Source: Bacteroidota bacterium
Lineage (GTDB): Bacteria > Bacteroidota > Bacteroidia > Flavobacteriales > Flavobacteriaceae
Length of the DNA stretch: 37,631 nucleotides
Direction: 5' to 3'
NCBI GenBank assembly: GCA_003045935.1
Contig: PZPI01000001.1
Span: forward strand, 1 to 37,631
Shown here: piece by piece, positions 1 through 37,631 of the stretch
Layout of the letters: every line of letters begins with the position of its first letter
Numbering within the stretch: position 1 is the stretch's first letter
The notes under the pieces: generated by a model
The model's input: only the letters and a program-made list of their open reading frames with translations
Databases searched by the model: none
What the model was told of the DNA's origin: nothing
Translations under genes and position numbers: made by a program

Positions 1-966
1 GCTCTAAAGCAAGCCAAGCGGTTTGTAGACCAAGCAAAAGAAGAGAATGCACTTCGTGTGAACGAAATTCTCCTTGAAGCTACAGATGCCTACCTTGATT
101 GGTATCGAGCCTATAAATCCTTTGAAATTTTTGACGAATTCATCGCTAACGCTAAGTTTAGATATCATGGGGTAAGAGATCGTTTTACTTCAGGTGATCT
201 GGCAGCAATCGATACTACAGAAGCGCGAATTGCCTATCAGAATAGACTTCTCAGCCAAGAGAAAGCTAGCCTAAAATTGAGAGAAAAAACGCTTAAAGCT
301 TCGAATTATCTGTGGATTGAAGACACACCCGTTGAGATTAACCCAACAGTAACACCTGCACTGTCTCAAGAGAATTTTGAAACCCTTTTCTCAATTGATC
401 TAATCGATTTAGAGTCGCATCCAAAACTGAGAGCCCTTGGATACAAAGCAGACATCCAACGTTTTGAAAGAAGACTCCAACGAAGTAATCTGTTACCCGA
501 AGTCACCCTAGATTATCAGTGGCTGTCTGAGACCGATCCGAGTCAAAATTTCAATCTTGCTTTAGATCCAGATAATAGCACTACGAAACTGAAAGTAGCG
601 CTTCCGCTCTTTTTGCGAAAAGAACGTTCGGCACTAAAGCTTGCCCGTTTAAAACTGCAAGATGCAACCTTAGAACAGGAGCGTGTTTACATCGAATTAA
701 AAAATAAGTTGGCCGCGCTAAATACAGCCTCAGAATCGCTTTCTCGCCAACGTCTCCTAGCTGACTCCATGGTTATTGACTACACGACTCTCTTTAAAGG
801 AGAACAACAAAAGTTCGAGGCTGGAGAAAGCTCACTCTTCCTTGTAAACTCGAGAGAATCAAAGCTTATCGAAGCCACACTGAAAGCCATTGATACCGAA
901 GTTGAACAAAAAATGGCTTTAGCTGAATTCTATTTCAATTCAACCTTTCCAAGTATTATGGAATAA
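1..966 (+). CDS. TolC-family outer membrane efflux protein, 5' truncated by window edge
   Basis: Reading frame is open from base 1 (ALKQAKRFVDQAKEENALRVNEILLEATDAYLDWYRAY...); helical TolC-like repeats. The listed GTG start at 58 is internal. Confidence 0.75.
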   Translation, partial: ALKQAKRFVDQAKEENALRVNEILLEATDAYLDWYRAYKSFEIFDEFIANAKFRYHGVRDRFTSGDLAAIDTTEARIAYQNRLLSQEKASLKLREKTLKASNYLWIEDTPVEINPTVTPALSQENFETLFSIDLIDLESHPKLRALGYKADIQRFERRLQRSNLLPEVTLDYQWLSETDPSQNFNLALDPDNSTTKLKVALPLFLRKERSALKLARLKLQDATLEQERVYIELKNKLAALNTASESLSRQRLLADSMVIDYTTLFKGEQQKFEAGESSLFLVNSRESKLIEATLKAIDTEVEQKMALAEFYFNSTFPSIME

Positions 967-2509
967 GATAAGCAGAGGCTACTTGCCGGTAAGCGGTAAG
1001 CTGCTCAGACACCCATTCCTGATTCTTACCTAAATATTCTGCCATAAGTTTGGCCACCGAAGGAGCAATTCTAATGGTCTCCTTTGCATTCAAAAATAAA
1101 CCTCGATGTCTTCGAGCTAAAACGTCTTCAAGGGTGACGGCCATCTCTTCAGAGCATGCCCAATAAACCATGTTTGGGCTAATATAAAATGCTTCAGAAA
1201 GGGAATCATTTCCGAAAGATAGCTCTCGAATCTTTTCCGCATCGGTACCGTAGGCGTGCATAGGGTCTGACCAGTCGGCATTATAATCATATCCGTGAAT
1301 AGGTAACAGCTCGGTAGAACATTTACGTTCGGGTAATCCTCCAACGGTAATAGCTGTGTTAATGGTATCCTCAGCTATTTTTCTGTAGGTAGTCCATTTA
1401 CCTCCCAGGATACTGAGCAGCCCACTGGTACTCACAATGACCTTATGGTGTCTCGAGACCTCTTTTGTCGATTCTGAGTCTTTGTTTGACGCTGCCAGCG
1501 GACGTAATCCCGAAAATACACTAAGAACATCCGCTCTCTTAGGCATACGACTCATGTAGGCACTTGCATTTTCTAATACAAAATCAATTTCTTCTTCAAG
1601 GGGTTTCGGCTCGAAATCAATAGAATCAATCGCCGTGTCTGTGGTCCCCACAACCACGTAATCATTCCAAGGAACAGCAAATAACACTCTACCATCGGTG
1701 GTTTGAGGAACCATAATCGCATGTTTACCATCCAAGAAAGAGCCATCTAAAACCAAATGTATTCCTTGGCTTGGTCTAATGTGAGCGGGTGTTCCCGGCT
1801 GATCCATTTGAATCACGCTATCTGAAAAGACACCAGTAGCGTTAATGACCACCTTTGCTTCAATAGTATAGGTGTCTCCATTTAATTCATTCTTTGCAGT
1901 GACTCCTGTAATCATTTCGCCCTCATCCTTAATCAGACCCTCAACGGAGAGATAGTTTAAAAGCGTAGCTCCATGATTTTCGGCTGTTTGCGCCATTGAA
2001 ACGGCCATTCGGGCATCATCGAATTGACCGTCATGATAAATTACTCCACCACGAAGCCCCTCTTTCTTAACATTAGGAATAAGAGCTAAGGTTTCTTCTC
2101 GGTCGAGCAAGGTGCTAGGCCCTAGACCCAATTTACCTGCCATCATATCATAAACCTTAAGGCCTAATCCGTAAAAAGGACTATTCCACCAATCGTAAGA
2201 AGGAATTACAAAACTCAAATCTTGCACCAAATGAGGTGCATTTTTACGCATAATTCCACGTTCGCGAAGCGCCTCAATAACAAGTGATATATCGCCGTTT
2301 TGCAGATAGCGAACCCCACCGTGTACGAGCTTAGTACTGCGCGAAGAAGTTCCTTTTGCAAAATCGTATTTCTCTAACAGTAAGGTCTTATATCCTCTAG
2401 AAGCAGCATCAATTGCCGAACCTATTCCTGAGGCGCCTCCGCCGATAATAACAATATCCCAAGGCTTCTTGCGCGATTTAAGTCGTTTGAGGTTTTGAGC
2501 GCGATTCAT
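956..2509 (-). CDS. glpD: Aerobic glycerol-3-phosphate dehydrogenase (FAD)
   Basis: FAD motif DIVIIGGGASGIGSAIDAASRGYKTLLLEKYDFAKGTSSRSTKLVHGGVRYL, characteristic of GlpD/GlpA. Confidence 0.95.
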   Translation of the reverse strand: MNRAQNLKRLKSRKKPWDIVIIGGGASGIGSAIDAASRGYKTLLLEKYDFAKGTSSRSTKLVHGGVRYLQNGDISLVIEALRERGIMRKNAPHLVQDLSFVIPSYDWWNSPFYGLGLKVYDMMAGKLGLGPSTLLDREETLALIPNVKKEGLRGGVIYHDGQFDDARMAVSMAQTAENHGATLLNYLSVEGLIKDEGEMITGVTAKNELNGDTYTIEAKVVINATGVFSDSVIQMDQPGTPAHIRPSQGIHLVLDGSFLDGKHAIMVPQTTDGRVLFAVPWNDYVVVGTTDTAIDSIDFEPKPLEEEIDFVLENASAYMSRMPKRADVLSVFSGLRPLAASNKDSESTKEVSRHHKVIVSTSGLLSILGGKWTTYRKIAEDTINTAITVGGLPERKCSTELLPIHGYDYNADWSDPMHAYGTDAEKIRELSFGNDSLSEAFYISPNMVYWACSEEMAVTLEDVLARRHRGLFLNAKETIRIAPSVAKLMAEYLGKNQEWVSEQLTAYRQVASAYLIP

Positions 2510-2511
2510 AA

Positions 2512-2925
2512 TTAAGATTTAAAAGAATGTTCGGGTATGGGTGTACCGTGCGGATCATGACTGAAATTAGCCATCATCTCTTGCATCCGTTTAAAAAACT
2601 CCGGATGTTTCACATGCTCTAATTCCTCTGCGATTTCATGAACCTCGTTTGGATCAAATCCCATATTCTCTACCAAGAAGGTTTCGATAAGTCGATGTTT
2701 GGCCACAATCATTTTCGCGTGCTCCTGTCCCTTTTCAGTAAGATGAATCGGTTTATAAGCTTCAGTCTTAACTAGACCCAATTGCACTAAATCCTTGAGC
2801 ATATTAGAAACCGTAGACTTACTCACTGCGAAGCGCTTACTAAGTGCAGTTACAGTAACCCCTTCTTTCTTCTCATTGAAGTGATAGAGTGCCTTTAAAT
2901 AATTTTCTTTTTCAATGGTGGGCAT
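2512..2925 (-). CDS. DtxR/MntR-family metal-dependent transcriptional regulator, short form
   Basis: 137 aa, winged-helix N-terminus (TALSKRFAVSKSTVSNMLKDLVQLGLV) plus metal/dimerisation helices (HRLIETFLVENMGFDPNEVHEIAEELEHV); no C-terminal SH3-like domain. Lies 2 nt upstream of glpD. Confidence 0.85.
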   Translation of the reverse strand: MPTIEKENYLKALYHFNEKKEGVTVTALSKRFAVSKSTVSNMLKDLVQLGLVKTEAYKPIHLTEKGQEHAKMIVAKHRLIETFLVENMGFDPNEVHEIAEELEHVKHPEFFKRMQEMMANFSHDPHGTPIPEHSFKS

Positions 2926-2944
2926 TTCGCGCAGCTTTGTCTTT

Positions 2945-2952
2945 CAAAATTA
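2945..2952 (-). promoter_or_regulatory. Candidate Bacteroidota -7 promoter box (TAATTTTG) for the regulator-glpD operon
   Basis: Minus-strand TAATTTTG matches TAnnTTTG, about 20 nt upstream of the regulator start; TTTA about 17 nt upstream as a weak -33. Confidence 0.4.
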
Positions 2953-2986
2953 AGGATTTAAAACGGCCTTAAAGATGAAGCTATGG

Positions 2987-4375
2987 TTAACTAAGCCTGC
3001 TATTAATTCCTAAAAGGGTCTTTAACGCCTTTAACTTTCCTTTATACGGAGCATATCGAAGCGGTAAGTCTAGCCAAGTAGCCCGATATAAAACCGGCTT
3101 TTCACGACTAAAAGTGTCAAAGCCATACTTGCCATGATAGCTTCCATATCCACTATTACCAACTCCTCCAAAAGGAAGGCTATTTTCAGCAATCATCATA
3201 ATAGTATCATTTACTGCTGCTTGACCAAAAGAATAATTAGTTAAAAGCTCTTCAGCAAACGACTTATTTTTAGAGAAAACATAAAATGCTAAAGGATTCG
3301 GATGACCTCTCAGCCACTGATCCATTTCTTTAGCGTCGCTATAGCTAATTACAGGTAACACAGGACCAAAAATCTCCTCTTGCATCACCGAAGAATCTAG
3401 AGTAACATCCACCAAAATCGTTGGAGAAACATAGCACTCAGATTCATCAGTCTCTCCTCCGTAATATACAGAGCACTCACCAATGAACCTCTGCATTCGA
3501 ACGACATGCTTAGGATGAATAAGTCGTCCGTAATCTTCACTTTCTATTGCCGACCTTCCGTAGGCCTTTTCAATTTGAGCCACCAAAGCCTTAAGTAGAG
3601 GTTCCTTTATAGAATCATGAACCAGTAAATAATCGGGAGCAATACAAGTTTGACCCACATTGAGCAGCTTTCCCCACACTATGCGGCGAGCGGTCAACTC
3701 AATTGGAGCAGTTCCATCGATGATACAAGGTGACTTACCTCCCAACTCCAACGTACACGGTGTAAGATGCTCAGCAGCAGCTTTAGCTACAATTTTACCT
3801 ACCGCAACACTGCCAGTGAAGAAAATGTAATCCCAATGATGACCTAATAATTCTGTACTAGTTTGGGCGTCCCCCAATACTACAGCTACATGTGCAGGAT
3901 CAAAAACTTCTTCTATGATTTTTTTTAAGAGCTCACTGGTCTTTTCAGAATATTCGCTAGGTTTTAATACCACCGTATTACCTGCTGCAATTGCAGAAAC
4001 TAGCGGAGTTAGACTCAGCTGAAAAGGGTAATTCCAAGGGGCAATATGAAGAGTAATCCCATAAGGATCTTTAATGACCTTTGCCTTCGCGGGAAATGAT
4101 GCTAAGCCTACAGATCTTGATTCAGAGGCACCCCAACGATCAAGATGTTTTAGCGTGTGTGTGATTTCAGATTGAACATAACTGATTTCAGTGGCGACAG
4201 ATTCAAAGGCAGACTTTCCTAAATCGTCGGCTAAAGCCTGAAGAATTTCGGATTCATAGCCATTGATCGCAACCGAAAGTTTTTTCAGCGCAGCTTTTCT
4301 AAAAGGGATGGAACGCGAAGCGCCGGCTTCAAAAAACCGGCGCTGCTTATCGATTATTTCAGCAATTGAACTCAT
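2987..4375 (-). CDS. NAD(P)-dependent aldehyde dehydrogenase family protein
   Basis: LELGGKSPCIID and GQTCIAPDYLL catalytic motifs, EEIFGPVLPV, PFGGVGNSGYG. Confidence 0.93.
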   Translation of the reverse strand: MSSIAEIIDKQRRFFEAGASRSIPFRKAALKKLSVAINGYESEILQALADDLGKSAFESVATEISYVQSEITHTLKHLDRWGASESRSVGLASFPAKAKVIKDPYGITLHIAPWNYPFQLSLTPLVSAIAAGNTVVLKPSEYSEKTSELLKKIIEEVFDPAHVAVVLGDAQTSTELLGHHWDYIFFTGSVAVGKIVAKAAAEHLTPCTLELGGKSPCIIDGTAPIELTARRIVWGKLLNVGQTCIAPDYLLVHDSIKEPLLKALVAQIEKAYGRSAIESEDYGRLIHPKHVVRMQRFIGECSVYYGGETDESECYVSPTILVDVTLDSSVMQEEIFGPVLPVISYSDAKEMDQWLRGHPNPLAFYVFSKNKSFAEELLTNYSFGQAAVNDTIMMIAENSLPFGGVGNSGYGSYHGKYGFDTFSREKPVLYRATWLDLPLRYAPYKGKLKALKTLLGINSRLS

Positions 4376-4395
4376 TGCTCTAAGTTAAAGAAAAC

Positions 4396-4950
4396 TTAGA
4401 AAGCAAGGGTTGCCTCAAGCTTGATATCATCTAGAATTAACTTATCTCCAAGATTCTCAAAGAAAGTCCCAGATCTAAAGCGTACATCAAATTTAGCGCG
4501 GTTAAATGTCATTGTTGCATTATAACCACTGGTGCCGTTCGAGGTGAAATGCACTTCAGTTGGCTGAGTAATTCCTTTGATAGTTAAATCACCTTTCGCG
4601 TGGAATGATCCGTCACGAAGTTTAGCTACATCTGTAAGGATAAGAAATGCTTTCTCGAATTTGTCAATTGAAAAGAAATCATCTGAACTAAGATGACCTG
4701 CTAACTTTTCGGCCCACTCTCCAGTTAAGTCTTCAACCTTTAGGGTGGTCATATCAATTTCAAAGGCTCCTCCAGTGATATCCCCATTAGAGATTTGAAG
4801 GTCTGCTTTAGAAAATGAGAGAGACCCGAAATGAGTCTTACCCACCACATCAGATCCAGACCACTTCAAATTGCTTGACTCCAGGTTTACCTCTTGCGCA
4901 GATAAACTGATAGAAAAAACAGTAGTAAGTAATAATAGAATACGTTTCAT
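4396..4950 (-). CDS. YceI-family periplasmic protein
   Basis: Signal peptide MKRILLLLTTVFSISLSAQ at internal Met (4950), YceI-like beta-barrel sequence (GDLTIKGITQPTEVHFTSNG). The listed start at 4989 is likely over-extended. Confidence 0.85.
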   Translation of the reverse strand: MKRILLLLTTVFSISLSAQEVNLESSNLKWSGSDVVGKTHFGSLSFSKADLQISNGDITGGAFEIDMTTLKVEDLTGEWAEKLAGHLSSDDFFSIDKFEKAFLILTDVAKLRDGSFHAKGDLTIKGITQPTEVHFTSNGTSGYNATMTFNRAKFDVRFRSGTFFENLGDKLILDDIKLEATLAF

Positions 4951-5014
4951 AAGTTGAATTTTTCTTTTAAAGGTACAAGCAATATTCAACCAATAAAGGT
5001 GTAAGATGGAGAAA

Positions 5015-5032
5015 TCTTAATCTAGATTAAGA
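5015..5032. promoter_or_regulatory. 18-bp perfect palindrome TCTTAATCTAGATTAAGA upstream of the yceI-like gene
   Basis: Read directly: sequence equals its own reverse complement; about 65 bp upstream of the 4950 start. Confidence 0.45.
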
Positions 5033-5036
5033 ATGG

Positions 5037-5525
5037 TTAAGCTACCTCACGCTCGAAAGCGATATAATGGGTGAGTTGGTTCGCTTTGTTATAAAGCGGT
5101 ACAATTTTCACCTTACAAAGGTATGCCTCACCGTTTTTACGATAGTTGGTGATGGATGCGGAAAAAGGTTTATTCGCAGACAGACCTTCATGAAACCGAG
5201 AACGTTCCTCATCCTTTGTTCCTGGACCATGAAGCATTGTTGGTTGCTTACCTACAATTTCATAAGCGTTGTAGCCTGTCATGTCAGTAAAGCCAGCATC
5301 TACCCAAATCACTTTATTACTACTATCAGTGATAATAATCGCTTGGTAATCATTGTAATCTTCGGCAGCCATTTCGATAGGAGTTACCCAAGAATAATTA
5401 TTTGCAAATCGAGAATACACCTCTTCTAAGTGCTTTCCATTGAGCTCTTGACAAAGCCGATGATAATGTTCTAAAAAGAAGTCTCCAGCGATAAGAGGAA
5501 GTGATCCTGATGTGGACATAAACAA
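5037..5525 (-). CDS. Stand-alone PAS/PAC (LOV-like, no photoactive Cys) protein
   Basis: PAS core GYNAYEIVGKQPTMLHGPGTKDEE ... NYRKNGEAYLCKVKIVPLYNKANQLTHYIAFEREV; no attached output domain. Confidence 0.85.
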   Translation of the reverse strand: MFMSTSGSLPLIAGDFFLEHYHRLCQELNGKHLEEVYSRFANNYSWVTPIEMAAEDYNDYQAIIITDSSNKVIWVDAGFTDMTGYNAYEIVGKQPTMLHGPGTKDEERSRFHEGLSANKPFSASITNYRKNGEAYLCKVKIVPLYNKANQLTHYIAFEREVA

Positions 5526-5608
5526 AAATTAATTACTGTAAAATTAATATATTTTTTGATACGATTTACTAAATCACTGATTTTAAGGAAGAAAGAACCT
5601 CGTTTGAG

Positions 5609-6154
5609 TTAGTTTTTAATGAAGAAAAGTTGAATTTCACATCGTATCTGGGATTCAATAGGCTTAAACAAAAACCTCGGTAAACGAATTTTTGTCTGAC
5701 TTAGGTCTAGGATGAATTCACCTTTAATCGAATATCCGGTATCGCTTTCAATGTATTGCAGGTCTACCGATTGAGGGATTTTATAGCCTGAAAGATTGAA
5801 CTCGCCGATGATACTAATGGTATCCTTTTTGTTTAATGTTAGGTCTTCACTATAAAACGAAACTTCTGGAAATTCGATGGCATTAAAAATTCTTAAAGCA
5901 TTAGCGTCTCTATTAGCGCTTTTGGAGTCAAAATCGACCAAATTAGCTTTAACAGCGATGCGATTTGGTGTATTTTCTTCGAATTCAATGACTCCTTTTG
6001 GAACGTTATTCACTCCACTCCACTTATGTGCGGGGTGTTTCGCATAATAAATGATACTTGATTTCTCTGTATCTAACATCAACCGATCTTGGCTGAAGAT
6101 CAATCCAGTAAGAAAAAGAAAAGTGAAAATTATTATTGATCTGGGTAGTGTCAT
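5609..6154 (-). CDS. YceI-like domain secreted protein
   Basis: Signal peptide (IIIFTFLFLTGLIFSQ); pattern KANLVDFDSKSANRDANALRIFNAIEFPEVSFYSEDL, GEFNLSGYKIPQSV typical of YceI-like proteins. Confidence 0.75.
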   Translation of the reverse strand: MTLPRSIIIFTFLFLTGLIFSQDRLMLDTEKSSIIYYAKHPAHKWSGVNNVPKGVIEFEENTPNRIAVKANLVDFDSKSANRDANALRIFNAIEFPEVSFYSEDLTLNKKDTISIIGEFNLSGYKIPQSVDLQYIESDTGYSIKGEFILDLSQTKIRLPRFLFKPIESQIRCEIQLFFIKN

Positions 6155-6765
6155 TAATCTAATCTTAAAACTAGGGTAGCGGTTGCAAAAGCACCAACGG
6201 CTGTATATGCTGCGGCTCGGTGTAAGGATTTATCTCGATTTTTGTAGTATTGGGTGGCGATCATTGCAGAGAGGTGAACGGTGGCTAGCCATTTATGTGC
6301 TCTAGCCCCACTGATTCCTTCTTTTCGCGCACTGATTAGTGGCGGAGGCGAGAATAATGACAAAGCCGCTCCTGTGAAGTAAGAAGCAGTGACAAAATTT
6401 CCAAGGGCCTCATGAGTGGCCTTTAAATCGTAATTACCATTATAGAGTTTTCCGCCAATAACTCCTTGTGTGATCATTCCGGCAAGGGTTATGTATCCGA
6501 TAGCCTGGTGAGCAGTTAGCATAGATTTTCTCCATTTGAGTTCTTTAACTCTTTGTTCCCTTGAAAGTGGTGAGATACCCGTCTTTCGCATCAAACCTTT
6601 CTCACCCCAAAGTATTTTCTGCGTAAAGAGCATGCGTTCGGGAAGCAGATCATCTGATAATCGGTTTTCTGAAGAATCTGTGGCATCTATTAAACCAAAC
6701 AAATCGTCTTGCCCAAAAGATGTTTGAGCAATTATAAGCATAAGCAATAGCAATAGTCTTTTCAC
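6154..6765 (-). CDS. Four-helix membrane protein, cytochrome b561-like (putative)
   Basis: GTG start; signal peptide, about 75-aa extracytoplasmic segment, then about 4 hydrophobic helices each with His (AHQAIGY, THEALGN, AHKWLATVH, LHRAAAY). TAGTG/TAATG couplings to neighbours. Confidence 0.55.
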   Translation of the reverse strand: MKRLLLLLMLIIAQTSFGQDDLFGLIDATDSSENRLSDDLLPERMLFTQKILWGEKGLMRKTGISPLSREQRVKELKWRKSMLTAHQAIGYITLAGMITQGVIGGKLYNGNYDLKATHEALGNFVTASYFTGAALSLFSPPPLISARKEGISGARAHKWLATVHLSAMIATQYYKNRDKSLHRAAAYTAVGAFATATLVLRLD

Positions 6766-7298
6766 TATTTCTGAATCGTCAGTGTTTGATCAGTAATCGA
6801 TGTGGTATACGAAACGAGTTTACCAGTGGTATTGTTTGATCCACAACTTACCTCCTCACCTTGGTCAGTATTAAAAATATTTCCGTGAACTCCACAGGTA
6901 AAGGTGTTATCGTTATTATAGGTCCAACTATTCTTAGCTCCGTTGTGCGGACAACAATTATCAAAAGCTAAAATTTGTGAATCTGAGACTCTTAATAAGA
7001 GTACACCAGCGTTTAGAATGTTTACGTTTCCACCCACCGCTTCGAGATCCTTAAAATTATCACTGCTAAGGTCAACGGTTACCATATTGCCGTTTACGGT
7101 AAAGCCAGAAGTATTTGTATTTCCATCCCCTCCAGTATTTGAGTTATTAGAGCCATCCCCTCCGATAACATTTACAGAACCTGTTCCTTCAGAGGAGCAG
7201 GCCTCAAGAAAAGACAAGCCAAACATTGCAAAAACCACTGTTGGACAGGCTTTCGTTAAGAAATCTCTTCGCTTGTTTAAGTGCTTTTCTGTTTTCAT
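6765..7298 (-). CDS. Rieske-type [2Fe-2S] lipoprotein
   Basis: Twin-Arg-like start (KRRDFLTKACP...LEAC lipobox) and Rieske ligand motifs CPHNGA ... CGVHGNIFN. Confidence 0.85.
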   Translation of the reverse strand: MKTEKHLNKRRDFLTKACPTVVFAMFGLSFLEACSSEGTGSVNVIGGDGSNNSNTGGDGNTNTSGFTVNGNMVTVDLSSDNFKDLEAVGGNVNILNAGVLLLRVSDSQILAFDNCCPHNGAKNSWTYNNDNTFTCGVHGNIFNTDQGEEVSCGSNNTTGKLVSYTTSITDQTLTIQK

Positions 7299-7314
7299 CG
7301 CTTTTATTTTTGTT

Positions 7315-7322
7315 TAAAGATA
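7315..7322 (-). promoter_or_regulatory. Possible -7-like box (TATCTTTA) for the Rieske operon
   Basis: One mismatch from TAnnTTTG, about 17 nt upstream of the Rieske start. Confidence 0.25.
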
Positions 7323-7345
7323 TCAATAAAAGCTTAAACACGAAA

Positions 7346-8848
7346 CTACCAGATACCCTTCAGCCGCTGCTTCTCTAAACGGATCGCTTCATTCGTTGGA
7401 TTATCGACGGCTATCTGATTATAACCCTGGTCAGGGAACACCTGCAAGGTCATTAAAGTTTTTCCTCCTGCTACTAGAAGCTCGATTGAAGAGGCGTCTA
7501 CATAGATTTCAAAACTCAAAGATTCATCATTGATATAGCTAATATCTGCGGTTAGCTCTTCAGAGGTAAATGCTTCACTGAACGAAACGTTTCCTGATTT
7601 AGAGCGATCAGCGACGATTTCACCATCGGCTCTGTTGATGCTAAATACCACTCGCTCTGTATCGTTCTGTAAAGCAAAACTAAATGCCTCAGCTGCTGTT
7701 TCTAAATAAATTCTAGATTGACTAGCACCCTCAAAAGGGATAAGTGATTGACCTGAATCAAGGGTCTCAACAGATGGGCTTTCTGCTTTTAGACTATCAG
7801 CTGCCTCTAAGACTTGACTTTGAAGACGTACACCGTCGGTTGCCTGAAATAAAGACAGTTTTCTAGGCAAGGTCATCGAGCTTCTCCAAGCTTCTGTCGG
7901 AGTCTGCTGGGCATAGGCCCAGTTACTCATCCATCCGATAAACATCCTAGAATCATCGGGCACATCGTTGTAGGTGACACCGGCATAGTTATCGGGCCCG
8001 TGATCTACCCAACGGATATCTTCCTGATCGGTTGAAAAAGTATAACCATCAAAATCTCCAATAAAATATTGAGTGGCACTACCCCCATTAGGGCCTCCTG
8101 GATTGATACTAATCAACAGGACCCAATGCTTCTCTCCATTAAGTTCTAGCTCGAAAAGATCAGGGCATTCCCAAACCCCTCCATGGGCACCCACCCCTTG
8201 ACCGAACGTTGAACTGAGTTCCCAATCAATCAGGTTCGATGAACGAAAGAGTTGAAGATGATCGCCAGCCACTAGGCTCATAATCCATGATGAAGATGCT
8301 TCGTGCCAGAAAACTTTAGGGTCTCTGAAGTCTTTTAAACCAGGGTTCGCAATGACTGGGTTGTTTTGATACATCGTCCAAGTATCGCCATGGTCAAGAC
8401 TGTAAGCGATCCCTTGAGTCTGATAGTCGATATCACCTGCCTTCTCAGCTTCCATTTTGTGATAGGTAAAAATGGCAATGAGCGGCGGATTTTCGGTCGT
8501 GCCTAAACCTGAAGTGTTCTCCTTATCGTAGACTGCACTTCCTGAGAAAATATATCCGTGCTCATCAGGAAACAGTGCAATAGGTTTATTTTCCCAATGA
8601 ATCAAATCCTTACTTACCGCATGCCCCCAGTGCATAGGTCCCCAAACGATATCTTCAGGGTAATACTGATAGAATAAATGATAGGTTCCGTTTTCATAGA
8701 TTAATCCGTTCGGATCATTCATCCATTTCTGTGGAGGAGAAAAGTGATATTGTAATCGGTAAGGCTCGTTGTAATTCATAGTGGTCTTTGTGCTACATGC
8801 ACCTAAAAGCAGTGCAAAACTCGCAATAAAAACTTTTTTAATGCTCAT
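7346..8848 (-). CDS. Glycoside hydrolase family 32 lipoprotein (levanase / beta-fructosidase type)
   Basis: GH32 triad motifs WMNDPNGL, FRDPKVF, WECPDLF; lipobox LLLGACS. Likely start MSIKKVFIA at 8848, not 8884. Confidence 0.92.
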   Translation of the reverse strand: MSIKKVFIASFALLLGACSTKTTMNYNEPYRLQYHFSPPQKWMNDPNGLIYENGTYHLFYQYYPEDIVWGPMHWGHAVSKDLIHWENKPIALFPDEHGYIFSGSAVYDKENTSGLGTTENPPLIAIFTYHKMEAEKAGDIDYQTQGIAYSLDHGDTWTMYQNNPVIANPGLKDFRDPKVFWHEASSSWIMSLVAGDHLQLFRSSNLIDWELSSTFGQGVGAHGGVWECPDLFELELNGEKHWVLLISINPGGPNGGSATQYFIGDFDGYTFSTDQEDIRWVDHGPDNYAGVTYNDVPDDSRMFIGWMSNWAYAQQTPTEAWRSSMTLPRKLSLFQATDGVRLQSQVLEAADSLKAESPSVETLDSGQSLIPFEGASQSRIYLETAAEAFSFALQNDTERVVFSINRADGEIVADRSKSGNVSFSEAFTSEELTADISYINDESLSFEIYVDASSIELLVAGGKTLMTLQVFPDQGYNQIAVDNPTNEAIRLEKQRLKGIW

Positions 8849-8911
8849 CATTGGGCTATTTTGGTCGAAAATATACAAATTCATTCACCCCGCCTCTCCA
8901 ATCAAGCAAAA

Positions 8912-9538
8912 ATGATCGATATACAGGCACTTGCAATCTTTTGTAAAACACCTGAGAGAGGATTTGTAAAAACCCGTCTTGCTGCCAGTTTAGGTGACCA
9001 AAAGGCTTTAGAGATCTACCTTGACCTTTTGAAAATTACAGATCAAGAGACCAAGCCCTTCTCTTCTTCGAGACATCTATTCTTAGTGAGCGCCTTAGAA
9101 GATTCTATAGAACAAATGCAATCTACTCTTCAACAGCAAGACCTATTTATCGATCCTAAAATCAATTTTGCAATTCAGCAGGGAGAAGATCTTGGTCAGC
9201 GAATGTTTGCGGCATTCAAAAATCTCTTCAAAAATCATCGATCAGTTGTCCTTATTGGCTGTGATCTTCCTGATTTAACTTCAGCGCTAATTTCTAAAGC
9301 TTTCGATGCACTCCAAAGTAATGATTTAGTAATAGGCCCTAGTTTTGACGGCGGTTATTATCTCATTGGCTTGAAAAAGGAAATACCCGACCTATTCAAA
9401 GAGATTTCTTGGAGCAGCGAAAAGGTCTTAAAACAAACACTGGAAAGGGCCGAACGACTTTCACTCAAAGTTCAACTCTTAGAAAAGTTACGAGACATTG
9501 ATACCCTAGACGACCTTCATTTAAGCAAACTTAAATAG
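8912..9538 (+). CDS. TIGR04282-like (DUF2064) glycosyl/nucleotidyltransferase, arsenosugar-cluster associated
   Basis: ALAIFCKTPERGFVKTRLAASLGDQKALEIYLDLL, LIGCDLPDLT, IGPSFDGGYYLIGL. Likely start MIDIQAL at 8912. Confidence 0.85.
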   Translation: MIDIQALAIFCKTPERGFVKTRLAASLGDQKALEIYLDLLKITDQETKPFSSSRHLFLVSALEDSIEQMQSTLQQQDLFIDPKINFAIQQGEDLGQRMFAAFKNLFKNHRSVVLIGCDLPDLTSALISKAFDALQSNDLVIGPSFDGGYYLIGLKKEIPDLFKEISWSSEKVLKQTLERAERLSLKVQLLEKLRDIDTLDDLHLSKLK

Positions 9539-9586
9539 GCAGGTGAAGGCTTAATATCCGCCCAAAATAGTCGTAATTTAGAGGCT

Positions 9587-10396
9587 ATGTTAACAGAAGA
9601 TGTTTTAAAAGAATCTTTGGCATTCTTGCGTTCCAAAGGATTCGGAGATGCGGAGGTCGGTATCATTTTAGGCACAGGCCTTGGTCAGTTTGTAGATGAA
9701 ATCACCATTGAAGCGGTAGCACATTATCACCATATTCCTTACTTCCCTATATCAACGGTTGAATACCACTCAGGAAAACTCCTTTATGGTACGCTTCAGG
9801 GTAAAAAGGTAGTTGTAATGCAAGGAAGATTTCACCTCTATGAAGGCTATGACTTTGTAGAACTGACTTATCCGATACGGGTGATGCACGCTCTAGGGAT
9901 TAATAAACTTTTGGTATCGAATGCTGCGGGAGCGATTAACCCTGATTATAAAAAAGGGGATTTATTACTTATAGACGACCATATCAACCTACAAGGAGGT
10001 TCACCACTTGCCTTCTCGAACGTGAGTGAATTCGGGCCTCGATTTGTAGATATGATTTGTCCCTATGATGCAAAACTTTCAAAAAAATTAGAAGAAAAGG
10101 CAGGCAGTGTCGGGATTAGACTTCACCGTGGCGTTTATGCCGCCGTTATAGGGCCTCAACTAGAGACTCGTGCCGAGTATCGAATGCTGAGAATTCTAGG
10201 TGCTGATGCTGTAGGGATGAGTACAGTACCTGAGGTCATTGTGGCCAACCAGCTAAACCTTCCCGTAGTAGCGATTTCAGTGCTTACCGATGAATGTGAC
10301 CCTGATCATCTGCAGCCCATAAACGTGCCTGAGATCATGGAAATCGCAAAGGCCAGCGAACCAAAACTTATCCAACTTTTTAAATCGGTTATTTAA
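9587..10396 (+). CDS. Purine nucleoside phosphorylase
   Basis: GTGLGQFVDEI, YHSGKLLYGTLQGKKVVVMQGRFHLYEGY, SNAAGAINPDYKKGDLLLIDDHIN, PQLETRAEYRMLRILGADAVGMSTVPEV. Confidence 0.95.
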   Translation: MLTEDVLKESLAFLRSKGFGDAEVGIILGTGLGQFVDEITIEAVAHYHHIPYFPISTVEYHSGKLLYGTLQGKKVVVMQGRFHLYEGYDFVELTYPIRVMHALGINKLLVSNAAGAINPDYKKGDLLLIDDHINLQGGSPLAFSNVSEFGPRFVDMICPYDAKLSKKLEEKAGSVGIRLHRGVYAAVIGPQLETRAEYRMLRILGADAVGMSTVPEVIVANQLNLPVVAISVLTDECDPDHLQPINVPEIMEIAKASEPKLIQLFKSVI

Positions 10397-11361
10397 TGGG
10401 TTATCTAGATGCCACACATGATTTATACACCAAAGCTGCTGAAACCCCTGAGATAGGCTTGTGCTGTACCACCAGCCCCATATGGCAATTTCCTGGATTG
10501 TCGATCCCTAAACGGATGCAAGAAATGAACTACGGCTGCGGAACAACGGTTTCGGCTTCTGATCTTGTGGGCAATCCTAAAATACTCTATGTCGGAGTGG
10601 GCGGAGCAATGGAGCTGCTTCAGTTTGCGTATTTCTCTAGAGAAAAGGGGAATATCATCGGGGTAGATTCGGTCGACAGAATGCTTCAAGCGGCAGAAGA
10701 GAATCTCTTAGTGGCTGAAAAAGAAAATGAATGGTTCGAACACGAATTTATCGAACTAAGAAAGGGCGATGCGCTAAACTTGCCTATTGAAGATGAATCT
10801 GTCGATATTGCCGCACAAAATTGCCTCTTTAATATCTTCAAATCAGAGGATCTCATGAAAGCGATCTCTGAAATGTATCGGGTATTAAAACCGCACGGCA
10901 GACTAGTTATGAGCGACCCAATCTGTGAGCAACCGATTTCTGAAACGCTTCGAAACGACGACCGGTTAAGAGCGGAGTGTTTGAGCGGAGCTATTCCACT
11001 AAAAGACTACCTCAAGGCACTTACCGAAGCTGGCTTCGGCACTATCGAGGTGAGAGCCAAGCACTCATATCGCATTCTTGATCCGAAACACTATTCGACC
11101 GATCAGTTAATACATATTGAATCGGTTGAAGTATGTGCGATTAAAGATCCAATGCCTTCAGACGGGCCTTGTATTTTTACGGGCAAAACCGCAATTTACT
11201 TTGGAGAAGAGGAGTATTATGACGATCATAAAGGCCACCTCCTGTTAAGACACCAACCACTCGCGGTTTGTGATAAGACAGCCGCTCAACTAGACCGTTT
11301 AGATACCGACATCCATATTAGTGAATCTACCTATCATTACAGAGGAGGAGGCTGCTGTTAA
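10396..11361 (+). CDS. arsM: Arsenosugar-biosynthesis-type arsenite methyltransferase (ArsM-like)
   Basis: SAM motif LYVGVGGAMELLQFAYFSREKGNIIGVDSVDRML; Cys-rich features (GLCCTTSP, NYGCG, AECLSG, C-terminal GGGCC); TAATG-coupled to both neighbours. Confidence 0.8.
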   Translation: MGYLDATHDLYTKAAETPEIGLCCTTSPIWQFPGLSIPKRMQEMNYGCGTTVSASDLVGNPKILYVGVGGAMELLQFAYFSREKGNIIGVDSVDRMLQAAEENLLVAEKENEWFEHEFIELRKGDALNLPIEDESVDIAAQNCLFNIFKSEDLMKAISEMYRVLKPHGRLVMSDPICEQPISETLRNDDRLRAECLSGAIPLKDYLKALTEAGFGTIEVRAKHSYRILDPKHYSTDQLIHIESVEVCAIKDPMPSDGPCIFTGKTAIYFGEEEYYDDHKGHLLLRHQPLAVCDKTAAQLDRLDTDIHISESTYHYRGGGCC

Positions 11362-12662
11362 TGGATGAAAAAATCGTCATTATCGGTAATGGTGTTGCAG
11401 GAAGCACTTTAGCTCTTCGATTAGCAGAGAAAGGAGTTGCTTCAATAACTTTGCTCTCAGAGGAAAGTTCTTATTTCTTCTCTCGTACCGCTCTGATGTA
11501 CGTTTACATGGGGCATTTAACTAAGGAGCAACTCGAGCCTTTTTCTAGAGAAAGTTGGAATAAATATCCGATTCAGCGCATCAAAGCCCGGGTTTTATCG
11601 ATTAGCCCTGAACATCAAGAGCTTTCATTTCGAACCAGCGAAGGGAACGAAAAGCAACTATCGTATGATAAGTTAGTGATTGCGACCGGATCAAAACCGG
11701 CATTCTATGATTGGAAAGGGCTAGAAGCGAAAGGAGTTTTAGGCCTCTACCATTTAAACGATTTAGAGCAATTGGAAGAATGGGCTCCGAATGCTACTAC
11801 TTGTCCCGAAGCTGTTGTGATTGGGGGTGGATTAATTGGTATCGAACTTTGCGAGATGCTACTTAGTCGCAAAATAAAAACAACCCTAATTATCAGAGAA
11901 AACTTCTTTTGGTCAAGCCACTTGCCAGAATCCGATGCTCAATTCGTAGAAAAACACATTCGTTCGCACCATTTAAATCTCATTAAAGAAGATGAGCTAT
12001 TAGAAATAAGGGCAGATGAAAACGGTCGCGCCGCTTCAATTCAGACTAAGAAAGGCAAGACGATTACGTGCAATTTAGTCGGAATTACTACCGGTGTACG
12101 TCCAAATATTGAGTTTTTAAAAACTAGTGGATTAGAACTAGACAAAGGAGTACTCGTCGATGAATATCTGAAAACCTCAGATTCTTCGATTTATGCCATT
12201 GGTGACTGCGCACAGCTTAGAAATCCACTCCCGAATCGTTCGGCAATAGAACCGGTATGGTATACTGGAAAATTGATGGGCGAAATACTCGCTCAGACTT
12301 TTTCTGGCGAGTTGATCTCATATAACCCTGGGGTATGGTATAACTCAGCGAAGTTTTTCGATCTCGAATATCAGACTTATGGCAAAGTCAGTCCAAAAAC
12401 ATTGCAACCCGAGAGTGAGCAACATTTTCATTGGGAGACTGATGACAAAGCAGTGACCTTGTCCTATGACAAGACCTCCGAAGTATTTTTAGGAATCAAT
12501 ACCTTCGGTATCCGTCTGAATCATAAATTGGTCAGCCACTGGATTGAAACGGCTATTACGATACAAGAAGTAATTGATCGTCTAGAGGAAGCGCACTTCG
12601 ATCCAGAATTTAGTAACCGACACTACAAGCAGATTAAACATGCATTCTTACAGAACCACTAG
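11361..12662 (+). CDS. NAD(P)/FAD-dependent oxidoreductase
   Basis: IVIIGNGVAGSTLALRLAEKG, VVIGGGLIGIELCEMLLSRK, DSSIYAIGDCAQL. Confidence 0.88.
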   Translation: MDEKIVIIGNGVAGSTLALRLAEKGVASITLLSEESSYFFSRTALMYVYMGHLTKEQLEPFSRESWNKYPIQRIKARVLSISPEHQELSFRTSEGNEKQLSYDKLVIATGSKPAFYDWKGLEAKGVLGLYHLNDLEQLEEWAPNATTCPEAVVIGGGLIGIELCEMLLSRKIKTTLIIRENFFWSSHLPESDAQFVEKHIRSHHLNLIKEDELLEIRADENGRAASIQTKKGKTITCNLVGITTGVRPNIEFLKTSGLELDKGVLVDEYLKTSDSSIYAIGDCAQLRNPLPNRSAIEPVWYTGKLMGEILAQTFSGELISYNPGVWYNSAKFFDLEYQTYGKVSPKTLQPESEQHFHWETDDKAVTLSYDKTSEVFLGINTFGIRLNHKLVSHWIETAITIQEVIDRLEEAHFDPEFSNRHYKQIKHAFLQNH

Positions 12663-14079
12663 TATACAAAAGGTATTCACCTATACAGGACTGGCTGGCC
12701 TAGCAGTTTTAATACTTGCGGGGTTCACGATATCTTTCTTCAAATCAACAGGCCTTATTCTAGGATTAAGCCTAATCAGTACTGGGGTAATAGGCTATAC
12801 TTATTCAAGCTATTTAGGCCTGCCAGCAGGCATTAAAAATAACGGCGTTTGGTATCGATCACTCACTTCGAGGGGTATTGTCGCTTGGGTGGTCGGAGTT
12901 GTTTTAACTGCCTTTTATGTTGTACTCTACTTTTATCCCGAGTACTTAGAGGGAATTATTCGACTATTCGACCCATTAAGTGAAGGGTTGAGTGGGAAAA
13001 AGGCATCGCAATGGTTCGTGTACGGAGTACTTTACACCCTTGCTATCGTTCTTTTTGGAATTAAGTTTATTAAAAAATACAAGCACTCGAAGTACCAAAA
13101 ATACCGAACCTACAGCGTCATATTTTTTCAGACCATTTTCGCGTTTTTAATACCGGAAATTATGGCTCGACTGAACGGAGATCTACCCTATTACGATCTG
13201 AAAAGCATTTGGCCTTTGAATTATTACCTGTTCGATAGTTACCAATTAGATGGATTTATACAAAACGGCAGCCTAGGAACTGCACTTTTGATTTTTGGTA
13301 TTCTGTCTACGCTAATCATTACGCCTATTCTGACTTATAAATTTGGGAAACGATGGTACTGCTCATGGGTTTGTGGGTGCGGTGGTCTTGCTGAGACTGC
13401 AGGGGATCCCTTTAGACAATTAAGCGACAAGAGCCTTCGAGCATGGAAACTCGAAAGATGGATGATTCATCTTATTCTAGTCTGGGTTTTCATAAGCACC
13501 GTCGGGGTCGTTTACAGCTATCTCCTACAAACTCCTGACTCTTATTTTATTAGCCCTAATACCTTCCTCATTTCAGTAGGTCTTCTTTTTAGTCTCGTGG
13601 TAGGATTAATTCTTTGGAAGCGAAGCGATTGGTTAGCAAAAGATGCCCGGTCATCGGTCATTGCCATCAGCTCAATAGTTGTTTTGCTTTTAGGATTCTT
13701 CTTTTTCAGTGAAAGTGATCGAGTACTCTTTATACCTTCTTATCAGATTCGTTCAGCCTATGGATTTTTCATCGGCAGTATCTTTTCTGGGGTGATTGGT
13801 ACAGGGTTTTATCCGATACTTGGTAACAGAGTATGGTGCCGATTCGGATGCCCTATGGCAGCGATTTTAGGAATACAGCAAAAGCTTTTTTCAAAATTTA
13901 AGATCAGTACCAACGGCGGGCAATGTATCTCATGCGGCAACTGCTCAGCTTATTGTGAAATGGGAATAGACGTTCGCTCCTATGCGCAACGACAAGAACC
14001 AATAAAAAGAGCCTCTTGTGTGGGATGCGGAATCTGCTCCGAAGTTTGTCCAAGAGGAGTACTTCGACTAGAGTCATGA
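12640..14079 (+). CDS. Polytopic membrane 4Fe-4S protein (NapH/CcoG-like)
   Basis: Multiple hydrophobic helices; WYCSWVCGCGG, VWCRFGCPMAA, and C-terminal two-cluster ferredoxin domain CISCGNCSAYCEMG / CVGCGICSEVCPRG. Confidence 0.85.
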   Translation: MHSYRTTSIQKVFTYTGLAGLAVLILAGFTISFFKSTGLILGLSLISTGVIGYTYSSYLGLPAGIKNNGVWYRSLTSRGIVAWVVGVVLTAFYVVLYFYPEYLEGIIRLFDPLSEGLSGKKASQWFVYGVLYTLAIVLFGIKFIKKYKHSKYQKYRTYSVIFFQTIFAFLIPEIMARLNGDLPYYDLKSIWPLNYYLFDSYQLDGFIQNGSLGTALLIFGILSTLIITPILTYKFGKRWYCSWVCGCGGLAETAGDPFRQLSDKSLRAWKLERWMIHLILVWVFISTVGVVYSYLLQTPDSYFISPNTFLISVGLLFSLVVGLILWKRSDWLAKDARSSVIAISSIVVLLLGFFFFSESDRVLFIPSYQIRSAYGFFIGSIFSGVIGTGFYPILGNRVWCRFGCPMAAILGIQQKLFSKFKISTNGGQCISCGNCSAYCEMGIDVRSYAQRQEPIKRASCVGCGICSEVCPRGVLRLES

Positions 14080-14762
14080 TTTATGTAATTATCCCTGCAC
14101 TTAATGAAGAGAAGGCTATATCCAAAGTAATTAAAGATATACCTACGGTAGTCGACGAAGTAATCGTGATTAATAATGGGTCTACAGATCTTACCTCAGA
14201 GGTGGCTAGAGAAGCTGGAGCTACCGTTCTTGAAGAATCCCGAGCAGGTTACGGTTATGCTTGTCTGAAAGGAATCGCTTATTTGAAAGACAAACAGAAA
14301 GACGGGGATATCATCGTCTTCTTAGACGGTGATTATTCTGACTATCCAGGAGAGCTCACGAACCTAATCGCTCCTATAGAGAAGGGTGATTACGATCTAG
14401 TTATCGGAACCAGAAATAATCCCCTATTACAAAAAGGTGCGCTAACCCCACAACAACGCTTCGGAAATGCGCTTGCCACCCGATTAATGGCCCTATTCTA
14501 TGGCGGAAAATATACTGATCTCGGACCATTTCGAGCCATAAGTTTTGAAGCGTTGGGTCGACTTAATATGAAAGACAAAACCTATGGGTGGACGGTAGAA
14601 ATGCAACTCAAGGCACTGAAGTATAAACTTAAGTATACCGAAATACCCGTTAACTATCGTCCCCGAATCGGTGAGTCAAAGGTATCTGGCACCCTAAAGG
14701 GAACAATCATGGCCGGCTATAAAATTCTTGGTTGGATCATTATTTACGCCTTCAAAAAATGA
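14076..14762 (+). CDS. GT2 glycosyltransferase, polyprenyl-phosphate hexose synthase-like
   Basis: MIYVIIPALNEEKAISKVIKDIP, GAGYG-like RAGYGYACLKGI, FLDGDYSDYPGEL. ATGA overlap with the preceding stop gives start 14076. Confidence 0.83.
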   Translation: MIYVIIPALNEEKAISKVIKDIPTVVDEVIVINNGSTDLTSEVAREAGATVLEESRAGYGYACLKGIAYLKDKQKDGDIIVFLDGDYSDYPGELTNLIAPIEKGDYDLVIGTRNNPLLQKGALTPQQRFGNALATRLMALFYGGKYTDLGPFRAISFEALGRLNMKDKTYGWTVEMQLKALKYKLKYTEIPVNYRPRIGESKVSGTLKGTIMAGYKILGWIIIYAFKK

Positions 14763-16183
14763 GTATACTCGTTCTTATATGGCAATTGGCCCTAAGCTCT
14801 TGCGTTTTGATGCTAAGCATCTATTCATTTTACCAAGGGTACTTAACCCTCCTCTCCTTTAGAATAAAATCAATAGAGGAGGATACCAACTTAAAAGAGT
14901 TCCCAACGGTAGTTCTTCAAATACCCCTATTTAATGAAGGCAATACAATTGATTCAACTTTTAGGTCGATCCTTGAATTAACTTATCCTAAAGAACAGTT
15001 ACAAATTCAGGTTCTTGACGATTCGACAGATGAAGGATCACGTGCTTTAGCCAAAATATGGGTAGAACGATTAAAGCAGCATAAATTTAATGCCGAGTAC
15101 TTGTGGCGAGCCCAACGAATTGAATTCAAAGCTGGTGCGCTTCGAGAAGGTTTGGTAAAAACAGACTCAGAATTCGTCGCCCTTTTAGACGCCGATTTTA
15201 GGGGTACACAGAATTGGTTAGAAAAGGGACTCACCCCATTTAAAGACCCTAAGGTAGGTATCGTCCAATTCAGGTGGAGTTACTTCAACTTAAGCGAGAG
15301 TTGGTTTACGGAAATGCAAGCACTACCCTTGGAGGTTCACTTCAGAAATGAACATAATGCTCGATATAACCATCATTATTTAAGCAATTTCAATGGCACA
15401 GCTGGAATTTTAAGAAGATCGGCTGTAGAAGATTCCGGAGGCTGGAGTGGAGATACTTTAACCGAAGATATTGATTTGTCTTATCGTATTCAATTAAACA
15501 AATACCGATTGGTATATATTGATAAATCATCATTAGATTCTGAACTTCCAAGCACCTTTGGTGCTTACCGAACACAACAACGCCGATGGAATAAAGGAGG
15601 TGCTGAAACACTCAAAAAACTATTTGCACCGATCTTAAAATCAGAACTAACCTTATCGCAAAAGCTTTTCGCCTTTTTTCATTTGTCAGGCTCCAGTTTT
15701 TACCTCGCTTCGTTAGGACTATTTATCATTAGCTTATTCGGTATTCCTCTTAAGGCTTCAGGTTTATTAAACGAAAGCCCCCTGTTTTGGACATTCATAC
15801 AGGTATCACTAAGCATTAATACGCTGATTTTATTCATCTGCTTTTACAAGGCACATTCCAAATCGACATTCAGCTTCAACACCTTGAAATTTACGCGTCT
15901 ATTTATTACCTACCTATTATATACTACAGGGCTAGGCTGGCATCATGGCAAAGCTGTAATTGAAGGTCTACTAGGGATTAAATCTCCCTTTGAACGGACT
16001 CCTAAAAAAGGCAGTCCTCCCTCAAAAAAACTTCAACCACCGTACCTCGAACTTTTCATTTCGTTGATATTCTTTACAGCAGTGATTGTGGATACCCGTA
16101 TTGGATTCTGGCCTATACTTGGAATACATCTTGTTGGTGGATTAGGCTATCTTTTAAGTTTTTCTCACGCATGCAAAGCTTAA
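14759..16183 (+). CDS. Processive-type GT2 membrane glycosyltransferase (cellulose synthase / CslA-like)
   Basis: VVLQIPLFNEGNTI, QVLDDSTDE, LLDADF, FNGTAGILRRSAVEDSGGW, LTEDIDLSYRI, QQRRW; C-terminal TM helices. ATGA overlap gives start 14759. Confidence 0.85.
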   Translation: MSILVLIWQLALSSCVLMLSIYSFYQGYLTLLSFRIKSIEEDTNLKEFPTVVLQIPLFNEGNTIDSTFRSILELTYPKEQLQIQVLDDSTDEGSRALAKIWVERLKQHKFNAEYLWRAQRIEFKAGALREGLVKTDSEFVALLDADFRGTQNWLEKGLTPFKDPKVGIVQFRWSYFNLSESWFTEMQALPLEVHFRNEHNARYNHHYLSNFNGTAGILRRSAVEDSGGWSGDTLTEDIDLSYRIQLNKYRLVYIDKSSLDSELPSTFGAYRTQQRRWNKGGAETLKKLFAPILKSELTLSQKLFAFFHLSGSSFYLASLGLFIISLFGIPLKASGLLNESPLFWTFIQVSLSINTLILFICFYKAHSKSTFSFNTLKFTRLFITYLLYTTGLGWHHGKAVIEGLLGIKSPFERTPKKGSPPSKKLQPPYLELFISLIFFTAVIVDTRIGFWPILGIHLVGGLGYLLSFSHACKA

Positions 16184-17451
16184 AACGATTTAGTATTTAT
16201 ATCCTTCTACCCTTATCCATTTTAGGGTATTACCTTTTAACTCAAGTAGAGCGATTTGAAGTATTAACGCTTATTGGCCTATTTACCTTTCTTTTTGTCA
16301 TCTATATTGGTCTACTAAAACTAAAAGTCACTCATCTCGGATGGATTCTTATCGGGTTAAGTTTTCGATTGGCTTTCATAGACTACACACCACTTCTTTC
16401 ACAAGACTATTTTCGATTCATTTGGGACGGAAAACTACTTTCGCAAGGCATCAACCCCTATCTCTATCTTCCCGACGAACTGATCGAAATGTTTAGTAAG
16501 TGGGAGTATTTGTATTCTGGAATGGGCCCAATGAGTGCCGGACACTACACGAACTATCCGATGATTAATCAGCTGCTATTTGCGCTTGGAGTTCTTTCAA
16601 CAAAGCCGATACTGATCTACCGACTTTTACTAATACTGGCTGATCTCATAACCTTTAAATTACTGACTAAACTAAGCTCGCAGACTTGGGGTCTAACCTA
16701 TTGGTTGTCTCCAATGGTCATTCTAGAAGGTGCAGGCAACCTGCATTTTGAGCCGGTGATGGTCGCATTCCTAGTCTTAGGCCTTTATCATTTTAAGCAA
16801 GGGGAACCCTTTAGATCTTCTGTCGCATTAGCAGTATCTGTACTTTTAAAACTGATACCACTTATGTTCGCGCCTTTGCTTCTTAAAGTAGTAAAGCAAA
16901 AGCAACTAAAAGTTATGGTTTTTGGTTTCATTATAACCCTAGCTCTTTTCACCACTCCTTTCATAGACCCATGGTTTTTTGTCACCTATAGTGAAAGTGT
17001 GGGTTTATGGTTTTCGAATTTTGAATTCAATGCGGGTATCTATCGAGTCGTCAAAGAATTGGGCACTCTATTTGGAGTTCAAGATTGGCAAATGATTCGA
17101 TTTTACGGGAAGGTGCATTCGTTTGTCATTTTAGTTCTTGCTCTAAAATTTACCTGGGAATGTGACCGTTTTTCAAAGGTTCTTGACAAAAGCTACTTGC
17201 TTCTAATGATTTATCTTTTAACTGCGCCAACCATTCATCCATGGTATCTAATTACCCTGCTTGCGCTCGGGGCAATTAGCCAACATCCGTCAGCAATGCT
17301 ATGGTCGCTTACCATTATTTTAAGTTATGTAGCTTATAAAATGAACCCTACCGAACTACCTTTATGGCTTGTGGCTCTTCAGTTTATCCCCGTGGTAATG
17401 TCACTGACTAGCTTCTCTTTCCGATCATTTTTAGAAAAGAAACTTCTTTAG
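16171..17451 (+). CDS. GT-C-type membrane glycosyltransferase (polyprenol-phosphate sugar dependent, mannosyltransferase-like)
   Basis: Polytopic; early loop LLSQDYFRFIWDGKLLSQGINPYLYLP resembling the GT-C acidic motif. Confidence 0.65.
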   Translation: MQSLKRFSIYILLPLSILGYYLLTQVERFEVLTLIGLFTFLFVIYIGLLKLKVTHLGWILIGLSFRLAFIDYTPLLSQDYFRFIWDGKLLSQGINPYLYLPDELIEMFSKWEYLYSGMGPMSAGHYTNYPMINQLLFALGVLSTKPILIYRLLLILADLITFKLLTKLSSQTWGLTYWLSPMVILEGAGNLHFEPVMVAFLVLGLYHFKQGEPFRSSVALAVSVLLKLIPLMFAPLLLKVVKQKQLKVMVFGFIITLALFTTPFIDPWFFVTYSESVGLWFSNFEFNAGIYRVVKELGTLFGVQDWQMIRFYGKVHSFVILVLALKFTWECDRFSKVLDKSYLLLMIYLLTAPTIHPWYLITLLALGAISQHPSAMLWSLTIILSYVAYKMNPTELPLWLVALQFIPVVMSLTSFSFRSFLEKKLL

Positions 17452-18325
17452 CATCAAGAACTCTCCACTGCCCTCGAGGAAGATCTTTCTTGGTAAGCCC
17501 CGCAAACATCACTCGATCGAGTTTTGAAACCTCATAACCCAAGTGTTCAAAAATTCTGCGTACAACACGGTTTCTTCCAGAGTGAATTTCAAGACCCACT
17601 TCGCGTTTAGTGGCTCCTGCGATGTAAGAAACGGCATCAACACTTATTGGGCCATCTTCTAATTCAATTCCTTTCTCGATTTGTTGTAAATCACTCACCT
17701 TTAACGCGCGGTCTAACACAACGTGGTAAATCTTTCTTACGGCATAGCGAGGATGAGTAAGCTTCGCCGCCATATCGCCATCGTTAGTGAAAAGTAACAG
17801 ACCCGTAGTATTGCGATCTAATCGACCCACAGGCAAAAGACGACTCTTGCTTGAATTACTAATTAAATCCATGACCGTTTTACGGCCTTTATCGTCTTCG
17901 GTGGTGGTAAGAAAGTTCTTGGGTTTATTCAGGAGTACGTACTCCATCTTTTCTGGGGTTAGTAGTCGGCCATCAAATTTAACTGAATCACCCGGCATGA
18001 CCTTGTATCCCATTTCGCTAACCACCTTACCATTAACCTCTACACTACCGGCCGTAATGAAGGTATCCGCCTCTCGTCTCGAACAGATTCCTGCATGAGC
18101 AATGTAACGGTTAAGCCGCATGCTTCCATCATCTGCCTTCTTGGGCTCACTAGTCCTGGGCTTCGCAGGACGCTTATTGAAAGGTCGCGAACCTCCTCTT
18201 TGTTGACCTTCTCTTTGTTGGCCTTCTCGTTTTGGTCCTTCTGAGGGTCGTTGTTTACCTGATCTCTGACCTCCTGCGTTTTTCTTTGGTTTACGGTTGT
18301 TCAATGTGACTCGTTTAGAGCGCAA
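17408..18325 (-). CDS. RsuA/RluB-family rRNA pseudouridine synthase with basic Gly/Gln-rich N-terminal extension
   Basis: S4-like RLNRYIAHAGICSRREADTFI; catalytic PVGRLDRNTTGLLLFTNDGD. Confidence 0.92.
   Translation of the reverse strand: MRSKRVTLNNRKPKKNAGGQRSGKQRPSEGPKREGQQREGQQRGGSRPFNKRPAKPRTSEPKKADDGSMRLNRYIAHAGICSRREADTFITAGSVEVNGKVVSEMGYKVMPGDSVKFDGRLLTPEKMEYVLLNKPKNFLTTTEDDKGRKTVMDLISNSSKSRLLPVGRLDRNTTGLLLFTNDGDMAAKLTHPRYAVRKIYHVVLDRALKVSDLQQIEKGIELEDGPISVDAVSYIAGATKREVGLEIHSGRNRVVRRIFEHLGYEVSKLDRVMFAGLTKKDLPRGQWRVLDAKEVSFLKMIGKRS
18196..18240. repeat. About 3 copies of a 15-bp tandem repeat in the pseudouridine synthase N-terminal coding region
   Basis: ctctttgttgacctt / ctctttgttggcctt / ctcgttttggtcctt (encodes GPKRE-GQQRE-GQQRG). 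Confidence 0.8.
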
Positions 18326-19220
18326 AAATAAACGCTTTTAATTGATGTAATCGATTCAAATCAAACAATAAAATACTCAGGGTACCTAACAACACCCAAA
18401 ATTTCAATAACAAGCGCATTTTTAGATAGCTAACACCCATAAAACTGAAAATCAATTCGATAGCTACAAAAACTAGAACTGCCACCGAGGCGCTAAAGTA
18501 AAGTTGCATCTGTCCGAGGTCAGCCCGTAGACTTAAACCAAGACCTAAGAAGGCAAGAACAAAAAGCATACCCGCTGTAATGTTTCTGGTTTTTGACTCT
18601 CCTAATTGAATGGGTAGCGAATGTAAACCGCTAGAAAGATCTCCCTTCAGGTTGTTCAAATCTTTTAATTGAACGAGTACCCAAAGGAGTAGAAACAAGA
18701 AGCTAGCAAAGAGTAAAATACGGGATTCAAAATGCCTGTAATAAAGAAAAAGAGCAACAATAGGGCTAACAGCAAGAAAAGCGCTGAGTACAGACCCCCA
18801 AATAAAGAGGGAACGAATTCTATGGGAGTATAGCCAGATGGTCATGATGTATCCGACGAAAAAAAGCGCTGCTAGAAGAGAGACCTTAAGCGCCATTAAA
18901 AAGGCAATAAAATTAAGCAGCAAATACCCTCGCATAAGGGAGGATAATGACCATTGGCCGTCAATGACCGTTTTGACCGGACGATTAATAAGGTCTTTGG
19001 GATGATCGTAATATTGATTGATTAGATATCCGGCCGTAACAACAAAGAAGCTTGAACCAACGAGTAAGTGAAGCTCTAGATTTTGCAATAGATCAGCGAC
19101 TGGATAAGTCGATCCGAGAATAAAAATAGCGGATAAATATTGAGCTAAAACTACCAAAAATGCATTTTGGAGTCGAGTAACACTAAAAAACGTAAGGAGA
19201 TTTCTTTTGACGCTAGGCAT
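18315..19220 (-). CDS. UbiA-family prenyltransferase
   Basis: Polytopic, NQYYDHPKDLINRP motif and second Asp motif region VQLKDLNNLKGD. Confidence 0.85.
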   Translation of the reverse strand: MPSVKRNLLTFFSVTRLQNAFLVVLAQYLSAIFILGSTYPVADLLQNLELHLLVGSSFFVVTAGYLINQYYDHPKDLINRPVKTVIDGQWSLSSLMRGYLLLNFIAFLMALKVSLLAALFFVGYIMTIWLYSHRIRSLFIWGSVLSAFLAVSPIVALFLYYRHFESRILLFASFLFLLLWVLVQLKDLNNLKGDLSSGLHSLPIQLGESKTRNITAGMLFVLAFLGLGLSLRADLGQMQLYFSASVAVLVFVAIELIFSFMGVSYLKMRLLLKFWVLLGTLSILLFDLNRLHQLKAFIFAL

Positions 19221-19222
19221 AC

Positions 19223-20182
19223 CTAAAAGGTATAAACTACCTCTAATTGATGACCGTCCAGCGCCTTTTTAGTAGCCTCTAAATCTTGAGTGAATCCCAA
19301 AAAATAGCCTCCACCGCCAGAGCCGCAAAGTTTAAGGTAATAGGTATCAGTTTCTAACCCCTTCTTCCAAATATCGTGGAAGTTCATAGGGATCATTGGT
19401 TTAAAGTGATCGAAGACTACTCCTGATAACTTTCGAAGATCGCTAAAAAGAGAGCGTATATTACCGCTTAAGAAGTGATCAATACACGCATCGGTATATT
19501 GAACAAATTGCTCTCTCATGACCTCTTCGAACTGCTTATTCTTGAGATTCTCCATAAAGAGTTGAACCATAGGTGCCGTCTCTCCAGTTATCCCGCTGTC
19601 TAACAGAAAAACTGCTCCCTTACCCGCTTGGTTTTGCGAAGGTATTGGAGTAGATTCTACATGATCTTTAGCGTGTATTAAAATAGGTAGACTTAGATAG
19701 CTATTGAGCGGATCAAGACCCGATGAAGTCCCATGAAAATGAGATTCCATAATCGCAAATTGTCCTTTGAGTGTAAGCAGTTTGTCTCTAGTTAACGAAC
19801 CTAAGACCGAAACCTTCTCATCAGCGTATCGGTCATAAATCGCAGCAACAATCGCTCCGCTACTCCCTACCCCATATCCCATAGGAATCGAACTATCGAA
19901 ATACATACCTTTCTCTAAATCGGCATCTAGTCGTTCAAAATCAAACGAAACATCAAGTCGCTGCTCAGCCACCTGGTTCTTTAGGTAGGCAGCATAACTT
20001 TTTAGATGAGAGTTAGAAGAAGAAGCTATTTCAGAGGAGGTATCCTCCTTAAAACGCAAGGCTCCTTTGAACGCATTAAACGGTATCGCAAGGCCTTTAG
20101 AATCTTTAATAATCCCGTACTCTCCGAAAAGAAGAATCTTAGCGTAAAATAATGGGCCTTTCATTTTGTTTAAGTTTTTCAT
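19223..20182 (-). CDS. GHMP kinase, mevalonate kinase-like
   Basis: PMGYGVGSSGAIVAAIYDRY ATP motif, FHGTSSGLDPLNSYLS, KLCGSGGGGYFLGF; adjacent to diphosphomevalonate decarboxylase. Exact start (20182 or 20164) uncertain. Confidence 0.8.
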   Translation of the reverse strand: MKNLNKMKGPLFYAKILLFGEYGIIKDSKGLAIPFNAFKGALRFKEDTSSEIASSSNSHLKSYAAYLKNQVAEQRLDVSFDFERLDADLEKGMYFDSSIPMGYGVGSSGAIVAAIYDRYADEKVSVLGSLTRDKLLTLKGQFAIMESHFHGTSSGLDPLNSYLSLPILIHAKDHVESTPIPSQNQAGKGAVFLLDSGITGETAPMVQLFMENLKNKQFEEVMREQFVQYTDACIDHFLSGNIRSLFSDLRKLSGVVFDHFKPMIPMNFHDIWKKGLETDTYYLKLCGSGGGGYFLGFTQDLEATKKALDGHQLEVVYTF

Positions 20183-20197
20183 CTCAAAGGTAAACAA

Positions 20198-21256
20198 TTA
20201 TTTCGCTCCAAATCCACATTCATCTAACAAGTACTGTCTGTCTTCGCAAAACGCAGCTAGCTCATTATCAATCAAATCAATAACACGCTTCTTATTTTCA
20301 ACCGGGTATAAGACATGTACATTTGCGCCAGCGTCCAAGGTAAAACAAACCGGTATGTTGGTCTCTGCTCTAAACGTTCTGATGCGCTGTATAATCGACA
20401 ACGTACCCGGTTGCATTAGAATATAACTAGGTGTGGAACTAAGCATCATCGCGTGAAGACTAAGCGCCTCTAACTCTACAATTTCGATAAACTGATCGAG
20501 CTCACCACCACGCAAGACAGTTAGAAGCTTCGCTAGATGATCATTTGCTTGAGCAAATCGCCTCTTAGCAAAAGGGTGATTGTTCATTAAATTATGACCC
20601 ACCGTACTACTTACAGACTTCACTCCTTTATGTACTAATAAGATGGCATCTTGATAGGTGTTGAAAATCGGATGCGCCTCAAGAAAAGGAGTTGCAAAAA
20701 GATCTGAGCTTTCAGTGATATCTTTATGAAAACCCCAGCTCATAAGAGGTCCTTCAATACTTCGAGCCGCACTTCCCGATCCAAGACGAGCTAGAAAAGA
20801 AGCCTTCTTCAAATTCACTTCGCTACCAGAAAGCTTCGCCTCGAGATTGCAAATAGCCATTGCTAAAGCTGCCATTCCGCTAGCTGAAGAAGCTATTCCG
20901 CTACTGTGTGGGAAACTATTCGAGGTTTCGATATTCAAGCTATAACCTTTCAAATAAGGACAATAAACTCCTATCCTATCGACAAAAGATTGAATCTTTG
21001 GAATAAAACTTGGCTTGGCCTCTCCCTCAAATTTTAAGTTAATTTCAGGAGATTTAGAAGGTTCAAAAAATACCGTAGTGTCGGTAAAAGCCTTACTAAG
21101 AGTGAACGAAATCGATGGGTTAGCAGGAATCTGAGGATCGTATTTTCCCCAATACTTTACTAAAGCAATATTGCTCGGCGCACGATGTGTGGCTTTATAA
21201 GAAAACTCGTTCTCCTTGAGGTTTGATTTAAATTCTTCGAGCAATTGATCATTCAT
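20198..21256 (-). CDS. mvaD: Diphosphomevalonate decarboxylase
   Basis: APSNIALVKYWGKYDPQIPANPSISFTL, NSFPHSSGIASSASGMAALA, ARLGSGSAARS. Start at MNDQLLEEF (21256), not 21370. Confidence 0.92.
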   Translation of the reverse strand: MNDQLLEEFKSNLKENEFSYKATHRAPSNIALVKYWGKYDPQIPANPSISFTLSKAFTDTTVFFEPSKSPEINLKFEGEAKPSFIPKIQSFVDRIGVYCPYLKGYSLNIETSNSFPHSSGIASSASGMAALAMAICNLEAKLSGSEVNLKKASFLARLGSGSAARSIEGPLMSWGFHKDITESSDLFATPFLEAHPIFNTYQDAILLVHKGVKSVSSTVGHNLMNNHPFAKRRFAQANDHLAKLLTVLRGGELDQFIEIVELEALSLHAMMLSSTPSYILMQPGTLSIIQRIRTFRAETNIPVCFTLDAGANVHVLYPVENKKRVIDLIDNELAAFCEDRQYLLDECGFGAK

Positions 21257-21274
21257 AACTTCCCCAATAAAGGG

Positions 21275-21282
21275 CAAAGATA
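21275..21282 (-). promoter_or_regulatory. Candidate -7 box (TATCTTTG) for the mvaD operon
   Basis: Exact TAnnTTTG match on the minus strand, about 19 nt upstream of the 21256 start; no clear -33 TTG found. Confidence 0.35.
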
Positions 21283-21294
21283 ACAGAATGTTAT
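21280..21294. promoter_or_regulatory. Palindrome ATAACA-GAA-TGTTAT in the divergent glpK/mvaD promoter region
   Basis: Perfect 6-bp arms with 3-bp spacer, overlapping the candidate mvaD -7 box. Confidence 0.35.
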
Positions 21295-21324
21295 TGTATC
21301 TTTTTGGAGTTAAATGGGTTATTA

Positions 21325-22809
21325 ATGAAATCATATATACTGGCCCTCGATCAGGGAACCACCAGCTCAAGAGCGTTAATTATTAACCACCAAGGTGAAG
21401 TTGTTGCCATGGCTCAGAAAGAATTCAAGCAATTCTTTCCTCAAAATGGCTGGGTAGAACACGACGCCAATGAAATTTGGGAAAGTCAACTCGAAGTTAC
21501 TCGAGAAGCCCTTTCCAAAATCAAAGGTGAAGCATCGTCAATAAGCGCTATCGGAATTACTAATCAACGAGAGACTGCTGTAGTTTGGGACAGAAAAACC
21601 GGAAAGCCCATCTACCAAGCCATTGTCTGGCAAGATAAACGTACCACCGATGTCTGTGAACATTTAAAAACTGAGGGCAAAGCTGCTTTCATTCAGTCTA
21701 AAACCGGGCTCGTTATCGACTCGTATTTCTCTGGAACCAAAATTGCCTGGATACTCGACCATGTACCCGGAGCACGAAAAAGAGCTGAGCAAGGTGAGCT
21801 TATGGCTGGTACTATTGACAGTTGGCTTTGTTATAAGTTGAGTAATCATCAGCTTCATATTACTGATCCTTCTAACGCATCACGAACCTTACTCTACAAC
21901 ATTAATACGCTCGACTGGGACAAAGAGTTACTCGAAATTTTCAAAGTACCTCACAATCTTTTACCAATGGTTAAGTCTTCAAGCGAGGTCTATGGACATA
22001 CTCACAAAGAACTTTTCGGAAAAGAGATTCCTATCGCGGGGATTGCAGGAGATCAACAAGCTGCACTGTTCGGACAACAATGCACCGAGGTAGGTATGGT
22101 AAAAAACACCTATGGTACAGGTTGTTTCATGCTGATGAATGTCGGTGACAAACCAGTCTTCTCAAATGCTAATCTACTGAGTACAGTAGCTTGGCAAATC
22201 GGCGATCAGGTCACCTACGCACTTGAGGGTAGTGTCTTTATGGCTGGCGCCATCGTTCAATGGCTTAGAGATAGTCTAGGGTTTATAGAAGCCTCTTCTG
22301 AGGTGGAGGCACTTGCGGCAAGCGTGCCAGATAGTTCGGGAGTTTATTTTGTGCCTGCTTTCGTTGGACTTGGAGCACCTTATTGGGATGCTTATGCTAG
22401 AGGTCAAATCACCGGACTGACTAGAGGGACCACAAAAGCCCATATCTCTAGAGCCGCATTAGATGCAATTGCCTATCAAACATTAGATATCTTAGAGGCC
22501 ATGCAAAAAGATGCAAAGACCTCAATTCAAGTACTTAAGGTAGACGGAGGTGCTTCAAATAACAATCTTCTAATGCAGTTCCAAGCAGATATTTTACAAA
22601 GTCAAGTGCTTCGACCGAAGCAAGTAGAGACTACTGCTATGGGTGCAGCCTTCCTTGCAGGTCTTGCTGTAAATTTCTGGACTTCCACTCAAGAGATTAA
22701 TAGCATCTCAGAGGAAGATCGAAGATTTATTCCAGAACCACTAAACTCAAAAATTACTAACGGAATTAAGGGTTGGCACGAGGCGGTGTCAACTTGTCTA
22801 ACCAAATAA
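21325..22809 (+). CDS. glpK: Glycerol kinase
   Basis: [61 protein letters not shown]. Start at ATG 21325. Confidence 0.97.
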
Positions 22810-22811
22810 CT

Positions 22812-23549
22812 ATGAATATCGTTTTCGCAGAATTTATCGGAACCTTTTTAATGATGCTTCTAGGTCTAGGAGTCAATGCAAACGTGGCACTTAAAGGAAC
22901 GAAAGGATCCTATAGCAGTGCTAGTGCATGGGTGCTCATCTGCGCGGGATGGGCCTTTGCAGTCTACATCGGCGTAGTGGTTGCTGGACCAATAAGTGGT
23001 GCTCACCTCAACCCAGCGGTTAGCTCGGCGCTTCTTGTTCAGGGATCGTTGTCTCTAGCTGATTTTGTTTTATTTGTTCCTGCGCAATTTGCAGGTGCTA
23101 TGCTCGCAGCATTAGCTGTATGGTTCATGTACCGAGATCACTTTGAGGCAACCGAATGTCTTGAAACCAGACGCGGGGTATTTTGCACTGCACCTGAAGT
23201 GTACAGCATAAGTCGAAACTTTTTCAGTGAATTTATTGGCGCCTTCGTACTGCTTTTTGCCATTTTCCACATTACCGATCCTGAAGTGCTAGAAACCGGT
23301 CAAAAGTTAGGAATGGGCTCCTTAGGGGCACTTCCGGTAGCGATATTCGTTTGGGGAATAGGTCTAAGTCTAGGAGGCACAACCGGATACGCCATTAACC
23401 CAGCAAGAGATTTAGGGCCTAGACTAACACACGCATTACTACCTATGCAGAAAAAGGCTGATGGAAACTGGACTTACGCTTGGATACCTGTAGTTGCTCC
23501 AATTGCAGGAGGAATTTTTGCAGCACTACTGCACCAGTATCTTAGTTAA
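22812..23549 (+). CDS. glpF: MIP/aquaporin-family glycerol facilitator
   Basis: Two NPA motifs (SGAHLNPAVS, GYAINPARDLGPR); directly follows glpK. Start at ATG 22812. Confidence 0.93.
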   Translation: MNIVFAEFIGTFLMMLLGLGVNANVALKGTKGSYSSASAWVLICAGWAFAVYIGVVVAGPISGAHLNPAVSSALLVQGSLSLADFVLFVPAQFAGAMLAALAVWFMYRDHFEATECLETRRGVFCTAPEVYSISRNFFSEFIGAFVLLFAIFHITDPEVLETGQKLGMGSLGALPVAIFVWGIGLSLGGTTGYAINPARDLGPRLTHALLPMQKKADGNWTYAWIPVVAPIAGGIFAALLHQYLS

Positions 23550-24308
23550 TTAAAGTGCTCTATCGGGATAATTACAGAAAATTCCATCCACGCCCATCGC
23601 TTTCATCTGGGCGATATCTTCTACTTCGTTAACAGTGTAGGTATAAACCTTGAAGCCTTTCTCATGAATTATTTCAACCGCTTCTTGAGTAAGATTTTTA
23701 TACCAAGGATTAACAGCTATAGCTCCCAACTTTTCAGCCATTGGGATAGCCTCTACAGGGTCACCTTCAGTAAGTACCGCAATAGCCACTTCTGGATTTA
23801 GTTCTCGCATTTTTTCTAGTTCATCCCACCGAAATGATGAAATCACGAATTGATCTAAACTCCAGCCTTGATGTAAACTATAGTATTCAATGATTTGATT
23901 GACTTTGGCTGCAGTATTAGCCCCCTTAAGCTCGATGTTTAGAGAAATTCGACCATCTACGGCTTTAAGTACATCTTGAAGTTTAGGTATTTTATGTCCG
24001 CCTTGAAGGGTTAAGGCCAGCACTTCAGGCATATATAGATCTTCTATTTCGCCTGCACCGTTCGTCAAATCATCCACGCGATCGTCATGGAAAACAACAA
24101 CCTCTCCAGAGCGAATACGAAAGACATCTATCTCTACCATAGACACTCCTAAATCAATCGCTTTTTCGACCGATGCAATAGTATTTTCAGTAACATAACC
24201 CATTGCTCCGCGATGCCCAATGACTAAAAAATCGTCCGAAGTACCCATTTGACAAGAACTTAGAATAATTGCAATAGTAACTAAAATGATTTTTCTCATG
24301 ACTTTCAT
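23550..24308 (-). CDS. Glycerophosphodiester phosphodiesterase (lipoprotein)
   Basis: IGHRGAMGYVTENTIASVEKAIDLGVSMVEIDVFRIRSGEVVVFHDD; lipobox-like IILSSCQ. Confidence 0.93.
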   Translation of the reverse strand: MKVMRKIILVTIAIILSSCQMGTSDDFLVIGHRGAMGYVTENTIASVEKAIDLGVSMVEIDVFRIRSGEVVVFHDDRVDDLTNGAGEIEDLYMPEVLALTLQGGHKIPKLQDVLKAVDGRISLNIELKGANTAAKVNQIIEYYSLHQGWSLDQFVISSFRWDELEKMRELNPEVAIAVLTEGDPVEAIPMAEKLGAIAVNPWYKNLTQEAVEIIHEKGFKVYTYTVNEVEDIAQMKAMGVDGIFCNYPDRAL

Positions 24309-26620
24309 TATAATTGGTGAATATACTTTTCTTCAGGTTGTAATTCGATTCGCTCACCCTTAATTCGGATACTCATAGGTAGTTCAGCAGATCGTAGTGT
24401 GAATGAAGCCACATCCTTAGACACTTCAACCTCAATAGTTCTTGATCTAAAAGTGATTGAAAACTTATAACTATCCCACTCCTGAGGAATCTGAGGATTA
24501 AAATGAAGTTTATCTTCAATCAATCGAAGCCCTGCAAAACCCTCAATGATACTTAGCCATGTCCCCGCCATAGAGGTGATATGCAACCCCTGATGAACCT
24601 CCTTATTGTAATCATCAAGATCAAGTCTTGAAGTTCTGAGGTACAACTGATACGCCTGATCCATTCGGCCAAGTTTAGCGGCCTGAATACTATGAATGCA
24701 TGGAGAAAGTGAGGATTCGTGAACCGTTAAAGGTTCGTAGAAATCAAAGTGCTTCTCTAATTGTTCTACCGAAAAATGATCTTCAAAGAAATAAAATCCT
24801 TGAAGAACATCGGCTTGTTTGATATACGGAGACCTTAAAATACGGTCCCAGGACCACTTTTGATTGATCGGACGATCACTTAGCCCTAATTCGTTAACTG
24901 GTTTTAAAACCTTGTCTAAGAATCCATCTTGTTGTAAAAACACCTCTTTAGATTCACTGTAAGGAAAGTACATATTTTCTGCAATCTCCTCCCACTTTGA
25001 AAGCTCGTTGGTTGTGAGCTTAGTCACTCCGATAATTCGTTGATAATCTTCTAGATATCCATCTTGAACTTTCTCTACTTGTCTCTTGGTATATTGCAAA
25101 CACCACTTAGCAATATAATTGGTATACCAGTTATTATTGACATTATTTTCGTATTCGTTAGGCCCTGTCACTCCGAGCATTACATAAGCCTTCTTATCTT
25201 CTGAGTAGTTTACGCGTTGCTTCCAAAATCTCGCGATCGCAATCAGTACCTCAAGCCCCATTTCTGGGATGTAACTATAATCTCCTGTGAATCTTACATA
25301 GTTAAAGATCGCAAAGGCAATCGCTCCATTTCTATGGATTTCTTCGAACGTGATTTCCCATTCGTTGTGACACTCCTCCCCGTTCATGGTTACCATCGGA
25401 TACAAAGCTGCTCCACCCGTAAACCCTAACATCTTGGCATTAGCAATTGCCTTGTCAAGTTGTCGATATCGATAGGCAAGAAGATTTCTAGCCACCTCTT
25501 CACTCTTGGTCACCATGTAAAAAGGCAAACAATAAGCTTCAGTATCCCAATAGGTACTTCCACCGTACTTTTCACCTGTAAATCCTTTAGGACCTATATT
25601 TAAATCAGGATCATTACCAAGGTATGTCTGGTTTAAATGAAAGATATTATAACGAATACCTTGCTGTGCTTTGACGTCTCCTTTAATCTCAATGTCTGAA
25701 CGCTTCCAGATTTCAGCCCATGCTGACTTTTGAAGATCAAGAAGTCCTGTAAAACCAAAACCACTTGCCTTATCGAGGGCTTCATTAGCTGCGGTAACCA
25801 AGTTTTCTTTAGCGTGATATCTAGAAACCGTGTACCCACCAAACTTCGTTAACCTCGCCGTTTGACCAGAATTCACTCGGGTAACATAATGAATCGACAC
25901 CTTCGAATCTGAACATTCCTCACCCGCCGGCTTGATAGCACGCTGATCAATTTCTAAGTTCGACTGCATGAAGGTGCAAGTGTAGAACTTCGTCTTATTA
26001 GTGTGTGCCTCGATGAAGGCGCGATTTCCTTTTTGAGTTACATCAGTTGTCGACCAGAAGGCATCATCCCAATTACTGTCTCTATTCTTAATACCGCTAT
26101 CGATATAGGGCCGAATCTCTAAATCAATTCCATCCTTAAGTGGCGTAATTTCATAAGAAATAGCCCCAACTTCATCTAAAGCAAGACTTAGAAAGCGTGT
26201 TGATTTTACTTGAACATGGGCCCCATTGTTTAAAATGACCTCAAAGGTTCTGCAATACCAGCCCTCTTTCATATTCAACTCACGGCGAAAATTCAAAACT
26301 TCAGCGGCAGCCGCAATATCAAGCTCTTCGCCTGAAATCAACACTTCAATACCGATCCAATTCGGAGCATTCAAAACCTTTGCAAAATATTCTGGGTATC
26401 CATTCTTCCACCATCCTACTTTGGTCTTGTCTGGGTAGTAAACCCCCGCTATATAACTCCCTTGAAACGTGTCTTTGCTGTAATTCTCTTCGAAATTGGC
26501 ACGTTGGCCCATCGCACCATTACCCAGGCTAAAAAGACTCTCTGCAGAAACTACGGTTTCAGGGCTGTACTTGGATTCTATAATCGACCACTCATTGGCC
26601 TCTACTAAGCTTTGGTTCAT
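24308..26620 (-). CDS. Glycoside hydrolase family 65 disaccharide phosphorylase (maltose phosphorylase-like)
   Basis: MVTMNGEECHNEWEITFEEIHRNGAIAFAI, GVTGPNEYENNVNNNWYTNYIAKW, KQADVLQGFYF; followed on the transcript by GDPD and preceded by beta-PGM. Confidence 0.9.
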   Translation of the reverse strand: MNQSLVEANEWSIIESKYSPETVVSAESLFSLGNGAMGQRANFEENYSKDTFQGSYIAGVYYPDKTKVGWWKNGYPEYFAKVLNAPNWIGIEVLISGEELDIAAAAEVLNFRRELNMKEGWYCRTFEVILNNGAHVQVKSTRFLSLALDEVGAISYEITPLKDGIDLEIRPYIDSGIKNRDSNWDDAFWSTTDVTQKGNRAFIEAHTNKTKFYTCTFMQSNLEIDQRAIKPAGEECSDSKVSIHYVTRVNSGQTARLTKFGGYTVSRYHAKENLVTAANEALDKASGFGFTGLLDLQKSAWAEIWKRSDIEIKGDVKAQQGIRYNIFHLNQTYLGNDPDLNIGPKGFTGEKYGGSTYWDTEAYCLPFYMVTKSEEVARNLLAYRYRQLDKAIANAKMLGFTGGAALYPMVTMNGEECHNEWEITFEEIHRNGAIAFAIFNYVRFTGDYSYIPEMGLEVLIAIARFWKQRVNYSEDKKAYVMLGVTGPNEYENNVNNNWYTNYIAKWCLQYTKRQVEKVQDGYLEDYQRIIGVTKLTTNELSKWEEIAENMYFPYSESKEVFLQQDGFLDKVLKPVNELGLSDRPINQKWSWDRILRSPYIKQADVLQGFYFFEDHFSVEQLEKHFDFYEPLTVHESSLSPCIHSIQAAKLGRMDQAYQLYLRTSRLDLDDYNKEVHQGLHITSMAGTWLSIIEGFAGLRLIEDKLHFNPQIPQEWDSYKFSITFRSRTIEVEVSKDVASFTLRSAELPMSIRIKGERIELQPEEKYIHQL

Positions 26621-26623
26621 CTA

Positions 26624-27286
26624 TTATCTATCAATTAATTGATCTAAAAATGGAAGTGTTAACTCGGTAAAATCTTTAAAAACATGTTTGGCATGCTGCA
26701 GTGTCTCGGTGTCTCCAACACCAATACTATACATACCGGCTCGATTGGCCGCCTCAACTCCAGCAATGGCATCTTCAAAAACCACTGAATACTCCGGTGA
26801 GACATTCAATCCGCTTGCAGCTTTAATAAAAACTTCTGGATCTGGTTTCGCTTTAGAAACCTTGTTACCATCTATAATTACTTCAAAATAAGGGGTAAGC
26901 CCAACACGATCGAGAATTAAAGTGGCGTTTTTACTCGCAGAGCCCAAAGCTATCCCTTGATCTCTGACTTTGAGGTGATCTAAAACTTTTTTGACGTCTA
27001 CGAGAATTTCATCCTCAGTCATGTCTTGAATGAGGTTCAAATAATCTTCGTTTTTTTCGTGCATCCACTGAATAAAATCAGATTCTGAGGCACTGACTCC
27101 TCCACTTTGCAGTAGTAATTCGAGACTCTTTTGACGGCTTACTCCTTTGAATTTCTCGTTTTCTGTTTCATCGAAAAAGATCCCTAAGCGATCGGCTAAT
27201 TTTTTCCACGCCAAATAGTGGTATTTGGCGGTATCTACAATTACACCGTCAAGATCAAAGATGAAAGCGTTACGACCACTTCTCAT
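26624..27286 (-). CDS. pgmB: Beta-phosphoglucomutase (HAD family)
   Basis: AFIFDLDGVIVDTAKYHYLAWKKLADRLG, ALGSASKNA, FEDAIAGVEAANRAGM. Confidence 0.93.
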   Translation of the reverse strand: MRSGRNAFIFDLDGVIVDTAKYHYLAWKKLADRLGIFFDETENEKFKGVSRQKSLELLLQSGGVSASESDFIQWMHEKNEDYLNLIQDMTEDEILVDVKKVLDHLKVRDQGIALGSASKNATLILDRVGLTPYFEVIIDGNKVSKAKPDPEVFIKAASGLNVSPEYSVVFEDAIAGVEAANRAGMYSIGVGDTETLQHAKHVFKDFTELTLPFLDQLIDR

Positions 27287-27334
27287 ACCTTTGTTTTTAT
27301 CGGGACAAATGTAATCAAGATAAAGCTATTCGAC

Positions 27335-29011
27335 CTACCTAAAATAATACCACAAGAATAGAACCACTAGAATAATTGCTATGGTTAGGTAGCGTTCAAT
27401 AGGCTGCGTTTTTTGCTCTGCAGAGGCAACTGTCCCCCGCTCGTAAACTAAACCTACTTCAACTTCTTTGGCGGTAGATGCGTTCGAAAGACTGACTAGT
27501 ACCATTACGGCAATACTAACTACAAAAAGGAAAATTGCATAATGTAAGAAGTTCATCGTAACCAGGGTGTTAATCATTCCTCCTTCAGCTAACTGTAAAC
27601 CACCTTCTTGAGTCATGTATTCTAAAACTAGACGAGCCATTCCCAAAAAGAAACCCGTCCAAAGTGCTGCAACTGCACCCTTAGCATTAATCTTCTTGTA
27701 GAAAATACCTAATAAGAAGGCCGCCGCGATTGGAGGTGAAACATAGGCCTGTACACTCTGTAGATATCTGTAGATTCCTCCACCCTCAGTCAGTTTTTTC
27801 ATAAAAGGGATCCAGGCTAAACCTACAATCACAAGAATTACAGTAGCAATTCGACCTACCATTACCAATTGTTTCTCACTTGCCTCTGGCTTCCATTGCT
27901 TATAGAAGTCAAAAGTAAAAAGTGTTGAGGTACTGTTAAATACAGAAGACAACGAACTCATAAGCGCCGCTAGGAACCCTGCCACAACAAGACCTCTAAA
28001 ACCAACAGGGAGCACTCTTAAAATCAGTGCAGGCAATGCAGCATCTGTAGTTGTGCGAACCTCTCCAGTAATTGGGTTGGTAACTGTAAATAAATCTGGA
28101 TACGAGGTCACTGAAAGTGCGTATGCAATGATACCAGGGAAGATGAAAATAAATAAAGGAAGTAGCTTTAATAAAGAACCAAAAATGGTTCCTTTTCTCG
28201 CCGTTGATATGTCCTTAGCAGACAGTACACGTTGAACAATAAATTGATCAGTACACCAGTACCAAATACCTAAAATAGGAGCTCCTAATAGCACACCTGT
28301 CCAAGGATACTCCTTATTTCTCCATAAACTCATAAACGTATCGGCATCTGGCGAATTCGCCTGTATCGCAGCGGTCACCTCTGACCACCCGCCGATAGCT
28401 TCTAACCCGAAATAGGTCGCTGCTAAACCACCCAAAATAAAGATGATCGCCTGAGCCATATCTGTATAGATAACCGCCTTAAGACCTCCAAAAACGGTAT
28501 ATAGACCTGTTGCAATTACTGTAATCAATGCACCTGTCCAGAATGGAATACCCAACAACACTTCAAACACTAATGCCCCTGCGAAAATGGTGAATGAAAT
28601 TTTGGTGAGAACGTAGGAAACGATAGAAACTACCGAAAGGTAAGTCCTTGCACCTTTGTTGTATCGACGCTCCAAAAATTCAGGCATAGTAAACACTCCA
28701 CTCCTGATGTAGAATGGAACAAACACCCATCCTAAAAGGAGTAAAATCAAAGAAGCTAAAATTTCAAACTGAGCCTCAGGAAAGGCTCCTCTTGCTCCTG
28801 AACCAGAAAGCCCGATAAGGTGTTCAGAACCAATATTACTCGCAAAAAGTGAGGCTCCAATTGCAAACCAGCCCAAATCTCGCCCTCCTAGAAAATAACT
28901 AGAGGCATCAGCTCCCGCCTTTTCTTTTTTGGTGACAAACCAAGCAATTCCAAAAATCAGTAAGAAATAAGCAGCGATTACAGTGAAATCTATAGCTCCT
29001 AGGGTTTCCAT
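27335..29011 (-). CDS. Sodium:solute symporter (SSS, sugar-type)
   Basis: ASLFASNIGSEHLIGLSGSGARGAFPEAQFE, GGLKAVIYTDMAQAI, LMSSLSSVFNSTSTLFTFDFY. Confidence 0.92.
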   Translation of the reverse strand: METLGAIDFTVIAAYFLLIFGIAWFVTKKEKAGADASSYFLGGRDLGWFAIGASLFASNIGSEHLIGLSGSGARGAFPEAQFEILASLILLLLGWVFVPFYIRSGVFTMPEFLERRYNKGARTYLSVVSIVSYVLTKISFTIFAGALVFEVLLGIPFWTGALITVIATGLYTVFGGLKAVIYTDMAQAIIFILGGLAATYFGLEAIGGWSEVTAAIQANSPDADTFMSLWRNKEYPWTGVLLGAPILGIWYWCTDQFIVQRVLSAKDISTARKGTIFGSLLKLLPLFIFIFPGIIAYALSVTSYPDLFTVTNPITGEVRTTTDAALPALILRVLPVGFRGLVVAGFLAALMSSLSSVFNSTSTLFTFDFYKQWKPEASEKQLVMVGRIATVILVIVGLAWIPFMKKLTEGGGIYRYLQSVQAYVSPPIAAAFLLGIFYKKINAKGAVAALWTGFFLGMARLVLEYMTQEGGLQLAEGGMINTLVTMNFLHYAIFLFVVSIAVMVLVSLSNASTAKEVEVGLVYERGTVASAEQKTQPIERYLTIAIILVVLFLWYYFR

Positions 29012-29031
29012 AAAGTTGTCATTATGATTAG

Positions 29032-29039
29032 TAACTTTG
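29032..29039 (+). promoter_or_regulatory. Candidate -7 box (TAACTTTG) for the secreted protein gene
   Basis: Exact TAnnTTTG match 33 nt upstream of GTG 29073; overlaps the track's TTG start at 29037. Confidence 0.35.
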
Positions 29040-29072
29040 CAATTTAGACCTTTTTTAGAATTAACACTGAGT

Positions 29073-29720
29073 GTTGTGATAAAGCAATTGTTTTTTGTCG
29101 GATTTGTAATTCTGAGCTTGAATCTTCAGGCTCAAATCGGCGATTTGCCAAAGGCTAGACCTATCATTAAAGGACAAAATCCTAATCTAGGCGTTAAAAA
29201 TGACTCGAAAGGAACGCTGCTCAGAATGCCTTCTGTACTTGATAGTAGCCTCACAAAACCAAAATCAGGACCTCAACTCATCGATCAATCAAACCTTAAA
29301 GATGCAGGGTTTGATTTAGTCATTGATCCTAAGATCGCACTGGCAGAAAATGCCAATACCAATCTCGCTAGAGGAGACATGTATCTCGGAGATATTAAAA
29401 CCTCTGCAGACAATATAGGGATAGCTATAAGAGATCACGGAGAAATTGACGGGGATCGCGTACTCATTCTCGTCAATGAAGTCATCGTTGAATACAACGC
29501 CTTACTAAGTGGACGTTTTCAAAAACTCAATGTAGCATTAAAGGAAGGCTTTAACACCATCGAATTCAGAGCTCTTAATCAAGGATACGCTGGCCTAAAC
29601 ACTGCCCAATTATTGGTTTTGGATGACAAAGGTGAAGCGATTAAAAATCAAAGTTGGTATCTAGCCACCGGTTCTACGGCGAAAATTATCGTTGTAAAGA
29701 CACCAACCCTAGAAGACTAG
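29073..29720 (+). CDS. Secreted conserved hypothetical protein (flavobacterial type)
   Basis: GTG start then signal peptide IKQLFFVGFVILSLNLQAQ; C-terminal beta-rich region MYLGDIKTSADNIGIAIRDHGEIDGDRVLILVNEVIVEYNALLSGRFQKLNVALKEGFNTIEFRALNQG. Confidence 0.65.
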   Translation, partial: VVIKQLFFVGFVILSLNLQAQIGDLPKARPIIKGQNPNLGVKNDSKGTLLRMPSVLDSSLTKPKSGPQLIDQSNLKDAGFDLVIDPKIALAENANTNLARGDMYLGDIKTSADNIGIAIRDHGEIDGDRVLILVNEVIVEYNALLSGRFQKLNVALKEGFNTIEFRALNQGYAGLNTAQLLVLDDKGEAIKNQSWYLATGSTAKIIVVKTPTLED

Positions 29721-31888
29721 TAACGTTCGCCAGGGTGGTAGGTTTCTATTGCTCTTCGTAGCACCTCTTCTTTGTAAAAAGGAACCTTCTTAAAAGCGCC
29801 ATTGATATAAAGTGATGTCTGATCATCGAAATGATTAGAGTTCGGATCACCACTCTGTCCACCTGCCAGTAGACTGTACGCCTCAACTTTATCACCGAAT
29901 TCTACAACTGCCACAAAACTATTACCACGGGTACCGTATATCTTTTTAGTATTATTATAATAACGCGCACCGTAGGCCGCCAGTGCACCCCAGCGACCAC
30001 TGGCATGCGGAATAGCGATACTTGGCAAAGAATCACTGAAAGCTTGAAAAATAGAGCCATCAATCCTTTGATATCTATTTACCTCACCCCATGCAATAAG
30101 CGGCGTGCCAAAGTCGGTAATCATCTGTTCTGCAGTGGCCTTCAACAGAGCTAATTTCTTTTTAGGATCACTTTCACTACTTCCCCAAAAGGTCAAGTGT
30201 TCCAATTCGCTGTATCCATTAGGGCGTTTAATTTCTCTTAGAAGTCGGGTGCCATAGAAATGCGCAATACTCATGGCTTTGCTGTCTAGATTTGTTTTGA
30301 AATCCCAAGAGCGTAACTCTTCGATAATCTGAGAGAGTTCTGGGTCTGGAAAACGATCGTAAGCATCAATAAGACCCGGAATTAGCACTTCAAAAGCAGG
30401 TAAACTCGGATCATAAGCGAGCTGAATCAACGATTGCAAATCGTGTTTTTGTTCCTTAGCGAGCAGCCGGATTGCATGAATGCCTCTGAAATTCTCGGGG
30501 GCTGTACTCATATAATACGGATAGTCTTCAGGTTTTGGGCTATCGTCCCCTGCTAATGTAAATGGGGTAGAGTTGCAGTTTTGCAACCATCCGGTCGAAG
30601 GATTTAAGAGCGTGATATGCTCGCTTACTTCATGAAGCCCTTGCCAATCAGTTTCTGGGTTAGTACCATCTACGGGTTGTGCATAATCGAATCGCGTATT
30701 ACGTTTCGGAATAAAATTCCCATGCCAATAGGCAATATTACCCTCTGCATCAGCATAGACCGTATTGTTAGAAGAGTTCGTTTTCAAGTTCATCATCTTA
30801 CTAAAGCCTTCATATCCGTTTTGCTTGGTTCGAATAAACGACTGTTCTAGTGCACGAGCCGGCGACCACATCATCGCCGTTGATACCCACTTATCGTCTA
30901 ACTGATGAGTGACTGGGCCATGATGGGTGCGATAAAGGGTATAGGTCTCTTCAACTAGGCTGCCATCTTCTGACCTAACTTTTAAAGTGGTGTCAAAGGA
31001 TTTTATAGGTCTCCACTGGGTTCCGTATCGATATTCAAGACCGTTTGAGGTCTTGCGAACCTCTTCTATAAATTCATCGATGACGTCGGTGTAGGTTGAG
31101 GTATGCATCCATCCGGTCTTCTCATTGAAACCTTGATAGATGAAAAATTGACCCCATGTCACAGCACCATAGGCATTCAAGCCTTCTTCACTAACCACAT
31201 GCATCTCTCCTCTAAAAAAGAACGAGGTGTGAGGATTGATAAGCAGCATAGCATTACCCGATTTCGTTTTATGGGAATTAAGTGCGATTCCATTGGATCC
31301 TGCAGGTTCTAAAAGTGCAACTTCTGCCGCAATAGCCTCAGATTCGATTAAATTAATGGGTCGTTGATCACCATAGAAAGCTTTGATCTTACGCGTCGAA
31401 ACCCTCTCAATATCTCCCCCGATAGATCCTTCGCTAAAGTAGTAGGGCATCCAGGGCTCGAAATGCTTGATCACTCGTGGTTCAACCTCTGGATGAGTCT
31501 CTAAATAATAATTCACACCATCCGCAAAAGCAACACAAAGTTCTTTGAGCCAATCAGGACTTTCCTGATAGGCAGCTTTGGCTTCATCTTCAGTCATGAA
31601 CAGCTGAGCTCGAAGGTCGCTATATAAGGCCGATGAACCTTCAGCTTCGGCAAGTCTTCCTGTTGCCCAAATATAATTTTGTTCGACTCGATTAAAATCA
31701 TCCTCGCACTGGGCATACAGCATTCCAAAAACAGCATCTGCATCGGTCTCTGCGTAAATATGGGGTACACCAAAATCATCTCGAATAATCTCTACACGTT
31801 CAGCCCGAGCCTCGAGTCTTGAAAGTTCTTCAGAACCGGTACATGCCGATAGCACCAAAAAGAATAGTAATAACCCTATTTGCTTCAT
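29717..31888 (-). CDS. Penicillin acylase-family (Ntn-hydrolase) lipoprotein
   Basis: Lipobox LVLSACTGS; spacer then GSNGIALNSHKTKSGNAMLLINPHTSFF (nucleophile Ser at GSNG); NTVYADAEGNIAYWHGNFIP. Confidence 0.9.
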   Translation of the reverse strand: MKQIGLLLFFLVLSACTGSEELSRLEARAERVEIIRDDFGVPHIYAETDADAVFGMLYAQCEDDFNRVEQNYIWATGRLAEAEGSSALYSDLRAQLFMTEDEAKAAYQESPDWLKELCVAFADGVNYYLETHPEVEPRVIKHFEPWMPYYFSEGSIGGDIERVSTRKIKAFYGDQRPINLIESEAIAAEVALLEPAGSNGIALNSHKTKSGNAMLLINPHTSFFFRGEMHVVSEEGLNAYGAVTWGQFFIYQGFNEKTGWMHTSTYTDVIDEFIEEVRKTSNGLEYRYGTQWRPIKSFDTTLKVRSEDGSLVEETYTLYRTHHGPVTHQLDDKWVSTAMMWSPARALEQSFIRTKQNGYEGFSKMMNLKTNSSNNTVYADAEGNIAYWHGNFIPKRNTRFDYAQPVDGTNPETDWQGLHEVSEHITLLNPSTGWLQNCNSTPFTLAGDDSPKPEDYPYYMSTAPENFRGIHAIRLLAKEQKHDLQSLIQLAYDPSLPAFEVLIPGLIDAYDRFPDPELSQIIEELRSWDFKTNLDSKAMSIAHFYGTRLLREIKRPNGYSELEHLTFWGSSESDPKKKLALLKATAEQMITDFGTPLIAWGEVNRYQRIDGSIFQAFSDSLPSIAIPHASGRWGALAAYGARYYNNTKKIYGTRGNSFVAVVEFGDKVEAYSLLAGGQSGDPNSNHFDDQTSLYINGAFKKVPFYKEEVLRRAIETYHPGERY

Positions 31889-31925
31889 TTGAATTCAATT
31901 TTAATACTTGTTCAAGATACTGCAT

Positions 31926-31954
31926 TTTGACTGCAGTGATGCACCTTATCTTTG
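31926..31954 (+). promoter_or_regulatory. Candidate Bacteroidota promoter TTTG-N17-TATCTTTG driving the ABC transporter gene
   Basis: Exact -33 TTTG (31926-31929) and -7 TATCTTTG (31947-31954) with 17-nt spacing, ending 5 nt before ATG 31960. Confidence 0.55.
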
Positions 31955-31959
31955 CGGAT

Positions 31960-33693
31960 ATGAGCGAGACACGTAGCAGTTTAAGGAAAGCCTTCAGAAC
32001 AATAATTAGGCCTAGAATTCATTTAGTATTCACAGGCCTTGGCCTTATCGTAATCAGTAAGGGAGCTTCATTTGTAGCTCCTTTAGCCATGAAAACCTTT
32101 GTCGATGAGCTCATTCCCAAACAAGATTTAGAAGGGATTAAAACCCTGGTAATGGTGGTATTAATCGCCCTTGTTCTGCAAGCCACAACAAGTTTTTTAT
32201 TAACTCGATTAGTCAGCGTGGCGGCACAGTACCTTATTACTGAGTTGCGTATTCAAGTACAGCAAAAACTACTATCTCTCCCCGTTCGCTTTTTTGAAAA
32301 TACTCAAACAGGAGCACTGGTTTCTAGAGTGATGAAAGATGTAGAAGGGGTTAAAAGCCTCGTAGGAACTGGGCTTGTTCAATTGATTGGTGGATTATTT
32401 ACTGCTGCGGTGGCATTCCTATTTCTTATCCGCCTGAGCCTTCCGATGACTCTTTTTAGTTTAGCTCCTCTAGCACTTTTTGCACTTATTGCATTTAAGG
32501 CCTTTACAACGGTACGACCTATCTTCAGAGAGAGAGGTAAAATAGAGGCAGAGGTAAAAGGGCGGCTAAATGAGACTTTCTCGGGGATTCGAATGATCAA
32601 AGGCTTTTCGGCAGAATCAAGAGAGAAATCGAGATTCGAAAAGGGAGCTACTACACTTTTCGAAAATATTAAAAAGTCGATGATCTACATGGCGCTGATT
32701 AGCAGTGGGTCTATACTGCTCGCCGGGGTCGCCACTACACTAGTTACCGGCCTCGGAGGTTACTACATTATCGAGGGTTCATTAAGTCTTGGTGAGTTTT
32801 TACAATTTACCTTCTTGTTAGGTTTACTAATCAGTCCAATATTTCAGTTAACTAGTGTAGGTACTGAAATCACTGACGCCCTAGCGGGTCTTGATCGTAC
32901 CGAAGAGTTATTTGAAAAGATCTCCGAATTTGAAAAACATCAGGGAGCTGAGTTAAATGGAGGTTTTCAGTCGCTAGCTTTTGACAAGGTGTGTTTTAGT
33001 TATAACGAAGGTCGTAAAGTATTAAACAATATTAGTTTCGAATTAAAAGCCGGGCAAACCATAGCTCTTGTAGGAAGTTCGGGAGCAGGAAAATCTACGT
33101 TAGCTAATCTAGCAGCTCGATTTCTTGAACCCGATTCAGGACAACTTATAATCAACGGGCAATTCGCCAATGAAATAGATCTTGCCTCGTACCGCAAGCA
33201 GCTAGGGGTGGTTCTTCAAGATGATTTTCTTTTCGATGGAACGATCAGAGAAAACGTACTCTACGGTAATCCAGAATGCAGTGAGGAAGAACTTAATTCA
33301 GCATTAGATGCTGCCTATATAAGCGAATTCGTAGCTGACTTAGAAAAAGGTATTGAAACCGTTATCGGTGAGAGAGGAATTAAACTCTCTGGGGGGCAAA
33401 GACAGCGATTAGCGATAGCCAGGGCGCTAGTGGCAAATCCTAGGTTATTAATTCTCGATGAAGCCACCTCGAATTTAGATGCTGAAAGCGAACACTACAT
33501 TCAACTTGGTCTCGAGAATCTAACTCGCAATAGAGCCACACTAGTGATTGCCCACCGACTCAGCACTATACAGAATGCAGATGTGATTATCGTCTTAGAA
33601 AAAGGTGAAATTGTAGAACAGGGAACACACAAAGAGCTGTTTGAAAAGCAAGGTAGATACCACAGTCTGTATACAAGACAAGCTCGCATTTAA
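31960..33693 (+). CDS. MsbA-like ABC exporter (fused TMD-NBD)
   Basis: Walker A GSSGAGKST, signature LSGGQRQRLAIARAL, Walker B LLILDEATSNLD, H-loop IAHRLSTI. Start at MSETRSS (31960). Confidence 0.92.
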   Translation: MSETRSSLRKAFRTIIRPRIHLVFTGLGLIVISKGASFVAPLAMKTFVDELIPKQDLEGIKTLVMVVLIALVLQATTSFLLTRLVSVAAQYLITELRIQVQQKLLSLPVRFFENTQTGALVSRVMKDVEGVKSLVGTGLVQLIGGLFTAAVAFLFLIRLSLPMTLFSLAPLALFALIAFKAFTTVRPIFRERGKIEAEVKGRLNETFSGIRMIKGFSAESREKSRFEKGATTLFENIKKSMIYMALISSGSILLAGVATTLVTGLGGYYIIEGSLSLGEFLQFTFLLGLLISPIFQLTSVGTEITDALAGLDRTEELFEKISEFEKHQGAELNGGFQSLAFDKVCFSYNEGRKVLNNISFELKAGQTIALVGSSGAGKSTLANLAARFLEPDSGQLIINGQFANEIDLASYRKQLGVVLQDDFLFDGTIRENVLYGNPECSEEELNSALDAAYISEFVADLEKGIETVIGERGIKLSGGQRQRLAIARALVANPRLLILDEATSNLDAESEHYIQLGLENLTRNRATLVIAHRLSTIQNADVIIVLEKGEIVEQGTHKELFEKQGRYHSLYTRQARI

Positions 33694-33702
33694 TAGCCTT
33701 CA

Positions 33703-34032
33703 TTAAGATTCTGGAGCCATCTGAATGACTAAACCTTTTAGCTCCTCAATAATGGGAATTTGACAACCCAGACGACTGTTATCTTTAACGTGAAAGGCTT
33801 CTGATAGCATAGCCTCTTCCTCATCAGAAATTGGGCTGAGTTCATGTGAGGATTCTATGTAGCATTGACACGAGGCGCACATTGCCATTCCCCCGCAAAT
33901 ACCAACAGTGCCTTCTGGCTCAATCTCGTAGGAGCGTACTACCTCCATGAGATTCATATTCATATCTGTCGGAGCTTGCAATTCATGCTTCACGCCTTTT
34001 CGATCGATGACTGTTATTGCAACCTCATTCAT
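33703..34032 (-). CDS. 2Fe-2S ferredoxin, adrenodoxin type
   Basis: CGGMAMCASCQCYI ... RLGCQI (C-x5-C-x2-C ... C). Confidence 0.92.
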   Translation of the reverse strand: MNEVAITVIDRKGVKHELQAPTDMNMNLMEVVRSYEIEPEGTVGICGGMAMCASCQCYIESSHELSPISDEEEAMLSEAFHVKDNSRLGCQIPIIEELKGLVIQMAPES

Positions 34033-34034
34033 GA

Positions 34035-35093
34035 TTAGTCGATTGTTTTAACAACGGCTTTAGGCGCTTCTTTTTTAGAGCCATCAAAACCGGTAACACC
34101 TCCTACCGTAGTGTATTTCATCACATAGCGCTTCTCTGGGTAAATTCGAGCATAAGCACTTTGACACATTAAAGTTGCCTCATGAAAACCGCAAAGAATC
34201 AATTTCAATTTACCTGGATAGGTGTTTACATCACCAATAGCATATACACCCGGTATATTCGTTTGATAATCTAGAGTGTGATCTACCTTAATGGCGTTCT
34301 TCTCAATCTCCAATCCCCAATCAGATAAGGGGCCTAATTTTGGAGAAAGACCAAACAGTGGAATAAAAGCATCTACAGCCACCTCTTTGGTTAAATCAGT
34401 TTGATGATTATGGATCACTAAAGACTGTAGTGAATCTCCTCCTTTTATTTCAACCACCTCAGCGGGTGTATTTAGTAGAATTTTTCCCTTATTCTTGAGT
34501 TCTTGAACTTTCTCAACAGAATCTAAGGCACCTCTAAACTCGTTGCGACGATGAGCCAAATGCACCTCACTGGCAATGTCACTTAAAAAAATAGACCAAT
34601 CTAGGGCCGAATCTCCTCCTCCCGCAATCAAAACTTTTTTGCCGCGATATTGCTCTGGATCTTTAACCATGTAAGCAACTCCGCGATCCTCGAACTTCTC
34701 TATACCAGAAATTTCAGGTTTTCTTGGCTCGAAACTTCCAAGACCCCCCGCGATAGCAACTACTTTTGATTTGTGCTTTGTTCCCTTGTTAGTGGTGACA
34801 ATAAAATAATCATCCTCGGTACGTTCTAAGGTCTCTGCTCTTTCACCAAGAGTAAATCCAGGTTGAAAGGGTTCGATTTGCTTCATTAAATTATCAACCA
34901 ATTCACCGGCTAGCACCTCAGGATACCCAGGAATATCGTAAATCGGTTTTTTAGGATATAACTCGGCTAGTTGACCGCCAGGTTGTGGCAGGGCATCGAC
35001 TAAATGACATTTAAGCTGTAATAATCCTGCTTCGAAAACGGTAAAAAGGCCTGTAGGTCCCGCTCCTATGATTAGGATATCGGTTGTAATCAT
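34035..35093 (-). CDS. Ferredoxin--NADP reductase, thioredoxin-reductase-like type
   Basis: ILIIGAGPTGLFTVFEAGLLQLKCHLVDALPQPGGQLAELYPKKPIYDIPGYP; AGGGDSALDW; no CxxC redox pair. Start at 35093. Confidence 0.9.
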   Translation of the reverse strand: MITTDILIIGAGPTGLFTVFEAGLLQLKCHLVDALPQPGGQLAELYPKKPIYDIPGYPEVLAGELVDNLMKQIEPFQPGFTLGERAETLERTEDDYFIVTTNKGTKHKSKVVAIAGGLGSFEPRKPEISGIEKFEDRGVAYMVKDPEQYRGKKVLIAGGGDSALDWSIFLSDIASEVHLAHRRNEFRGALDSVEKVQELKNKGKILLNTPAEVVEIKGGDSLQSLVIHNHQTDLTKEVAVDAFIPLFGLSPKLGPLSDWGLEIEKNAIKVDHTLDYQTNIPGVYAIGDVNTYPGKLKLILCGFHEATLMCQSAYARIYPEKRYVMKYTTVGGVTGFDGSKKEAPKAVVKTID

Positions 35094-35103
35094 GGTTTTT
35101 ATT

Positions 35104-35343
35104 CTAGGCGATATTAATAACCTCCTCAATTTGAGGAGCAAATTTTTTGATAGTCATCTCAACCCCACTTTTAAGGGTCATCTGATTGATTGAACAACCC
35201 ACGCAATTTCCTTCTAATCGAACCTTAACTGAGGTTCCGTTATCTATAGAAACCAGAGAAATATCTCCTCCATCGCTTTGTAGAAAGGGTCGAATTTCAG
35301 CAAGAGCAGCTTCAACCTTCTCTTTTAATTCATTTGCTATCAT
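35104..35343 (-). CDS. NifU-family (C-terminal domain) Fe-S scaffold protein
   Basis: FLQSDGGDISLVSID, GNCVGCSINQMTLKSGVE (CxxC). Confidence 0.93.
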   Translation of the reverse strand: MIANELKEKVEAALAEIRPFLQSDGGDISLVSIDNGTSVKVRLEGNCVGCSINQMTLKSGVEMTIKKFAPQIEEVINIA

Positions 35344-36482
35344 CAGCGTTTTGGTTTAACGGCAGAACATCCTGCCATGGTTGTAATTCGTATTGCCTCC
35401 GTAGGCGGGAGTTTTTCGTTTCTTCTTACCAATTCTGAAACTACTTCTTTGGTTAAAGATTCGAAAGCTTCTGATACTGGTGTATGATCTTGCAGGGCAG
35501 CTGGTCGACCAACATCTCCAGCTTCTCGAACGCTTTGAACCAGTGGGATTTCTCCCAAAAGAGCCACGCCCATTCGTTCGGCCAAATGCTTCCCACCTCC
35601 CTCACCAAATATAAAGTATTTGTTCTCAGGTAATTCTGCTGGGGTAAAGTAAGACATGTTCTCTATAATACCGAGTACCGGTACCTGAATGGCGTCTTGG
35701 GCAAACATTGCAATCCCTTTACGAGCATCAGCTAAAGCCACTTCTTGAGGAGTACTCACTACTACGGCTCCAGTAATTGGTAATGACTGCATGATACTCA
35801 AGTGAATATCCCCAGTACCTGGAGGCAGATCGACAATTAAAAAATCTAACTCACCCCAGTGCGCATCAAAGATCATCTGGTTAAGTGCTTTAGCAGCCAT
35901 GGGCCCTCTCCAAATTACAGCCTGGTCTTTTTCGGTAAAGAACCCGATAGAGAGAAGCTTCACCCCATAGTTAGAAACAGGCTTCATTTTAGATTTTCCC
36001 TCAACATCAATGGCTAACGGCTTCTCATTTTCAACATCAAACATCAATGGCTGAGAAGGGCCATAGATATCGGCATCTAAAAGGCCCACTTCAAATCCCA
36101 TTTTAGCCAATGAAACGGCAAGATTTGCAGTAACGGTAGACTTACCAACACCACCTTTACCAGAGGCAACGGCGATAATGTTTTTTATACCTGGTATTGG
36201 CTTTCCTTTGATCAGATTTGAACTCTGTACTTTCTCGGGAGCCTCAACCGTTAGATTTACTTTGATTTTAGCTTTAGGATGCACTTCGGCGTGAATCACT
36301 TGTAGAATAGAAACTTCAGTCTTCTTTTTTGCTTGTAGGCTAGGATTGTTAATCGTCACATCGACTACAACCTCATCCCCAAATACTTGCACATTCTTTA
36401 TCGCTCCACTTTCAACTAGGTTTTGACCTTCTCCAGGCGCACTAATAGTACTTAAAGCTTTAAGAATTTCACTCTTTGTCAT
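35343..36482 (-). CDS. Mrp/NBP35-family ATP-binding Fe-S carrier with N-terminal MIP18 domain
   Basis: VASGKGGVGKSTVTANLAVSLAKMGFEVGLLDADIYGPSQP, DLPPGTGDIHLSIMQ. Confidence 0.95.
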   Translation of the reverse strand: MTKSEILKALSTISAPGEGQNLVESGAIKNVQVFGDEVVVDVTINNPSLQAKKKTEVSILQVIHAEVHPKAKIKVNLTVEAPEKVQSSNLIKGKPIPGIKNIIAVASGKGGVGKSTVTANLAVSLAKMGFEVGLLDADIYGPSQPLMFDVENEKPLAIDVEGKSKMKPVSNYGVKLLSIGFFTEKDQAVIWRGPMAAKALNQMIFDAHWGELDFLIVDLPPGTGDIHLSIMQSLPITGAVVVSTPQEVALADARKGIAMFAQDAIQVPVLGIIENMSYFTPAELPENKYFIFGEGGGKHLAERMGVALLGEIPLVQSVREAGDVGRPAALQDHTPVSEAFESLTKEVVSELVRRNEKLPPTEAIRITTMAGCSAVKPKR

Positions 36483-36523
36483 AGATCTCCTTTTCTACCA
36501 CAAAGATACGCAGATAACAAAGG

Positions 36524-36850
36524 TTAGAAAAGCATTTCTGCCGGATCCCAAAAAAGTCGATCAAAGTCAACTACACAATCATCTGAGATTTCAACTCCTT
36601 CATTTTCAAGTAATTGCTGCATAAGATTAGTGCCAGGAAAATGATGTTTCCCTGTAAGCATTCCCATGCGATTCACCACTCGATGAGCTGGTACATCCTT
36701 GTCGTGAGATAAATTCATTGCGTATCCGACCATTCGGGCTCCGCCCCTTCGGCCAAGATAATTGGCGATTGCGCCATATGAAGTGACTCTTCCTTCAGGA
36801 ATTTGTCGGGTGACTTCATATACGCGCTCATAAAAATCACTACTACTCAT
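36524..36850 (-). CDS. MGMT-fold alkyltransferase-like protein (ATL), catalytic Cys replaced by Ala
   Basis: IPEGRVTSYGAIANYLG, MVGYAMN, VPAHRVVNRMG (PAHR in place of PCHR). Confidence 0.9.
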   Translation of the reverse strand: MSSSDFYERVYEVTRQIPEGRVTSYGAIANYLGRRGGARMVGYAMNLSHDKDVPAHRVVNRMGMLTGKHHFPGTNLMQQLLENEGVEISDDCVVDFDRLFWDPAEMLF

Positions 36851-37463
36851 AATTCAACCATAAACGAATAAAAGTGAATACTACAAGCAACAACATCAGG
36901 CCTGCGATGATTCGATTCGAGCGTTTTTCGAAGCGCTGCTCATCAAAAGAAATTTTAGCAAACCCATAAGCGTAACCATAGAGAATTGCGAAGGTTCCTG
37001 ATAGCGCTGCAGTAGCAAAAACCAGTGTTTCAGAGGTCGCTAGACGTGCAATTTTAGAACTTCGAAGCGCGGCATGTAGACCTGCGTAAAAAGGAAGGGT
37101 AAGTACATTGAGTAACGCTAAGCTGATTCCCTTCAAAAAAGAATTAGAGGAAGAAGGTGCAAGTTCTGTTAAGTCGCGATTTGACTTTTTCCAGAAATAG
37201 AAAAAGAGAACTATGAAAATCAAAAGAGCTCCGACTAAAATATGGTTGATCGTTTCTGGATGTTCGAAAAGATATTTTGAAAACGCAGCAGCACCTAGGG
37301 CCTCAATGAAGATGACCAGAGAACAAGCTAAAGAGAAATAAATACCAAATTTCTTACCTCTTTCCACAGAGATTTTGGCGGCATTCATATTAAGTAAACC
37401 GGGAGGCAAGGTAGCTACGGCAGCGGCTAAAAAAGTCAGAGCAAAAAGAGTGATATAGTGCAA
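36843..37463 (-). CDS. LysE/RhtB-family transporter
   Basis: TLPPGLLNMNAAKISVERGKKFGIYFSLACSLVIFIEALGA; about 6 hydrophobic helices. Confidence 0.8.
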   Translation of the reverse strand: MHYITLFALTFLAAAVATLPPGLLNMNAAKISVERGKKFGIYFSLACSLVIFIEALGAAAFSKYLFEHPETINHILVGALLIFIVLFFYFWKKSNRDLTELAPSSSNSFLKGISLALLNVLTLPFYAGLHAALRSSKIARLATSETLVFATAALSGTFAILYGYAYGFAKISFDEQRFEKRSNRIIAGLMLLLVVFTFIRLWLNYE

Positions 37464-37479
37464 CCTCCTTTAGTGTTAG

Positions 37480-37631
37480 TTAGATTTTAAATGAAACATA
37501 CGTTATCGGCTTACCCACTTGTAGATACTGGCTCTCATAAAAAGTTTGAACCTCAGTAACTACTGAAGGACTACCCGACTGTCGATAAACATCGTCGTTC
37601 GAATATACAATTTCTTTGCCTAGGCCATGCA
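37480..37631 (-). CDS. trmB: tRNA (guanine-N7)-methyltransferase TrmB, C-terminal fragment (gene runs off the right edge)
   Basis: Manual translation HGLGKEIVYSNDDVYRQSGSPSVVTEVQTFYESQYLQVGKPITYVSFKI* resembles the TrmB C-terminus. Confidence 0.6.
   Translation of the reverse strand, partial: HGLGKEIVYSNDDVYRQSGSPSVVTEVQTFYESQYLQVGKPITYVSFKI

Follow-up and report, generated by a model that had tools for sequence, protein, structure and literature searches.

What could bring a Rieske protein, a membrane protein with histidines near its helix ends and a YceI-like protein together in one tightly packed row of genes? The question is raised by a stretch of 37,631 nucleotides from a member of the Flavobacteriaceae, hereafter called the window. 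ORF reading of the window finds the three predicted genes in place, all on the minus strand. The first encodes a Rieske [2Fe-2S] lipoprotein of 177 aa (6765–7298), the second a b561-like, putatively four-helix membrane protein of 203 aa with a GTG start and a signal-like N-terminus (6154–6765), and the third a YceI-family periplasmic protein of 181 aa with a signal peptide (5609–6154). On the reverse strand, the stop of the Rieske gene and the start of the b561-like gene share TAGTG at 6765, and the stop of the b561-like gene and the start of the YceI gene share TAATG at 6154; both of the reported 1-nt overlaps are thus real. Small gaps or overlaps are also seen at the Rieske/b561-like junction in relatives. 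The original prediction had read this trio as a possible electron-transfer module, and that reading is supported by a gene order which recurs across the phylum and by histidines conserved on helix faces. The trio is very probably a conserved redox module, while for the specific mechanism, a menaquinone-linked envelope redox relay, the chances are about even.

The gene order is the first thing to be considered. Of 400 genomes of the family, 33 contain a relative of the b561-like gene, as do 32 of 396 drawn from the whole phylum; each count includes the window's own genome. Since the window's genome was the only positive one among 198 genomes of an order-level sample, the distribution is patchy. 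The neighbourhoods were read at 77 loci, with the family and phylum sets overlapping in part. At 76 of these, the b561-like gene is followed immediately, on the same strand, by a YceI gene, and the only locus where YceI does not adjoin (L094) is a second b561-like copy of one genome. A same-strand Rieske gene flanks the b561–YceI pair at 28 of the 33 loci of the phylum-wide set and in 10 of the 12 families other than the window's own; it is mostly found upstream, and downstream of YceI in L105–L108. Only 8 of the 27 loci in the family set have it next to the pair. The claimed triplet is, therefore, not unique to one genome, and YceI is a more constant partner of the b561-like gene than the Rieske protein.

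The neighbours could also have come together by chance or through genome compaction. The genome is indeed small (1.56 Mb in 159 contigs), and members of the genus also share the GH32, PAS and aldehyde dehydrogenase genes that flank the trio. Beyond the genus, however, the flanks change and the b561–YceI pair is retained; this order recurs in 13 families of Bacteroidota (the window's own and 12 others), which excludes a chance association. The Rieske gene, mostly upstream yet downstream of YceI in four loci, occurs on either side of the pair, and selection for linkage is therefore indicated. Chance or compaction is thus largely refuted and extremely improbable.

The flanks carry some lineage-specific genes of their own. 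In the window's genus, the trio is followed (2512–5525, minus strand) by a PAS-domain protein (5037–5525), a second YceI and an aldehyde dehydrogenase. This second YceI, termed YceI_A (4396–4989, minus strand; PF04264 at 71.9 bits), belongs to another subfamily and joins the trio in this genus only (L014–L019 and L029). Several genomes of the genus add a DtxR/MntR-like regulator and a glycerol-3-phosphate dehydrogenase after the trio. Another family (f43) has a lineage-specific gene of about 320 aa downstream of the trio, which, we assume, resembles DUF4835, a common envelope protein of Bacteroidota.

The identity of the membrane protein is less direct. At E ≤ 0.1, neither Pfam nor NCBIfam gives a match for the window protein, and PF03188, the eukaryotic-type b561 family, does not match it even at E ≤ 1. 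The DOMON-like fold, which had been named along with b561 as one to look for, finds no Pfam support at either of these thresholds. PF01292, the prokaryotic b561 family that presumably includes YceJ of E. coli and LcoA of Burkholderia cenocepacia, has no match in the window's genome, and profile comparison with the membrane family gives none either; membership of PF01292 is thus unsupported. Some distant members weakly match PF01292 (best E 4.6e-6) and PF03188, and one distant homologue, L113, exceeds the PF03188 cut-off of 23 with 26.1 bits. PF03188 finds four genes in 148 genomes of the phylum (L191–L194), and all of them are assigned by profile to the family of the module. Hence, distant members of the family pass or approach the PF03188 cut-off, whereas the window's own copy has no match. 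No significant PDB match was returned by Foldseek with either the shallow or the deep model, a search which is uninformative for a four-helix bundle; the deep model had no significant match among viral models, and a PDB sequence search with the membrane family had none. The protein is best regarded as b561-like, with predicted haem, and as nearer to PF03188 than to PF01292, in which it would differ from LcoA. That the window protein reaches no b561 cut-off in Pfam, and no b561 structure in Foldseek, counts against the relay preferred below.

More can be learnt from the alignment of 58 b561-like homologues, the most distant at about 29% identity. None of the sequences lacks His86, His157 or His164; His182 is present in 57 and His118 in 52 of them. 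P42, W53, R60, R72, R79, L83, G104, Y129, P140 and P141 are invariant as well. AlphaFold2, run on the alignment (mean pLDDT 89, pTM 0.76), predicts a signal-like N-terminal helix followed by four long ones (69–108, 112–137, 153–173 and 179–199). Each membrane stretch has one histidine close to its start (His86, His118, His157 and His182), and the fifth is at 164. When the conserved face of each helix is calculated with the histidines omitted, all five lie 1–38 degrees off it, the moment of TM4 being weak. The helix-end histidines that had been pointed out are thus conserved among the 58 homologues and placed on conserved, presumably inward, helix faces.

The signal-peptide-like end near FGQ suggests that the mature N-terminus is periplasmic. 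Because of this orientation, we infer that His86, His157 and His164 lie in the periplasmic half of the membrane and His118 and His182 in the cytoplasmic half, which is the layout of a di-haem b561. The four-helix core, with conserved histidines on the presumed inner faces and in two layers as judged by sequence conservation and helix phase only, is a trait of the b561 superfamily. The probable haem ligands are His86, His118, either His157 or His164, and His182. The family shares with the eukaryotic-type b561 of PF03188 the four-helix core and a histidine near each helix start; it differs in the extra His164 and in a periplasmic N-terminal segment with the invariant W53, R60, R72 and R79.

The least constant of the five is His118, which is replaced by Lys in five and by Gln in one of the 58 homologues. 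In the five with Lys118 (L099, L100, L105, L106 and L108), His182 is kept, and the substitution may reflect a Lys/His ligation, the loss of the second haem or a shift in the alignment. This combination is unexpected for a strict bis-His second haem and counts against the relay. In L094 (4965–5633), the diverged second b561-like copy, both His118 and His182 are gone. Such a joint loss fits a pairing of the two residues and looks like the decay of one haem site.

Could the membrane protein do without haem altogether? Its histidines would then have a part in the transfer of metal or protons, and the trio would handle envelope lipids or isoprenoids together with a Rieske-based enzyme. The window protein, having no significant structural match and no direct Pfam match to b561, leaves room for this, and the extra invariant His164 and the HxxH motif of the YceI partner (described below) could bind a metal. 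The distant members do reach PF03188, however, and the positions of the histidines and their placement on the conserved faces fit haem ligation of the b561 kind, making a haem-free protein very unlikely.

The third protein had been called YceI-like, and it does match PF04264 at 33.9 bits (cut-off 23.7). Moreover, a profile derived from the YceI partners recovers E. coli YceI at 8e-24. Among 33 such partners, Y36, H40, H43, F75, S77, D83, F100, G117 and P159 are invariant. The H40-x-x-H43 motif is missing in 27 other YceI proteins, most of them from the partners' own genomes and with E. coli YceI and YceI_A among them, as well as in 30 YceI-like matches from 32 relatives that have no b561-like gene; one other YceI subfamily shares only the His at position 43. 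As the motif is invariant in the partners and absent elsewhere among the proteins examined, the module has, at the level of sequence, its own YceI subfamily. A PDB search with YceI alone gave nothing useful.

The pairing of yceJ and yceI in E. coli, to which the original prediction had appealed, is real; the two genes are adjacent, with the b561 gene before YceI as in the trio. Unlike the trio, the E. coli pair has no Rieske gene alongside, and its YceI reads HLGYSW where the YceI of the module reads HPxHxW.

The Rieske protein is the easiest of the three to recognise. It matches PF00355 at 37.4 bits (cut-off 20.3), and the cluster ligands that had been read from it, C116-P-H118 and C135-G-V-H138, are present and invariant in 34 homologues. 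Its N-terminus, NKRRDFLTK...LSFLEAC, bears out the proposed Tat/lipoprotein signal by combining a Tat-like RRDFL with the lipobox LEAC (Cys34). In the 34 homologues, the lipobox Cys is invariant and a Tat-like R-x-x-F-L context is present. The linker of the window protein is rich in Gly, Asn and Ser. The stretches around its ligands read CPHNGA and CGVHG, without disulphide cysteines beside them; the disulphide type is represented by 7 of the 34 homologues, some of them in other families. A missing Rieske disulphide suggests a lower potential, and since most of the Rieske partners are without the high-potential disulphide, some electron steps of the relay may possibly run uphill, a point against it.

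Among solved structures, the nearest relatives are of the PetC type (5cxm, 1.2e-19). The window protein resembles PetC/QcrA in its CxH and CxxH ligands to the [2Fe-2S] cluster, but it is a lipoprotein with a flexible linker and no disulphide, and no bc-type cytochrome b is encoded beside it, the neighbour being the b561-like protein. Another explanation is a small quinol:Rieske oxidoreductase that would feed some periplasmic acceptor, a minimal alternative to the bc complex, in which YceI would extract or deliver the quinone and have no protective role. A Rieske protein next to a di-haem-like b protein does represent the core of bc-complex chemistry, some partners in other families have the disulphide cysteines, and the PetC-type relatives fit as well. 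Nevertheless, the neighbourhoods inspected show neither a cytochrome c gene nor any other acceptor gene next to the trio, the window Rieske without its disulphide points to a lower potential, and the constant partner of the membrane protein is YceI rather than the Rieske protein. Such an enzyme is unlikely.

The link between the Rieske and b561-like genes extends beyond adjacency. When genomes of the family were searched with the module's own Rieske profile at a threshold of at least 100 bits, a match was found anywhere in the genome in 32 of the 33 with a b561-like gene and in 6 of 32 without one. The Fisher p of about 2e-11 for this co-occurrence is overstated, as the genomes share ancestry and the same loci supplied the profile. 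Against the relay, the Rieske gene is often non-adjacent in Flavobacteriaceae and is also found in other gene contexts. The Rieske protein may therefore serve more than one partner.

One of these contexts lies in a purM-like/prfA slot, which in L161–L165, where there is no b561-like gene, holds a Rieske gene together with thioredoxin-like and ApbE-like genes, named by reading their sequences and not by a family search. In relatives such as L127, L131 and L138, b561-like and YceI genes fill the same slot, and two redox modules thus appear to share one position. An ApbE or thioredoxin partner was also considered for the trio itself and set aside, no such genes being found in its inspected flanking ORFs.

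Non-adjacent Rieske genes often stand beside TonB-receptor-like genes (named by sequence reading), and this bears on another explanation, an outward metal reductase. In such a system, quinol electrons would pass from the b561-like protein to the Rieske protein, which would reduce ferric or cupric ions or their complexes for uptake, with YceI as an auxiliary ligand carrier. Some b561 proteins are known to be ferric reductases (PMC9113575). In one family (f28; L113 and L114), genes for an STN-domain-like TonB receptor and a FecR-like protein lie upstream of the trio, and the DtxR/MntR-like regulator near the trio in the window's genus would also suit a metal-related role. Yet only one of the 12 other families shows the TonB link to the trio, and Bacteroidota are rich in TonB genes. 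The metal reductase would, moreover, leave the invariant YceI partner without a role, and it is considered quite unlikely.

The reading preferred here, at about even odds, is that the three genes would work as a single envelope redox relay. It draws on the conserved order, the conserved histidines, the link to PF03188, the HxxH YceI and the co-occurrence of the Rieske gene. The membrane protein would be a four-helix cytochrome of the b561 type, probably with two b haems, the one on the periplasmic side held by His86 with His157 or His164 and the one on the cytoplasmic side by His118 with His182. It would trade electrons with the menaquinone pool and deliver them to the periplasmic face, where two partners could receive them. 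One would be the Tat-exported, lipid-anchored Rieske protein on its flexible linker; the other would be the soluble YceI barrel with an isoprenoid ligand, probably a quinone.

The nearest known counterparts of the trio are the proteobacterial lcoA–bcnA and yceJ–yceI pairs. In B. cenocepacia, the cytochrome b561 LcoA and the YceI lipocalin BcnA limit lipid peroxidation, and it has been proposed that LcoA re-reduces the ubiquinone bound to BcnA (PMC9113575). As in the trio, the gene of a b561-type membrane protein lies directly upstream of that of a YceI lipocalin. In contrast to the trio, no Rieske protein is described for this system (PMC9113575), and the YceI of the trio has one extra invariant His (HxxH). 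By analogy with LcoA–BcnA, the likeliest use of the relay would be to keep a YceI-bound quinone reduced so that it quenches lipid or oxygen radicals in the envelope. The aldehyde dehydrogenase gene of the window (2987–4375), which lies three genes past the trio in this genus, was not seen beside the trio in other lineages; it recalls PsrA, the aldehyde reductase of the LcoA–BcnA system.

Similarly, the superoxide oxidase CybB of E. coli is a four-helix di-haem membrane protein which couples periplasmic redox chemistry to quinone (PMC11869295). Its positively charged periplasmic cluster (PMC11869295) might have a counterpart in the invariant R60, R72 and R79 of the b561-like protein. Unlike the trio, CybB has no Rieske or YceI partner described (PMC11869295).

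A more specific version of the relay, put forward tentatively and rather improbable, is a non-bc Rieske pathway, where a minimal four-helix di-haem b561 would pass electrons of menaquinol to the Tat-exported Rieske lipoprotein and to an HxxH YceI acting as a quinone shuttle. If this were true, a quinone-linked Rieske pathway of the non-bc kind would be widespread in Bacteroidota, HxxH would be a redox or metal site, and YceI would diffuse through the periplasm.

The trio appears to be of the b561–YceI kind with a Rieske protein added, and it is apparently both widely conserved and undescribed; a literature search, which left subscription papers largely outside, found none that joins YceI, b561 and Rieske. 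YceI proteins are widespread, yet little is known of their physiological partners. A b561–YceI pair found in 13 families, usually with a Rieske gene, gives YceI a defined redox context. YceI also seems to have been combined with b561 proteins from two different families. The idea of a redox-active quinone carried by YceI for envelope protection thus becomes testable in a second phylum, and the five histidines, the HxxH motif and the Rieske ligands are the diagnostic residues for mutation.

Two other regions of the window may be mentioned. An arsenosugar biosynthesis cluster occupies 8861–14079 on the plus strand, with a TIGR04282 glycosyltransferase (197.7 bits, cut-off 134) and ArsM (NF038099, 551 bits, cut-off 400), along with purine nucleoside phosphorylase-like, flavin disulphide reductase-like and membrane 4Fe-4S proteins. 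On the minus strand, at 18315–21370, a UbiA-type prenyltransferase is followed by GHMP-kinase-like and decarboxylase-like proteins, which, read by eye, resemble enzymes of the mevalonate pathway.
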